From: Acetobacteraceae bacterium
Lineage (GTDB): Bacteria > Pseudomonadota > Alphaproteobacteria > Acetobacterales > Acetobacteraceae
Assembly (NCBI GenBank): GCA_025354865.1
Contig: JANXMB010000170.1
Location: forward strand, 1 to 64,000
Direction: 5' to 3'
DNA length: 64,000 nt
Positions 1 through 64,000 of this stretch are shown one piece after another; positions within the stretch are counted from its first letter, which is position 1; every line of letters starts with the position of its first letter. The position numbers and the translations under genes are program-made. A model generated the notes under the pieces. That model had not been told where the DNA came from and did no database searches. It saw only the letters and a list, made by a program, of their open reading frames with translations.

Positions 1-1107
1 GCTCGGTTCTTCTACCTTGATGACCTGGAAGCGGCGCGCCAGTGCGGCATCCTTCTCGAAGTATTTTTTATATTCGCCCCAAGTGGTGGCGGCGATGGTG
101 CGCAGTTCGCCGCGCGCCAATGCCGGCTTCAGAAGGTTGGCGGCATCGTTCTGGCCGGCCTGTCCGCCGGCGCCGATCAGCGTATGCGCCTCGTCGATGA
201 ACACGATGATCGGTTTGGGGCTCGCCTTGACCTCGTCGATGACATTTCGAAGGCGGTTCTCGAACTCACCTTTGACCCCGGCACCGGCCTGCAGCAGGCC
301 AAGGTCAAGCGTGCGAAGCGTGACCTCACGCAAAGCCTCCGGCACGTCACCCTCGGCGATGCGCAGCGCCAGGCCTTCGACGACCGCGGTCTTGCCGACG
401 CCGGCCTCGCCGGTGAGGATCGGGTTGTTCTGGCGTCGACGCGTCAGGATATCGACCATTTGCCGAATCTCGGCGTCGCGGCCGAGAATGGGATCGATCT
501 TGCCGGCGCGGGCCAAGGCCGTCAGGTCGATGGTGAACTGCGCCAGCGCGCCGCTGCCGCCCATCGGGGTGGCGACACCTTCGGGCACGGGGCCACCTGC
601 TCCGCCAATCTCCCCGGCCGCCCGGGTCGTCTCCGGAGTGGAGACGGTCGCGGCCGAATAGTCCCGCTTCAAAGCGTCTGGCTGGATTTTGGCGAACTGC
701 CCGGAAACCTCGCGCGCATGTCGGGCCAGCGTGTCGTCAGCGAGCAATGCCCACAGCAGATGGCCGGAGCGGATGCGGCTCTGGCCATGCTCCAGCGTCG
801 CCAGCAGCCAAGCCTGCTTGACCAGTTCGACGATCTCCGGCGCCAAGGCGGGCGCACGGGCGTTGCCGGTGCGCATGCGGTCAAGTCCGCGGTTCAGGTC
901 TACCGCCAACCGTCCAGGATCGACATCGAAATGGCGCAGCAGGGAAACGATGTCGCTGTCGCTACGGTCGATCAGCGTCAACAGCCAGTGCTCGATTTCG
1001 ACATTGTAGTGCGAGCGCGACAGCGTCATGCCCGCTGCCGCTTCCAGCGCACGCCTGCAATCCTCGTTCAGCTTGCCGACAAGCAGCTTGAGGTCGATCG
1101 CAGCCAT
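1..1107 (-). CDS. clpV: T6SS ATPase ClpV/TssH, N-terminal part (runs off the left edge)
   Basis: Reverse strand reads MAAIDLKLLVGKLNEDCRRALEAAAGMTLSRSHYNVEIEHWLL...GRDAEIRQMVDILTRRRQNNPILTGEAGVGKTAVVEGLA...FIDEAHTLIGAGGQ...RRFQVIKVEEPS: Clp N-domain plus AAA+ Walker A/B; next to tss genes. Confidence 0.93.
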   Translation of the reverse strand, partial: MAAIDLKLLVGKLNEDCRRALEAAAGMTLSRSHYNVEIEHWLLTLIDRSDSDIVSLLRHFDVDPGRLAVDLNRGLDRMRTGNARAPALAPEIVELVKQAWLLATLEHGQSRIRSGHLLWALLADDTLARHAREVSGQFAKIQPDALKRDYSAATVSTPETTRAAGEIGGAGGPVPEGVATPMGGSGALAQFTIDLTALARAGKIDPILGRDAEIRQMVDILTRRRQNNPILTGEAGVGKTAVVEGLALRIAEGDVPEALREVTLRTLDLGLLQAGAGVKGEFENRLRNVIDEVKASPKPIIVFIDEAHTLIGAGGQAGQNDAANLLKPALARGELRTIAATTWGEYKKYFEKDAALARRFQVIKVEEPS

Positions 1108-1236
1108 GAAGCGTTTCCCTTTTTCCCGTGCCGGAGGGTATGTGTTGTGCTGCCAACGTGTCCAGTGAAGAAGTGCACACTCAATAACGTATCCAGCGAT
1201 ATTGCATGATCTGGGATAGCTGAGGAGTTCAGGACG

Positions 1237-2361
1237 ATGACACTTCCCGATGGTTTTGATCTTGACGTTTTGCTGGCACCGATCGCCGGCGACACCGAAG
1301 CGGGGCCAGATCTGCGCGCCGATTACGCGCCGCAGGCGGCATATTTCCGGTTGCGCGACGCCCGCTCCGAGGCCCGAACCCAGGAGCGCCAGGCCGACGC
1401 CGCGGGCCAGGATGGGGGCACCGGCTATTCCGACGCGATACTGTCGGCGACGCAGAATTGGCGCATCGTCATGACCTTGGCGCCTTCGACGATAGCCCAA
1501 AGCAGCAAGGACCTGGAGATCGCCGCCTGGTACACCGAGGCTCTGGTGCGCGCCGATGGACTGATCGGCCTTGCCGCCGGGGCGCAACTGATTGAGGGGC
1601 TGGCCGAAAAGTTTTGGGACGGCCTCTACCCGCTGCCTGATGAGGACGGAGTCGAAACCCGGGTTGCCGCCGTCACCGGCCTCAACGGACAAGGCGGCGA
1701 CGGCACGCTGATCCAGTCCTTGAACAAGATTGTGCTGTTCGAACGGCCGAATGGCGCGCCGTTCGCGCTGTGGAACCACGAGCGCACCAAACTTCTCGCC
1801 GGCATTTCCGACAGGGCACGGCGCGAGGCCGCTATCGCATCGGGCTCGGTGCCGATCGAGGACATGCAGAAGGAGGCGCGCGCCAACGGGGTCGCGCGCT
1901 TCGCCAGGCTGCTGGCAGAGTCGAGCCACGCCCTGGCGTCCTGGCAGGCGATGGCGCGCAGGCTTGACGGGCTAGCCGGCGCGGACGGTCCGCCGACCAG
2001 CCGGGTTGCCGAAACCCTTGGCCGCATCGTCGAATTTGCTCGCGAATTTGCACCGGTGGTGAGTGACGAGGCAGCGCCCGAGAACCTGGCCGCGACAACC
2101 GGCGAAACCGTCCCGGCGCCTGTCGGAGCCGTGGCCCAGCCGCAGCTGATGACCCGAGAGGGCGCGCTGAAGATGCTCGGCGACCTTGCCAACTATTTTC
2201 GGCGCACGGAGCCGCATTCGCCGCTGGCCTACACCCTCGACGAGGCTGTGCGGCGCGGCCGGATGAGCTGGCCGGAGCTGCTGGCGGAAATCTTACCGGA
2301 TGCAACGACGCGCGACGCGGTGCTCAACAGCCTAGGGATCCGGCCGGAGCCGCCCGCTTGA
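1237..2361 (+). CDS. tssA: T6SS protein TssA (ImpA family)
   Basis: ImpA N-terminal-like region (LLAPIAGDTEAGPDLRADYAPQAAYFRLRDARSEAR) and C-terminal REGALKMLGDLANYFRRTEPHSPLAYTLDEAVRRGRMSWPELLAEI; upstream of tssB. Confidence 0.92.
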   Translation: MTLPDGFDLDVLLAPIAGDTEAGPDLRADYAPQAAYFRLRDARSEARTQERQADAAGQDGGTGYSDAILSATQNWRIVMTLAPSTIAQSSKDLEIAAWYTEALVRADGLIGLAAGAQLIEGLAEKFWDGLYPLPDEDGVETRVAAVTGLNGQGGDGTLIQSLNKIVLFERPNGAPFALWNHERTKLLAGISDRARREAAIASGSVPIEDMQKEARANGVARFARLLAESSHALASWQAMARRLDGLAGADGPPTSRVAETLGRIVEFAREFAPVVSDEAAPENLAATTGETVPAPVGAVAQPQLMTREGALKMLGDLANYFRRTEPHSPLAYTLDEAVRRGRMSWPELLAEILPDATTRDAVLNSLGIRPEPPA

Positions 2362-2528
2362 AGTATCCGGCCTAAGGGTTGAAAGTTGCGCGGCCGATAG
2401 ATTTTGTTGGTCCCCGTCGCCGATACGGCGTAACGATGCCGCAGACGTGAAGCGGCTCACAGCAGGCGGTCGGCGAAGGCCGTATTGGCGCTCGGCGACA
2501 ATGTATTCGTATCGGGAGTAATAATTCC

Positions 2529-3038
2529 ATGAGTGGCAGCGTTCATGACAAGCTCAACCGGGTGCGCAAGCCGCGCGTCCATATTTCCTACGAGGTCGAG
2601 ACCGAGGGCGCCGAGATCGTGCGCGAGCTGCCGTTCGTGGTCGGCATCATGGGGGATTTTTCCGGCGATCCGACTCAGGCGCTGAAGCCGCTTGCCGAGC
2701 GCAAGTTCGTCCAGATCGATCGTGACAATTTCGACAGCGTGATGGCCAGCATGACTCCTGGCCTGAAGATCAAGGTCGATAACACCCTGGCCGATGACGG
2801 CAGCCAGATGTCGGTCGATCTCAAGTTCAATTCGATGGATGATTTTGAGCCGGCCCGGATCGCGGCCCAGGTGCCGGCCTTGGCCGCATTGCTGGAAACA
2901 CGGAACAAGCTGCGCGATCTCGCCAGCAAGGCCGATCGTTCGAAAGAGCTCGAGGGCTTGCTTGAGCAGGTGCTGAAAAACGAGGCCGACATGAAGTCGC
3001 TGTCGACGCAACTCGGCCTCGATAAGCAGGAGGGCTAG
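2529..3038 (+). CDS. tssB: T6SS contractile sheath small subunit TssB
   Basis: [46 protein letters not shown]...; TssB/VipA family. Confidence 0.96.
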
Positions 3039-3041
3039 ACG

Positions 3042-4535
3042 ATGTCGGGAACCCAGACCGCACCAGTCGGTGCCGCCACGGAAACCCTGGAGGGCCTCAA
3101 CCTGCTCGACCAGGTGATCGGTGCCACCAAGCAGACCGAGCCGGACCGTGCACAGGAGCTGGTCAAGACGCTGGTATCGGAGGCGCTTTCCGGCACCATC
3201 ACCTTTGACAAGAACCTGGCCAAGACGATCGAGCGCGCGATCAACGCGATCGACCGCAAGCTTTCGACCCAACTCAACGCGGTCATGCATCATCCGCGCT
3301 ATCTGCAGCTTGAGGGCAGCTGGCGCGGGCTGAACTACCTCGTGCAGAATAGCGAGACCGGCACCGGGCTGAAGCTGCGGGTGCTGAATTCGTCCAAACG
3401 CGACCTGCATCGCGACTTGACGCGGGCCTCCGAGTTCGACCAGAGCCAGGTCTTCAAGAAGATCTACGAAGCCGAGTTCGGCTCCCCCGGCGGGGCACCC
3501 TACGGCGCGCTGATCGGCGACTACGAATGGACCCAGCATCCCGACGATGTCGAGACGTTGCGCCTGGTTTCGAATATCGCGGCCGGCGCCTTCGCACCGT
3601 TCATCTCCGCCGCCGGTCCGGGCATGTTCGGCTTCGATAGCTACACCGAACTCGCCAAGCCGCGCGATCTGGCCAAAATCTTCGAAGGCCCGGACTATTC
3701 GAAATGGCGCAGCTTCCGCGAAAGCGAAGATGCCCGCTTCGTCAGCCTCGTGATGCCGCGCACCCTCGCGCGCGCACCCTACGGCGTTGCCACCAAGGCG
3801 ATCGACGAATTCGACTACGAAGAAGCCCCGTACGACGCAGCCGGCGCCGCCAAAGCGATGGAACACGACAATTACTGCTGGATGAACGCGGCCTACGCGA
3901 TGGGCACACGGCTGACCGCCGCCTTCGCACAGTACGGGTTCTGCACCGCGATCCGCGGCGCCGAGGGCGGTGGTAAAGTCGAAAACCTGCCGACCCACGT
4001 CTTCCAATCCGACGACGGCGATATGGACGCCAAGTGCCCGACCGAACTGGCGATCACCGATCGGCGTGAGTTCGAGCTGTCGAACCTTGGCTTCCTGCCG
4101 CTCTGCCACTACAAGAACACCGACTACTCCGTGTTCTTCGGCGCACAGACGGTGCAGAAGGCGAAGAAATACGATCGGCCGGAAGCAACCGCCAACGCCG
4201 CCATTTCTTCCCGCCTGCCCTACATCATGGCGTCCGGTCGTTTCGCGCATTACCTGAAAATCATGGCGCGCGACAAAGTCGGTAGCTTCATGGAAGCGGG
4301 CGATGTGCAACGTTGGCTGAACCGCTGGATCACCAACTACGTCAACGGCAACGAAAACGCCGGGGCGGAAATGAAAGCCCGTTACCCCCTGCGGGAAGCG
4401 CGGGTCGAAGTCCGCGAAATCCCGGGCAAGCCCGGTTCCTACAACGCTGTGGCCCATCTGCGCCCGTGGTTGCAGATGGAAGAACTGACCACCAGCCTGC
4501 GTATGGTGGCCCGTATCCCAGCCGCATCGTCGTAA
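3042..4535 (+). CDS. tssC: T6SS contractile sheath large subunit TssC
   Basis: TssC/VipB family: LEGSWRGLNYLV...FDQSQVFKKIYEAEFGSPGGAPYGALIGDYE...YINYVNGN-type C-terminus. Confidence 0.96.
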   Translation: MSGTQTAPVGAATETLEGLNLLDQVIGATKQTEPDRAQELVKTLVSEALSGTITFDKNLAKTIERAINAIDRKLSTQLNAVMHHPRYLQLEGSWRGLNYLVQNSETGTGLKLRVLNSSKRDLHRDLTRASEFDQSQVFKKIYEAEFGSPGGAPYGALIGDYEWTQHPDDVETLRLVSNIAAGAFAPFISAAGPGMFGFDSYTELAKPRDLAKIFEGPDYSKWRSFRESEDARFVSLVMPRTLARAPYGVATKAIDEFDYEEAPYDAAGAAKAMEHDNYCWMNAAYAMGTRLTAAFAQYGFCTAIRGAEGGGKVENLPTHVFQSDDGDMDAKCPTELAITDRREFELSNLGFLPLCHYKNTDYSVFFGAQTVQKAKKYDRPEATANAAISSRLPYIMASGRFAHYLKIMARDKVGSFMEAGDVQRWLNRWITNYVNGNENAGAEMKARYPLREARVEVREIPGKPGSYNAVAHLRPWLQMEELTTSLRMVARIPAASS

Positions 4536-4566
4536 CCGCCGGTTCGGGCCGGCAACGGGCAGTGTC

Positions 4567-6138
4567 GTGAACGATATCGGCCTGGATGCGCTGACGTCCG
4601 TCGCTTCGGCGGCGGACGTTGCGGCCTCGGCACCGCCCGACGACGCACCGCCCGGTCTGCGCGTCGATATGTTGGCTGCGCGGTTCGTCGGCCGTAACGA
4701 TATCGTGCTGGCAGACTCCTTCGCCGGCTTCCTGAACGGTGAACCTGCGGATACCATCAGGCTCTGGTTCGGTGATGTCCTGGGGCAACGGCTCTCGATC
4801 GATGCCGATGCGTTGCGGGGCGCGCTCGATCGCGATATCGCGGCGATCGACGCCATGCTGTCCGAACAGCTTGATGCGATCCTGCACGATGCTCGGTTTC
4901 GCAAGCTCGAAGGCTGCTGGCGTGGCCTCGCGTGGCTGGTCGATGGGGTGGAGCAGGGCACCAAGCTCAAAGTCAAAGCCCTGAATTTATCCTGGGCGGA
5001 AATCTGCCGCGATCTGGAACGGGCCGTCGAATTCGATCAGAGCCAGTTGTTCAAGAAAATATACGAAGACGAGTTCGGCACACCCGGCGGGGAGCCGTAC
5101 GGCCTGCTGATCGTCGATCACGAGGTCCGCCACCGCCCCAGCGCGACCGCCCGAACCGACGACGTCAACGCCCTCGCGCTGTTGTCGGGCGTCGCAGCCG
5201 CGTCGTTCTGCCCGACCATTCTCGCCGCCGCCCCCGCGCTGCTCGACGCCGAGGGGTTCGCCGATCTCAACAATGTGAACGATATTTCGCGGCCGTTGCG
5301 CGACACCGAACACGCGCGGTGGCGGACGTTAAGCTCCCGGTCCGATATGCGGTTCATCGGCATTGCCCTGCCGCGCCTGTTGGCCCGCCCCCCGTGGGAG
5401 GCCGACGGCACCCGCGCCGACAATTTCGCCTATGCCGAATTTGCCCCCACCGCCGACCAGCGGGTGTGGATGAACCCAGCCTTCGCGTTTGCGGTGGTGG
5501 TTGCCCGAGCATTCGCGCAGTACGCATGGCCGGCCGATGTGCGGGGGGCGGAAACCGATCGTGTGGGCGGCGGATTGGTCGATGGTGCGCCGATCGAACC
5601 GTTCCGCACCGATTCCGATCGTAGCTGGATACGCATGCCGGTCGAAATCGTTTGGAACGATCGGCAGGAACGAGAATTGCTGGATTCCGGCCTGATGCCG
5701 CTTTCTGCCATTCCCTTCAGCCAGGAACTGGTGTTCGGCGCGGTGCGCAGCGTTTTGACCCCGCAACGCAGTGCCGGACCGATCGCGACCATCGCCGACG
5801 CCAATGCCCGGTTGTCGTCGCAGATCAACTCGATCCTGTGCGCATCGCGGTTCGCCCACCATCTGAAGATGAAGGGCCGGCAAATGGTCGGTTCGTTCAA
5901 AACGGCCGACGAAATCCAGCGTTCGTTGCAACAATGGCTGACGACCTACATCAACGGCAACCTGAATGCGAACGGGGAGACCCGGGCACGGTTTCCGCTG
6001 GTGAACGGTAAAGTGACCGTCAGCGAATTGACCGCCAAGCCCGGCGTTTTCGGTTGCGTTCTGCATATGCAACCGCACTATCAACTCGACGACGTGTCGG
6101 CGACATTCCAACTCGTTACCGATCTCGGCGGGCGATGA
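4567..6138 (+). CDS. Second TssC-family protein (ImpD-like paralog)
   Basis: LEGCWRGLAWLVDGVEQGTKLKVKALNLSW...FDQSQLFKKIYEDEFGTPGGEPYGLLIVDHE parallels TssC; GTG start; same operon, same position as impD in imp loci. Confidence 0.9.
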   Translation: MNDIGLDALTSVASAADVAASAPPDDAPPGLRVDMLAARFVGRNDIVLADSFAGFLNGEPADTIRLWFGDVLGQRLSIDADALRGALDRDIAAIDAMLSEQLDAILHDARFRKLEGCWRGLAWLVDGVEQGTKLKVKALNLSWAEICRDLERAVEFDQSQLFKKIYEDEFGTPGGEPYGLLIVDHEVRHRPSATARTDDVNALALLSGVAAASFCPTILAAAPALLDAEGFADLNNVNDISRPLRDTEHARWRTLSSRSDMRFIGIALPRLLARPPWEADGTRADNFAYAEFAPTADQRVWMNPAFAFAVVVARAFAQYAWPADVRGAETDRVGGGLVDGAPIEPFRTDSDRSWIRMPVEIVWNDRQERELLDSGLMPLSAIPFSQELVFGAVRSVLTPQRSAGPIATIADANARLSSQINSILCASRFAHHLKMKGRQMVGSFKTADEIQRSLQQWLTTYINGNLNANGETRARFPLVNGKVTVSELTAKPGVFGCVLHMQPHYQLDDVSATFQLVTDLGGR

Positions 6139-6156
6139 ACCGTTAGGGGAAAAACC

Positions 6157-6954
6157 ATGGCCGATATGACTGCCGCCGATCTGCTCCGCGCAGGCCGCCT
6201 GACCGACGCGATCGCTGCGGCGCAGGCAGCGGTGCGAAAGACCCCGCTCGATTTGGCGGGTCGCATTCTGCTGGCGGAGTTGCTGGTGTTTTCCGGCAAT
6301 CTCGAACGCGCGGACGTGCTGCTCGACGCCGCATCGACGATCGATCCGTCGGCCACCATGGTTGTCGCGGAATTCCGCCAACTCATCCGCGCCGATATGG
6401 CCCGCCGGCAATTGTTCCGCGATGGGCGGGTGCCGGAATTATTGTCGGATGCGACGGAAGCCCAGACCTTGCAACTCGCGGCGCTGGTGTCGTTGCGCGC
6501 GGGCGATGTCGAAACCGCCGCCCGGCAGACCGCTGCCGCCGAGGAAGCACGCCCCCGCGTGGCCGGCACTCATGGCGAAGCCGCGTTCGACGATTTCCGC
6601 GACGCCGACGACCTGCTCGCCGGCAATTTTGAGGTGTTGACCACCACCGGCAAATATTTCTGGATCCCGACCGAACGGGTGGTCAGCGCGGAATTCCACC
6701 CGCCGAAGCGCCCGCGCGATCTGATCTACCGCCGGGTGTCGATGACCGTGGCCGAAGGGCCCGATGGCGATGTCTATCTGCCGGCGATCTACAGTGCCGG
6801 CGACGATGCGTCGGAATTGCAGCGCCTCGGCCGCGAAACCGATTGGCAGCAGGCGGAAGGCGGCCCGGTGCGCGGCGTCGGCCAGCGCGTCTTCCTGATC
6901 GGCGAGGACGACTCCGCGATCATGGAACTCGGCGATCTCCGGTTCGGTGCATGA
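6157..6954 (+). CDS. tagJ: T6SS accessory protein TagJ (ImpE family)
   Basis: N-terminal TPR-like start MADMTAADLLRAGRLTDAIAAAQAAVRKTPLDLAGRILLAELLVFSGNLERADVLLD and ImpE-like C-terminus; located between impD-like and tssE. Confidence 0.9.
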   Translation: MADMTAADLLRAGRLTDAIAAAQAAVRKTPLDLAGRILLAELLVFSGNLERADVLLDAASTIDPSATMVVAEFRQLIRADMARRQLFRDGRVPELLSDATEAQTLQLAALVSLRAGDVETAARQTAAAEEARPRVAGTHGEAAFDDFRDADDLLAGNFEVLTTTGKYFWIPTERVVSAEFHPPKRPRDLIYRRVSMTVAEGPDGDVYLPAIYSAGDDASELQRLGRETDWQQAEGGPVRGVGQRVFLIGEDDSAIMELGDLRFGA

Positions 6955-7466
6955 GCGGACGCATCGGCTCCGGCTCGCGCGGCACCGCCGCTCGGGTGCT
7001 CGTGCCGCTGCTCGACCGGTTGATCGACGACGCGCCCGATCAGACCCGCGATCCGCCGCTATCGGCGTCGGAGTCGATGGTGATGTTGCGCCAGTCGGTG
7101 CGGCGCGATTTGGAATCGTTGCTCAACGCGCGGCGCACCTGGAAGTCCTGGCCGGCGTCGTTGACCGAACTCGCGGTGTCGCCGATCGGCTATGGCATCC
7201 CGGATTTCACTTCGGGCGCCTATAACGACCCGGCGCGGCGCGAAGATTTGCGCATGGAAATCGAAGAAGCGATCATGGCGTTCGAGCCGCGCTTCCTGTC
7301 GGTGCGTGTGGCGTTGATCGAATCGACCGAGCGGTTGGAAGCGACCTTGCGCCTGCGGATCGATGCGGTGCTGCATGCGGAACCGATGCCGGAACCGATC
7401 ACCTTCGACACGATCATCGACCCGACCACCGACAATATCGTCGTGCGCACCAACGATGCCGGGTAG
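6951..7466 (+). CDS. tssE: T6SS baseplate protein TssE (gp25-like)
   Basis: ATGA overlap with tagJ; SVRRDLESLLNARR...SIGYGIPDF...-type gp25/TssE motif (VSPIGYGIPDFTSGAYNDPARREDLRMEIEEAIMAFEPRFLSVRV). Confidence 0.93.
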   Translation: MSGRIGSGSRGTAARVLVPLLDRLIDDAPDQTRDPPLSASESMVMLRQSVRRDLESLLNARRTWKSWPASLTELAVSPIGYGIPDFTSGAYNDPARREDLRMEIEEAIMAFEPRFLSVRVALIESTERLEATLRLRIDAVLHAEPMPEPITFDTIIDPTTDNIVVRTNDAG

Positions 7467-7474
7467 TTCGCACC

Positions 7475-9295
7475 ATGTCTGACACGCTGCTCCCCTATTA
7501 CGATCGCGAACTGACGGCGATCAAACGCCTCGCGGCGGAATTCGCCGAACAGCATCCGAAGATCGCCGGCCGGTTGCGGCTGTCGGCCGACGCGGTGGAC
7601 GATCCGCATGTCGCGCGGCTGCTCGAAGGCGTGGCGTTCCTCGCCGCTCGGGTGCATCACCGGTTGGACGACGAATTCCCGGAACTGACCGACGCCCTGC
7701 TGGGCTTGCTCTATCCGCATTACCTCGCGCCGATGCCATCCTGCATCGTTGTGCAGATGAACTGTCAGGCCAGCCTGTTGCTGCCGGCCAAATTGCCGTC
7801 GGGCCTCGCCTTCTCCAGCGAACCGGTGTTGGGGGAGGCACTGAATTATCGTTCCACCTCCGCCGTCACGCTCTGGCCGATCGAGGTGGAGGCGGTTCGA
7901 CTGTCCGGCCTGCCGATCGTCGCGCCCGCCAACCCAGCGGCGGCCGGGGCGGCGGCGGTGTTGCGCATCACCCTGAAATGTCTGGCGCCCGACGTCACGT
8001 TCAACCAGTTGGGCGTCGACAAGCTGCGGTTTTTCCTGCGCGGTCCGTCGAACCAGACGCTCCCGTTGTATGAGCTGCTGTGCGGCCATACGATGTCCAT
8101 CGCCTTCGCCGACAGCGCGGCCGATCCGGCGCCGGTCGTGGTGCCCGCTGCCAGTATTCAGCCGGCCGGGTTTTCCGACGACGAAGCGCTGCTGCCCTGG
8201 TCGGCGCGCGGCTTCTCCGGCTTTCGCCTGCTGACCGAGTATTTCGCGTTTCCCGACAAATTCCTGTTCGTCGATATCGCCGGCATCGATGCCAAAACCA
8301 TGGCGTCGGGCGGCAATAAGCTGGAGATTTTCATCTACCTCGACCGTCCGGCGCCGGAATTGGAGCGCATGATCGGGGCGACGTCGATGGCGCTGGGATG
8401 CACGCCGTTGATCAATCTGTTTCAGCAACGCTGCGACCCCGTGCGCCTGACCCATACCGAAACGGAATACCGGGTGGTGCCCGATGCCCGCCGCCCCCGC
8501 GCGTCGGAGGTTTGGGCCGTCACAAGGGTGCGGGAAAACCTTGCGGATGGCAGTTTCCGGCCCTGGCGCCCGTTCCATCGGCTGTCGGAATCCGACGCCG
8601 AACCGGGCACGCCGGGCGGCTTCTACCACGTGACCCGCCGTGCCGCAGCGCCCGGCGTACCGGGGACCGAGGTCTTCCTGGCGCCGCACGACCCGGCCTT
8701 CGACCCGGACAAACCGGCCGATACCGTGCTGTCGGTCGATGCGCTTTGCGTCAATCGCGATTTGCCGACCGATCTGCCATTCGGCGGCGGGCACCCGCGC
8801 ATGCGCATGATCGAGGGCGCTGCGGCGGTCGCTTCGATCGTGCCGGTGACCGCGCCTACCCAAACCTTGCGCCCGCAATTGCGCGACAAAAGCTTCTGGC
8901 GGCTGATTTCGCATCTCTCGATCGGGCATTTGTCGGTCGTCGGCGGCACCGAGGGCGCGAACGCGGTCAAGGAAATCCTGCGCCTCTACGATCTGCGCGA
9001 AACCGCCGAAACCCATCTCTCCATCGAGGCACTGACCGGCATAACCTCCGCACCCGGTGTCGCTCGGGCGCCTGGTCATGGCGGCGCGTTCTGCCGCGGG
9101 CTCGACATCGTGTTGGAATTCGATCCGCGATCCTGGCAGGTCGCGGGACTGTATTTGTTGGCTTCGGTGCTGGAACGGTTTTTCGCGCTGCATGGCACGT
9201 TGAACAGTTTCACCCGCACCAAAGTCGTGCTGCGCGGGCGCCCGGGCACCGCTGCGGCTTGGCCGGCACGTAGCGGCACCCGCGATCTGGTATGA
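7475..9295 (+). CDS. tssF: T6SS baseplate protein TssF
   Basis: MSDTLLPYYDRELTAIKRLAAEFAEQHPKIAGRLRLSADAVDDPHVARLLEGVAFLAARVHHRLDDEFPELTDALLGLLYPHYLAPMPS, typical TssF N-terminus. Confidence 0.96.
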   Translation: MSDTLLPYYDRELTAIKRLAAEFAEQHPKIAGRLRLSADAVDDPHVARLLEGVAFLAARVHHRLDDEFPELTDALLGLLYPHYLAPMPSCIVVQMNCQASLLLPAKLPSGLAFSSEPVLGEALNYRSTSAVTLWPIEVEAVRLSGLPIVAPANPAAAGAAAVLRITLKCLAPDVTFNQLGVDKLRFFLRGPSNQTLPLYELLCGHTMSIAFADSAADPAPVVVPAASIQPAGFSDDEALLPWSARGFSGFRLLTEYFAFPDKFLFVDIAGIDAKTMASGGNKLEIFIYLDRPAPELERMIGATSMALGCTPLINLFQQRCDPVRLTHTETEYRVVPDARRPRASEVWAVTRVRENLADGSFRPWRPFHRLSESDAEPGTPGGFYHVTRRAAAPGVPGTEVFLAPHDPAFDPDKPADTVLSVDALCVNRDLPTDLPFGGGHPRMRMIEGAAAVASIVPVTAPTQTLRPQLRDKSFWRLISHLSIGHLSVVGGTEGANAVKEILRLYDLRETAETHLSIEALTGITSAPGVARAPGHGGAFCRGLDIVLEFDPRSWQVAGLYLLASVLERFFALHGTLNSFTRTKVVLRGRPGTAAAWPARSGTRDLV

Positions 9296-10335
9296 CGGTG
9301 CGATCCACCCTCGCGACTCTGCGCGACGCGCCGCGCAAATTCCGTTTCGACGCCGTCGTGCGCATTCTCGCCCGCGCCGCCAAAGCCGAGGATCCGGCCG
9401 ACGCGGCAAGATTTCGTACGCCGCCGGGGCTGGCCTATCCCCCGGCCGACGTTTTGCGGGTGCAAGGCGACAGGCGGCCCGATGTCGTGCTTGGTTTGAT
9501 GGGGCTGACCGGACCGTCCGGGGTCCTGCCACGCCATTACACCGAATTCGTGACCCACACGCTGCGTGGGCGATCGACGGCGCTGCACGATTTCCTCGAT
9601 ATGCTGTCGCATCGGTTCGTGGCATTTTTCGCCCGCGCGCCGATCAAATACCGGCCGGCCCCGGCTGCGGAAATCGCCGCCCTGCGCACCCCGCCGGAGC
9701 CCGATCCCATCACCCAGGTGCTGCTGGCACTGACCGGTTACGGCACCTCGAACCTCGCCGCACGGCTGCCGACCGGTTCGGAACCCATCCTCCATTACGC
9801 CGGCTTGTTCGCGATGCGTCCCCGCTCGGCCGAACGCCTCCAGGCGCTCATCGCCGATTTCCTGGGCATGGATGTGGCGGTGGAGGAATTTGCCGGCGCC
9901 TGGCTCAATCTGCCGCCGGACCAGCGCACGCGGATCGGTGCCTTCGGTTCGTTTGCGCGCTTGGGCGTCGATGCCTCGGCCGGCGTGCGCGCCTGGGACC
10001 CGCAAGCGCGTTTCGTGTTGAAGATCGGGCCGCTGCCGCGCGCGGATTTCGAACGCCTGTTGCCGGATCGCGGGGCGTTGGAACGTTTGGTGTCGTTGGT
10101 GCGGGCCTATGTCGGATTCGAACTGGGATTCGCCGTCAATCCCGGCCTGCGGGAAGACGATATCCCGGTTTTGCGCATGGACTCGACCGCCGATCCGGCG
10201 CCCCGGCTTGGGTGGAACACCTGGTTGCCGGCCGCGCCCGGCCGCATCGTGCGGCGCGGCGATGCCTGGGAGTCCATGTTCGAAGCCGAGGTTGTCGAAG
10301 CCCGCCTCGCCACAAGGGAAAAACCGACGCCATGA
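9292..10335 (+). CDS. tssG: T6SS baseplate protein TssG
   Basis: ATGA overlap with tssF; FRFDAVVRILARAAK...TGPSGVLPRHYTEFV...LHDFLDMLSHRFVAFFARA, TssG signature. Confidence 0.95.
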   Translation: MTVRSTLATLRDAPRKFRFDAVVRILARAAKAEDPADAARFRTPPGLAYPPADVLRVQGDRRPDVVLGLMGLTGPSGVLPRHYTEFVTHTLRGRSTALHDFLDMLSHRFVAFFARAPIKYRPAPAAEIAALRTPPEPDPITQVLLALTGYGTSNLAARLPTGSEPILHYAGLFAMRPRSAERLQALIADFLGMDVAVEEFAGAWLNLPPDQRTRIGAFGSFARLGVDASAGVRAWDPQARFVLKIGPLPRADFERLLPDRGALERLVSLVRAYVGFELGFAVNPGLREDDIPVLRMDSTADPAPRLGWNTWLPAAPGRIVRRGDAWESMFEAEVVEARLATREKPTP

Positions 10336-11819
10336 GCCGTTGGAGCGACGGGTATATCGTCGATATCGCCTACCTCAGCGGGTGGTACCGGCAGCAATCG
10401 CCCGCTATGCTGGCATTGGCCTGCCTGCTGAACGGCGCCGAGGTTTCGATGCCGGCGGGCGATGAGCCGGTGCATGTTCTCGAACTCGGTTGCGGTCAGG
10501 GTTACGGCGCCTTGCTGCTGGCGGCGAGCAACCCGACCTGGCGCATCACCGCTGTCGATTTCAATCCGGCCCATATCGCCGCCGCCCGAGCCTGGGCGGC
10601 CGAGGCGCGGCTGGATAATGTCGTCTTCATCGAAGCCGATCTGGCAACATTGGCCGAGGATCCGGCGGCGCGCGACATTCCGCAGGCCGATTTCGTGTCG
10701 TTGCACGGCGTCTGGACCTGGGTTTCGCCTGCGGTGCAGGCCGGGATCGTGCGTCTTTTGCGCGCCAAAGTGCGGGCTGGGGGCGTGGTGCATGTCAGTT
10801 ACAACGTGCTGCCGTCCTGGGGGCCGCGGTTGGGGATGCAACGTCTTATCCACGACACCGGCGCGCGGCTCGCGGATCGCAGCGATCGGCAGGTGCATGA
10901 GGGATTGGCCTTCGCGCGCTCGTTGGCTGCGGCCGGGGCGCAGCATCTCGATCCCAACGGCGCGACGGGACAGTTTCTGGAGCAATTCGCCCAGCTTCCG
11001 GTCTCTTATTTGGCGCACGAGTTGATGAACGGGCACTGGAAGCCCTGTTTCATGTCCGACGTCGCCTCCGCCTTCGCCGATGCGAAACTGGAATGGGTCG
11101 GGTCGTCGAATTTAATAGAAAATTTCCCGGGTTTAACCCTGACCGAGCCACAGATTGCCCTTCACCAACGGTTCGACGATCCGTTGGTGCGGGAGTTGAT
11201 CAAGGATATGTGCATCGATCGGGCGCTGCGTCACGATGTCTTCGTGCGCGGTGTGCGTCGCATGAATCCGGCGCAACGCGATGCCGCGTTGATGGACATC
11301 GATATCGGGCTGACGATCCTGCCGGAGGAGTTGCCGACCGAAGCGGCCATTCCCGCCGGAAAAGTCCAGTTGAATCAATCGTTCTATCGACCGGTCGTCG
11401 ATGCCATGGCGGATGGGCCGAAGCGGGTGTCGGACCTGCTGCAACTGGAGCGGTCCCAGGGGCGGAAGGACAATCCGGCCGAACTCCTGGGAATTTTGGT
11501 GGGGCTGGCCTTCGCCGAACCGGCGGTCAGGCCGGCTTCCGGGCCGGGCAATGCCGCAATGCGGTTCAATCAGGTGGTGCTGCGCCGGCTGCTGCGCACC
11601 GAAAATATCGATCGACCGGCCGGGGCGGCGAGTTTGCGCATGGGAACCGGCCTGACTCTGACATTGTTCGACATGATGGTGGCCGACCAGGTTCGACAGG
11701 GCAACACCGATACCGCGCAGTTGGCGACGGCCATGCGACTGCCGGTGGACCGGCACGATGCCATAGATCGGGCGAAACGATTCCGCGTGCCGGTGCTGCG
11801 CGCGGCAGGGATTGTGTGA
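10332..11819 (+). CDS. Class I SAM-dependent methyltransferase with long C-terminal (methyltransferase-regulatory-like) region
   Basis: VHVLELGCGQGYGALLLAASNPTWRITAVDFNPAHIAAAR (motif I); start ATG at 10332 overlaps tssG stop. Confidence 0.85.
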   Translation: MSRWSDGYIVDIAYLSGWYRQQSPAMLALACLLNGAEVSMPAGDEPVHVLELGCGQGYGALLLAASNPTWRITAVDFNPAHIAAARAWAAEARLDNVVFIEADLATLAEDPAARDIPQADFVSLHGVWTWVSPAVQAGIVRLLRAKVRAGGVVHVSYNVLPSWGPRLGMQRLIHDTGARLADRSDRQVHEGLAFARSLAAAGAQHLDPNGATGQFLEQFAQLPVSYLAHELMNGHWKPCFMSDVASAFADAKLEWVGSSNLIENFPGLTLTEPQIALHQRFDDPLVRELIKDMCIDRALRHDVFVRGVRRMNPAQRDAALMDIDIGLTILPEELPTEAAIPAGKVQLNQSFYRPVVDAMADGPKRVSDLLQLERSQGRKDNPAELLGILVGLAFAEPAVRPASGPGNAAMRFNQVVLRRLLRTENIDRPAGAASLRMGTGLTLTLFDMMVADQVRQGNTDTAQLATAMRLPVDRHDAIDRAKRFRVPVLRAAGIV

Positions 11820-11925
11820 GGGCCGTCTGCTCATCCGGTGAGACCGCGAAATTGTGATCTAGTTCTCATGACATGGGGCAAAAAGAGTGCTACACACACT
11901 CACCTGATCAATGGAGGATGCCGCT

Positions 11926-12531
11926 ATGCGTAAAATCTTCGCACCGTTTATTGCGTTACCCTTGGTCGTCGTCGGTCTGCCCGTATTCGCACAGAGCAGC
12001 CCCTCGGCTGACCAAATCATCAACTCGTTGAAACCGTCCGGCAATTTGATTTCGGGCGGAACACGCGGGATTCGTCTGGGTGCGCCTGCACCGACGATGC
12101 CGTCGCCGATGACCCCCGTCGCGACAGGCCAGCCGCATGCGCCGGCACGCGCCGCCTTGGCACAGGCGCCGCAAACCGCAGCGCCGTCCGCCAATCTGAC
12201 GGTGAATTTCTCCAGCGGTTCGGCCGACCTGACGCCGCAAGCGATCCAGGCCCTGAATGAACTGGGCCGGGCGCTGAGCAGCCAGGACCTGGCGGGCTAC
12301 AAGTTCCGGATCGAAGGGCATACCGATACGGTCGGAACCCCCGATGCGAATCGCATGTTGTCCGAACAGCGTGCCAAGGCGGTTGTGGCCTATATTACCA
12401 GCCATTTCGGCGTCGATGCCGGCCGTTTGCAGGCAATCGGCAAGGGGGAGGAAGACCTCGCGGTGCCGACCCCGGCGCAAACCGCCGAACCGCGTAACAG
12501 ACGCGTGTTGGTGGTGAACCTAGGCGCGTAA
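11926..12531 (+). CDS. OmpA-domain protein with signal peptide
   Basis: MRKIFAPFIALPLVVVGLPVFA signal peptide; FSSGSADLTPQA...FRIEGHTDTVGTPDANRMLSEQRAKAVVAYI...GKGEEDL OmpA C-terminal domain. Confidence 0.9.
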   Translation: MRKIFAPFIALPLVVVGLPVFAQSSPSADQIINSLKPSGNLISGGTRGIRLGAPAPTMPSPMTPVATGQPHAPARAALAQAPQTAAPSANLTVNFSSGSADLTPQAIQALNELGRALSSQDLAGYKFRIEGHTDTVGTPDANRMLSEQRAKAVVAYITSHFGVDAGRLQAIGKGEEDLAVPTPAQTAEPRNRRVLVVNLGA

Positions 12532-12571
12532 AGCCTTCCGGCGGCTTGCGGCACAGTCTAGGGTGGCGGTC

Positions 12572-13642
12572 ATGAAGCCCGCCGCCCGCACGACCCGAAA
12601 TCCGTCCGATGACGATACCGTCAGGATCGCCCCAAAGCGGGAGCCGACGAAGCCTCGACCGAAACCGGCCCCGTTCGGCGCTATTTTTGCCGGTGCGCTG
12701 GTTGTCGGCCTCGGCGCCGGTGCCGCAATCTGGTTCCTGTGGCCACATAGTCAACCGCCAGCCATTGCGACGCTGGCGCCGCCTCCGCCTGCGGTGCTCC
12801 TACCCCCGCCGGCTGTGCCACCGGCGCCGCGTCCCCCCGAATTTCGCATCGACAGCACCACCGAAGCGCTGCTGCGGGACAACACGACAACCGGACTGAG
12901 TATTTTTCGGCTCGCCGCAAACCCCAATATTCTCATTCTCGATTTCGCCTCCCTGCTGGATCAAGGTGCGATGCTCAATCGGCTCGGCGCCTTCGCGGAA
13001 AAAGCCGGGTTGCCGCACGATCGGCTGCTCACCGACGCCGAATTGCAGCAAGCGATTCTGGCCGGGGGCGATACAGCCGAAACCTACTACTATGGGCACG
13101 ACTATAGCGCGGCCGAAATTGCGCGGTTTTTCGCGATCGCCGGTCGGGACCGTATCGCACTGAACACACAGGAGGAAACGCTGCGCCGCCTGATGCAGCA
13201 GGTCGGCTGGCTAGCCGAGAACAAGGCCGGCGGCCTGATTTCCGTGCCGCGGGTCGGCGCCAACGCCGAGGTGACGGCCGATAGCCGCGCCACTATCCTG
13301 CATCACGAATTGTCGCACGGCGAGTATTTCAGCAATCCCGCCTTCGCCGCTTACACCCGCCGATTTTGGACAACCCTGCTGACCCCGGTGGAGCGGGACG
13401 GGATGCGCAAGTTTCTCGCGAAGGAAGGCTACGATATCGCAAACGATATGCTCGTCGAGAACGAGGCGCAGGCCTATATCGTCTTCACCCTGAATCCGGC
13501 CTTCTTCGAGCCCGCGACGATTGGGATGGCGGAAGCCCGCCGCGCCGCGTTGCGCGCGACCTTCCTGCGGGAGATGCCGACCGACTGGCTCCGCGATTCC
13601 GCCCCTCCGAAACCGGAAATCGCCCGCGCCACCATTCGTTAG
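12572..13642 (+). CDS. Membrane-anchored protein with Pro-rich linker and HExxH (HELSH) putative metallopeptidase domain
   Basis: Single TM segment (FGAIFAGALVVGLGAGAAIWFLW), Pro-rich linker, ATILHHELSHGEYF and downstream VENEAQAYIVF; 12563 GTG is an alternative start. Confidence 0.6.
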   Translation: MKPAARTTRNPSDDDTVRIAPKREPTKPRPKPAPFGAIFAGALVVGLGAGAAIWFLWPHSQPPAIATLAPPPPAVLLPPPAVPPAPRPPEFRIDSTTEALLRDNTTTGLSIFRLAANPNILILDFASLLDQGAMLNRLGAFAEKAGLPHDRLLTDAELQQAILAGGDTAETYYYGHDYSAAEIARFFAIAGRDRIALNTQEETLRRLMQQVGWLAENKAGGLISVPRVGANAEVTADSRATILHHELSHGEYFSNPAFAAYTRRFWTTLLTPVERDGMRKFLAKEGYDIANDMLVENEAQAYIVFTLNPAFFEPATIGMAEARRAALRATFLREMPTDWLRDSAPPKPEIARATIR

Positions 13643-13703
13643 AGGTCCGATCCCGACGGAAGCATCCTATGCAGTCGGGTGAATCGGCCCACAAAAACAA
13701 GGG

Positions 13704-13751
13704 CTAGCGGTCGAAGTCAGACGGCATCGTCCGGCTGATTTCGACCGCTAG
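13704..13751. terminator. Long stem-loop between convergent genes, probable terminator
   Basis: CTAGCGGTCGAA ... TTCGACCGCTAG, perfect 12-bp arms, between the 13642 and 13768 gene ends. Confidence 0.6.
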
Positions 13752-13767
13752 AAGGCGATAACCGGAC

Positions 13768-15708
13768 CTACTTCGCGACAGTGTCCAGCATGAACGACTG
13801 CCCATTGACCCGGCCGCGTTTTCGCGCGGCTTCGACCGCCGCTCGGAGATCGCGCAGGTATTCGGCGGCCGGCTCCACGTTCGAGGGCCTCGGTCGATCG
13901 AACAACGGCACGGCGGATTGGATCGCGACGATCATATCCATGCCGTAGGGTTCCCCGACTTCCCAGGCCGGGTGGCCGGGCGTGACCTCCCCAAGGCTCA
14001 GCGCCTCCGCCGGGTTGAAAATCCGAGCGTTCGGGTCGGCAGCGACCCCCTGTTTGACGTCGGCAGTCTGCGGATAGAGGTGCAGGACATTGCCGTCGTG
14101 CGCGACGTAATCGACCCGCAGTGCGCCTTTGAAATCGGCCATGGTCAGGCGCGGGCGAATACGGTCGCCATCGCGCAGCGTGGTGCGGCCGTCGGCCAGA
14201 TTCAACGACAGGCCCGGCGCGGCGGTGCCGAACCCCCGTGCGATCGGTTGCAGGATATCCAGCGCCGGGCAGAACACCGGATCCACGGCGACGACCTGCC
14301 AATTGACCCCACCGGGGATGGTCATCGCGGCCAGACCGTTGCGCAAGGCGTCGGGCACGGGCTGCGCGGCTGCGCCCTTCAAGCTTGCCGCCCCCGTCGA
14401 TCCGACATCGCCCTCGATCGTGGCGCAGCGTTGGGCGGCAATGAGTTGCGCGATCTGCCCGCGCAGCGCTTCGAGCGCAGCCGGCCCGGTCGGATTGGGC
14501 GGCGGCGGGGTGGGCGCGACGATCGGTTCCGGCATCGGCGCGGGTGCGGGCGGCATGGGGATGGGTACGGGCGTCGGCGGCGTCACCGGTATCGATGCCA
14601 GTGGCGCTGGTGATGCAATCTGGGGTTGAATCAATGGCGCGACGATCGGAGGCGTCGGTTTGGACGGCCCGCTCAAGGCGAAATACCCGCCGACTCCGGC
14701 CAGCAGGACAACCGCCGCTGCGGCCCCGGCGATCAACGGCATGGACGATTTCTTGGTCGGTGCCGCCGCCGGTGCTGCCGCTGCGGCCGGAGTGGCGGCG
14801 CGCGTCGGCGGCGGTGTCGGGGTGCCACGGCGGGGGGCGGCGATCATCGTCGCCTCGTGGTCGTCGGCTTCCTCCGTCGCCAGCGGCCGCCCTTCGGCGG
14901 CATCGCGCACCGCAGTGGCGAAATCGGCAGCATTGGCGAAGCGGTCGTTCGGCCGCTTCGCCATCGCCTTGCGCACCACCGCATCGAACGCCGGTGGCGT
15001 GGTCACGGAAATTTGCGAGGGCAAAGACGGCTCGGTATTCAGCGCCTTGTGCATGATCGCCGACATGCCGCCTTCGAACGGACGCTCCCCGGTCAGCAAC
15101 TGGTAGAGCAGCACGCCGGAGGAATAGATGTCGGATCGGGAATCGACGACCTCCCCCATGATCTGTTCGGGGGACATGTAGGCGGGGGTGCCGAGCACGG
15201 TACCCGCTTGCGTCATCGAGGAGCTTTCGATGCGGGCGATGCCGAAATCGGCGATTTTGGCCTGACCGCCGCTGGTGAGCATCAGGTTGGCGGGCTTGAT
15301 ATCGCGATGGACGACGCCGCGGTCGTGGCTGAACTGCAACCCTGCCAGCAGGTCGTCCATGATCCGGACGGTGTTGGCGATGGTGAAACGCTCTTGTTTA
15401 TCCAGCAGATTTTTCAACGGCGGGCCGTCGATATACTCCATCACGATGTAGGCGACGTCCGCCGTCTCGCCATAATCGAAGACGCCGACGATATTCGGAT
15501 GGGTCAGCCGGCCGGCGGCCTGCGCTTCCCGGCGGAACCGGGCGAGCGCTTCTTCGGTTTCGGGATCGGTCGCATCCGGCAGGTTAACGGTTTTAACCGC
15601 CACGCGCCGTTCGATGATCGGGTCCCAGCCTTCGTAGACTGTTCCCATCGCGCCCTTGCCGAGTTGGCGCTTGATCTCGTACTTCCCAAGTTTATCGACC
15701 GTCGCCAT
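13768..15708 (-). CDS. Ser/Thr protein kinase with TM segment and C-terminal extracytoplasmic DUF4384-like region
   Basis: GKYEIKRQLGKGAMGTVYEGWDPIIERRVAVKTV...VVHRDIKPANLML...ADFGIARIE...GTPAYMSPEQI; TM plus Pro-rich linker; C-term GDRIRPRLTMADFKGALRVDYVAHDGNVLHLYP. Confidence 0.92.
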   Translation of the reverse strand: MATVDKLGKYEIKRQLGKGAMGTVYEGWDPIIERRVAVKTVNLPDATDPETEEALARFRREAQAAGRLTHPNIVGVFDYGETADVAYIVMEYIDGPPLKNLLDKQERFTIANTVRIMDDLLAGLQFSHDRGVVHRDIKPANLMLTSGGQAKIADFGIARIESSSMTQAGTVLGTPAYMSPEQIMGEVVDSRSDIYSSGVLLYQLLTGERPFEGGMSAIMHKALNTEPSLPSQISVTTPPAFDAVVRKAMAKRPNDRFANAADFATAVRDAAEGRPLATEEADDHEATMIAAPRRGTPTPPPTRAATPAAAAAPAAAPTKKSSMPLIAGAAAAVVLLAGVGGYFALSGPSKPTPPIVAPLIQPQIASPAPLASIPVTPPTPVPIPMPPAPAPMPEPIVAPTPPPPNPTGPAALEALRGQIAQLIAAQRCATIEGDVGSTGAASLKGAAAQPVPDALRNGLAAMTIPGGVNWQVVAVDPVFCPALDILQPIARGFGTAAPGLSLNLADGRTTLRDGDRIRPRLTMADFKGALRVDYVAHDGNVLHLYPQTADVKQGVAADPNARIFNPAEALSLGEVTPGHPAWEVGEPYGMDMIVAIQSAVPLFDRPRPSNVEPAAEYLRDLRAAVEAARKRGRVNGQSFMLDTVAK

Positions 15709-15784
15709 GCGGCTTCCCGAGTTGCGCTGTTGGCCGCATCATAGACTGGCAGGGCGGACCCCGCCAATGCACGATCGAACGATA

Positions 15785-16600
15785 CTATCGTCCGGTAAAC
15801 ACCGGCCGGCGCTTTTCCATGAACGCCGTACGCCCTTCCTTGTAGTCGGCACTGTTGAAGCAGCGTTCGCCGATCTCCTTGATCGCTGCCATGTCCCGCT
15901 TGCTTTCGTCCTTCAGCATCGCGGCGATGGTCAGCTTCGAGGCGCGAACGGACAGCGGGGCGTTCTCGGCGATGGTGCGGGCGATGCCCATGACGGTTTC
16001 GTCCAACGCCTCCGGCGCGACGCACTGATTGATCAACCCGATGCGTTCGGCTTCCGCCCCGTCGATGCGGCGGCCGGTGTAGAGGATCATCCGCGCATGC
16101 GCCGGTCCGACGAGATCGATCAGATTGCGCACCGAACTAGGGGCGTAGGCGATCGACAGGCGGGCGGCGGGGATGCCGAACTGGCTGTCGGGGGTGGCGA
16201 TGCGGATATCGGTTGCCATCGCGACTGCAAGCCCGCCGCCCATGCAGAAGCCGCGGATGCGGGCGATGACGGGCTTGGTGAAACTGGCGAGCTTCTGGCG
16301 CCCGATGCCGGTGATCCGATCGTATTCCTGCTGCGCCTCGGCGTTGTTGCGGTGCTTGGCGAACTGGCTGATATCGGCGCCGGACACGAACGCTTTGTCC
16401 CCGGCCCCGGTCAGCACCACGACCGCGAGCGTGTCGTCGGCCTCGTACTGGGTCAGGATTTCCGCGAGGCCGAGCCACATCTCCATGGACATGGCGTTGC
16501 GTTTTTCGGGTTGATTGAAGGTGATGGTACCGATCCCGCCGTCCCGAACGGCCAGGATTTGGCCGTTCGCGTAGGCGGTGGTGCCGGTGGTTTCCGTCAT
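15785..16600 (-). CDS. Enoyl-CoA hydratase/isomerase family protein
   Basis: ITFNQPEKRNAMSMEMW...VVVLTGAGDKAFVSGADISQF...ARIRGFCMGGGLAVAMATDIRIA crotonase motifs. Confidence 0.93.
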   Translation of the reverse strand: MTETTGTTAYANGQILAVRDGGIGTITFNQPEKRNAMSMEMWLGLAEILTQYEADDTLAVVVLTGAGDKAFVSGADISQFAKHRNNAEAQQEYDRITGIGRQKLASFTKPVIARIRGFCMGGGLAVAMATDIRIATPDSQFGIPAARLSIAYAPSSVRNLIDLVGPAHARMILYTGRRIDGAEAERIGLINQCVAPEALDETVMGIARTIAENAPLSVRASKLTIAAMLKDESKRDMAAIKEIGERCFNSADYKEGRTAFMEKRRPVFTGR

Positions 16601-16601
16601 G

Positions 16602-17819
16602 TCAGACGATCCCCTTTGCCCGCATGTCGGCGATTTCCGCATCGGTGTAGCCGACCGATTTCATGATTTCGTCCTGATGCTCCCCGGCGTCGGGGGTGTA
16701 GCGGCGGATGGATTTGTCGAAGCCGGAGATATTGATCGCGGAAGCCACGACTTCGGTTTCGCCGACATAGGGGCTTTGCATCTTCGTCGCCATGCCGAGG
16801 TGGCGCACCTGTGGGTCGTCGAAGACCTGATCGATGGTATAGATCGGGCCGCAGGGGATGCCGTTGGTTTCGAACAGCTCGATCCAATAGGCCGAGGGTT
16901 TGGTCGCCGTCAGTTCGGATATTGTGGCGTTGATTTCCTTGCGGTTTTTGCTGCGCTCCCCCTGGCTGGTCCAGCCCGGGCGGGTCAGCCAGTCCGGCCG
17001 GCCGCTGGCTTCGCAGAAGCGGGTGAACACGCGCGAGGAACTGGCAGCGATGTTGATGTGTCCGTCGGCTGTCGGGAACACCCCCGTCGGGATGCCGGTG
17101 GGGTGGTCGTTGCCAGCCTGACCCGCGACTTCCTTTTCCATCAGCCAGCGGCTGCCCTGGAAGTCGAGCATGAAGATCTGCGCTTCCAGCAGCGAGGTGG
17201 TGACCCAGCGGCCGACCCCAGTGCGTTCGCGATCGAACACCGCCATCATGCAGCCCAGCGCGAGCAGATTGCCGGCGGTCAGGTCGTCGATGGGGATGCC
17301 GACGCGCATCGGGCCGCGACCGGGTTCGCCGGTAATGGTCATCAACCCGCCCATGCCCTGCGCGATCTGATCGACGCCCGCGCGCGGACCGTAGGGGCCG
17401 TCCTGACCGAACCCGGAGATGGAGCCATAGACGATCCGCGGATTGACCGCCTTCACGTCCTCGTACGACACCTTCAGCCGGTGTTTCACGGCGGCGCGCA
17501 TATTCTCCAGGATCACGTCGGCGGTTGCGGCCAGCTTCATGAACGCGGCGTGGCCTTCCGGCGTTTTCAGGTTCAGCGTGATGGCGCGCTTGTTGCGGTG
17601 CAGGTTCTGGAAATCCGAACCGTGCCGGCGCCCGGTGACGCCTTCCGCTTCCTCGGTCGGCGGTTCGATGCGGATGACATTCGCGCCCCAATCGCCGAAG
17701 TGGCGGACCGCCGTGGGTCCTGCCCGCGCGAGCGTGAGGTCGAGGACGGTGATTCCGTTCAGCGGCAAGCGGGTCTTGGCGTCGGCCAGCGCGGCTTTGT
17801 CGGCGGGACTTTCGGGCAT
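16602..17819 (-). CDS. CaiB/BaiF (family III) CoA-transferase
   Basis: LPLNGITVLDLTLARAGPTAVRHFGDWGANVIRIEPP...RNKRAITLNLKTPEGHAAFMKLAATADVILENMR. Confidence 0.94.
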   Translation of the reverse strand: MPESPADKAALADAKTRLPLNGITVLDLTLARAGPTAVRHFGDWGANVIRIEPPTEEAEGVTGRRHGSDFQNLHRNKRAITLNLKTPEGHAAFMKLAATADVILENMRAAVKHRLKVSYEDVKAVNPRIVYGSISGFGQDGPYGPRAGVDQIAQGMGGLMTITGEPGRGPMRVGIPIDDLTAGNLLALGCMMAVFDRERTGVGRWVTTSLLEAQIFMLDFQGSRWLMEKEVAGQAGNDHPTGIPTGVFPTADGHINIAASSSRVFTRFCEASGRPDWLTRPGWTSQGERSKNRKEINATISELTATKPSAYWIELFETNGIPCGPIYTIDQVFDDPQVRHLGMATKMQSPYVGETEVVASAINISGFDKSIRRYTPDAGEHQDEIMKSVGYTDAEIADMRAKGIV

Positions 17820-17894
17820 TTTGGAACTCCTTGGCGTTCGATCCCGATGCGTTCGCTCTCGCTCACGTATCGCGATCCAATCTATTGTTTGCTC

Positions 17895-18049
17895 GCGCGA
17901 TTCAGACCGCCGGCGATTTCACCTTCGGTCATCGCGCTCGTTTTTTGTTCGCGCGATTCAGACCTCCGGCGATTTCACCTTCGGTCATCGCGCTCGTTGT
18001 TTGTTCGCGCGATTCAGACCTCCGGCGATTTCACCTTCGGTCATCGCGC
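17895..18049 (+). repeat. 43-bp palindromic repeat (family A), three tandem copies, 56-nt period
   Basis: GCGCGATTCAGACCTCCGGCGATTTCACCTTCGGTCATCGCGC at 17895-17937 (one variant base), 17951-17993, 18007-18049; terminal inverted arms GCGCGAT/ATCGCGC. Confidence 0.92.
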
Positions 18050-18094
18050 TCTCGGCCGATATTCTGCCGTATTTGCCGATCACTCAAGACCCCC

Positions 18095-18703
18095 ATGGAC
18101 AGCGTGGCATTGGCAATGGTGCTGGCGGTGGACGGTTCCGCCAGCGTGACATACGACGAATTCGGCCTGATCGCGGGCGGCATGGCGGCGGCGTTGCGCG
18201 ATCCCGGCGTCGTTGCCGGCCTGACGCGGGCGCCGTGTTTGCTGTCGTTGCTGCTGTGGTCCGGCGTCGGCGCGCAGGAGGTGCTGACGGACTGGACCCG
18301 CATTGCCTCCCCCGCCGACCTCGCGGCATTCGCGGAGGAGGTCGATAACATGCCCCGGCTGGTCAAAGCCGGGGAAACCGCGATCGGGGAAGCGCTGTTG
18401 GCATCGCTGACCTTGCTGGCGCATCTGCCAGCGATCGCGCAACGCAGCATTGTGAACGTCATCGGCGACGGGCGATCGAATGCGGGCATTGCGCCGGGGC
18501 CGATCCGCGATCGCATGGCGGCGGCCGACATCACCATCAACGGCCTGTGCATTTTGCACGAGGAGCCGGACCTGCTGGTGTCCTACAACGCCGAGGTCAT
18601 CGGCGGTCCCGGCGCCTTCGCGGTGGTATGCCGCGATTACCCGGATTTCGAGGACGCAATGCGCCGCAAACTGGTGCGCGAGATCGGGGAAAAGCTAGTT
18701 TGA
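18095..18703 (+). CDS. DUF1194 domain protein (VWA-like)
   Basis: LAVDGSASVTYDEFGLIAGGMAAALRDP...RSIVNVIGDGRSNAG...NGLCIL; MIDAS-like DGSAS; the longer ORF start lies in the repeat array. Confidence 0.8.
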   Translation: MDSVALAMVLAVDGSASVTYDEFGLIAGGMAAALRDPGVVAGLTRAPCLLSLLLWSGVGAQEVLTDWTRIASPADLAAFAEEVDNMPRLVKAGETAIGEALLASLTLLAHLPAIAQRSIVNVIGDGRSNAGIAPGPIRDRMAAADITINGLCILHEEPDLLVSYNAEVIGGPGAFAVVCRDYPDFEDAMRRKLVREIGEKLV

Positions 18704-18734
18704 GGGACGGCAGGCGGGGCCGGTTCGGCAGGTG

Positions 18735-19142
18735 CTAATCGTAAAACGATGCCGTATTGACTTCCGCCTCGTCGATAATGGCCTTCCCATCCTTCTCAAA
18801 ATGGCCGTTCACGACCATCGGGAAACTATCGGAGTCCTCGAAAGTGTCGTCGCCGTCGCCGTAACGCAGGATCACATACACTGTCGCCGCTGCGACAAAG
18901 CGCCCCTCGTCAAGCTCGAAAATACCCTCCGGAACCGCATCGATGCCGTCGATGCCGGTGTTCCGAGATAGGGCATTCAGGTCGTCCCATGCCGATTCCT
19001 GGGTAATGTCCAAGGCGCCGATGGCATCGATTACAGCAGCGCGCCTATCGAGGTTGTCGAACGGACGCATGACGACCGGCCGCGTGGGTTTCGAAGCGGC
19101 TTTTCCAGATGCTGCGTCGTCGATGGCAACAGAGTTCGTCAT
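18735..19142 (-). CDS. Small acidic protein of unknown function, downstream partner of FRG-domain gene
   Basis: 135-aa ORF 4 nt after the FRG gene; no recognised domain. Confidence 0.6.
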   Translation of the reverse strand: MTNSVAIDDAASGKAASKPTRPVVMRPFDNLDRRAAVIDAIGALDITQESAWDDLNALSRNTGIDGIDAVPEGIFELDEGRFVAAATVYVILRYGDGDDTFEDSDSFPMVVNGHFEKDGKAIIDEAEVNTASFYD

Positions 19143-19146
19143 TCGA

Positions 19147-19905
19147 TTACCTCACTGCTCCCAAACCGATCATCGCAGCATATTGCCACTTCAATCGACC
19201 GCACAATCCGTCGAGGCCACCTTTGATACGTTGGTCGTCGATGCCCAGATAAAAGAGTCGCCGCCTAAAATATCTCCGCAACGGGCCTGGAATATCGAAA
19301 ATATCCTGCTTGTTTGCCTCGGCCAAGGGCGGGACCCAGGGTTCGTTTGGAGCCGGATGAACGCTGAAAAGGCTATTCTGGGCGGTAATCCGGGTCGTCA
19401 AAGATCGTGGCATTAAGAACCCAACCGACGGCCGCGTGAAAGGGTCAGGATCTTGCTTTGGATCGATGACATCCTTCGCTGACACCCGCCATGCAACCAC
19501 CCGCGCCGGAACACGGTCGGCGTTTTTTCGACCGTTGACGGATGCTGGATCGGCCATCTCAGGTTCCGCACAAACCGCGAAATAGGCCGCCACGAGCGGA
19601 TTGGTGGTCCAATCCAGAAGCCGGGTCGGCAAACCGTGATGTTGCGCCAACGCCAGCAGGTCCCAGTCCGAATGGGTATCGGTGCCGACAAATTCGCTGG
19701 CCCGTCTTTCAAAAATCTCGAGGAGCGTCTTTTCGTGTACCGGGTTGTATTGAGGCACACGTCCCGCACCGGCTATGAGTTTGAACCTGCTGTCGCCAAG
19801 GCCGCGATAGACCCACCGCGCATCGTCGTGCCGATCGACCCAGGTCATGAACGCCGCCCAGACAGCGGGGCGATTTGGTCTCAAGGCATTCAGACTATCC
19901 GACAT
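19147..19905 (-). CDS. FRG domain-containing protein
   Basis: WVYRGLGDSRFKLIAGAGR...HEKTLLEIFERRASEFV...DLLALAQHHGLPTRLLDWTTNPLVAAYFAV, FRG-domain signature. Confidence 0.88.
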   Translation of the reverse strand: MSDSLNALRPNRPAVWAAFMTWVDRHDDARWVYRGLGDSRFKLIAGAGRVPQYNPVHEKTLLEIFERRASEFVGTDTHSDWDLLALAQHHGLPTRLLDWTTNPLVAAYFAVCAEPEMADPASVNGRKNADRVPARVVAWRVSAKDVIDPKQDPDPFTRPSVGFLMPRSLTTRITAQNSLFSVHPAPNEPWVPPLAEANKQDIFDIPGPLRRYFRRRLFYLGIDDQRIKGGLDGLCGRLKWQYAAMIGLGAVR

Positions 19906-19930
19906 CGGTGTTCCTCACCCTGCCATTGCC

Positions 19931-21961
19931 CTAAACATCCAACTCCGCCACCGTTTTCGCGTTCTCCTGGATGAAGGCGAACCGCAGTTCCGGGCGGCGT
20001 CCCATCAAATTCTCCACCAGCGTGTTGGTCGCCGCGCGGTCTTCCGGCGCTGCTATCACCTTCAGCAAGGTGCGTTTGGACGGGTCCATGGTGGTTTCCT
20101 TCAACTGCGCGGGCGGCATTTCGCCCAGGCCCTTGAAGCGGCTGACCTCCACCTTGGAACCCGCCTTGAACTCCTTCTTGGTTTTACGCGCGAGGTCGTC
20201 GTCGTTCATGGCGTAGACCGATTTGGCGCCCTGGGTCAGCCGATACAGCGGCGGCTGCGCCAGATAGAGGTGACCGTTGCGCACGAGTTCCGGCAGTTCG
20301 CGATAGAAGAATGTCATCAGCAGGGATGCGATGTGCGCCCCGTCCACATCCGCGTCGGTCATGATGATCACCCGACCGTAGCGCAGCTTGGCACGATCGA
20401 AGCGATCGCCGACGCCGCAGCCCAGGGCCTCGATCAGGTCTTTCAACTCCTGATTGCCGCGCAGCTTGTCGGCCGATGCGCTGGCGACGTTCAGGATTTT
20501 CCCGCGCAACGGCAACACCGCCTGGGTTTCGCGGTTGCGGGCCTGCTTGGCGGAGCCGCCGGCCGAGTCGCCCTCGACCAGGAAGATTTCCGTCTCCGCG
20601 ACGTTGGACCGGCTGCAATCCGTCAGCTTGCCGGGCAGGCGCAGACGGCGGGTCGGCGATTTGCGGGCGGTGTCCTTGTTTTCCTTGCGGCGGATGCGGT
20701 CCTCGGCGCGCTCGATCACGAAAGCCAGCAGATTGTCGGCACTGGCCGGATTGCCGGCGAGGTAATGGTCGAAGCGATCGCGCAGGGCGGTTTCGACCAG
20801 CCTTGTGGCCTCGCCGCTGGTCAGTTTTTCCTTGGTCTGGCCTTGGAACTGGGGTTCGCGGATGAACACCGACAGTTTGGCCGCCATGGGTTCCAGCACG
20901 TCGTCGGCGGTAATCTGGGCGGCGCGCTTGTTGCCCCGTTGCTCCCCCCAGGCGCGCAACCCCTTGACCAGCGCGTTGCGGTAGCCGGTTTCATGGGTGC
21001 CGCCCAGCGGTGTGGGTACCGTGTTGCAATAGGAGTGCAGGAAGCCGTCGTTGCCCTCCAACCAGATGGTGGCCCATTCGACGCGGCCGGTGGCTTCCCC
21101 CGGCAGATTGGCCTCCCCCGACCAGATCTGCGGCAGGACGCGGGTGTTGCCGGCGATATCGGCTTCCAAACTGTCCTTCAGGCCGCCGGGGAAGTGCAGC
21201 ACCGCTTCGGTTGGGGTTTCGTCGTCGATCAGCCGGCGATCGCAGGACCAGCGGATTTCCACCCCGCGGAACAGGTAGGCTTTGGACCGGCAGAGCTTGA
21301 ACAGCCGAGCGGGTTTGAATGTCAGCGGGCCGAAGATGGACGTATCGGGCTTGAACCGCACCGTCGTCCCTCGCCGGTTATGCACCGGCCCGGCATTCGT
21401 CAGCTTGGTTTGCGGCTGGCCCAGCGCATAGCGCTGCTTCCAAAGGATGCGGTCGCGGGCAACTTCGACTTCCAGAGTTTCCGACAGCGCGTTGACCACG
21501 GAACTGCCGACGCCGTGCAGACCGCCCGAGGTTTCGTACACCTTGCCGCCGAATTTGCCACCGGAATGCAAGGTCGTAAGGATGACTTCCAACGCGCTGA
21601 GGTGCTTGAACTTGGGATGCGCATCGACGGGAATGCCGCGGCCGTTGTCGCGGACGGTCAGGAAATTGTCCGGCTCCATCCCGACTTCGATGAAGCTGGC
21701 GTGGCCGGCGACGGCTTCGTCCATCGCGTTATCGACGATTTCGGCGGCGAGGTGATGCATCGCGTTCTCGTCGGTGCCGCCAATATACATACCCGGGCGG
21801 CGGCGGACGGGCTCCAGCCCTTCCAGCACCTCGATATCTTTGGCGGAATAGTCGCCGGTTGCCGGTGCGTCGGCTTTGCCGGTCCGCAGCGGTGGTTCGG
21901 CGGCTTTGGCGGGCTTACGCGCGGCGGGCTTTGCAGAACCCGAACCAAACAAGTCGTTCAT
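19931..21961 (-). CDS. parE: DNA topoisomerase IV subunit B
   Basis: EVLEGLEPVRRRPGMYIGGTDENAMHHLAAEIVDNAMDEA...VRDNGRGIPVD...TSGGLHGVGSSVVNALSE...FLVEGDSAGGSAKQARNRETQAVLPLRGKILN...MTDADVDGAHI; ParE-like FKPARLFKLCRSKAYLFRGVEIRW. Confidence 0.93.
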   Translation of the reverse strand: MNDLFGSGSAKPAARKPAKAAEPPLRTGKADAPATGDYSAKDIEVLEGLEPVRRRPGMYIGGTDENAMHHLAAEIVDNAMDEAVAGHASFIEVGMEPDNFLTVRDNGRGIPVDAHPKFKHLSALEVILTTLHSGGKFGGKVYETSGGLHGVGSSVVNALSETLEVEVARDRILWKQRYALGQPQTKLTNAGPVHNRRGTTVRFKPDTSIFGPLTFKPARLFKLCRSKAYLFRGVEIRWSCDRRLIDDETPTEAVLHFPGGLKDSLEADIAGNTRVLPQIWSGEANLPGEATGRVEWATIWLEGNDGFLHSYCNTVPTPLGGTHETGYRNALVKGLRAWGEQRGNKRAAQITADDVLEPMAAKLSVFIREPQFQGQTKEKLTSGEATRLVETALRDRFDHYLAGNPASADNLLAFVIERAEDRIRRKENKDTARKSPTRRLRLPGKLTDCSRSNVAETEIFLVEGDSAGGSAKQARNRETQAVLPLRGKILNVASASADKLRGNQELKDLIEALGCGVGDRFDRAKLRYGRVIIMTDADVDGAHIASLLMTFFYRELPELVRNGHLYLAQPPLYRLTQGAKSVYAMNDDDLARKTKKEFKAGSKVEVSRFKGLGEMPPAQLKETTMDPSKRTLLKVIAAPEDRAATNTLVENLMGRRPELRFAFIQENAKTVAELDV

Positions 21962-22090
21962 AGTCTGTTCCCGAATTACCGCCGCAACCTACTAGCGGGG
22001 CGGGAGTCCTGGCAATGGTAATCGGGGGCAATCGGAATCGGGGGCAATCGGAATCGGCGGCCGGCGCCAACGTCCCGCAACCCTGGCCCG

Positions 22091-22675
22091 CTACAGCGGC
22101 CGGTAGCGCCAGATGCTCGCCGGCGGCAGGTTCAGCGGCGTCCAGACCTCCCGCTTGGCCGACAGGCCCAGTTTTTGTGCTGGCAACGGGGAGGTGATGC
22201 AGTAACTGAACAGCAGAAACCCCCGCCCCGGCGCGACCTTGGCCATCGCCGCGACGAAGCGTTGCTGGTCCGCGAAGGGCAGCAGCACCAGCGGAATGCC
22301 GCAGATCACCGTTTCGATCCGCCCGGCGAAGCGCTCCGGCAGGTGGTCCGCCAGCGTGCGCGCGTCGCACTCCAGCACCTCCACCCCGCGCAGAGTGCCG
22401 CGCAGATGGTTGGCCAGATCGGGGTCGATTTCCAGTGCGACCAGCCGATCCGGCGGCAATCCGGCGTCCAGGAACGCCCGCGAGATCACCCCGGTACCGG
22501 CGCCGAGTTCCAGCACGACCCCATCCTCGCGCGGCCAGCCGACCCGCGCCATGTGTTTGCATAGCGTGGCCGAGGACGGGACAACCGAACCCATGCGCAG
22601 CGGATGGGCCAGCCAGCGGCGGACGAACAGGGGCACACCGCTTTCGGCGGCGCGATCGGCGAATGCTCCGTTCAT
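22091..22675 (-). CDS. Phospholipid N-methyltransferase-like (PmtA-like) SAM methyltransferase
   Basis: HPLRMGSVVPSSATLCKHMARVGWPREDGVVLELGAGTGVISRAFLDAGLPPDRLVALEIDPDLANHLR; overlaps the GT gene by 4 nt. Confidence 0.78.
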   Translation of the reverse strand: MNGAFADRAAESGVPLFVRRWLAHPLRMGSVVPSSATLCKHMARVGWPREDGVVLELGAGTGVISRAFLDAGLPPDRLVALEIDPDLANHLRGTLRGVEVLECDARTLADHLPERFAGRIETVICGIPLVLLPFADQQRFVAAMAKVAPGRGFLLFSYCITSPLPAQKLGLSAKREVWTPLNLPPASIWRYRPL

Positions 22676-23727
22676 GGATCCCCCACGGTGTCTTGCCGGA
22701 CCGCCATCAGCGGCACGAGGTGCGATAGAAAGGTCTCGGCGCAGGCGCGCCAGGAATAGGTCTCGGCATGGCGGCGGCAGGCTTGCCGGTCGGCCGACAG
22801 CGCGCGCAGGGCGGCCGCGCGCAGGTCGGTATCGACCGCGCCCACGATCCCGTCGGCGCCGATCAGCACATCCTTGGGGCCGGTGACCGGATAGGCGGCG
22901 ACCGGCGTGCCGCAGGCCAGGGATTCCAGGATCACCAGCCCGAATGTGTCGGTCAACGACGGGAAGACGAACACATCGGCTGCGGCGTAGGCCCGAGCGA
23001 GGGCCTCCCCATGCTTGGGGCCGGTGAAGTGGACGTTGGGGTAATCGCGCTGGTATTTCGCCAGCAGCGGGCCGCCGCCGACCACCACTTTCGATCCTGG
23101 CAAATCCAGATCGAGGAAGGCCGCGATATTCTTCTCCACCGCGATCCGCCCGATATGGATGAAAATCGGGCGCGGCAGATCGAATTCCTCCCGCGGTTCG
23201 GGTTTGAACAGCGCCAAATCCACCCCGCGCGACCAGGCCCGGATGTTGCGGAAGCCGCGCCCGGCCAGTTCGTCGCGCAACGATGCGGTGGCGACCATGG
23301 TGCCGTGCCCGGCGCCGTGGAAGCGGCGCATCCAGGCGTAGATCGGGCGCACGGGAATGCCGGTGCGGGCTTTGACGTATTCGGCGAAGCGGGTGTGGAA
23401 CGCGGTGGTGAAGGCGAAGCCGGTGCGCTTCGCCCAACGCCGCGCCGCCAGCCCCAGCGGGCCTTCCGTTGCGATATGCAGCGCGTCGGGGCGAAACGCC
23501 TCGATCATGCGGATCAACCGGCGGGCGGGCAGCAGCGACAGCGCGATGTCGGGGTAGGTGGGGCAGGGGACGGTGCGGAATCGGTTGGGGCCGATCACAT
23601 CCACCTCGTGCCCCATATCGCGCAATTCGCCGGCAAGGGTGGTCAGGGTGCGGACAACGCCGTTCACCTGGGGCTGCCAGGCGTCCGAGACGATCAAAAT
23701 CCGGTGCGAGGGCGCTGCTGGCAACAT
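22672..23727 (-). CDS. Glycosyltransferase family 4 protein, candidate diacylglycerol glucosyltransferase
   Basis: RILIVSDAWQPQVNGVVRTLTTLAGELRDMGHEVDVIGP...IFIHIGRIAVEKNIAAFL...VFVFPSLTDTFGLVILESLACGTPVAAY. Confidence 0.88.
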   Translation of the reverse strand: MLPAAPSHRILIVSDAWQPQVNGVVRTLTTLAGELRDMGHEVDVIGPNRFRTVPCPTYPDIALSLLPARRLIRMIEAFRPDALHIATEGPLGLAARRWAKRTGFAFTTAFHTRFAEYVKARTGIPVRPIYAWMRRFHGAGHGTMVATASLRDELAGRGFRNIRAWSRGVDLALFKPEPREEFDLPRPIFIHIGRIAVEKNIAAFLDLDLPGSKVVVGGGPLLAKYQRDYPNVHFTGPKHGEALARAYAAADVFVFPSLTDTFGLVILESLACGTPVAAYPVTGPKDVLIGADGIVGAVDTDLRAAALRALSADRQACRRHAETYSWRACAETFLSHLVPLMAVRQDTVGDP

Positions 23728-23764
23728 ATCGGCGCAATCCGCGAGGGAACCGTGGGGGATGAGG

Positions 23765-24583
23765 TCAGGCAGCGGCCGGGACCCTGCTATGGGTCGGCTG
23801 GAAGAACGACAGGCGGTTGAGCGCCGCCCAATCGATCAATTCCAGGCGGCCGTCGTGGTGTTCGACCAGGGCCGTGCAGCTTTCGACCCAATCGCCGTCG
23901 TTCAAATACAGCACGCCATCGATCTCCCGCATTTCCGCATGGTGGATGTGGCCGCAGACCACGCCGTCGAAGCCGCGTCGCCGGGCTTCGTTCGCGAGTG
24001 CGGCCTCAAAACGATCGATCGCTTTGACCGCGCCTTTGACCTGCCGTTTCAACCAGGCGGACAACGACCAATAGGGGTAGCCGAACTGGCGGCGGATGGC
24101 GTTGAACCAGCGGTTCGTTACTAAGGCGAACGTATAGGCGCTGTCGCCCAAAATCGCCAGGAACTTGGCATACCGCACCACGCTGTCGAACGCGTCGCCA
24201 TGCGTCACCAGCAGGCGTTTGCCGTCGGCGGTGATGTGCGTTGCCTCGGCCCGCAATTTGATGCCGGCGATTTCCAGGCCCAACGGCAACCAGGCGCGAA
24301 ACATCTCGTCGTGGTTGCCGGGGATATAAACCACATCGGTCCCGCCGCGTGCTTTCAGCAATATCTGCCGCAGCACCTCGTCGTGGCTGTCGTCCCAGTA
24401 CCAGGATTTGCGCAGCCGCCAGCCATCGACGATATCGCCGACCAAATAAAGCGTGTCGCAGCTTGTCTGGCGCAGAAAATCGGCCAGAAACGCGCTGCGG
24501 CAGCCACGTGTGCCCAAATGCGTGTCCGATATGAAGACGCATCGGTAGTCGCGGCCCGAGGCCATTTCATTGAGAGCGTTCAT
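23765..24583 (-). CDS. LpxH/PlcP-like metallophosphoesterase
   Basis: CVFISDTHLGTRGCRSAFLADFL...LYLVGDIVDGWRLRKSWYWDDSHDEVLRQIL...IPGNHDEMFR...HGDAFD...GHIHHAEMREIDGVLYLNDGDWVES; alternative start at 24649. Confidence 0.88.
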   Translation of the reverse strand: MNALNEMASGRDYRCVFISDTHLGTRGCRSAFLADFLRQTSCDTLYLVGDIVDGWRLRKSWYWDDSHDEVLRQILLKARGGTDVVYIPGNHDEMFRAWLPLGLEIAGIKLRAEATHITADGKRLLVTHGDAFDSVVRYAKFLAILGDSAYTFALVTNRWFNAIRRQFGYPYWSLSAWLKRQVKGAVKAIDRFEAALANEARRRGFDGVVCGHIHHAEMREIDGVLYLNDGDWVESCTALVEHHDGRLELIDWAALNRLSFFQPTHSRVPAAA

Positions 24584-24676
24584 GCAAGGCGCATGTAATA
24601 GGGCCGAATCCGTCGATGGAAAGTGAACGTTGAGTGACGCAGCGTTCATCTGCGTCGTCTGTTCAATGTTTTTATA

Positions 24677-24694
24677 CTGTCAATTGTCTGTCAC
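24677..24694 (+). promoter_or_regulatory. Predicted Pho box (PhoB binding site)
   Basis: CTGTCAA-TTGT-CTGTCAC: two 7-mers separated by 4 nt, close to consensus CTGTCAT-N4-CTGTCAY, in the divergent intergenic region. Confidence 0.75.
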
Positions 24695-24777
24695 GCGAAT
24701 AACATGCGACCTGGCGCACAAGCACTCGTTTACAGGCAAATAAGGATACCGATTCGAATGCTCGCCGGCGCCGCCCC

Positions 24778-25647
24778 GTGCTGATCGTGTTCAACCCCAC
24801 CGCCGGGCGGCGCCGGGCGGCCCTGCTGTGGCGCGTGCTCGACGTGTTGGTGGCCAATGGCGTGCGCCTCGACCTCATGGAAACCATCCGCCCCGGCCAT
24901 GCCGAAGACCTTGCTCGGGATGCCGCCGAGCGGGGCGAGAAATTGGTCGTGGCCGCCGGCGGCGACGGCACCATCGCCGAGGTGGCCAACGGTCTCATGG
25001 GCAGCGCCACCTGTCTGGGCGTCATTCCGCTCGGCACCGCCAACGTATTAGCGCACGAGTTGGATCTGCCGTTCGCACCGCGCGCCGTCGCGGCCGCTTT
25101 GGCGTTCGGGCGCACCCGAGCGATCTGGCCCGGCATCGCCAGCCAGGGCGAATCGCAACGGTTGTTCGTGCAGATGCTGGGCGCCGGCTTCGATGCCCAT
25201 ATTGTGCACAGCATGCCGTTGCCGCTGAAACGAGTCCTCGGGCGCGGCGCCTATGTCGTGCAGACGCTGCGCCAGTTGCTGCAATACGATTATACCCCGA
25301 TCCCGATCCGCCTGGACGGGCAGGACACCCAAGCGGCCAGCGCGATCGTCAGCAAAGGCCGCCTGTACGCCGGCAAATATCTGCTGGCGCCCGATGCCGA
25401 GCCAAGCCGCCCCGGGTTTTCGGTGGTGCTGTTCGATCGTTACGGACCGGGGATAACGCTGCTATACGGCGCGGCCTTGCCGCTGCACCGGTTGGGGCGG
25501 GCGCCGGGGGTGCGGCATATCCGCGCGCACCGGGTGGAGTTCGTGGGGAATAGTCCGGTGCCGGTGCAGACGGATGGCGACAAAGCCGGCTTCACCCCGC
25601 TGACGATCGTCGACGCCCCCGGGCCGATCCAGGTGGTTGTGGGATAA
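24778..25647 (+). CDS. Diacylglycerol kinase-family lipid kinase
   Basis: MLIVFNPTAGRRRAALLWRVLDVL...VVAAGGDGTIAEVANGLMGS...LGVIPLGTANVLAHEL; GTG start. Confidence 0.9.
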   Translation: MLIVFNPTAGRRRAALLWRVLDVLVANGVRLDLMETIRPGHAEDLARDAAERGEKLVVAAGGDGTIAEVANGLMGSATCLGVIPLGTANVLAHELDLPFAPRAVAAALAFGRTRAIWPGIASQGESQRLFVQMLGAGFDAHIVHSMPLPLKRVLGRGAYVVQTLRQLLQYDYTPIPIRLDGQDTQAASAIVSKGRLYAGKYLLAPDAEPSRPGFSVVLFDRYGPGITLLYGAALPLHRLGRAPGVRHIRAHRVEFVGNSPVPVQTDGDKAGFTPLTIVDAPGPIQVVVG

Positions 25648-25770
25648 TCCGCGACCGGGCCGGAATGGCGACAAACGATACGAAAATATTTTTGTGTTAC
25701 GGTCGATTTCTTAATATTTTGTTAAGCTTTCATCTCGATAGTGCCTCCATCGTTTAGGAGACACAGGCTG

Positions 25771-26826
25771 ATGACATACAGACAAATGCTCGCTTGTTTG
25801 CCGATCGTGCTCGGATGCATCGGTTTCGCTGCGACCGAACCGGCGCAGGCCGCCGAATTCACGTTGCGCTTCGCGTCCATCAATCTGGCGGATACTGCGG
25901 CGTACGAGCGAATTCTGCTGCCCTTCGCCCAGGCGGTCGAACAGGAATCCGGTGGCCGCGTCGCGGTCGCCCTGAAACCCATGGGCGGTTACGGCAAACC
26001 CGCCGAATTGTTCGACATGGCCGAACGCGGGGATATCGAGATTGCCGCGACGGTGCAGGGCTACAATCCCGGCCGGTTTCCTCGGTCCTCGGTGATGGAA
26101 CTGCCGTTGATGTTCGATTCCGCCGTCGGCGGGACGGAAACCATGTGGCGGCTGTTCCAGGAAGGCGACATCGCCGCCGACTATGCATCGGTCAAGGTGC
26201 TGGGGCTTTACGTGCTGCCGCCCTACGGGATCTTCACCAACGGGCGTAAAATCGACCAATTGCGCGATCTCCGTGGCCTCCGGATCCGGACGCCGAGCCC
26301 GACGATCGGCCTCGCGCTGTCGCGCCTGGGTGCGATTCCGGTCGGGATTCCGGTCGATGCGATCGGCGACATGCTGGAGAGCCGGACCATCGATGCCATC
26401 GCCTACGGCTGGGATTCGGCGCTCACCGGTAAAGGGGCCGGCAGCAAGAAGCTGGTGGAACAGGTGAATGTGCTGGTGGATGCCAATTTCGCCGCCCCGG
26501 CGCTGATGGTGGTGATGAATCGCGCCATGTGGAATGCGCTGCCGGCCGATTTGCAGGCGATCGTGGACAAGCACAGCGGCGCTTTCGTTGCCGGCAACGC
26601 CAGGCTGCGCGACGACGCCGAAGCTTTGGCCCGCACCAAATTGCGTGCCGATCCTCGCTATACCTATCGCGATCTGACGGCCGAGGAACGCGCGGACATG
26701 GCGAAAGCGATCCGACCGGCGATCGTCGATTGGAAGGCCGCCATGGCCCGCCAGAACATCGATGGGGAGGCGCTTTACGAAAAAGCCCGCGCTTTGTCGG
26801 CCCGTTCTCGCACCGCCGCCCGTTGA
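25771..26826 (+). CDS. TRAP transporter substrate-binding protein DctP family
   Basis: Signal peptide, AEFTLRFASINLADTAAYERILLPFAQAVEQESGGRVAVALKPMGGYGKPAELFDMAERGDIEIAATVQGYNPGRFP. Confidence 0.88.
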   Translation: MTYRQMLACLPIVLGCIGFAATEPAQAAEFTLRFASINLADTAAYERILLPFAQAVEQESGGRVAVALKPMGGYGKPAELFDMAERGDIEIAATVQGYNPGRFPRSSVMELPLMFDSAVGGTETMWRLFQEGDIAADYASVKVLGLYVLPPYGIFTNGRKIDQLRDLRGLRIRTPSPTIGLALSRLGAIPVGIPVDAIGDMLESRTIDAIAYGWDSALTGKGAGSKKLVEQVNVLVDANFAAPALMVVMNRAMWNALPADLQAIVDKHSGAFVAGNARLRDDAEALARTKLRADPRYTYRDLTAEERADMAKAIRPAIVDWKAAMARQNIDGEALYEKARALSARSRTAAR

Positions 26827-26886
26827 CGCCCTTCGACGGCGCAACCCCTGCTGTCTTCGCCCTCGTCGGCATCAAAGGATAACACG

Positions 26887-29019
26887 ATGAACCTGAGTAT
26901 CGGGTCCTGGGGTATTCGCCCCCGCCTGTTCCTCGCCTTCGGGGCGATCGCCGGCATGACGGTCGCGTCCGGTCTGACAGCCTATGTGCAACTGGGTGGG
27001 ATCGGCGACACCCTGCGTGTCGTGACCCGCCAGGATGTGCCGCAAGCCCTCCTCGGCCTGGAAATGGCAGCGCGGGCGCAGACATTGGCGGCGCTCGCCC
27101 CCAATCTGTTGGCCGCGGCGGCGCAGGATCAACGCGGACGCCGGCTGGACGAATTGTCGGTGGAACGCGCCGAGTTGGATAAATTGCTCACCGCGCTCGC
27201 CGAATTTCCCGGCAGTGCGCAGGCCTTGCGGGAATTGACGGCGCAGGCGGCCGAGTTGAACGCGCGGTTGGGTCGGGTCGACGGCGCGGTCGGCCTGCGT
27301 CTGGCCGCGGTCGCCGGGCGCGAAAAGGCAACCGCCCGCGCCGAACAATCCCACGCAGCGGTCGGCGCTCTGCTCGATCCCGCCTGGGAGAAGGTGCGCG
27401 CGCAGATCGAGATGACGTCGATGAATGCCGGCGGCGACCGCGCCCAAATCATGAAGACTTTGTTGCAATTGACAGCGATGGACGTGCCGCTGTCCCAGGC
27501 CCTCGCGGAATTGACCGCCGATAGCAACGACGTGCGGGGCATCCTGCTGCTCGCCGGTCAGGCCCCAAACATTGAGGCGGTGGAGCGGTTGCGCCGGATG
27601 TTGGTGGAATTGACCGAGCGGCTGCTGGAGAAATCCGATGTCGTCGAAAACCTGTCGCCAACGCCCGGCCTGCACGCGGCGATCGACGCCTTCGCGGCCT
27701 TGGGAACGGGGCCGGACAGCGTGTTCGCGCTGCGGGAGGCGGAATTGAAGGCCCTCGCCGACGGCCGCCAAATGTTGAACGACACCAGGGAGGCCGCAGC
27801 CGCCCTGACCAAACTGGTCGGGCGTCGGGTGGACGCCGGGCGACAGGCGATCCAAACCTCGACCGCCGCGTCGGAGACGCAGATCGCCGTTGGATCGTGG
27901 ATCGCCATCGGCCTGTCCTGCGTCAGCATCGCGGTATCCTTCCTGATCGGTTGGCTCTACATCGGGCGCAGTCTGGTGGCGCGGGTCGTCGCCCTCAACG
28001 ATACGATGCGGCGCCTGTCGGAAGGCGACATGACGGCCAACGCTTCGGCAAACGGGCATCGCGACGAAATCGGCCGCATGGCCGGAACGGTCGGCGTATT
28101 CCGTGACAATATGCTGCGGGCGGAGAAACTATCGGCCGAACAGGCGGCGGAGCAGGCGGTGAAGGCGAAGCGCGCCGAGCGGTTGGATGGGCTGACGCAT
28201 GGGTTCGAGGATAGGGTGGGGGGGCTGGTCGGGCTGGTCGCGTCCGCCGCCACCCAGTTGCAGACGACCGCACGATCGATGACCGGAACGGCAGGGGAAA
28301 CCACCCAGCAAGCGGCCAATGTGGCGGCGGCGGCGGAGGAAGCCAGCGTGAACGTGCAAACCGTCGCCAGCGCGGCGGAGGAACTGGCGGCGTCGATCGG
28401 CGAAATCTCCCGCCAGGTCGCCCAATCCGCCAAAGTCGCCGGTAAAGCCGTCGAGGATGCTCGGCGTACCGATGCCGTGGTCCGCGATCTGGCCGATGCG
28501 GCGCAGAAGATCGGCCAAGTGGTGGGCCTGATCAGCAATATCGCCGGTCAAACCAACCTGCTGGCGCTGAATGCCACGATCGAAGCGGCTCGGGCCGGCG
28601 ATGCGGGCAAGGGCTTCGCCGTGGTGGCGTCCGAAGTCAAAAATCTGGCGACCCAGACCGCCAAAGCGACCGAGGATATTGGCCGGCAGATTGCCCAGAT
28701 CCAAGGCTCCACCGCCGAAGCCGTCGCATCCATCCAGGGCATCGGCGCGACGATCGGCGAGGTCAGCGAGATCGCCGCCGCCATCGCTGCGGCGGTGGAG
28801 GAACAGGGCGCGGCGACGCAGGAGATTGCCCGCAACGTCCAGCAAGCCTCGGCGGGCACGCTGGCCGTGACGACCAATATTGCAGGCGTTGGCGCGGGGG
28901 CGAACACCACCGGGGCGGCCGCGACCGAAGTGCTGGACGCCGCCGGCGCCCTGACCCGTCAGGCCGAGGAACTGCACGGCGCGGTCAGCCAGTTTATTCG
29001 GGAGGTGAAGACGGCGTAG
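26887..29019 (+). CDS. Methyl-accepting chemotaxis protein
   Basis: Two TM segments, HAMP-like region, and signalling hairpin IGQVVGLISNIAGQTNLLALNATIEAARAGDAGKGFAVVASEVKNLATQTAKATEDI. Confidence 0.95.
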   Translation: MNLSIGSWGIRPRLFLAFGAIAGMTVASGLTAYVQLGGIGDTLRVVTRQDVPQALLGLEMAARAQTLAALAPNLLAAAAQDQRGRRLDELSVERAELDKLLTALAEFPGSAQALRELTAQAAELNARLGRVDGAVGLRLAAVAGREKATARAEQSHAAVGALLDPAWEKVRAQIEMTSMNAGGDRAQIMKTLLQLTAMDVPLSQALAELTADSNDVRGILLLAGQAPNIEAVERLRRMLVELTERLLEKSDVVENLSPTPGLHAAIDAFAALGTGPDSVFALREAELKALADGRQMLNDTREAAAALTKLVGRRVDAGRQAIQTSTAASETQIAVGSWIAIGLSCVSIAVSFLIGWLYIGRSLVARVVALNDTMRRLSEGDMTANASANGHRDEIGRMAGTVGVFRDNMLRAEKLSAEQAAEQAVKAKRAERLDGLTHGFEDRVGGLVGLVASAATQLQTTARSMTGTAGETTQQAANVAAAAEEASVNVQTVASAAEELAASIGEISRQVAQSAKVAGKAVEDARRTDAVVRDLADAAQKIGQVVGLISNIAGQTNLLALNATIEAARAGDAGKGFAVVASEVKNLATQTAKATEDIGRQIAQIQGSTAEAVASIQGIGATIGEVSEIAAAIAAAVEEQGAATQEIARNVQQASAGTLAVTTNIAGVGAGANTTGAAATEVLDAAGALTRQAEELHGAVSQFIREVKTA

Positions 29020-29020
29020 A

Positions 29021-29119
29021 GCGCGATGACCGCAGGCGGCATCGCCGGAGGTCTGAATCGCGCGAACAAACAACGAGCGCGATGACCGCAGGCGGTATCG
29101 CCGGAGGTCTGAATCGCGC
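29021..29119 (-). repeat. 43-bp palindromic repeat (family A), two copies, reverse orientation, 56-nt period
   Basis: 29021-29063 and 29077-29119: GCGCGATGACCGCAGGCGG(C/T)ATCGCCGGAGGTCTGAATCGCGC. Confidence 0.9.
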
Positions 29120-29134
29120 GAGCGGGTTCCGGCG

Positions 29135-29731
29135 TTACACCGGCACGACGCCGTCTTTGTCGAGCCGGGCGAGTACGCCTGTATGGATATCGAAGCGGAA
29201 ACCGTGCAGGTCGAGCTTGCCGGCGGCGACCGCATCCTGGATCCAGGGGAAGGTCAGCAGGTTAGCGAGGGACAGGCGCACGACCTCGGCCTCGACATAG
29301 GGCAGCACATCCTCGCCGGGCGGCAGGTTGCGCAAGGCGGGCCGCGCCATGGAAACCCAGGGCTGAACGAAATCGCGGGCTTCCTCCGGCGCGCCTTCGA
29401 CCATGGCGCGCACGCCGCCGCATTGGGCATGGCCGAGCACGACGATGTGGGAGACTTTGAGGACGCGGACGCCGAATTCGAGTGCGGCGCTGGTGCCGTG
29501 GTACTTGGCGTCGGGCTGGTAGATCGGCACCAAAGCGCCGACGTTACGGACCACAAACATCTCCCCGGGTACGGCGGAGAACACCGTCTGCGGATCGACC
29601 CGGGAGTCGGAGCACGCGACGATCAGCGTTTCCGGTTGCTGCCCCCATTTGGCCAAAGCCTCGTAGCGGGCGCGTTCCGTGGGCCAGATTTGCGCGCGAA
29701 ATTGCCGGTAACCTTCAATCAGGCGGTCCAT
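29135..29731 (-). CDS. Beta-carbonic anhydrase
   Basis: LIVACSDSRVDPQTVFSAVPGEMFVVRNVGALVP...SAALEFGVRVLKVSHIVVLGHAQCGGVRAM. Confidence 0.95.
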   Translation of the reverse strand: MDRLIEGYRQFRAQIWPTERARYEALAKWGQQPETLIVACSDSRVDPQTVFSAVPGEMFVVRNVGALVPIYQPDAKYHGTSAALEFGVRVLKVSHIVVLGHAQCGGVRAMVEGAPEEARDFVQPWVSMARPALRNLPPGEDVLPYVEAEVVRLSLANLLTFPWIQDAVAAGKLDLHGFRFDIHTGVLARLDKDGVVPV

Positions 29732-29831
29732 GATTCCCCGGTGAGCGATTCGCGGTGTTGCTAGCATAGCCCGGCTTGCGTGCAACGGTGTTTTATGGGA
29801 TCGGCCCGCAGTTGCCGATGGATAAATACCC

Positions 29832-31229
29832 ATGACCGAATTTGTTCCAACCCTGGTCCTCGCGGGATTGCTGACCTTGGGTTCCTGGTCCGCCGCGCGC
29901 GCCGATGCCGCCGCCGATTCCGCCACCGATTCCGCCACCGGAGCATCGTTGCCGGCCCCTTGCGCGGCGATCGACGACACCCTGACCGGGGCCTGGGCGG
30001 GCGGCTTCCGCACGAAGCTCGCCACCGATTACGGCATAAGTCTGTGCGTGCAGGAGCAGAGCGAGGTCTTCGGCAATCTGGCCGGTGGCCTGCACCGCGG
30101 CGCGGTTTACGACGGCCTGACCACCGCGAGCGTGAAGGTGGACAATGTCGGCGGGCTGGAGGGGCTGTCGTTCTATGCCAGCATGCTGCAAATCCACGGA
30201 CGCGGCCCGACGCCGAATCTGGTCGGCAGCCTGCAGTCTGTCACCAACACCGAGGCGACGCGATCCACCAAGCTGTATGGGTTATGGATCGAGCAAGCGC
30301 TGTTCGGCGGCGACCTGACCGTGCGGATCGGGCAGGAGGGCGCGACCGACGAGTTCATGCTGGCCAAATCGGCGGCGATCTTCATCGACTCGAGTTTCGG
30401 TTTCCCCGCCGCCATGGCCTTGAGCCTGCCGTCCGGCGGGCCGAACTACCCGTTGGCGGCGCCGATGGTGCGGGCGCAATACAAACTCGACGAGCGGTTC
30501 ACGCTGCTTGGTGCCGTGTTCGACGGCGACCCGGCCGGCGTCGGTCCCGGCGACCCGCAGCGCCGCGACCTGACGGGATCGGCGTTCCGCACCCGGGATG
30601 GCGCCATGAGTTTCCTGGAACTCTGGTATGCCGCTGGATCGGATGGGGAGGATGGGCGGCCCGGCCTGTATAAAATCGGCGCCTGGTACCATTCCGGACG
30701 CTTCGCCGACCCGGTGCGCGACACCTTGGGCCGCCCCCTCGCGAGCCCGGCCAGCAATGGGGTCCCGCGCCAATTCCGCGGCAACCGCGCGGTGTATGCG
30801 GTGATGGATCAGACTGTTTGGCGGCCGGCGCATGCGAAGGATGGCGGGATTTCGGTGTTCGCTATGGCGACGATCGCCCCGGACGACCGCAATGTCGCCA
30901 ATCTGTCGGTCACGGGCGGGGTGAACTGGACGGGGCCATTCCCGGGGCGGGACAAGGATGTCGCGGGTTTGGCGTTCGCGACAACCGACCTTGGCAGTGC
31001 GCAACGGTCGTTCGGGGCCGATCTGGTGCGCTTCGGCGCGGCGAGTGCGCCGTTCAAGACGCATGAAACCGTCGTCGAGCTGACCTACCAATATAGGGCG
31101 ATGCCGGGCCTGACCTTGCAACCGGACCTGCAATACGTCGTCAATCCCGGCGCGGGCTTGCCCAACGCGACCGGGGTTGCGTTGAAGAACGCGGTGATTG
31201 CCGGCCTGCGCGCCACGCTGGTGTTCTAA
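29832..31229 (+). CDS. OprB-family carbohydrate-selective porin
   Basis: Signal peptide then GLHRGAVYDGLTTASVKVDNVGGLEGLSFYASMLQIHGRGPTPNLVGSLQSVTNTEATRSTKLYGLWIEQALFGGDLTVRIGQ; C-terminal TLVF. Confidence 0.88.
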   Translation: MTEFVPTLVLAGLLTLGSWSAARADAAADSATDSATGASLPAPCAAIDDTLTGAWAGGFRTKLATDYGISLCVQEQSEVFGNLAGGLHRGAVYDGLTTASVKVDNVGGLEGLSFYASMLQIHGRGPTPNLVGSLQSVTNTEATRSTKLYGLWIEQALFGGDLTVRIGQEGATDEFMLAKSAAIFIDSSFGFPAAMALSLPSGGPNYPLAAPMVRAQYKLDERFTLLGAVFDGDPAGVGPGDPQRRDLTGSAFRTRDGAMSFLELWYAAGSDGEDGRPGLYKIGAWYHSGRFADPVRDTLGRPLASPASNGVPRQFRGNRAVYAVMDQTVWRPAHAKDGGISVFAMATIAPDDRNVANLSVTGGVNWTGPFPGRDKDVAGLAFATTDLGSAQRSFGADLVRFGAASAPFKTHETVVELTYQYRAMPGLTLQPDLQYVVNPGAGLPNATGVALKNAVIAGLRATLVF

Positions 31230-31236
31230 AAAAGGA

Positions 31237-31267
31237 AAGCGCGGCCGCTGTTGTTGCGGCCGCGCTT
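31237..31267 (-). terminator. Rho-independent terminator
   Basis: AAGCGCGGCCGC-TGTTGTT-GCGGCCGCGCTT, perfect 12-bp stem; on the minus strand followed by TTCCTTTTTT. Confidence 0.8.
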
Positions 31268-31276
31268 CTACACGTC

Positions 31277-31374
31277 ACGCGATTCAGACCTCCGGCGTTC
31301 CGCCTTCGATCATCGCGTATCGTGATTTGGACACGCGATTCAGACCTCCGGCGTTCCGCCTTCGATCATCGCGT
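31277..31374 (+). repeat. 42-bp variant of palindromic repeat family A, two copies, 56-nt period
   Basis: 31277-31318 and 31333-31374: ACGCGATTCAGACCTCCGGCGTTCCGCCTTCGATCATCGCGT. Confidence 0.9.
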
Positions 31375-31375
31375 A

Positions 31376-31858
31376 TCAGACCGCTTCGAGAATCGCCTCG
31401 GCCTTGCTGACTTCGAACCCGCCGGGGGCCTCGACGCCCAAATGGGTGACGACGCCATCCTGCGCCACCAGCGCGTAACGCTGGCTCCGCCAGCCCATGC
31501 CGCGACCGTTCAGGTCGAGCTCCAGGCCGATCGCCTTGGCGAACGCCGCCGCGCCGTCGGCCAGCATATCGACCTTGCCATCGGTGCCCTGATCCTTGCC
31601 CCAGGCGCCCATCACGAAGGCGTCGTTGACCGAGATGCAGGCGACGGTATCGACGCCCTTGGCCTTGAACGCATCGGCGTTCTGCACGAAGCCCGGCAGG
31701 TGCTTCGCGCTGCAGGTCGGGGTGAACGCGCCCGGCACAGCGAACAGCACGACCTTCTTGCCGCCGAAGATGTCGTCGGTCGAGGTTTCCTTCGGCCCTT
31801 CCGATGTCGCCATCATCAGCTTCATCGACGGGATTTTGTCGCCAACTTTAATCGTCAT
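31376..31858 (-). CDS. Peroxiredoxin (Prx5/AhpE-like)
   Basis: MTIKVGDKIPSMKLMMATSEGPKETSTDDIFGGKKVVLFAVPGAFTPTCSAKHLPGFV...VNDAFVMGAWGKDQG. Confidence 0.95.
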   Translation of the reverse strand: MTIKVGDKIPSMKLMMATSEGPKETSTDDIFGGKKVVLFAVPGAFTPTCSAKHLPGFVQNADAFKAKGVDTVACISVNDAFVMGAWGKDQGTDGKVDMLADGAAAFAKAIGLELDLNGRGMGWRSQRYALVAQDGVVTHLGVEAPGGFEVSKAEAILEAV

Positions 31859-32020
31859 GAGTGTCTTGCTCCCCTTAGGTGGAACCCGGTGCGAACCTGC
31901 CGCAGTGGGCAGAAGCGGACTCCTAGCGGGGCTTGGCGCCGGAGTCACCAGGGGAGTTCGGCCGCGTTGACATACGGCCCGAACAGCCGTGAGATCGTGG
32001 GGTTCCCGAGGGAGGCGACG

Positions 32021-33292
32021 TTGGAGTTCGAACTCAAATATACCCCGGCGCAGGAGGCGTTTCGCCAGGAGGTGCGCGCCTGGCTCGCCGAGAACGTGCC
32101 GGACGGAATCCGCGACCGGCCCCGATCCTTCGCCGAATCCAAAGCCCAGTACCTGCACAAACGCGAACTCGGCCGCCGGCTCGGCGCGCAAGGCTGGCTT
32201 TACCCGTCGGGGGAGAAGCAATACGGCGGCGGCGGCCTGGAATTCGATCGGATCGTCGTGCTGGAGGAGGAAACGGCGCGCCTAGGCCTCGGCCTGCCGC
32301 CCTACTACGACAGCGGCGGAAAAATGGGCGCGGCGAGCATTCGGGTCTGGGGGACGGACGCGCAGAAGCAACAATTCCTGCCGCCGATCTATGCCGGGCA
32401 GGTGCGCACCTGGCAGTTGCTGACCGAACCGACGGCCGGATCGGACCTTGCGGGCATCCGAATGACGGCCATCCGCGACGGCGATTGTTACGTGTTCAAC
32501 GGGCAGAAGATATACATCGGGTCGCACCACGGGGCCGATCGTTACTGGACCATTGCGGTGACCGACCCCAAAGGCAAACGGCACCAGAACGTGTCGTGGT
32601 TCATGATCGATTCGTCGCTGCCCGGTCTGTCCACCCAGCCGCTGCACATGCTCAGCGCCCAAAGCGAGGGCGAAACCGACGAGTACGGGCATAAAAATAT
32701 TATCTATTTCGATAACGTTCGAGTGCCGGCGGATTGCCTCGTGGGCGGGGAAAACAACGGCTGGAAAGTCGCCTCGACCCATCTGGAAGTCGAACATAGC
32801 GGGCAAGGCAACATCCGCACCAACCCGGTATGGATCGCCCTGCTGGCCCACTGTCGATCCGAACTGCGCGACGGCCGCCCGATTATCGCGGACCCCGAAG
32901 CGCGCGACAAACTGGCCGAAATCTACACAAGGTTGGAAGCGGTGCGCCTGCTATCGACGCGCAATTTCTGGATGGTCTATGCTGGGGAGAAACGATCCTA
33001 CCACGGCTCGCAAGCGTCCTATTTGCGCAAAACCACCAATCTGTGGCTGACCAAAGCAATCCACGACCTGTTGGGGCCGGAAGCGCTCACGTCCGATGCC
33101 CTGTACGGCGCGATGAACGGGATCGCGGAAATGCAACAACGCCGCGGCATCGTCGAACAACATCCGGGCGGCACCACCGACATCCAACGCGTCGTCATCG
33201 CCCGCCGCCTTGGCGTCGGCGCCCGGGAACCGCAACAAGCGGGCAAGTTGGGCGAAGAAGGCCTGGCGAAAAAAACGACTGCGGAGGCCTGA
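32021..33292 (+). CDS. Acyl-CoA dehydrogenase
   Basis: LLTEPTAGSDLAGIRMTAIRDGDCYVFNGQKIYIGSHHGADRYWTIAVTD; likely TTG start after GGAGG; the longer ORF start is not supported. Confidence 0.9.
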   Translation: MEFELKYTPAQEAFRQEVRAWLAENVPDGIRDRPRSFAESKAQYLHKRELGRRLGAQGWLYPSGEKQYGGGGLEFDRIVVLEEETARLGLGLPPYYDSGGKMGAASIRVWGTDAQKQQFLPPIYAGQVRTWQLLTEPTAGSDLAGIRMTAIRDGDCYVFNGQKIYIGSHHGADRYWTIAVTDPKGKRHQNVSWFMIDSSLPGLSTQPLHMLSAQSEGETDEYGHKNIIYFDNVRVPADCLVGGENNGWKVASTHLEVEHSGQGNIRTNPVWIALLAHCRSELRDGRPIIADPEARDKLAEIYTRLEAVRLLSTRNFWMVYAGEKRSYHGSQASYLRKTTNLWLTKAIHDLLGPEALTSDALYGAMNGIAEMQQRRGIVEQHPGGTTDIQRVVIARRLGVGAREPQQAGKLGEEGLAKKTTAEA

Positions 33293-33295
33293 ACG

Positions 33296-34363
33296 ATGGA
33301 TCTTTCCCTGTCGGATTCGCAAATCCTGATCCGCGATAGCGTCCGCACCTTTGTCCAGCGGCATGTGCACCGAGCGGAATTGGTGCGGCAAGCAAATGTG
33401 GGGGAGGATTGGGACCCGGCGTGGCAAGCCATGTTCGCCGAAGCCGGCTGGACCGGCGCCCTGGTGCCAGCATCCTGCGGCGGGTTGGAATTGGACCCGC
33501 TGAGTGCGGCGCTGATCTTCGAGGAACTCGGCCGCGGCGCCGTGCCATCCCCCCTGCTGGCGTCGAGCGCGATCGCCGTCGGCCTGTTATTGGGGTGCGA
33601 GGAAACCGAACCGCGCAACGCGGCCCTGGCAGGGATCGCCGACGGAACGGCCATCGTTATCCCAGCGCTGCGTCGCCCGGCATCGACGTGGCAAGGCGTC
33701 GCCAGTACCGCGACGGCGCTGGTGGACGGGATGCTGACGGGGACCAAGGTGTTCGTGCCCTTCGCCGCCGCAGCGACGCATTTCCTGGTCACCGTGGCGG
33801 ACGGGCTGGCGATCGTTCCTGCTTCCGCTGCATCGGTGCGCCCGCTCGGCGGTTTCTTGCAAGCAACGCATGAGGTCGTTTTTTCCGGCGTGCCCGTCGG
33901 ACCCATCCTCCATCCCACCGTGCCCCTCGACGACTCCCTCTCCGTCGCCCGGCTTATGCTCGGCGCCTATCAGGTGGGCGGGATGATGGAAATGCTGGAT
34001 ATGTCGGTGTCCCATAGTAACACACGCATACAGTTCGGCACCCCGATCGGCCGGTTTCAGCGGGTGCAGGACCATATTATTCGGTTGTTGAACGCAATGG
34101 ATGCGGCGAAATGGGCAGTCTACGAGGCCGCCTGGGCGTGGGAGGCGGATCGTAACGGCATCGGACGCAGCTACCTCGCCTGCGCCACCGCCGCGGACAG
34201 CGCGATCGAGGCGGCCAACGCAGCGCACGAGGTCCACGCGGCAATCGGCAGCGATCCCCGCTATGGCCTTACGCTCTACACCAGGATTTCGCGCTCGCTC
34301 TACGAACTCCTGGGCGCCCCGTCCTGGCAGCGCCGACAAATGGCGGACGCGCTCGGCTGGTAA
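33296..34363 (+). CDS. Acyl-CoA dehydrogenase family protein
   Basis: MDLSLSDSQILIRDSVRTFVQRHV...GWTGALVPASCGGLELDPLSAALIFEELGRGAVPSPLLASSAIAV...ARLMLGAYQVGGMMEMLDMSVSHSNTRIQFGTPIGRFQRVQDHIIRL. Confidence 0.9.
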   Translation: MDLSLSDSQILIRDSVRTFVQRHVHRAELVRQANVGEDWDPAWQAMFAEAGWTGALVPASCGGLELDPLSAALIFEELGRGAVPSPLLASSAIAVGLLLGCEETEPRNAALAGIADGTAIVIPALRRPASTWQGVASTATALVDGMLTGTKVFVPFAAAATHFLVTVADGLAIVPASAASVRPLGGFLQATHEVVFSGVPVGPILHPTVPLDDSLSVARLMLGAYQVGGMMEMLDMSVSHSNTRIQFGTPIGRFQRVQDHIIRLLNAMDAAKWAVYEAAWAWEADRNGIGRSYLACATAADSAIEAANAAHEVHAAIGSDPRYGLTLYTRISRSLYELLGAPSWQRRQMADALGW

Positions 34364-34399
34364 CGGGGGGCTGGTAGCGGGGGGGTGGTAGCGGGGGCG

Positions 34400-36055
34400 C
34401 TACGCCAGAACCATCCCCGCATACCCCGCAGCCGCCACGGCGTCGCAGCGTTCGCGATACTGCGGGGCGCCGCCCTGGTATTGCAGCACCCGCCGCACAT
34501 TCCGGCCCTCGACGTTGGAGTTGATGCCGGTCAGCCACGAATCCACCTGCGTGTACAGCATCCCCGCCGCGACTTCGTCCACATGGCGCGACCAGTCGGC
34601 CTCGGCGTCCGGCAGGGCTTCGAAGCGGGTGATGCCGTGGGCGCTGGCGTAACCGATCAAGTCGGACGCCCAATCGACGTTCTGCTCGATACAACGGGGA
34701 ATATTGCATCGGGTGGACGCATTGTGCGGCCCGACGATGGTCAGCAGGTTCGGAAAATCGGTCGACATCGTGCCCAGGAAGGTCTTCGGCCCGTCCGCCC
34801 AGTGTTGCTTCAAGGTCTTGCCGCCGACGCCACGGACATCGATGCGTTCGAACGCCCCCAGCACGGCGTCGAAACCGGTCGCATAGATAATGATATCGAA
34901 ATCGTACGACCGATCCGAACAGGCGATGCCGGTTTCGGTGACCCGCAGGATCGGGGTTTCCACCGTATCCACCAAATGCACATGCGGCAGATTGTAGGCC
35001 TCGTAATATCCGGTCTCCTGCGGTACCCGGCGGGTACCGAAACCGTGGTTCTTCGGGATCAGCCGCTCCGCCACCACCGGGTCCTTCACCCGTTGGCGAA
35101 TCTTCGTCGCAACGAATGCGCTGAACAAAGCATTCGCTTTCAAATCGGTCAGCACATCGCGGAAATTCGCCATCCAGATGCTGAAACCCGGTTCGGCGTA
35201 TAACCGTTCCCAGTTGGCCTCCCGTTCCTCCGGCGTCACTTCGAACGTGCCGCGCGGGTCGGTGTCGTGGATGTAGCAGCCCGGCGTCTGGCGCAGCCGT
35301 TCGAACATCGCCGGATAGCCGGCCTTGATCCGCACCTGTTCCGCGTCGGAAATCTTCGCATTATGCAGCGGGGTGCACCAATTCGCAGTGCGTTGAAACA
35401 CGGTCAACGACCCGACCAGCGGTGCGATCGTCTGAATGATTTGCACCCCGGTCGCGCCGGTGCCGATCACGGCGACGCGCTTGCCGGCGAAGTCGATTGC
35501 TTCGTGCGGCCAACGATAGGTGTGGAAGGACCGGCCCTTGAAGTCGGCAATGCCCTCGAATTTCGGCAGCGTATCGGCCGATAGCGGTCCCACGGCGGTG
35601 ATGGCAAAACGGCACCGATATGTCCGGCCGTCGTCCAGGGTCACCGACCATTTGCGCGCGGCCTCATCCCAGATGGCCGAGGCGACGCGGCTGTTGCACT
35701 GGATATCGCGCCGTAGATCGAAACGATCCACCACATAATTCAAATAGCGCTCGGTTTCCGGCTGCGGCGAGAAATGCTCGCTCCAATTCCATTCCTGCAA
35801 CAATGCGTCGGAGAACGCGTAGCCGTAGGTGTAGCTTTCGGAATCGAACCGAGCACCGGGGTAGCGATTCCAGTACCAGGTGCCGCCGATGCCGCCGCCG
35901 GTTTCGAACACTCGGACGGACAGGCCGCGTTCGCGCAACCGGTGCAACTGGTAAATCCCGGCGATGCCGGCGCCGATGACGATGGCGTCGAACTCGGTCG
36001 TCTCGGCGGCAGCGGTCGGGGCGACCATGGTATCGGGCATGCGTCGGTTCTCCAT
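34400..36055 (-). CDS. FAD-dependent Baeyer-Villiger-type monooxygenase
   Basis: VIGAGIAGIYQLHRLRERGLSVRVFETGGGIGGTWYWNRYPGARFD and FKGRSFHTYRWP (FxGxxxHTxxWP); the ORF extension to 36160 is repeat-derived. Confidence 0.93.
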   Translation of the reverse strand: MENRRMPDTMVAPTAAAETTEFDAIVIGAGIAGIYQLHRLRERGLSVRVFETGGGIGGTWYWNRYPGARFDSESYTYGYAFSDALLQEWNWSEHFSPQPETERYLNYVVDRFDLRRDIQCNSRVASAIWDEAARKWSVTLDDGRTYRCRFAITAVGPLSADTLPKFEGIADFKGRSFHTYRWPHEAIDFAGKRVAVIGTGATGVQIIQTIAPLVGSLTVFQRTANWCTPLHNAKISDAEQVRIKAGYPAMFERLRQTPGCYIHDTDPRGTFEVTPEEREANWERLYAEPGFSIWMANFRDVLTDLKANALFSAFVATKIRQRVKDPVVAERLIPKNHGFGTRRVPQETGYYEAYNLPHVHLVDTVETPILRVTETGIACSDRSYDFDIIIYATGFDAVLGAFERIDVRGVGGKTLKQHWADGPKTFLGTMSTDFPNLLTIVGPHNASTRCNIPRCIEQNVDWASDLIGYASAHGITRFEALPDAEADWSRHVDEVAAGMLYTQVDSWLTGINSNVEGRNVRRVLQYQGGAPQYRERCDAVAAAGYAGMVLA

Positions 36056-36130
36056 ATCGTGTTCGGTGCGGCGCGCATCATCGCCAAAACGCACGCCGCT
36101 GCAACGTGGATCGCTGCAACGTGGATCGGT

Positions 36131-36247
36131 TAGAGCGTGATCGCCTGAGGTTGACTTCAACCTCGGGCGTGAATCACCCTCTCAAACAAAGGCTTAGACC
36201 ATGATCCAACGCCGAGATCGCGTGCAACCTCAAACGATCATGGTCTA
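36131..36247 (+). repeat. 117-bp double-hairpin repeat (family B), copy 1
   Basis: TAGAGCGTGATCGCCTGAGGTTGACTTCAACCTCGGGCGTGAATCACCC...TTAGACCATGATC...GATCATGGTCTA; two stem-loops. Confidence 0.93.
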
Positions 36248-37417
36248 AGCCAACGCGCGCAAACGCTCCGGGACGGCGGCGATCGCGTCGAGATCCACAT
36301 TGGCGAAGGCCAGCCGCAGATGCCGATCCTGGCCGGGGCCGAAGAACGGGCCGACCAGGGACACCAGCCCGCATTCGGCTGCCAAGGCCTCCCCGATCTG
36401 CATCGCGTCGCGGGGGCCGTCGGGGATGCGGATATAGGCGAAATAGGTGCCCAACGCGTCGATCTTCCAATTCTGCAAGCGGCCCACACCCTCGCGGAAC
36501 ACGCGGGCGCGCTCGGCGATGATCGCGCGGTTGCCGGCTTTCCAGTCGTGCAGGTTGTCCACCGCCCAGGTCAGGCCGGGCAGGGGGCCGCGCGGCGGGC
36601 AAATCTGCATGGTGTCCAGCACCTTGTTCAATTCCGTGCGGACGCGTGGCCCGCAAACCACGGCTCCGGTCCGATGGCCGGCCACGCAATAGGCTTTCGA
36701 GAACGAATACAGATGCACAATCCCGTCGCGCCAGGACGGGTCCTGAAACAGGCGATGCGGCGGCAGGGCGCTGTCCGGCAGGAAATCGCGGTAGGATTCA
36801 TCGACGATCAGCCAAACCCCGCGTTCCCGGCACAGGGCGGCAAAGCGCGCGATGACGTCGGGCGGATAAACCGCACCGGTCGGATTGTTCGGGCTGATCA
36901 GCACCACCACGCGAGTCCGATCCGTCATCAACGCCGCCGCCCGATCCGGGTCCGGCACGAACCCGTCTTCCGCTCGGCATGGCAGCGGCAGCGTTTCCAG
37001 CCCCTGCATGGTCACCGCCATGGCATTGTTGAAATACCAGGGCACCGGCAGCATCACCTGATCGCCCACGCTGCACAGCACCGTCAGCGCCATGGTAAAC
37101 GCCAGATTGGCCCCGGCGGTGATCGCCACGTCGCCCGCCGCGATCTCGGCGCCATAGACCCGCGCGATATCCCCCGCCAGCGCCGCGCGCAGCGATTCGT
37201 CGCCATCGATGGTGCCGTAGCGGGCTTGGATCGGGGATTCCGCCCCCTCCGCCAGCCGACGCGCCAGTTCGGGATGGGTCGGATAGCCCGGCACTGCCTG
37301 GGTCAGGTCGATCGTTGGCCCCGCGCGGCCGTCGTAGCGCAGCGCCCAGGCCTTGGCGGTGGGGATCGGGGCCGCGAACGTGTCGCGGATGCGGGACGAC
37401 AGGGGGGGAGCGTTCAT
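36245..37417 (-). CDS. PLP-dependent aminotransferase class I/II
   Basis: AITAGANLAFTMALTVLCSVGDQVMLPVPWYFNNAMAV...VVVLISPNNPTGAVYPPDVIARFAALCRERGVWLIVDESYRDF...LYSFSKAYCVAGHRTGAVV. Confidence 0.93.
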   Translation of the reverse strand: MNAPPLSSRIRDTFAAPIPTAKAWALRYDGRAGPTIDLTQAVPGYPTHPELARRLAEGAESPIQARYGTIDGDESLRAALAGDIARVYGAEIAAGDVAITAGANLAFTMALTVLCSVGDQVMLPVPWYFNNAMAVTMQGLETLPLPCRAEDGFVPDPDRAAALMTDRTRVVVLISPNNPTGAVYPPDVIARFAALCRERGVWLIVDESYRDFLPDSALPPHRLFQDPSWRDGIVHLYSFSKAYCVAGHRTGAVVCGPRVRTELNKVLDTMQICPPRGPLPGLTWAVDNLHDWKAGNRAIIAERARVFREGVGRLQNWKIDALGTYFAYIRIPDGPRDAMQIGEALAAECGLVSLVGPFFGPGQDRHLRLAFANVDLDAIAAVPERLRALA

Positions 37418-37443
37418 CCCCCCATCTTGCGTCCCCTGCGCCG

Positions 37444-38721
37444 TTAGTGGAACCCCGCCATTGCCGGTCCCACCGCACCCGGTCGCCGAGCGGCCAGCAG
37501 TTGCGCGGCGGCGTCGGGCCGATCAGCCAGGACGTAGGCCCGCAGCAGGGTAAATTCCATCAAATCCACCTGCGCATTGCTCCCGCCGATCCGCCCGCGC
37601 TCGGGGAGCAAAGGTTCGATCAGCGCGATGGCGGCGGCGTAGTCGGCACGCTCGAACGCGGCGAAAGCACGCCCGAGATCGGGGACGGTGTGGCCGGCCG
37701 GGTAGGCCTGGCTTTCGATGCTGCGAATGCGGGTCTGCAACGCTTCGGACTCGCCGGTCACGGCATCCGCGAGGGCGATGTGCCAATCCAGCAGGTTCAT
37801 CCCCGGCTGCGGGAAGGTCGCATGCGCGTAGTCCCGCAATGCGGCCCAACGGGCGGTGTCGCGCTTGTGCCCGGCGAGTTCGCTGCGCCACAGGAAGGCG
37901 GCGGCGTCGAACATCTTGTTGGGCGGCGGGCCGGGGTAGTCGTCGGCGCCGAAGCTCTCGGCAAACATGCGGTTGCCTTCTTCGACGTTGCCGCGATGCA
38001 GCTCGAACAGCGCAAGATGCCAGCTCAAGTGGCCGTGCATGCCGCCGAAGCGGGTGTAGCCTTGCAGCCAATCGCGGATGAAGGCGATGCCTTCGTCGGT
38101 TTGGCCGTCCTCGTAACAAATATGGGCAAACGCATGCGCGACCGACCCGTTGGCGCGGTTGGCGGCCAAGGAACGTTCGACGATCGCGCGGCCTTCCCGC
38201 AGGCGCCCGGCCTCGGCCACCGCCATCCCATGATGCGCGCCGAACCACCAATCCGCGCCGTAGGCCGGGGCGAGCGTGTCCAGATACGCCGCCAGTTCCT
38301 GCACCCGTTCGGTGCGGCCGGAAATGCCGATCAGGCCGATCTGGTTGGCGGTGGTCGCCAGCACCATCGCATCGGTCGGCCAGCGATCGGTGTGGGCACG
38401 CACAGCGGCCAGGGTTGCGTCCGCCTGCCCCTCGATTGCCAGCCGGAACACTTCGATGGCCCCGGCCGCCCGCGCGTCGGTCGGGCAGGCCGCAGCGCAA
38501 GCGATGGCTTCCCGAGCGGCAGCGGTTTTACCGCCGAGGTGCAGCACCCGCGCCTTGCCCGCATGCGCCAAAGCGAAGTCCGGATCGGCCGCAATTGCCC
38601 GATCGAACGCGGCCGGCGCGCCGGGATACAGCGTCAGCAGCAGATTGCAGGCCTCGTTATAGGCATCGCAGGCGGCGGCCGATGCGGTGCCAAGGGATAG
38701 GCCGTAACGATCGACGAACAT
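37444..38721 (-). CDS. Tetratricopeptide repeat protein (TTC38-like)
   Basis: MFVDRYGLSLGTASAAACDAYNEACNLLLTLYPGAPAAFDRAIAADPDFALAHAGKARVLHLGGK...HHGMAVAEAGR...HLSWHLALFELHRGN. Confidence 0.8.
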   Translation of the reverse strand: MFVDRYGLSLGTASAAACDAYNEACNLLLTLYPGAPAAFDRAIAADPDFALAHAGKARVLHLGGKTAAAREAIACAAACPTDARAAGAIEVFRLAIEGQADATLAAVRAHTDRWPTDAMVLATTANQIGLIGISGRTERVQELAAYLDTLAPAYGADWWFGAHHGMAVAEAGRLREGRAIVERSLAANRANGSVAHAFAHICYEDGQTDEGIAFIRDWLQGYTRFGGMHGHLSWHLALFELHRGNVEEGNRMFAESFGADDYPGPPPNKMFDAAAFLWRSELAGHKRDTARWAALRDYAHATFPQPGMNLLDWHIALADAVTGESEALQTRIRSIESQAYPAGHTVPDLGRAFAAFERADYAAAIALIEPLLPERGRIGGSNAQVDLMEFTLLRAYVLADRPDAAAQLLAARRPGAVGPAMAGFH

Positions 38722-38750
38722 GGCGGTTTCCTCGGTTCAACTTCGGGGTT

Positions 38751-38867
38751 TAGAGCGTGATCGCCTGAGGTTGACTTCAACCTCGGGCGTGAATCACCCT
38801 CTCAAACAACGGCTTAGACCATGATCCAACGCCGAGATCGCGTGCAACCTCAAACGATCATGGTCTA
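38751..38867 (+). repeat. 117-bp double-hairpin repeat (family B), copy 2
   Basis: Near-identical to 36131-36247. Confidence 0.93.
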
Positions 38868-41324
38868 GGCCACCCTTTGGCTTGTGTTGGACGGGGTGCG
38901 GATGGCGAATTGGCGCGGCCGCGGCGCGGCATAGCGGGTTGTGCCGCCCAGCGTGACGATCGCCTCCACCGTCCCCGATTCGAAGCCGTCGAACAAGCCG
39001 ATCGGCAAATGGCCGTCGCCATCGGTCCAGCGGTAATCCTCGGCCGGTTCGTAGCCGTGGAACCCGTCCTCCAACCGCGCATCGTCGGCGTCGATGGCGG
39101 CATGCTGGCGCCCGCGCCACAACGCGATGCGCCGGATGGCCACGCCCAGGCAACGCGGCTCCCGCATCAAGCCCAGTTCCGCCGGCACGACGCTGCGGGA
39201 GACGATCCGGACCGAGCGCGGTCGTTCCGGCACCCGAAACACCCGATCGGCGCCGGAGGATCGGGCGACATCGATCCGCTGCCCATCGACCAGCAGATGC
39301 ACATCGGGATCGTCGGTCATCGGCGGCGCCACGATCGGACCCGCGCGTTCGAGGAACCGGGTCCAGGCGGCATCGACCGCCGGGCCGCCGGTCGCGACCG
39401 GGGCGAAAGCCGGCATCGGCGGTTTGTGCCAGGCAGTGTTGCTGTTGCCGAACATCCAGCGGTTGCCGTCGTCGCGATAGGTCTCGGCCGGTGCACCGTT
39501 GGCTAGGATCGCGTCGTGGGTTTCGAGTTCGATATGGAACAGCGCGACCTCCCCGGTTTTGCGATCCCAGCGGATGGTGCGGTGGTTGATCAGGAACTCC
39601 ACCGGCATGAGCACGCCGCCGATGTAGAACGCATGCGCCTTCGTCACCCGCAGGTCGGCGTTCGGCACATTGTCGGCGAAGGCGCCCTTGCGCACGATGA
39701 CCGGGGTTGCCGCATTGGGCTTGCCACGGGTTGCCAGCACCTGGCCGCGACCGACCCAGCGGATGAACCGCACGACGCCCGACACGGTGGTGACGGGATC
39801 GCCGACCGACAATGCCTCGATGGCGACTTCCCCGGCCGGGGTCATGATCATGGTGCCCGGCAGGAAACACACCGGCGACGCCCCGAGGCCGATGGCCTGG
39901 CTTTTGTCGTCCACAATTTGGTTGCTGATCGGGTAGGTGCCGGCGTTCGTCCCGTCGGTGAAATATAGCGTGTTCTTGTTGGGGCCGCCGACATTGGACA
40001 GGAACTGAACCCCGTTCCCGGTGCTGACGAAATTCCAGAAACGGTCCGTATCGGTCGGCCCCCCCGTGCCGGGATCGATCTGGGTGAAGATGCGCTGCGT
40101 GCCCGCCACGGTGCCGTCGGTCACCCATAGCTGGATGCCGTTCAGGAAAGCATCCGTGCTGAAGGTCGATCCGGTCGCGGTCGCGCCGAACACGACCCGT
40201 CCATCGGGCAGCGTGGCCATCTGCTTACCCGGCACGAACCCCGTGGCCGTGGGGGTCCCCGTGTTGAGCGCCTTGAGCAGGATCGTACCGCTGCCCGTGC
40301 CGTCGGACGACCAAACGCCGTTTTGGTCGGCCCAGATGACTTTGCTGCCGGTGCTCGCCGCTCGGCCTGGGCCGAAACTGTCGGCATCGGGGGACACGCT
40401 GGTGCTGAGCAGGCCACCGTCGGTGCCGTCGGTCGAGTAGAGAAGGCGGGTGTTAGAGGAACCCAAATCGGCCATGAACAAGACGCGCGTGCCGATCGAG
40501 ATGAAACCGCTCAACCCGGCGGTGCTGTTGGGCTGGCCGAAACTCAAATCCTGGAACTGGTGCGGGCTGACCAGCCGGGTCCCGGCGGCGGTGCCGTCGG
40601 TGGCCCAAAGCTGCACCCCGTCGCTGAACTCGTTGCTGGCGGTCGAACCATTGCTGGTCGCCCCGAAAATGACCGTCCCGTTCGACAGCGCCGCCATCTG
40701 GTGGCCAGCGAGAAACCCGATGCTCGCGGCGTTCCCCGGCGCCGATTGCTTGAGCAGGTTTTCGCTGCCGGCGGTACCGTTGGTCGCGAAAACACCGAAT
40801 GAGGACGCATAAATGAACCGCGTGCCGATGCTTATCCCATTGCCGGAGCCGATGGAGGCATCGTCGAGGTTATACGCCGAGGAGACGTGCACAACGTTCG
40901 TGCCGTCGGTCGCGAGCAAGGTGTTCTGGTTGGTGGCGCCGATATTCTGCTCGAACAGCACGATGTTGTTGTACGCCGTGAAGCCGGCGAAGACGTAGGG
41001 GTCGTTGGCCTGCCCGGACTGGAAGTCGGCCCCCGCCCCGATCACCCGCGTGCCGGCGGCGGTGCCGTCCGTCACCCATAGTTGCAGCCCTTGGACGAAG
41101 GTCAGGCTAATGTTCGACGAAGTCGACCGGGTCGCGAAGACAACCTGCCCGGAGCCGAGGCGCGCCATGGCGTAGCCGGGGCTGAAGCCCAGGGCTGCGA
41201 AGGTGCCGGCGGCGTAGGGCACGACCACGGCATCCGGGGTGCCGACCCTGCTGCCGGTGGTTTCCCACAGGCCCAGTTGGGTGCCCGATGCAGCGCTCAC
41301 CGTGTAAATGAACTGGAAGGCCAT
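38865..41324 (-). CDS. Hint (hedgehog/intein-type) domain protein with N-terminal LWxTDGTxAGT repeats
   Basis: Repeats LQLWVTDGTAAGTRVI / VQLWATDGTAAGTRLV / IQLWVTDGTVAGTQRI / LYFTDGTNAGTYPI, then CFLPGTMIMTPAGEVAIEALSVGDPVTT...RFIRWVGRGQV...LRVTKAHAFYIGGVLMPVEFLINHRTI. Confidence 0.88.
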   Translation of the reverse strand: MAFQFIYTVSAASGTQLGLWETTGSRVGTPDAVVVPYAAGTFAALGFSPGYAMARLGSGQVVFATRSTSSNISLTFVQGLQLWVTDGTAAGTRVIGAGADFQSGQANDPYVFAGFTAYNNIVLFEQNIGATNQNTLLATDGTNVVHVSSAYNLDDASIGSGNGISIGTRFIYASSFGVFATNGTAGSENLLKQSAPGNAASIGFLAGHQMAALSNGTVIFGATSNGSTASNEFSDGVQLWATDGTAAGTRLVSPHQFQDLSFGQPNSTAGLSGFISIGTRVLFMADLGSSNTRLLYSTDGTDGGLLSTSVSPDADSFGPGRAASTGSKVIWADQNGVWSSDGTGSGTILLKALNTGTPTATGFVPGKQMATLPDGRVVFGATATGSTFSTDAFLNGIQLWVTDGTVAGTQRIFTQIDPGTGGPTDTDRFWNFVSTGNGVQFLSNVGGPNKNTLYFTDGTNAGTYPISNQIVDDKSQAIGLGASPVCFLPGTMIMTPAGEVAIEALSVGDPVTTVSGVVRFIRWVGRGQVLATRGKPNAATPVIVRKGAFADNVPNADLRVTKAHAFYIGGVLMPVEFLINHRTIRWDRKTGEVALFHIELETHDAILANGAPAETYRDDGNRWMFGNSNTAWHKPPMPAFAPVATGGPAVDAAWTRFLERAGPIVAPPMTDDPDVHLLVDGQRIDVARSSGADRVFRVPERPRSVRIVSRSVVPAELGLMREPRCLGVAIRRIALWRGRQHAAIDADDARLEDGFHGYEPAEDYRWTDGDGHLPIGLFDGFESGTVEAIVTLGGTTRYAAPRPRQFAIRTPSNTSQRVA

Positions 41325-41557
41325 GCGATACGCTCCGGCGACGCCAGTCCCGGCACGGCGCGATCGGCGGGACGATTTCCGCGATCGCACGACCGTCATG
41401 GCCGGCATCGGTTGATGAGGACGAATTCTAGGGGCGGCGGGTGCGCTCTGTCGAGAAATCCGATGAGCCCTTCCGGTCGGGTTCGCGGCGCGCGAAATCG
41501 GGCGCTTGCCTAGGGTTTCCGGGCGCGCTACCTCCGCCGCCGTCAAGGAGACCCCCG

Positions 41558-42787
41558 ATGGCTGTCAAAGATGTGAAGAAGGTCGTGCTCGCGTATTCCG
41601 GCGGGCTGGATACCAGCGTGATCCTGCGCTGGTTGCAAACCACCTATAAATGCGAGGTGGTGACGTTCACCGCCGACCTCGGCCAGGGGGAGGAACTGGA
41701 GCCCGCACGCAAGAAGGCCGAGATGGCCGGCGTGAAGCAAATCTTCATCGACGACCTGCGCGAAACCTTCGTCAAGGACTTCGTCTTCCCGATGTTCCGA
41801 GCGAACACGGTGTACGAGGGCCAGTATCTTCTGGGCACGTCGATCGCGCGCCCGCTGATCGCCCAACGCCAGATCGAAATCGCCGAGATGGTGGGCGCGG
41901 ACGCGGTGGCGCACGGGGCCACGGGGAAGGGCAACGATCAGGTCCGCTTCGAACTGTCCTATTACGCCCTGAAACCCGACATCAAAATCATCGCGCCGTG
42001 GCGGGAATGGGAACTGACCAGCCGCACCCGCCTGCTGGAATTCGCCGAAACCCACCAGATCCCCATCGCCCGGGACAAGCGCGGCGAGGCCCCGTTCAGC
42101 GTGGACGCCAACATGCTGCATTCCTCGTCCGAGGGGAAAATCCTGGAGGATCCGGCGGTCGAGGCCGACGAAATCGTCTACCAGCGCACCATCCGCCCGG
42201 AAGATGCGCCGGACAAAGCGACCGTTATCTCCATCGATTTCGAACACGGCGACGCCGTGGCGATCGACGGCCTGCGCCTGTCCCCGGCGTCGTTGCTGAC
42301 GCGATTGAACGAACTGGGCAAGGCGAACGGCATCGGCCGGCTCGATCTGGTCGAGAACCGGTTCGTCGGCATGAAATCGCGCGGCGTTTACGAAACCCCG
42401 GGCGGCACCATCCTGCTGCAAGCGCACCGCTCGATGGAGAGCATCACCCTGGATCGGGAAGCGGCGCATCTGAAAGACAGCCTCATGCCCCGGTATGCCG
42501 AGCTGATCTATAACGGCTTCTGGTTCAGCCCGGAGCGGCGGATGCTGCAGGCGCTGATCGATACGTCGCAAAACTCGGTGACGGGGCGGGTGCGGCTGAA
42601 ACTGTACAAGGGCAACACGACCTGCATCGGCCGCGAGTCGCCGCACAGCCTATACGACACCCGCGTGGTGACGTTCGAGGACGACCAGGGCGCCTACGAT
42701 CAGGTCGATGCGCAAGGCTTCATCAAGCTGAACGCGCTGCGTCTACGGCTGGGTGCGATGGTCGGTCGGAAGGGCGGCGCGCTTTAG
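41558..42787 (+). CDS. argG: Argininosuccinate synthase
   Basis: [40 protein letters not shown]...[13 protein letters not shown]; family-typical length. Confidence 0.98.
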
Positions 42788-42831
42788 GCGATCGCGGGCG
42801 GGCGGATAATACCGGCCTGCCAACAAACATC

Positions 42832-42859
42832 GGCGGCGCGCACCGGGTCCCGCGCCGCC
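42832..42859 (+). terminator. Stem-loop after argG
   Basis: GGCGGCGCG-CACCGGGTCC-CGCGCCGCC, followed within ~10 nt by TCTTTTCGTC. Confidence 0.6.
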
Positions 42860-42968
42860 CGCCCGGCGTCTTTTCGTCATGGCATCCGCCCGCCAGCCCC
42901 GATAAGCTGCCGCCGACCATCACCGAACCATCCGCCGACGCTCGGACACCGCAAAAAAATCGAGGACC

Positions 42969-44174
42969 ATGAGCATGTCGATCACTTCGACCATCCGCCT
43001 GACACTGTTGGCAACCGTGTGCATGGCCCTCGGCGGCTGTTCGGAAACCGGCGACGCCTATATCGCCAATATCGATCCCAATCCCTACCCGCCGGCCGAC
43101 GGGCCTGGGGAGGCGATGGACCCCGACGAAATCCAGTCGGCCCGGCGCATCGCCGCCATCATCGAAGCGCATCTGACGAATATGTATCCGAACGGCCAGA
43201 TCCGCCGCGATGCGCACCCGAAATCGACCGGCTGCGTCGATGCAACGTTTACCGTAAATAACGATATCCCGGCGGCCTTGCGCGTTGGCATCTTCGCCGA
43301 ACCCGGTCGTTCCTATCGCGCGGTGATTCGTTTCTCCAATTCGAACGAGGACCCGACCCGCCCCGATCGCGACCCGGACGGGCGCGGGATGGCGATCAAA
43401 CTCTTCGACCTCCAGCCCAATCAGGTGCCGATGACCGCCGATCCGCTGGCAGCGCTGTCGCCGCGCGCGGATATGCCGTTCGTGGCGCCGGACAATATGA
43501 CGCTGGCGGGCAGCCCGTCGCAGGACTTCATCATGATCAGCCACCCGGTTTTCGCGGCCGCCGATGCCGTGGGCTATCGCAAACTCGTCGGTAATACCGA
43601 TTCCACCAGCCCGCTCGCGGCGATCGTGCGCCCGTTCGTGGCGCTGGAGGGGCTGGGCATTTCCGGCATTAAAAACGCCATGGCGATCACCAGCCTGAAA
43701 ATCGATAACCCGTTGTATCAACGGTATTGGTCGATGGTGCCGTATCGACTGGGAACCGGTCCGAGCGCGATCGCAACGAAATTTTCGGTCCTGCCGGTCG
43801 TAACCCCGGCCGAGGCCGCACCGGACCCGGCCGACCCGGAATTTCTGCGCCATGCGATGGTGCGGACGCTGGCGAAGCAGGAGGCGAAATTCGTGTTCGC
43901 CATCCAGCCGCGCACCGAAACGACTTTGCCGGTCGAGGACCCGCGCGTCGATTGGCCGGAATCCGTCGCCCCTTTCCACAACGTGGCAACCATTACGGTG
44001 CCGACCCAGAATTTCAACACCGCGCCGCGCAACACCGCGTGCGAATTGCTGTCCTATTCCCCCTGGCACGCACTGCCGGAGCATCGCCCGCTGGGCGCGG
44101 TCAACCGGATGCGCAAGGTGATTTACGAGACGATCTCCGGCTTCCGGCGCGCGAAGGAAGCGGCGGCCAAATAG
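42969..44174 (+). CDS. Catalase-family lipoprotein
   Basis: Lipobox LGGC near N-terminus; catalase-core-like FSNSNEDPTRPDRDPDGRGMAIKLFD...QDFIMISHPVF. Confidence 0.8.
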   Translation: MSMSITSTIRLTLLATVCMALGGCSETGDAYIANIDPNPYPPADGPGEAMDPDEIQSARRIAAIIEAHLTNMYPNGQIRRDAHPKSTGCVDATFTVNNDIPAALRVGIFAEPGRSYRAVIRFSNSNEDPTRPDRDPDGRGMAIKLFDLQPNQVPMTADPLAALSPRADMPFVAPDNMTLAGSPSQDFIMISHPVFAAADAVGYRKLVGNTDSTSPLAAIVRPFVALEGLGISGIKNAMAITSLKIDNPLYQRYWSMVPYRLGTGPSAIATKFSVLPVVTPAEAAPDPADPEFLRHAMVRTLAKQEAKFVFAIQPRTETTLPVEDPRVDWPESVAPFHNVATITVPTQNFNTAPRNTACELLSYSPWHALPEHRPLGAVNRMRKVIYETISGFRRAKEAAAK

Positions 44175-44198
44175 GCGGTTTTTCGGCGGACGGCGCGG

Positions 44199-45422
44199 CT
44201 ACCGCAGCCGCGACCCGGGATCCATCCCCAGCAACACCCGCCCGCCGATCGGATACCATTCCGGGGCGATCGTCACCGTCTGCCCGACCACCTGCAAATC
44301 CCGCCAGCATTCGGCCAACCGGCTGTCGCGCTCGAACGAGGTGCTGCCGCCGAGCCGGTACATCGCATTCATGACGTCCCGCGCACAATCGGCGGCAAAG
44401 GTGGTGGCCAGACGGCAGCGGGCTTTTTGTTGCAAGGTCACGTCTTCGCCTCGGGCAATTGTGTTCCAAAGTTCGGCAATCATGGCGGTGCGATGCGCGC
44501 GGCCGGCGCTCAACATCGCCTCCGCCCGGCCGACGGCTTCCTGCACCTGTGGATTGTCGCAGACCCGTGCGGCGCTCGCGCGTCCCCGGGGCACTTTTTC
44601 GACCGCGAGTGCGATCGCCGCCTCGATCCCCGCCCGCGCAATCCCGGTAATAACCGAACTATGATGCGGTCCGATCCAGCATTGGCTCGGCATTTGGAAC
44701 GTGGTGCCGGGCCATTTCGCCCATTGATTGTCGAGCGGAACGCCGGCATGGATCATGCAGCGTCGTTCCGGTAAAAACACGTTATCCACGGTCCAGTCGA
44801 AGCTGCCGGTGCCGCGCAGACCGGCGACGTCCCAGCTTCCCGGCACAGTAACGGTTTCGTCTTTGCGGAACACGCCGCGCCAGAAGGTGCCGCCATCGTC
44901 GCGCGTGCGCGGCACTCCGTCGTCGAGGATCTGGAAACTCCCCAGCATCCATTCGGCTTCGGGGCTGCCGCTGCCGAACCGCCAATGGCCGGAGACGCGA
45001 TAGCCGCCGGGCACCGACACGGCCGTGCCGCCACCCTGGACGGCGGTGCCGGCGCCGGTGGTGCCTTTGCCGCTGCCGTAGATCTCGGCGACGCCGTCGT
45101 CGGGCATGCCGAGCATGACGAGTTGCACGATGGTGTTGTTGGCAAGGTTCCAGCCGACGGAACCCATTCCTTCTGCCAGATTTTCGATGACACGGGTGAA
45201 GGTAATAGGATCGACCGCCAGCCCGCCGAGGGATTTGGGCACGACCATCCGATAGAACCCGGCTTCGCGCAGTTGCCCGACCAGCGCTTGCGGGAAGCAT
45301 TGTTCGGCCTCGATCCGGTCCTTGTGTCGGCGCAGTTCGGCTTGGATCGCCTTGGCGTCGCGCACGATCGTCAGGGCGTCGAAGTCGGTTGGCAGGCGCG
45401 TGTCGTCGGTTGTCGCGTCCAT
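44199..45422 (-). CDS. Acyl-CoA dehydrogenase / HpaB-like flavin-dependent hydroxylase family protein
   Basis: QALVGQLREAGFYRMVVPKSLGGLAVDPITFTRVIENLAEGMGSVGWNLANNTI...VSGHWRFGSGSPEAEWMLGSF. Confidence 0.85.
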   Translation of the reverse strand: MDATTDDTRLPTDFDALTIVRDAKAIQAELRRHKDRIEAEQCFPQALVGQLREAGFYRMVVPKSLGGLAVDPITFTRVIENLAEGMGSVGWNLANNTIVQLVMLGMPDDGVAEIYGSGKGTTGAGTAVQGGGTAVSVPGGYRVSGHWRFGSGSPEAEWMLGSFQILDDGVPRTRDDGGTFWRGVFRKDETVTVPGSWDVAGLRGTGSFDWTVDNVFLPERRCMIHAGVPLDNQWAKWPGTTFQMPSQCWIGPHHSSVITGIARAGIEAAIALAVEKVPRGRASAARVCDNPQVQEAVGRAEAMLSAGRAHRTAMIAELWNTIARGEDVTLQQKARCRLATTFAADCARDVMNAMYRLGGSTSFERDSRLAECWRDLQVVGQTVTIAPEWYPIGGRVLLGMDPGSRLR

Positions 45423-45599
45423 GTCGGCTCTCCCTTTGCGCCGATCCTGCGCCGGGCGGTGGGCGCTGTCACCTTTGGCTGGTAGCGAACGGTTGCATCT
45501 CGCAACCGCGCCCGCATCCCGCCTGCTCCGGCGGCGCGGAAACGATTGACGGCGGACCGGCGGTGTCTTACCAATCGCGCTCCAACCAAGGAATCACCC

Positions 45600-46364
45600 A
45601 TGAACCCCGCGCAAGAGCTAAAGGTTTTCTGGCAGCCGGGTTGAACGAGTTGTTTGAAACTCAAGGAGTTTCTCTCGGTCCGTGCGATCGAGTTCGATTC
45701 GGTCAACATCCTCGCTGACCCCGAAGGCCCACCCGAACTGCAACGCCTCGGCGCCCGATCGATTCCCGTGCTGTCGCGCGGCGACGACTGGACATTCGCG
45801 CAGAATCTCAGCCATGTGGTCAAGTTCCTCGGCCTGAATGAGAACGCTGGGCCGGTGCTTTCGCCCGACGCCCTGGTCGGTCGGATGGATTTGTTCCTCA
45901 GTGCTGCCATTCGCAACGTCCGGCTGATGCCGGATCGGGAGATGGAGAGTCAGGCCCCCGGCCGGCCGCGCAGTTTCCGCGTGCTCAGCCATCATATCTT
46001 CCGGATCGTGGAAACCTTCCTGGAAGTCGCCGATGGGGCAGAATTGACCCATGCGCTGATTTCCACCGGCCCGTCGGACGATATGGCGACCTTCGTGTCG
46101 ATCTCCCAATACGGGCAAACCGTGTTGGATCGACTGCGGGTTTACTGGGGCGGCAAGGCGGATAAGTCCGGTCGGGAAACGGTGCAGACCTATTACGGTC
46201 CGCAATCGTTGCACGAGCTGATGGAACGCACGACCTGGCATTCTGGCCAGCACGTCCGGCAGTGGTTCATGCTGCTGGGTATGCACGGCGTCGTTCCCGA
46301 TGCGCCGCCGACCGACGACGCCTTCGTCGGCCTGCCGATGCCGAGTTCCGTCTGGGACGGCTGA
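45600..46364 (+). CDS. Glutaredoxin-like/DinB-like fusion protein with in-frame TGA (candidate selenoprotein, U at position 15)
   Basis: AAGGA RBS, ATG 45600: MNPAQELKVFWQPG-[TGA 45642-45644]-TSCLKLKEFLSVRAIEFDSVNILADPEG...GARSIPVLSRGDDWTFAQNL (Trx-fold, cis-Pro) then DinB-like helices with HHIFRIVETF and WHSGQHVRQW; the ORF track only starts at TTG 45654. Confidence 0.7.
45647..45676 (+). other. Stem-loop immediately downstream of in-frame TGA (candidate bacterial SECIS)
   Basis: GAAACTC-AAG-GAGTTTC (45656-45672), plus lower GAG/CTC pairing (45647-49 with 45674-76); apical loop begins 18 nt after the TGA. Confidence 0.45.
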
Positions 46365-46382
46365 AACAACGAACGCTGCGAA

Positions 46383-46407
46383 CCGGGCTGCCCAACGAGC
46401 AGCCCGG
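46383..46407. terminator. Stem-loop between convergent genes
   Basis: CCGGGCTGC-CCAACGA-GCAGCCCGG perfect 9-bp stem between 46364 and 46422. Confidence 0.6.
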
Positions 46408-46421
46408 CGATCGCGGTCTCG

Positions 46422-47402
46422 CTACCGAAAATACCGCTCCAGATTGCGCCGAATGCGGGTCAGAACCGGCTCGGTCGTGTCGGGATAATCGAAAATCTGG
46501 CCGGTGATCCGCTCGAACGCGGCGATATAGACCTGCGCGGTTTCCAGCACGATATCCGTGGGGATCTCGGGGATCGGGTCCTTGTACGGGTCGCATCGCG
46601 CGGCGACCCAGGCGCGCATCACGTCCTTGTCGAAACTGTCCGGCCGCATGCCGGCTTCGAAGCGTTCCCGATACGACTCCTGGAACCAATAGCGGCTGCT
46701 GTCCGGCGTGTGGATTTCGTCCGCCAGCACGATGCGCCCCGACGCATCGGTGCCGAACTCGTATTTCGTATCGACCAGGATCAACCCATTCTGCGCCGCG
46801 ATCGCCCGGCCGCGTTCGAACAAAGCGAAGGCGTGGTCGGTGACTTCTTTCCATTGCGCGGCTGGCAGCAGGCCGGAGGAGACGATGGCCTCGGGCGTCA
46901 GCGGCATGTCGTGCGCGCCGTCCATCGCTTTCGTGGTCGGGGTGATAATGGGATGCGGCAGTGCCTGGTTGTCGCGCATCCCGTCGGGCATGGTCGCGCC
47001 GTACATCGTTCTTTCGCCGTTCTTATACATCGTCAGGATGGACGTCCCGGTTGTCCCGGCCAGATAGCCGCGCACCACGATTTCCACCGGCAGGATGTTC
47101 AAATGCTGGCCGACGACGACGTTGGGGTCGGGGTATTCCAGCGCGTGGTTGGCGCAGATGTCCTGCGTCGCCTCGAACCAGAACCGAGCGGTCTGGGTCA
47201 GCACCTGGCCTTTGCAGGGGATGCAGGCCAGAGCGATGTCGAAGGCACTGAGGCGGTCGCTCGCGATCAGGATGCGGCGGCCGTCCGGCAGATCGTAATT
47301 GTCTCGCACCTTGCCGCGATAATGCTTCGGCAATTCGGCAATGGTCGCGTCGTCCAGGATCGATCCAACCCGAGCGCGGAGCGCGGCGGAGATGGGGCTC
47401 AT
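46422..47402 (-). CDS. purC: Phosphoribosylaminoimidazole-succinocarboxamide synthase
   Basis: [28 protein letters not shown]...[18 protein letters not shown]...[11 protein letters not shown]...[14 protein letters not shown]. Confidence 0.97.
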
Positions 47403-48595
47403 GCGCCGGGCCGGTTGCTGGCGGCGCCGATCCAGACTTCCCGATACAGCGAAACGATCTCGGCCGCGTCCGGCACCCTCGGGTTATTGTTCGGGCTGCC
47501 CGATGCCAGCGCCTGTTCCGCCATCAGCGCCATTTTGCCGTACCAGGCGTCCTCGGTAATGCCGAATTCGGCCGGCGTCGGGACTTTGAGTTCTTTGTTC
47601 CAGGCTTCCAATCCGGCGACCAGTTTCGTGCCGGCGACGCCATCGCTGTCGGATGCGGCGGCGAAGCCGACCCGGCGCGCGGCCTCGGCATAGCGGGCGG
47701 GGGCGGCGCCGACCGAAAACCGGGTGATGGCGGGCATCAGCATGGCGTTCGACAGGCCGTGCGGCACGTGGAAATGTGCCCCGATCGGGCGAGACATGCC
47801 GTGTACCAGCGCGACGGAACTGTTGGAGAAGGCCAATCCCGCCTGTGTCGCCCCGATCGTCATGCCTTCCCGCGCGGCGGCGTTGCGCGGTTCGGTGTAG
47901 GCGGTGTGCAAATGGCGCCCGATCAGTTCCATCGCGGCCAGCGCGAAGGCGTCGGAAAACGGGTTCGCCCGTTTGGACACGTAGGCTTCCAGCGCATGGG
48001 TGAAACTATCGATGCCGGTGTCGGCGGTGGTGCGCGGCGGGACGGAGAAGGTCAGCTCGTAATCCACGATCGCCGCCAGCGGCAGGCAGCCGAAGCCGGC
48101 GATCAGCATTTTCTCGTCCCGCTCGTGGTCGGTGATGACGGTGAAGCGGGTGCATTCGCTGCCGGTGCCGGCGGTGGTGGGGATGGCGATCACTGGCATT
48201 TTCGCCACATCGGCGGCGAACGGCACCTTGTAATCGCGCATTTTGCCGTTGCCGAGGCCCAGGATCGCCATCGCCTTGGCGGTATCGATCGGCGATCCGC
48301 CGCCGAACCCGATCAGGCAATCGTAGTCCCCGGCGTTCATGGCGGCGACCCCGCGCTCGATCACGGTGTCGTCGGGTTCGGGCACGGTGTCGCTGAACAG
48401 GCCCGGTGCGATGCCGGCGGCTTCCAGCGGATCGAGCACCGACCGCACCAGGCCGAGGCGCACCATCATCGGATCGGTGACGATCAAGGGGCGGGACAGG
48501 CCGAATTTCGCCAGCACCTCGGCGACTTGTTTCACCGCGCCGCCGGCAACCAGCAGCATGCGGGGGGAGGCTATGTTGGCGTTGACAGTGGTCAT
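47399..48595 (-). CDS. Iron-containing alcohol dehydrogenase
   Basis: [18 protein letters not shown]...[22 protein letters not shown]...[24 protein letters not shown]. Confidence 0.95.
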
Positions 48596-48868
48596 GAGGT
48601 CGCTCCGGCAGATCGGTCGCGACGGTTTAGCCCGGCCCTGGCGCGGCGTCACGCTGCCCTTGCGCGCCTTGCGCCGATCGAGCGGCGGGATTGTGCGATC
48701 GCGATGGCCGGATCGGACAGTGTGCAGCGGGCGCCTCGCATTCGACGCATAGTGCGACCATATGCCCAGTGTCGGCGGACGATCGAGGCAAGGCTGCCTC
48801 GGGGGTTCGGACCGGAAATCCGGCCGAGGGTGCGAACCCGGCGGCCGCAACAGGATCGGAACTGTGCC

Positions 48869-49279
48869 ATGCGAAAAATCGCCATCGGGGCTTTGGCTCT
48901 GGCGCTGATGGCCGGCAATGCCGCCACCGCTTTTGCCCAGCATCGCGAGGAGGGGCGCGGCCGCGACGACGGGCGCCACGAGGAGCGTGCCGATCGCGAC
49001 CGGGATCGCGAGCGGGATCGCGACCGGGATCGGGACCGGGATCGCGACCGGGATCGGGACCGGGATCGCGACCGGGATCGGGATCGCGACCGGGATCGCA
49101 GTCATCCCGAATGGCGCGAGGGCTATCGTATGGACCACGACGACTGGAGCCGCGGCCGCCGGGACGATCACCTGAGCCCGCCGCCCGAGGGGTATGAATG
49201 GCGGGAGATCGACGGGCGCTTCGTTCTGGGCGTCATTGCGAACGGCATCGTCGCGGGCAGCGTCCTCAACCCGCGATAG
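48869..49279 (+). CDS. RcnB-family periplasmic protein with Arg-Asp dipeptide repeat
   Basis: Signal peptide [23 protein letters not shown]; (RD)n tract; [36 protein letters not shown]-terminus. Confidence 0.78.
48991..49099 (+). repeat. Tandem 6/12-nt repeat (GATCGCGACCGG units) inside the RcnB-like CDS
   Basis: Direct reading: gatcgcgaccgg / gatcgggaccgg alternating units. Confidence 0.9.
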
Positions 49280-50366
49280 CGGCGGTTTGCTCCCCCGCCG
49301 CCCGCCGTGCCGCGTACAACGCCAGACGGCGCGCAGCTAGCGGCGGAATCGGGCCGGCCGCCGTCGCCTCCGCCTCCGGCAATTCCGCCGCCCGATGGCA
49401 GGCCACGCTATGCCCGTCGGGGTGCCCGTCGGGGGAGGCCGAAAGGACAGGCGCCTCCGCCCGGCATCGCGCCACCGCAAACGGGCACCGCGTATGAAAC
49501 CGGCATCCGCTCGGCGGATCCATCGGGCTCGGCACATCCCCCGCAACCGTCTGCCGCCGCCCCGCTCGGCCCACCTCCGGGCGCGGAATCGCCGCCAGCA
49601 ACGTGCGCGTGTACGGGTGGCGAGGCCGGGCGAACAGCGCCGCCGCTGGGCCGATTTCGACAATCTGGCCGAGGTACATGACCGCGACCCGGTCCGCCAT
49701 ATGCTTCACCACCGCCAAATCGTGGGCGATGAACAAATAGGACAAACCCAACCGCCGTTGCAGGTCTTTCAACAGGTTGACGACCTGCGCCTGCACCGAC
49801 ACATCCAGCGCCGAGACCGGCTCGTCGCACACGATCAGCGACGGCTCCACCGCTAAAGCGCGGGCGATCCCGATGCGCTGGCGTTGCCCGCCGGAGAATT
49901 CGTGCGGATACCGCTGCGCATGGTACTCCGCCAACCCCACCAACCCCAATAGCTCGGCCACCCGTGCCCGACGCGACGCGGCGTTGCCGATTTTGTGCAC
50001 GATCAGCGGCTCCTCCAGCGTTTCGCCCACGGTCATCCGTGGATTGAGGGAGGCGAAAGGGTCCTGGAACACGATCTGCATGCGTTTGCGCAGGGCGCGC
50101 AGGGGTTCGCCGGTCAGGGCGGCGATGTCCTGGCCCTCGAACCGGATGGCGCCGGCGGTCGGCTCGATCAGGCGCAGCACCAGCCGGGCGGTGGTGGATT
50201 TGCCGCAGCCGGATTCGCCAACCAGGGCCAGGGTTTCCCCCCGATCCAGGCTGAACGACACCCCGTCCACCGCGCGCACGACGCCAGCCGAGCGGCGGAA
50301 GATCGCGCCGCGTTTGGCGGTGAAATGGCGGGCGAGGCCGGCGATTTCCAGCAGCGGGGCGGTCAC
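49266..50366 (-). CDS. Oligo/dipeptide ABC transporter ATP-binding protein (DppF-like)
   Basis: [21 protein letters not shown]...[21 protein letters not shown]...[44 protein letters not shown] start overlapping the upstream gene. Confidence 0.93.
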
Positions 50367-51334
50367 AGGGCCTCCACCGGGGCGCGCAAGCAGGCGACGG
50401 TGTGGTTTACGCCGAGAGCGCGCAGCGGCGGCGCGGTTGTCGTGCAATCCGGGCCGACGAAGACGCAGCGCGGGTTGAACCGACAGCCGGGCGGCGGATC
50501 GAACGGCGGCGGCACCGTGCCCTCGATTGCCAGCAGCCGATCGGCGGTGGTTTCGATGCGCGGGATCGAACCGAGAAGGCCCAGCGTATAGGGGTGTTGC
50601 GGGTCCTCGAACAAAGCGGGGGCAGGGGCGTGCTCGACGATTTTGCCGGCGTACATGACCGCGATGTCGTCCGCCATTTCTGCGACTACGCCGAGGTCGT
50701 GGGTAATCAGCACGATCGCCATCCCGGTTTCCTGCTGCAACCCACGCAGCAGATCGAGGATTTGCGCCTGCACGGTGACGTCCAAGGCGGTGGTCGGTTC
50801 GTCGGCGATCAGCAGATCGGGCTCGCACGCCAAGGCCATCGCGATCATCACACGCTGGCGCATGCCGCCGGACATCTGGTGCGGATATTCGCCGAAGCGC
50901 CGATCCGGTGCGGGGATGCGCACCCGGTCCAGCGCTGCGATGGCGCGCTGGCGCAAGGCGGCGGCGGATGCGCCGGGGTCGTGCGCGCGCATCGCCTCCA
51001 CGATTTGTGCCCCCGCCGTGTAGACGGGGTTGAGGGAGGTCATCGGCTCCTGAAAGATCATCCCGATGCGGCGGCCGCGAATGGCGCGCATGTCCGCCGC
51101 CGGCAGTGTCAGCAGGTCGCGCCCGTCGAACAGGATGCGCCCGGCGGCGACCCGGCCGGGCTGCGGGACCAACCGCATCGCCGAGAGCGAGAGCATGGAT
51201 TTGCCGCAGCCGGATTCGCCGACGATGCCCAGGGTTTTGCCGCGTTCGACCGACAGATCGACCCCGTCCACCGCCGCGACGTCCCCGTTCGGGGTGCGAA
51301 AGACGGTGCGCAGTCCCTCGATCCGGAGCAGCAC
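50363..51334 (-). CDS. Oligo/dipeptide ABC transporter ATP-binding protein (DppD-like)
   Basis: [21 protein letters not shown]...[22 protein letters not shown]...[42 protein letters not shown]. Confidence 0.95.
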
Positions 51335-51401
51335 CTTAGCGCCCGATGCCAGCAGGAGGATGCGTCGGATTCCCGGATCGTGTGCGCGAACGCATCGCGC
51401 T

Positions 51402-52181
51402 TTAGCTGCGGTGGTCGGATGCGCCGCCTTCGATCAGTTGCAGCGCCGCGTCCCACACCATCTCGTAATGGGCGGCGTCGCTTTCGAAGCTGTGGAACTG
51501 GTCGGACGTGTGCTGGCTGACCGCGTGCGGCGGCAGCACCACCGGCTGGCCCATGGACAAAGCGACGACCTGCGCGGCGCAGGCGCGTTCCAGCATGTAA
51601 ATCATGTGGAAGGCCTCGGCGATCGAGCTACCGCCGACCAGCAGGCCGTGGTTGCGCAGGATCATCGCCTTGTGGGTGCCGAGGTCGCCGACCAGACGCG
51701 CCCGCTCGTTCAGATCGAGGGCGATGCCTTCGTAATCGTGGTAGGCGATGCGGCCGTAGAATTTCTGCGCGTGCTGCGACAGCGGCAGCAGCCCGTCCTT
51801 CATCGCCGAAACAGCGATCCCGGCCGAGGTGTGGGTATGCACCACGCACATCAGATCGGGCCGCGCCATGTGAACGGCGGAATGAATGGTGAAGCCGGCC
51901 GCATTCACCTTGCGGCTGGACAGGTCGCCCTGTTCGACCACGTTGCCCTCGGTATCGATCTTGACCAGATCGGACGCCCGCATCTGGTGGAAATTCACCC
52001 CGTACTTATTGATCAGGAAATGATGTTCCGGACCGGGCAGCCGAGCGCTGAGATGGGTGTAGATGAAATCCGTCCAGCGGTGATGCGCCACCAGCCGGTA
52101 CAGCGCCGCGAGGTCGCAACGAATGCGCCACTCGGTTTCGGAGACGCCGTGCATCCGGGCAGGGTTCGCGACGACGTTCAT
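51402..52181 (-). CDS. Class II aldolase/adducin family protein
   Basis: IRCDLAALYRLVAHHRWTDFIYTHLSARLPGPEHHFLINKYGVNFHQMRASDLVKID...VVHTHTSAGIAVSAM...AMILRNHGLLVGG. Confidence 0.94.
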   Translation of the reverse strand: MNVVANPARMHGVSETEWRIRCDLAALYRLVAHHRWTDFIYTHLSARLPGPEHHFLINKYGVNFHQMRASDLVKIDTEGNVVEQGDLSSRKVNAAGFTIHSAVHMARPDLMCVVHTHTSAGIAVSAMKDGLLPLSQHAQKFYGRIAYHDYEGIALDLNERARLVGDLGTHKAMILRNHGLLVGGSSIAEAFHMIYMLERACAAQVVALSMGQPVVLPPHAVSQHTSDQFHSFESDAAHYEMVWDAALQLIEGGASDHRS

Positions 52182-52200
52182 GCAGGCCACTCCGTGACGG

Positions 52201-52530
52201 TTAAAACAGCTTCTCGGTCGGCGCGTACTGCACCACCACGTCGGTCGGCTCCGCAAGGTTCAACATCGCGCGTGCCCGCTCGTCGAGCGTGTCGGGATCG
52301 AGGTTCGATGCCTTCAGCCCGGCGACCCGACGCGCCCAGCCGTCCCGTTCGGCACGCGCTGCGGTGTTATCCGCCTGCACCCGATGCAGCATGTCCTGGC
52401 GTTCGGCGCTGGCGACCAGGCCGTGATTGCCCTTCGTCGCGTTCCATCCGAAGAACGCGGCCAGGCACAGGAAGAATGCCGGCGCGAGCACCGCCTTCAG
52501 CCTTCGCTTGACAATCGCCCACAAAGCCAT
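52201..52530 (-). CDS. Septum formation initiator (FtsB/DivIC-like)
   Basis: N-terminal TM then coiled-coil, ending LDPDTLDERARAMLNLAEPTDVVV. Confidence 0.8.
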   Translation of the reverse strand: MALWAIVKRRLKAVLAPAFFLCLAAFFGWNATKGNHGLVASAERQDMLHRVQADNTAARAERDGWARRVAGLKASNLDPDTLDERARAMLNLAEPTDVVVQYAPTEKLF

Positions 52531-52675
52531 CGTTCGCCCTTCCGCCCGAGTCGGTAACATAGACCATGCTCCCGCAGAAGTGAAAGAGTCTGCCGCGATT
52601 TAGCCGGATATTTGCCACGATTATTGGGCACATATACCGCACCGGCCACCTCGATCGGCCGGGAAGGAGGGTTCC

Positions 52676-52906
52676 GTGAAGACACGTATCGTTGTTTTGG
52701 CTGCCCTGGCGTCCGTCTTTGTCGCGAGCGCCGCTGCCCCCGCATTTGCCGATCGCGACGATTGGCGCCGCCGCGAATGGCGGGAACACGAATGGCGCGA
52801 GCACGAATGGCGGGAACATCGCCACTGGCGCCCGACCTATTACGCTCCACCGCCAGCCTATTACTACGCCCCGCCGGTCGTCGGGTTCGGCTTCGGCGTT
52901 CGGTAA
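52676..52906 (+). CDS. Small secreted Trp/His/Arg-rich protein
   Basis: Signal peptide MKTRIVVLAALASVFVASAAAPAFA, then REWREHEWREHEWREHRHW repeats and YYAPPPAYYYAPP. Confidence 0.6.
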   Translation: MKTRIVVLAALASVFVASAAAPAFADRDDWRRREWREHEWREHEWREHRHWRPTYYAPPPAYYYAPPVVGFGFGVR

Positions 52907-52937
52907 TTTCTCCCGGGCGCGCCCCCTGTGGGGCCAA

Positions 52938-52974
52938 CTGCAACCCGCTCCGTCGAAACCGGAGCGGATTGCAG
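52938..52974. terminator. Stem-loop between convergent genes
   Basis: CTGCAA-C-CCGCTCCG-TCGAAAC-CGGAGCGG-A-TTGCAG. Confidence 0.6.
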
Positions 52975-52998
52975 CCCCCGGCATAACATCCAGGCCGG

Positions 52999-53529
52999 CT
53001 AAGGCACCGGCGCCTCGGCCCGATCGTGCAAACCGTAATCTCGCGCGATCGCGAGGTCGGTGCGCCGCGTGCCGCCGATTTCCCCCCACGCATCCATCGC
53101 GGCCCCGTCGCGCCACGTCAGCAGCATCGCCGACGTGCCGGGTTCGGTAATGCCGTCGAAGATGTCCCAAGCCTCCACCCCCTCCGGCACGGTCGCGGTC
53201 GGGGTTTCGATCGCCGACACAAAGCGCGCGCCGGGCGGGCGGCGGTCCGTCGCCTCCCCCACGCGCAGGCGATACGCCTCGAACACCTCGGCGCGCCCGG
53301 CGGCTTGCACCGAACGGTGGTGGCCGTGGGACCGCCAGTCGATCAAGGCGGCTTCGTCGCGCCAGTACGACAGCGACAGCAAGGTCCCCGGTCGGCTGCG
53401 GCTGGCGAAGCGGCGATTGTCCAGGAACCCGTCGATCTGCAACAACGCCGGGCGCAAGGCGGCAGCATGGGCGAGATACGCGTCCCAACGATCCGCTTTC
53501 GGGGTAACTTCGAACAGAACAGCCCACAT
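52999..53529 (-). CDS. Antibiotic biosynthesis monooxygenase-like (dimeric alpha/beta barrel) protein
   Basis: MWAVLFEVTPKADRWDAYLAHAAALRPALLQIDGFLDNRRFASRSRPGTLLSLSYWRDEAALIDWRSHGHH. Confidence 0.85.
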   Translation of the reverse strand: MWAVLFEVTPKADRWDAYLAHAAALRPALLQIDGFLDNRRFASRSRPGTLLSLSYWRDEAALIDWRSHGHHRSVQAAGRAEVFEAYRLRVGEATDRRPPGARFVSAIETPTATVPEGVEAWDIFDGITEPGTSAMLLTWRDGAAMDAWGEIGGTRRTDLAIARDYGLHDRAEAPVP

Positions 53530-53623
53530 GGTCCGATGGTGCGGCCGGGGCCGTTCGGCGGCAAGCCCCGATACTGCGGCCGCCGCCGAACAATCCACCG
53601 CTGCCGAACCGTCCGGAACCGGC

Positions 53624-53740
53624 TAGAGCGTGATCGCTTGAGGTTGACTTCAACCTCGGGCGTGAATCACCCTCTCAAACAAAGGCTTAGACCATGATCC
53701 AACGCCGAGATCGCGTGCGACCTCAAACGATCATGGTCTA
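53624..53740 (+). repeat. 117-bp double-hairpin repeat (family B), copy 3
   Basis: Near-identical to 36131-36247 and 38751-38867. Confidence 0.93.
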
Positions 53741-53751
53741 AGGTGCCTGCC

Positions 53752-54432
53752 ATGACCGACAAAACCCACCTCGCCACCATCGCCGCGCTGCTGGGGGAGC
53801 CCGCGCGCGCCAACATCCTGCTCGCGCTGTTCGACGGCCGCGCGCTGACCGCCAAGGAATTGGCTTTCGCCGCCGGGGTGATGCCGCAAACAGCCAGCGC
53901 CCACCTTGGAAAATTGACCGAGGCCGGTTTGCTGTCCGTCGCCGCCCAGGGCCGCCATCGCTATTTCCGGCTGGCCGATCCGACGGTGGCCCACATGCTC
54001 GAAAGCATCATGGCAGTGCGCGCCCCCGAACCCCAGCGCATCTGGCGCGGCGGCGAGGCCCTGCGCAACGCCCGCACCTGCTACGATCACCTCGCCGGGC
54101 GGCTCGGCGTCGCCCTGGCCGACTCCCTGCGCGCCGCCGGCCATCTGGTGCTGTCGCCCGATGGGGGGGAGGTCTCGGCCGAGGGCATCGCCTTCCTGCG
54201 CGATTTCGGCGCCGAACCCCACGATGGCAAACGGATTTTCTGCCGACCCTGCCTGGATTGGAGCGAGCGGCGCCCGCATCTCGCCGGCCGAGTGGGTGCG
54301 GCGCTGGCCGAGCGGTGCTTCGCATTGGGCTGGGTGGTGCGGCAGCGCGATACGCGGGCGGTGGCGATCGCACCTGTCGGGCTGGACGGGTTCGCCCGCC
54401 GATTTGGGTTCGACGCCGCTTTCCCCCCATAA
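53752..54432 (+). CDS. ArsR-family transcriptional regulator
   Basis: MTDKTHLATIAALLGEPARANILLALFDGRALTAKELAFAAGVMPQTASAHLGKLTEAGLLSVAAQGRHRYFRLAD winged-helix. Confidence 0.92.
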   Translation: MTDKTHLATIAALLGEPARANILLALFDGRALTAKELAFAAGVMPQTASAHLGKLTEAGLLSVAAQGRHRYFRLADPTVAHMLESIMAVRAPEPQRIWRGGEALRNARTCYDHLAGRLGVALADSLRAAGHLVLSPDGGEVSAEGIAFLRDFGAEPHDGKRIFCRPCLDWSERRPHLAGRVGAALAERCFALGWVVRQRDTRAVAIAPVGLDGFARRFGFDAAFPP

Positions 54433-54468
54433 TGGCGGGATGTTCGCCCCGCCCCGCGCCTTCCCCGC

Positions 54469-55017
54469 ATGATCGCCGCCGCTTGGGCGCTGAACCGAGC
54501 ACGGGATTACGACGGCGCACTGGCGCTGTTGGCCGATGCCGGCACGGCCGAGGCCCTGAACGCGCGCGGTTTCGCCCATAACGGGCGCAAGGATTATCGG
54601 CGGGCGTTGCAGGACCTGGATCGGGCGATCGCGCAGGAGCCTGGATTGGCCGATGCCTTCAACAATCGCGGCTATGCGTTCAACGGGTTGCGCTGCTTCG
54701 ATTGGGCGATCGAAAACCTGACCCAGGCGATCGCCCTCGATCCCGGCTGCGCCGATGCGTTCAACGGCCGAGGCTTCGGTTACTGCGGCCTGCTGCGGTT
54801 CGATCGCGCTTTGCTGGATTTCGATGCGGCGTTGCGGCTGGCCCCCGATTTCGCCTCCGCCTTCTACAACCGCGCCCGCTGCCACACCGCGCTCGGCCTC
54901 CACCCCGCCGCCGCCCGGGACATGGCGGCGGCCGTGCGCCTGGATGCGCGTTATCGGCGCCTAACGACCGGCGCTGCATTGCCTTCGCCGCGCAAACCTG
55001 GAATCGTCGCCCGATAA
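54469..55017 (+). CDS. TPR protein
   Basis: ALNARGFAHNGRKDYRRALQDLDRAIAQEPGLADAFNNRGYAFNGLRCFDWAIENLTQAIALDPGCADAFNGRGF. Confidence 0.88.
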   Translation: MIAAAWALNRARDYDGALALLADAGTAEALNARGFAHNGRKDYRRALQDLDRAIAQEPGLADAFNNRGYAFNGLRCFDWAIENLTQAIALDPGCADAFNGRGFGYCGLLRFDRALLDFDAALRLAPDFASAFYNRARCHTALGLHPAAARDMAAAVRLDARYRRLTTGAALPSPRKPGIVAR

Positions 55018-55034
55018 CGGAGGAAAAACCCCCC

Positions 55035-56291
55035 ATGTCCGAACCGAAACAGGCAATCTCGCACTACGCGATATTGATTATCGCGCTGACCTTCCTGTGC
55101 AACGTCTTCCTGGGGGAGGAAACCCGAGCACTGGGGTTGTCGGTGCCGTTCATCATTCAGGAGTTCGGGATCAAAGGCACCGACCTCGGCTTCGCGCAGA
55201 CGATCGCCGGGTGGGTGGGCATCGCCGGTTGGTTCGCGGTGCTGCTGGTCGCCGATGGAATGGGGCGCCGGCCGGCGTTCCTGGCGGTGCTGATCGGCTA
55301 TACCGCGACCGCGCCGCTGATCGGGTTTGCCGGCAGTTTCGCCCAACTCAGCCTGCTGTTGGCCTTCGCCGCCATCCCGCGCAATACCGGCACGATCAAC
55401 TACATGGTGCTGGCCGAAACCGTGCCGCCGCATGTCCGCGCCTTCGTGTTGTCGTTTCTGAACAGTAGCGTGGTGTTGGCCTACATGGCGACGGCGTTGT
55501 TGGCCGGCTGGCTGGTGCCCAAATTCGGCTGGCGTTCGTTGTTTTACGTCGATGCGCTCTGCGTCGTTCTGCTGGTCGTCGCGTGGTGGAAAATGCGCGA
55601 AACCGATGCGTTCCTGGCCGCCCGTCGGCATCGGGAAAGCCAGGGCAAGCGCCAACGCCCCGATTTGTTGTTGCCTTGGAAGAAATATCCCGGCCGCTGC
55701 TTGTTGGGCTTCTGCATCCAGGTGGTCTATCTCGGCGCCTACCCGTCCTTCTCCCCCTGGCAGACAGCGTGGCTGGTGAACGAGGTCAAGCTGCCCTACG
55801 TCCAATCCACCGATTGGGTCGCCATCTGGTTGGGCTGTTCCGCCATCGCCTATTGGCTGTGCGGTTGGATGTCGAACCGATTCGGCAAGAAACGCGCGGT
55901 GCCGCTGTTCGCCGGCCTCGGCGGCTGCTTCTTCCTCGCCATCGTCTACGGCACCTGGACCCAGAACCAGATCTTCTGGCTCGGCCTCGGCCTCAATTTC
56001 TTCGTCACCGGACATTATGGATCGGGCAGCTATGCTTACGTCAACGAATTGTTTCCCGCGCAAATTCGCGGTTCGGTGCAGGCCAGCTTCGCCATCGTTG
56101 TCGGTTTCGTGGTTGCTTTCGTGCCGACCATCCCGCCCTGGATCGCCGGCAACGCGATGGACCACATCTCCCGAGGGTTCGTTTTCCCCATGGTATTGAC
56201 CTTCGCCGCCGCCGGTATTTTCCTGTTCCTGGCACCCGAAACCGCACAAAAGAAGCTAGACGACGTCGTCGAGGAGGCGACCGGCACATGA
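55035..56291 (+). CDS. MFS transporter
   Basis: Twelve-helix-like hydrophobicity; LLVADGMGRRPAFLAVLIGYTATAPLIGFAGS...AYVNELFPAQIRGSVQAS. Confidence 0.92.
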   Translation: MSEPKQAISHYAILIIALTFLCNVFLGEETRALGLSVPFIIQEFGIKGTDLGFAQTIAGWVGIAGWFAVLLVADGMGRRPAFLAVLIGYTATAPLIGFAGSFAQLSLLLAFAAIPRNTGTINYMVLAETVPPHVRAFVLSFLNSSVVLAYMATALLAGWLVPKFGWRSLFYVDALCVVLLVVAWWKMRETDAFLAARRHRESQGKRQRPDLLLPWKKYPGRCLLGFCIQVVYLGAYPSFSPWQTAWLVNEVKLPYVQSTDWVAIWLGCSAIAYWLCGWMSNRFGKKRAVPLFAGLGGCFFLAIVYGTWTQNQIFWLGLGLNFFVTGHYGSGSYAYVNELFPAQIRGSVQASFAIVVGFVVAFVPTIPPWIAGNAMDHISRGFVFPMVLTFAAAGIFLFLAPETAQKKLDDVVEEATGT

Positions 56292-57469
56292 CCTCCATCG
56301 AATTATGGAACCATTGCGAAAACCCGTACCCCTTCGTCCCGGCCGAGGTGCTGGACGCCGCCGATTCCGTGCGCGCCAGCCTGCCGAGCAAATACTGCGA
56401 CCCCGTCGTCGCTGCTCGACTCTACGATGAAATATGGGAGGAATACCGGCTTTGCGACGACATCGGTTTGCACATCGTCACCAACGAGCATCATTCCGGG
56501 ATCAATAACCTTTGGGCCGCCAGCCCGGTGATCACCGGCATCGTTGCCAGCCTGACGCACAAAGTGCGCATCCTCTCGCTTGGCACTTTGGTGACGGTGC
56601 GGCCGGATCCGGTGCGCGTGGCAACGGAATATGCAACGATCGACGTGATTTCCAAGGGCCGGCTGGATATCGGATTCGTGAAATCCGGCGCCACCGAAAT
56701 GGTTTCCGGCAATGCCAATCCCATGCATATCCGCGAGCGGGAGTGGGAAGCGATCGACCTGATCGAAAAATCCCTGACCACCCACGATGGCCCCTTCAGT
56801 TGGGAGGGCAAGTTCTTCACCCACCCGCACGTCAATGTCTGGCCCAGGCCCTTTCAGTCGCCCCGCCCGGATTTCTGGGCCGCAACATCGGACCTGCCAA
56901 CCTGCGCCGAACTTGGCCGCCGTGGCTACGTCAACACGCTGTTGTTCGGTGGTTACGATCGAACCCGAGCGGCTTATCGGGCGTACAAAGACGCGCGGGC
57001 AGCAGCAGGGTTGGCGAAAGCTGGGGAAGATCGTTTCAGTTACATGGCATTTTGCTACGTCGGCGACACCGATGAGGAGGCCATGCGCATCGGCCAGAAA
57101 ATCCCCTGGTTCCTGACCGTCAGCATCAAAAGCGCGCCGCAATTTTCCAAATTCCAACCGGGTGCGATCGCGCCGGAAATGGCGCCCGCTGCTTGGCGTG
57201 GCGGTGCCTCCAAACGCCCGACCGATCTCAGCGTCGCCAGCTTGATCGCCCAAGGCCAAATGTTTTGCGGCAATCCCGACACGGTGGCGCGGCAGATCAA
57301 GGAATTCCGGGAACGTGTCGGCGGTGTCGGGCGGATTATCATGATGACTCGGCAAGGATTGATGACCCACGCCCAGGCGATGAAAAGCTTCAACCTCGCC
57401 GCGAAGGAGGTGCTGCCCCAGTTGCAGGACTTGCCGCCGATCGACGACACCGAGCAGGCCGCAGCATGA
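56288..57469 (+). CDS. LLM-class (luciferase-like) flavin-dependent oxidoreductase
   Basis: IVTNEHHSGINNLWAASPVITGIVASLTHKVRILSLGTLVTVRPDPVRVATEYATIDVISKGRLDIGFVKSG; ATGA overlap with MFS gene. Confidence 0.92.
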   Translation: MTSIELWNHCENPYPFVPAEVLDAADSVRASLPSKYCDPVVAARLYDEIWEEYRLCDDIGLHIVTNEHHSGINNLWAASPVITGIVASLTHKVRILSLGTLVTVRPDPVRVATEYATIDVISKGRLDIGFVKSGATEMVSGNANPMHIREREWEAIDLIEKSLTTHDGPFSWEGKFFTHPHVNVWPRPFQSPRPDFWAATSDLPTCAELGRRGYVNTLLFGGYDRTRAAYRAYKDARAAAGLAKAGEDRFSYMAFCYVGDTDEEAMRIGQKIPWFLTVSIKSAPQFSKFQPGAIAPEMAPAAWRGGASKRPTDLSVASLIAQGQMFCGNPDTVARQIKEFRERVGGVGRIIMMTRQGLMTHAQAMKSFNLAAKEVLPQLQDLPPIDDTEQAAA

Positions 57470-58257
57470 AACCGGAACTGGAAATACTGCGAATAGGCAA
57501 CGGTCGGCCGATCCTGCTGGTGCACGGGATCGCGCCGGTATCGCCGCGTGCCCCCTTCCTCGGTCCTTTGACGCAGCATGGCGCGATCGTGGCCCCATCG
57601 CACCCGGGCTTTGGCGCGTCGCCCATGCCGCCCGACTTCGAAACGATGTACGATCTGGTCCATCTCTGGTGCGATATAATCGACGATATGCCGGACGACG
57701 ATATCACCATGATCGGCTTCGGCTTCGGTGGCTGGATCGCCGCCGAGGTCGCCGTCGCGCGTCCCCGGAAACTCGGTCGCACAGTCTTGGTCGATCCCGT
57801 CGGCATCAAAATCGGCGGCCGCGAAGACCGCGACATCGCCCATTTTTTCAATACGAGACCGGACGAGTTGTTGCGCCGAGCATGGCACGATCCCAAAACG
57901 ATCCCGCCGGGCTGCTATGGTTTGGGGTGGCAAGCGGTGATCGACGATTCCATGACCGACACCGATATCGTTACGCTTGCTCGGAATTGGGATTCCCTCT
58001 GCCTGTACGCCTGGACGCCGCATATGTACAATCCCAGACTGAAACCTTGGCTGCGGCGTATCGACGTGCCGACCCTGGTTTTATGGGGCGAGAGCGACCA
58101 AATCGTTTCCCCCGATTACGGCCGAGCCTACGCTCAAGCGATTCCTGGTGCTCGATTCGAAACGATTGCGGCGGCCGGGCACCATCCGGAACTGGAACAA
58201 CCGGCGGCGTTCGTCGATCGGGTGGTGCAGTTTATGACGGAGACGACAAAACCATGA
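57466..58257 (+). CDS. Alpha/beta hydrolase
   Basis: ILLVHGIAPVSPR...DDITMIGFGFGGWIAAEVAVARP...VPTLVLWGESDQIVSPDYGRAYAQAIPGARFETIAAAGHHPELEQP. Confidence 0.9.
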   Translation: MKPELEILRIGNGRPILLVHGIAPVSPRAPFLGPLTQHGAIVAPSHPGFGASPMPPDFETMYDLVHLWCDIIDDMPDDDITMIGFGFGGWIAAEVAVARPRKLGRTVLVDPVGIKIGGREDRDIAHFFNTRPDELLRRAWHDPKTIPPGCYGLGWQAVIDDSMTDTDIVTLARNWDSLCLYAWTPHMYNPRLKPWLRRIDVPTLVLWGESDQIVSPDYGRAYAQAIPGARFETIAAAGHHPELEQPAAFVDRVVQFMTETTKP

Positions 58258-58568
58258 TGTTCATCGTGCGCACCGCCGGGGCGAAACCCGATCTGGCGGT
58301 GAAAATGACCCGCCGCACCCCGGACGGCTCCGGCACCACGGATTATTTCTGTATCGGGGAGGCCGAGGGACTGCCGATCGTTGCGGTACACGACGGATGG
58401 TACGCCGACGATACCGGCGGTGGGGTGGCAATCTTCGGCCAGGGCAAATTCTGGGAAGTGCGCGACACCCCGTTCAGTGTCGTGGAATCCGACGACGGCG
58501 TGGCCGAAACCGCCAGCCAACCCGCAGCCGGAATCGTCAACGTGCGAGGCGCAATTTTCGGAGTCTAA
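58254..58568 (+). CDS. Small protein of unknown function, 3' end of MFS/LLM/hydrolase operon
   Basis: 104 aa, ATGA-type overlap with the hydrolase gene. Confidence 0.65.
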   Translation: MMFIVRTAGAKPDLAVKMTRRTPDGSGTTDYFCIGEAEGLPIVAVHDGWYADDTGGGVAIFGQGKFWEVRDTPFSVVESDDGVAETASQPAAGIVNVRGAIFGV

Positions 58569-58987
58569 ATCAAGCACAGCGCTCGCAACTCGCGCTGCAA
58601 TTCGGGCGGCAAATCCCCCAGCCCCAGCACCGGCCCGGCGTCGCGCATGTCGGCCGGCGCATCCTCGGCCTTCAGATATCGCCAACCCTGAAACGCCTTC
58701 GTCACCCGGCCCACCAGCGGCACCAACTCGGCGTCCAGCACCAGCGCCGTGCAGCCGGTGCCGTCCGGGCGCGTGTCCTCGACAATATCCAGCACACGCT
58801 GGCGCACCAGCATCGTGCCACTCACCACCCAGTAGATGGAACCGCCGGCCAGCACGTCCTCCCGCCGCCGAGGCGCATTTCGCGTGCGATGGCGCAACGG
58901 CGGATCGACCCGAGCACGCTCGGTTTGCCAAGCACGCATTTCATCGATATCGCGGACGCCGACGGCGAGTTTGGCAATGTGCAGCAT
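58565..58987 (-). CDS. DUF1489 family protein
   Basis: MLHIAKLAVGVRDIDEMRAWQ...GGSIYWVVSGTMLVRQRVLDI...LVLDAELVPL...KAFQGWRYLKAEDAPADM. Confidence 0.88.
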   Translation of the reverse strand: MLHIAKLAVGVRDIDEMRAWQTERARVDPPLRHRTRNAPRRREDVLAGGSIYWVVSGTMLVRQRVLDIVEDTRPDGTGCTALVLDAELVPLVGRVTKAFQGWRYLKAEDAPADMRDAGPVLGLGDLPPELQRELRALCLI

Positions 58988-59095
58988 GGTTCCGACTCGG
59001 GTTGCAGGTGCGATCATGCCATCGCATGGGCCACTTGGCGATGCGGGCGCCGCGTGCTGGGATGTGCGCAGAACATGCGAACAGGAGGATACACC

Positions 59096-59725
59096 ATGGC
59101 GAAGGGCATTTTGGCCGTCGGCTTCGATTTTACCAAGGCACACGCGGACGAATTCCACGATTGGTACGATCTCGAACATATTCCCGAGCGCGAGCGGGTG
59201 CCGGGCTTCGGCGCTTGCGAGCGGTGGATCTCGGTCGCAAACCCCAAACATGCGGTGGCGACGTACGAGCTGGATAGCCTCGCGGTGCTGCAAAGCGACG
59301 CCTACAAGGCGATCGCCTACGAAAATCTATCGGTTTGGTCCAAGCGCGTCGGCCCGATGTGCGACCGTCTGATGCGCTTCGACGGCACCCAGACCTTGCC
59401 GGGCGACGCGGTGGCGCCGGCCGGTTGCAACGCGCTGCTGGTCAATGCGATGAATGTCGATCCGGAACACGAAGCCGAATTCAACGACTGGTACGACAAC
59501 GAACATATCCCGGCGCTGTCGAAAGTCCCAGGTACTGTCTGCGCCCGCCGCTTCAAGGATATGTCCGGCACCCGTCGCTATCTGGCGCTGTATCACCTGG
59601 AATCGCCGGAGGTCACACTATCCGACGCCTGGAAAACCGGCGCCGGCACGCCCTGGAGCGCCAAGCTGCGCCCGCATTTCCGCGATCATCTGCGCGTGCT
59701 CTGCAAGCGCTACGTACGCGGCTGA
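59096..59725 (+). CDS. Duplicated dimeric alpha/beta-barrel (EthD/ABM-like) protein
   Basis: Two internal copies: DEFHDWYDLEHIPERERVPGFGACERW and AEFNDWYDNEHIPALSKVPGTVCARRF; AGGAGG RBS. Confidence 0.82.
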   Translation: MAKGILAVGFDFTKAHADEFHDWYDLEHIPERERVPGFGACERWISVANPKHAVATYELDSLAVLQSDAYKAIAYENLSVWSKRVGPMCDRLMRFDGTQTLPGDAVAPAGCNALLVNAMNVDPEHEAEFNDWYDNEHIPALSKVPGTVCARRFKDMSGTRRYLALYHLESPEVTLSDAWKTGAGTPWSAKLRPHFRDHLRVLCKRYVRG

Positions 59726-59779
59726 CCGGCGACACCGAAGGTGAAACAAACGGTCGGGGTTCTGGATCGCGATGCGTTC

Positions 59780-59822
59780 GCGCGATTCAGACCTCCGGTG
59801 ATTCCACCTTCGGTCATCGCGC
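59780..59822 (+). repeat. 43-bp palindromic repeat (family A), single copy
   Basis: GCGCGATTCAGACCTCCGGTGATTCCACCTTCGGTCATCGCGC. Confidence 0.9.
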
Positions 59823-59823
59823 T

Positions 59824-61224
59824 CTACCGCAACGCCTCCGACCGCACCTGCGGTTTTTCGCATACCGACTGCCGACCGGCGATCTTGCAGGTGTTCACCA
59901 CCCGACCGTCCAGCGCCCACACTTTCACATCCCAATGGCTGGTATCGCGGCGTTCCATCGTCATGTAACCGAAACCATCGACCCAACTGCTGAAATGGCG
60001 CGGTTTCGCACCGGGGGCGGGAAACGCGTCGGCTGGCAGCGTTTCCGGCATCGGCACGATGTCTTCCTGCGTGCCGGAAAACCCAGCCACGAACTGGGAC
60101 GGATGGTTGCTGGCAAAACTGACCTGTTCCCACACATGATAATGCCCGCTCAGCACGACATCGATCTTGCTGGGTAGGATGTTGGGATCGAGGGAGGCGA
60201 ACACCGACTGCATCGTTGCATTGCCGGGGCGTAAATACCGCTCCCCCTTTTTCTCGGTCGCGGAAAACCCGAGGATCGGCTTATGCGTCGCCAGGAAGGT
60301 GAAGCTCGCCTGCCGCGACAGCCGATCGATCGCCCGATAGGCCGCCAGAATGGGGGCGGCCGCCGGGTCTTTCGGGTCCATGGGCCGCGCCTCGTCGGCA
60401 AAAGCGAGGTCCATGATGGCGATTTGTGCGCCGCCGCCCAGCGGCACGGCAAACACGGGCGAATCGTCGCCGGCCCGATCGCGGGCGGGATCGTTACAAT
60501 CGCGGTCCTTCCCATACGGGTTCGGGTCCATGAAACGCATCCAGCCCTGACCCGCTCGGAAACAATTTTCGTGATTGCCGCGCACCATGACCATCGGCGC
60601 GACCTTCAGCAGCGGCGCGCCGGGGCCGAAGAAATCTGCCGACCAGGCATCCCATCCGTAACCCCAGGGCGAGCCCTCGCAGCCCGGCGTCGACGCCGGG
60701 CAGGCATTTTCCCGGTAGTGGTAATCCCCGACATGCAGCACCAGATCGGGCTTCCAAGCCGCAGCTTGCAACGCGGTTTTCGCAAACGGATAGGCCGCAG
60801 GATCGTTGCAGGCCTGGATATCCTTGCCTTTCAACCGGCATCCGGTGTCGCCGATGACCACGATGCGATCGATACGTTGCTTCGGAACCGGCAACGAACG
60901 CCCAAGGACCGAGGCCCGAGCAGTGCCGATCGGCAAAGTGGCCTCGCATGTCGTGACATCGAAGACCGATGGCTTGGATTTGTCCGGCGTCGACAGCGTC
61001 GAACGCAGCGGCACGGTTTCCGCCGGCGCGCGGAGCGTCATCGGCTTGCTCTGCCCATCGACGACGATCGCCGGGCAGGTTGCGGCGCGGGTTATGACCC
61101 GAACCAGCGGCACCCCCTTCGCGCCGAGCGCAACGAACGAGGTAAACTCAGGCTCGGCTGCACGCGCGACGACCGCCAGAAGGAGCATCGGAAGCAGCGC
61201 CAGAAAAATCGACCGAAAACGCAT
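59824..61224 (-). CDS. Secreted metallophosphoesterase (purple-acid-phosphatase-like)
   Basis: Signal peptide; IDRIVVIGDTGCRLKG...LVLHVGDYHYREN...MVMVRGNHENC...FLATHKPILGF...VVLSGHYHVWE. Confidence 0.9.
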   Translation of the reverse strand: MRFRSIFLALLPMLLLAVVARAAEPEFTSFVALGAKGVPLVRVITRAATCPAIVVDGQSKPMTLRAPAETVPLRSTLSTPDKSKPSVFDVTTCEATLPIGTARASVLGRSLPVPKQRIDRIVVIGDTGCRLKGKDIQACNDPAAYPFAKTALQAAAWKPDLVLHVGDYHYRENACPASTPGCEGSPWGYGWDAWSADFFGPGAPLLKVAPMVMVRGNHENCFRAGQGWMRFMDPNPYGKDRDCNDPARDRAGDDSPVFAVPLGGGAQIAIMDLAFADEARPMDPKDPAAAPILAAYRAIDRLSRQASFTFLATHKPILGFSATEKKGERYLRPGNATMQSVFASLDPNILPSKIDVVLSGHYHVWEQVSFASNHPSQFVAGFSGTQEDIVPMPETLPADAFPAPGAKPRHFSSWVDGFGYMTMERRDTSHWDVKVWALDGRVVNTCKIAGRQSVCEKPQVRSEALR

Positions 61225-61291
61225 AGGAACAAACCCCGGTTGCGCCCATTTATGTCGCTCTATGCGCTTGAGTTCAACCGGGCGGTCGCGA

Positions 61292-61309
61292 ATGTCACGG
61301 TCTCGTCAT
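61292..61309 (+). promoter_or_regulatory. Possible degenerate Pho box
   Basis: ATGTCAC-GGTC-TCGTCAT, 7-4-7 spacing, ~70 bp upstream of the metallophosphoesterase start. Confidence 0.35.
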
Positions 61310-61573
61310 CTTGACCGAGGGGGCGGCGCGGGGTTGAGTCGCTGCAACAAGGAAACAGCGCCATGCAAACACAGATTTATGTCGGCACGTCCGCTCGGAC
61401 CGGCGGAGTGGGCAGCGGGGTTCGCGGACGATACTCATGGGCACGGACTGACGGTGCATCCCGCCGACAAGCCCACTGCGTCGCGCGCCGAGGCCAAACC
61501 TTCAGCACGCTGCCCGACGGGGCAGGATCCGCAGTCGCGATCGCCTGCGGTTGATCTAACAGGAGTAACAAAT

Positions 61574-62119
61574 ATGGCCCGCCTCCCGCTTATTGCGTCC
61601 AAAGCCCAAGTGCCGGAAAAGCACCATGGCATTGTCGATGGCATCCTCGGCAGCCGAGGATCGTTGCAAGGCCCGTTCTCGGTTTTTCTGCATAGTCCGG
61701 AGATTTCGGAACGGGTCGCGCATCTCGGTGCCCTCGTCCGCTTCGAAGGCACCCTCGATTTCCGCGTACGCGTTCTCGCGGCACTCACCGTTGCTCGTGA
61801 ATTCGAGGCGATGTACGTCTGGGGTGCGCAAACCGGCAGTGCAAGACGGCAGAATGTGCCGGAAACCACGATCGTTGCGATCAAGGAAAACCGCTCCGAC
61901 GGTATCCCGGCCGAGGACCTGCAAATCGTCGATTTCACCCGCCAATTGCTCCGCAAACATCGGCTGGACGATGCCACCGCCAGCGCCATGCTCGGTCGTT
62001 TCGGTAACGACCAATTCATCCAATTGACCGGCGCGATCGGCTATTACAGCATGCTGTGCATGACCGTGAACGCCTGCGAACTGGAGCCTGGGCCGGGCGC
62101 CGAGGCGTTGAAGGTTTAA
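61574..62119 (+). CDS. Carboxymuconolactone decarboxylase-family protein lacking CxxC
   Basis: GPFSVFLHSPEISERVAHLGALVRFEGTLDFRVRVLAALTVAREFEAMYVWGAQTGSARR; start at ATG after AGGAG. Confidence 0.82.
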   Translation: MARLPLIASKAQVPEKHHGIVDGILGSRGSLQGPFSVFLHSPEISERVAHLGALVRFEGTLDFRVRVLAALTVAREFEAMYVWGAQTGSARRQNVPETTIVAIKENRSDGIPAEDLQIVDFTRQLLRKHRLDDATASAMLGRFGNDQFIQLTGAIGYYSMLCMTVNACELEPGPGAEALKV

Positions 62120-62174
62120 CCTGCCATCGAACCGGGGCGCGGGTTGGAGAATGCCGACCCACGCCCGTTGGAGA

Positions 62175-62435
62175 TCAGGCCGTCGTTTCGGGCGTGAAAC
62201 CGGCCTGTTCCAGGAATTTGCGCAACGTCGCGACGTCGTCTTTCGGCAGGGAATGACGGACGTCGTGGAAGCCGTGCGTGTGGCCGCCGAGCTTGACGAT
62301 GACATGGCCGTTGCCGCCGTGGGTGACTTCGCCGCCCAGTTTCTCGATAAGCGCGAAGGCCTGGCGCGGATCGATATTGGAGCCGATGGGGTGGGCGAAA
62401 ATGGCTTCGATTATGCCGTGCTGCTTGTGCTTCAT
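62175..62435 (-). CDS. HicA-like small protein (orphan)
   Basis: MKHKQHGIIEAIFAHPIGSNIDPRQAFALIEKLGGEVTHGGNGHVIVKLGGHTHGFH...LRKFLEQAGFTPE resembles HicA-like dsRBD-fold proteins; no HicB ORF adjacent. Confidence 0.55.
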   Translation of the reverse strand: MKHKQHGIIEAIFAHPIGSNIDPRQAFALIEKLGGEVTHGGNGHVIVKLGGHTHGFHDVRHSLPKDDVATLRKFLEQAGFTPETTA

Positions 62436-62525
62436 GTCGATCTTTCTACGTCGTTTGGTCGGCGCGATTGCATACCGCTTTGCCGACGCGCGCGATGATC
62501 CAGATCAACAATCCCGCGAAACTGT

Positions 62526-63608
62526 TTACGGCCGCCCCAATGCTTCCTCGTCGCAATGGGTTGCGATCACGCGGGACGCTTCCGCCAACAAACGCGCGTC
62601 GGCGCCAGCATCGCCGGGCGTCGTCGCGGCGGCAGACCCTGTGGCGCCGGTATAATCGGTATAATGCCGGAGAAAGAGCCGCATGACATGCTCGACACCG
62701 GCTTCCGTCACCGACCGCAAGTCGTCGGCGAAATAAGCGCCATGCGTATAAAGTCCAGTGATAATCTCGTACGACGGGAAATACGTCGCGTCCGGCACGG
62801 TCGCGACGACTTCCTCGCACGCCACGCGCAGGCAGGATTTGGAATAGGTGGTGGCGACCAGCACATGCCGGTCGTCGGCCGTTGCGACCAGCGGCACTGG
62901 CGAAACGGTCAGGACGATTTTGCAATTCTTGTTTCGTTCGCGGATAAACTGCAACGCCTCCTGCAAATCGGCGACGACTTCGTGCAGGCGGAAATTGACG
63001 AATGCGTGCAGGTCCGGATCGAATGTGCCGCCCGATACGCCGGGGCAGACCGGAAACACTGCGCCATCGCGCCGATCCACCCAGGCTTCGGTCAAGCCGA
63101 GAGTGAAGACGAAGACATCGAGTTCTTCGACCATGCGGCGGATGGCGGCGAAATGCGCCTGACGATCGGCGCGATATTCCGCCCCGTTTTCGAAGCCGCC
63201 GGGTTGGATTTGCGGTCGGAACGGATCGATCCAGGTTCCGTCTGCCTCGATCCATTCGGATTGGGCGGGGATGAACAAACCGTAGGCACGGTGTAGGAGT
63301 TGCAGCAATTGACGGGTGGTATAAACGTTGCCAAACCGAGCGGTGAAGGTGCCGTAATTGTAGTCGGCGGCCATGGCCGGATCGAACATGGAATGGGCGC
63401 GTTCGGTGACCAGATAGGAAAACCCGGCGGCCGCGATATGGCGTGCCAGATGTTGCGCGAAACAACTGCCGGCCGTCGCCACCTTATCGGTCGGGGCGAC
63501 CTTGAACTTCCCGGCAAGCACCGGATCGACGTCTGCCATGGCCGGCGTCGCAACCGCCTGCCTCCAGAAGCTCGAAGCAGGCGCCGTCTTGTAGGGATGG
63601 TTTGCCAT
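62526..63608 (-). CDS. GSCFA-domain protein
   Basis: KVATAGSCFAQHLARHIAAAGFSYLVTERAHSMF... (GSCFA motif). Confidence 0.92.
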   Translation of the reverse strand: MANHPYKTAPASSFWRQAVATPAMADVDPVLAGKFKVAPTDKVATAGSCFAQHLARHIAAAGFSYLVTERAHSMFDPAMAADYNYGTFTARFGNVYTTRQLLQLLHRAYGLFIPAQSEWIEADGTWIDPFRPQIQPGGFENGAEYRADRQAHFAAIRRMVEELDVFVFTLGLTEAWVDRRDGAVFPVCPGVSGGTFDPDLHAFVNFRLHEVVADLQEALQFIRERNKNCKIVLTVSPVPLVATADDRHVLVATTYSKSCLRVACEEVVATVPDATYFPSYEIITGLYTHGAYFADDLRSVTEAGVEHVMRLFLRHYTDYTGATGSAAATTPGDAGADARLLAEASRVIATHCDEEALGRP

Positions 63609-63621
63609 GGCGCGATATCCG

Positions 63622-64000
63622 TTAGGATTTAAGGCAGAGTGCGGTGAGTTGCGTCAGGATCGCGGCGCCATAGTCGTTGTTGGCATGCACCGAATCGCCG
63701 GAGCAAAGTTCCGGTAGCAGCATGCCGTCCGCGTCGCGCGTATTCGGCGGCACATCGACGACTTCGACACCGAGTTCCCGACAATGCTCTCGCGTCGCAT
63801 CGGCGTAGAGATGCCAGAGCTTCAGGCGCAAGATACGATTGCAGATCGGCTTGCCGCGCACCCCGTCGTTAGGATCGACTCCGAACACGTTCTCCCGAAT
63901 TACTTTTTCGGTAAAGTCCACCGGCGGCGGCGGCAGCACTTCGAATATTTTCGCATCCGTAAAGCGGCGCAGGAACGCGATATAGGGTGGCAGGCCTTTC
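63622..64000 (-). CDS. SGNH-hydrolase-like protein, partial (runs off the right edge)
   Basis: Reverse strand open to the edge: KGLPPYIAFLRRFTDAKIFEVLPPPPVDFTEK...ELCSGDSVHANNDYGAAILTQL, DxxHxNxxYG block. Confidence 0.6.
   Translation of the reverse strand, partial: KGLPPYIAFLRRFTDAKIFEVLPPPPVDFTEKVIRENVFGVDPNDGVRGKPICNRILRLKLWHLYADATREHCRELGVEVVDVPPNTRDADGMLLPELCSGDSVHANNDYGAAILTQLTALCLKS

Follow-up and report, generated by a model that had tools for sequence, protein, structure and literature searches.

Positions 45600-46364 (+ strand) of the window, the 64,000-nucleotide stretch of DNA analysed here, almost certainly encode a selenoprotein, Grx(U)-DinB, in which a glutaredoxin domain is fused to a DinB/YfiT domain and the UGA at codon 15 is read as selenocysteine (Sec). 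As judged from sequence, the gene shows every feature sought in a selenoprotein gene, and Sec would be incorporated at residue 15 in the cell. The window belongs to contig C119 of a 4.76 Mb draft genome (G000), whose named neighbours are Acetobacteraceae (Rhodopila, Acidisphaera).

Gene organization and domain structure

The frame opens at ATG 45600, 7 nt downstream of an AAGGA ribosome-binding site (45588-45592, + strand), and reads MNPAQELKVFWQPG-TGA-TSCLKLKEFLSV..., the sequence after the TGA also being given as TSCLKLKEFLSVRAIEF.... The only TGA inside it is at 45642-45644, and its stop codon is TGA 46362-46364, which confirms the open frame described in an earlier sequence-only reading of this DNA. 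With UGA as Sec the product would be a 254 aa chain, and it constitutes one conserved protein found in 26 genomes of a search among relatives and in 32 genomes of a class sample. The internal TGA occupies the first Cys position of the glutaredoxin CxxC, giving the redox motif UTSC (UxxC). A mechanical ORF caller begins at TTG 45654 and yields 236 aa; the shortening reported in the sequence-only reading was thus reproduced, and the active site of Grx(U)-DinB is lost under standard ORF finding. The gene stands alone between two genes on the opposite strand, which we named by eye from their translations: an acyl-CoA-dehydrogenase-like gene (44199-45422, - strand) and a purC-like gene (46422-47402, - strand).

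If the start chosen by the ORF caller were the true one, the product would be a DinB protein with a truncated glutaredoxin remnant, and the upstream frame would be untranslated. This is highly unlikely. The protein sequence of residues 7-14 (LKVFWQPG), upstream of Sec, is conserved in both the TGA and the Cys forms, and W11 is invariant in 46 of 46 sequences. In the Cys forms no stop interrupts the site, and the ribosome-binding site precedes ATG 45600. Translation from ATG 45600 through the UGA is the preferred reading.

The glutaredoxin domain covers residues 7-78 (45618-45833, + strand), with Sec15, Cys18 and an invariant Pro56 at the cis-Pro place. It matches Pfam PF00462 at 2.7e-7 and 31.1 bits, over a gathering score of 22.9. 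The DinB/YfiT (S-transferase-like) four-helix domain spans residues ~89-242 (45864-46325, + strand) and contains three invariant histidines, His132, His214 and His218; the last two form the HxxxH that had been pointed out as WHSGQH. The DinB_2 score of this member alone is 21.6, just under the gathering score of 24.8; over the members, Pfam recognizes Glutaredoxin in 46/46 and DinB_2 in 33/46. An AlphaFold2 model built from 46 sequences (mean pLDDT 94, pTM 0.89) consists of a glutaredoxin domain and a DinB/YfiT four-helix domain. In Foldseek searches the N-terminal part, a thioredoxin fold, matched the dithiol glutaredoxin cGrx1 (7c10, TMt 0.86), which is also the best PDB sequence match, while the DinB part matched 2p1a and 6iz2 (TMt 0.76-0.81) and also YfiT (1rxq). 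Pfam and predicted structure therefore bear out the two-domain architecture with HxxxH proposed from the DNA alone. Residues invariant in the 46 sequences include W11, U/C15, S17, C18, P56, H132, Y198, R210, H214, Q217, H218, R220 and Q221. We also considered a whole-chain likeness to glutathione S-transferases and rejected it: the TM of ~0.3 reflects a resemblance of layout only and not homology.

Distribution of the TGA and Cys forms

In order to determine if the internal TGA is shared by homologues, we examined 59 related genomes. In 26 of them the gene is present, each time with a single in-frame TGA at codon 15 and no other stop, so that the scattered stops expected of a pseudogene in close relatives are absent. 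The single TGA-free fragment in this search starts downstream of the Sec site, and two genomes (G048 and G056) gave weak hits at ~30% identity to the glutaredoxin part only. The family was present in 32 of the 387 genomes of a class sample, 19 of which have the TGA and 13 only a stop-free form. One of the 19, G341, carries both; its Sec form and stop-free form lie at C24:4426-5181 and C25:5256-6005. A further class search, centred on G650, covered the same class again. In a phylum sample the family appeared only in its own genome and in one genome of the same class, and none was found on viral contigs.

The TGA had been placed at the first redox Cys in the sequence-only reading, and homologues indeed carry either a conserved TGA or a Cys codon there: TGA in 45, and TGC/TGT in 18, that is, in all the non-TGA homologues checked. 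The Cys forms have the motif C-[ST]-S-C and include sequences on plasmids of Caballeronia, Burkholderia, Variovorax, Rhizobium and Roseomonas. In a tree of 60 sequences the TGA and Cys labels are clustered and two Sec/Cys label changes are needed; there may be a single origin.

A lone TGA in place of a Cys codon, one base away from TGC or TGT, is also what a pseudogene, a nonsense mutation or a base-call error would produce, as the earlier reading had cautioned. However, the search among relatives found the same TGA in 26 genomes, and the TGA form is spread over 9 families, in isolates and MAGs from different projects. No other stop interrupts the frame, and the protein is strongly conserved on both sides of the TGA. 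Since independent assemblies, including that of a named isolate, carry the TGA, a base-call error or a single nonsense mutation is excluded, and the probability of a defective Cys gene as a whole is close to nil. We therefore retain the reading of a conserved, functional UGA.

A SECIS-like hairpin follows the UGA

The region downstream of the UGA, which aligns without gaps in the TGA forms, contains an apical hairpin, CUCGGUC-CGUGC-GAUCGAG (45674-45692, + strand), that starts 29 nt after the UGA and whose loop lies 36 nt after it. Pairing holds in 96.3% of cells over 27 distinct sequences, and 3 pairs are changed on both sides in a compensatory manner. The covariation score of 0.286 was exceeded by none of 500 shuffles (mean 0.188) and by no slid version of the hairpin. 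The loop is CGUGN, with an invariant G; what bacterial SECIS elements have in common is a guanosine within a small apical loop (PMC1088965).

The hairpin also leaves its mark on codon use. The four codons that span the loop, +11 to +14 (Ser, Val, Arg, Ala), are free of synonymous variation, a single codon being used for each wherever the amino acid is kept (TCG 41/41, GTC 32/32, CGT 42/42, GCG 24/24), whereas the flanking codons vary freely: at most codons beyond +14 the modal codon is used at a frequency near 0.5-0.7. In the Cys forms, by contrast, these third positions are not conserved in this way, and there is no SECIS hairpin. A covariance (SECIS) model gave 72-83 bits on the TGA forms, which include its training set, and at most 34.8 bits on the Cys forms. 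The post-UGA region does not fold with lower free energy than shuffles (z -0.74); as this z-score is uninformative, we relied on covariation and codon constraint. No Rfam family, SECIS included, matches the post-UGA region. Taken on these two lines of evidence, a SECIS-like hairpin is present after the UGA, where the sequence-only reading had suggested searching for one.

A proximal hairpin, GAAACUC-AAG-GAGUUUC (45656-45672, + strand), pairs in 80% of cells. It is disrupted in several more distant members, which makes its role uncertain. The post-UGA hairpin of FdhA in G021 has a different sequence, GCCAGUCUGGC.

Association with the selenocysteine machinery

All four components of the Sec machinery, which the earlier reading had proposed to look for, are present in the genome that carries the window. 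The genes for SelA (C145:211-1539) and tRNA-Sec (C145:85-176) lie side by side, selB is at C30:3360-5195 and selD at C179:13689-14561. Since selD has no internal stop, it is not itself a Sec form. In the class sample, selA scored over the cut-off in 18/19 TGA-form genomes versus 3/13 genomes with Cys forms only (Fisher P = 4e-5). The exception, G045, has a TGA form, but neither selA nor SelB was detected in it, nor a strong tRNA-Sec match; this genome is 77% complete. Three genomes of the same genus (G005, G007 and G024) have no selA, SelB or strong tRNA-Sec match, and no Grx-DinB gene either.

These data bear on the possibility that the UGA is recoded otherwise, by near-cognate readthrough, a UGA-reading tRNA or stop-codon reassignment, with insertion of Cys or Trp. 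Readthrough would likewise leave the frame open, and homologues have Cys as the equivalent residue. Yet the gene itself uses UGA as its ordinary stop, and only the TGA form has the hairpin and is associated with selA. Such recoding is very improbable, and decoding of codon 15 as Sec is the reading that we favour.

Two types of SelB occur in G021, G032, G010, G015 and G006, the second sharing ~40% identity with G000 SelB; in G021 one SelB type adjoins a Sec formate dehydrogenase. A third type (about 32-34%) was seen in G018 and G030. A second SelB dedicated to Grx-DinB was rejected, because the protein, followed by the same hairpin after its UGA, is found in genomes with a single SelB of either type, G000 with type A only and G009 with type B only.

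Comparison with known families

Sec glutaredoxins (Grx, PF00462, UxxC) are known and have been described as small oxidoreductases (PMC13188914). Grx-DinB shares with them the glutaredoxin fold and Sec at the first CxxC position but has a DinB domain fused C-terminally. Weak profile matches were obtained to other glutaredoxin-like selenoproteins, the UXX-star models (NF041212, NF041211, NF047338, NF041114) and the HUGP/GUXX-star fusion (NF045501). These models contain no DinB domain, and Grx-DinB falls far short of the UXX-star thresholds, scoring 25 bits where NF041212 requires 66, and 21 bits where the cut-offs are 100 and 97.

With the DinB/YfiT S-transferase-like superfamily of bacillithiol, mycothiol and glutathione transferases, Grx-DinB shares the four-helix domain and the three conserved histidines, including HxxxH, which in DinB thiol transferases serve to bind a metal (PMC5815605, PMC10950700). 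The metal-binding residues H67, H160 and H164 of BstA correspond by order and HxxxH spacing to H132, H214 and H218, invariant in 46 sequences, which fit a predicted role as metal ligands. Known members of the superfamily use a low-molecular-weight thiol cofactor, whereas Grx-DinB carries its own redox selenol domain, and in the literature examined we found no member that is a selenoprotein.

The Cys forms are full-length homologues with the same two domains, annotated as 'glutaredoxin domain-containing protein' or 'DinB family protein' (e.g. WP_162571355.1 of Variovorax and WP_207446294.1 of Roseomonas). They differ in having C[ST]SC instead of UTSC, in lacking the SECIS hairpin and in occurring mostly in selA-free genomes.

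No DinB protein is listed among the 119 prokaryotic selenoprotein families inventoried in 2026 (PMC13188914), which do include Grx and UXX-star, and DinB goes unmentioned in PMC2398784, PMC9312934, PMC12013277, PMC1088965 and PMC1794560. A text search of the literature for selenocysteine or selenoprotein together with DinB returned nothing relevant, and no NCBIfam model covers the full protein. The suggestion that the architecture is undescribed thus stands for the 119-family table, NCBIfam and the papers searched: within these, Sec-glutaredoxins are known and the DinB fusion is not, although Sec-Grx or 'Grx-like' sequences from the ocean might include it under another name.

Possible function and significance

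Following the sequence features above, UGA codon 15 would be decoded as Sec by the host SelA, SelB, tRNA-Sec and SelD under the direction of the hairpin at 45674-45692. The product would be one chain, with an N-terminal glutaredoxin/NrdH-like domain (U-T-S-C) and a C-terminal DinB/YfiT domain bearing a three-His metal site. Glutathione is the low-molecular-weight thiol of this bacterial group. We propose that the DinB domain may bind a divalent metal and glutathione and activate the thiol toward a substrate that is electrophilic or oxidised; the glutaredoxin selenol would attack the resulting mixed disulfide or the substrate, and Cys18 would resolve. Overall, the protein would serve detoxification or redox repair as a GSH-linked reductase or transferase. 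Its assignment as a selenol/thiol-dependent, metal-assisted glutathione oxidoreductase or transferase is tentative, with metal use, glutathione use and substrate all putative. No conserved gene-neighbourhood partner was found in the loci compared. The Cys forms adjoin diverse transport and catabolic genes, which fits detoxification without proving it.

In an early survey, Alphaproteobacteria had one selenoprotein family, formate dehydrogenase being the sole selenoprotein of their Sec-decoding members (PMC1794560). In five genomes (G000, G009, the closed G100, G129 and G230), no formate dehydrogenase scored above the TIGR01553 cut-off, and the molybdopterin oxidoreductase matches listed for them contained no in-frame TGA. 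All five have selA, with selB and tRNA-Sec where scanned. Since no Sec-type formate dehydrogenase was found in these genomes, Grx-DinB may be a main Sec client there. Conversely, G012 has selA, SelB and tRNA-Sec but neither a Sec formate dehydrogenase nor Grx-DinB was found, and therefore other selenoproteins probably exist. A further proposal is that Grx-DinB is an undescribed family whose selenol glutaredoxin and metal-dependent DinB thiol-transferase domains form a single functional enzyme, and that it is a main reason for retention of the Sec machinery where no Sec-type formate dehydrogenase was found, as in G000, G009 and the closed G100; we regard this combined proposal as possible but somewhat doubtful.

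With Grx-DinB the bacterial selenoproteome gains a well-supported family, found in Alphaproteobacteria, which links selenium to the DinB thiol-transferase superfamily. The family also provides natural Sec/Cys pairs, even inside one genome (G341), for asking what Sec buys.
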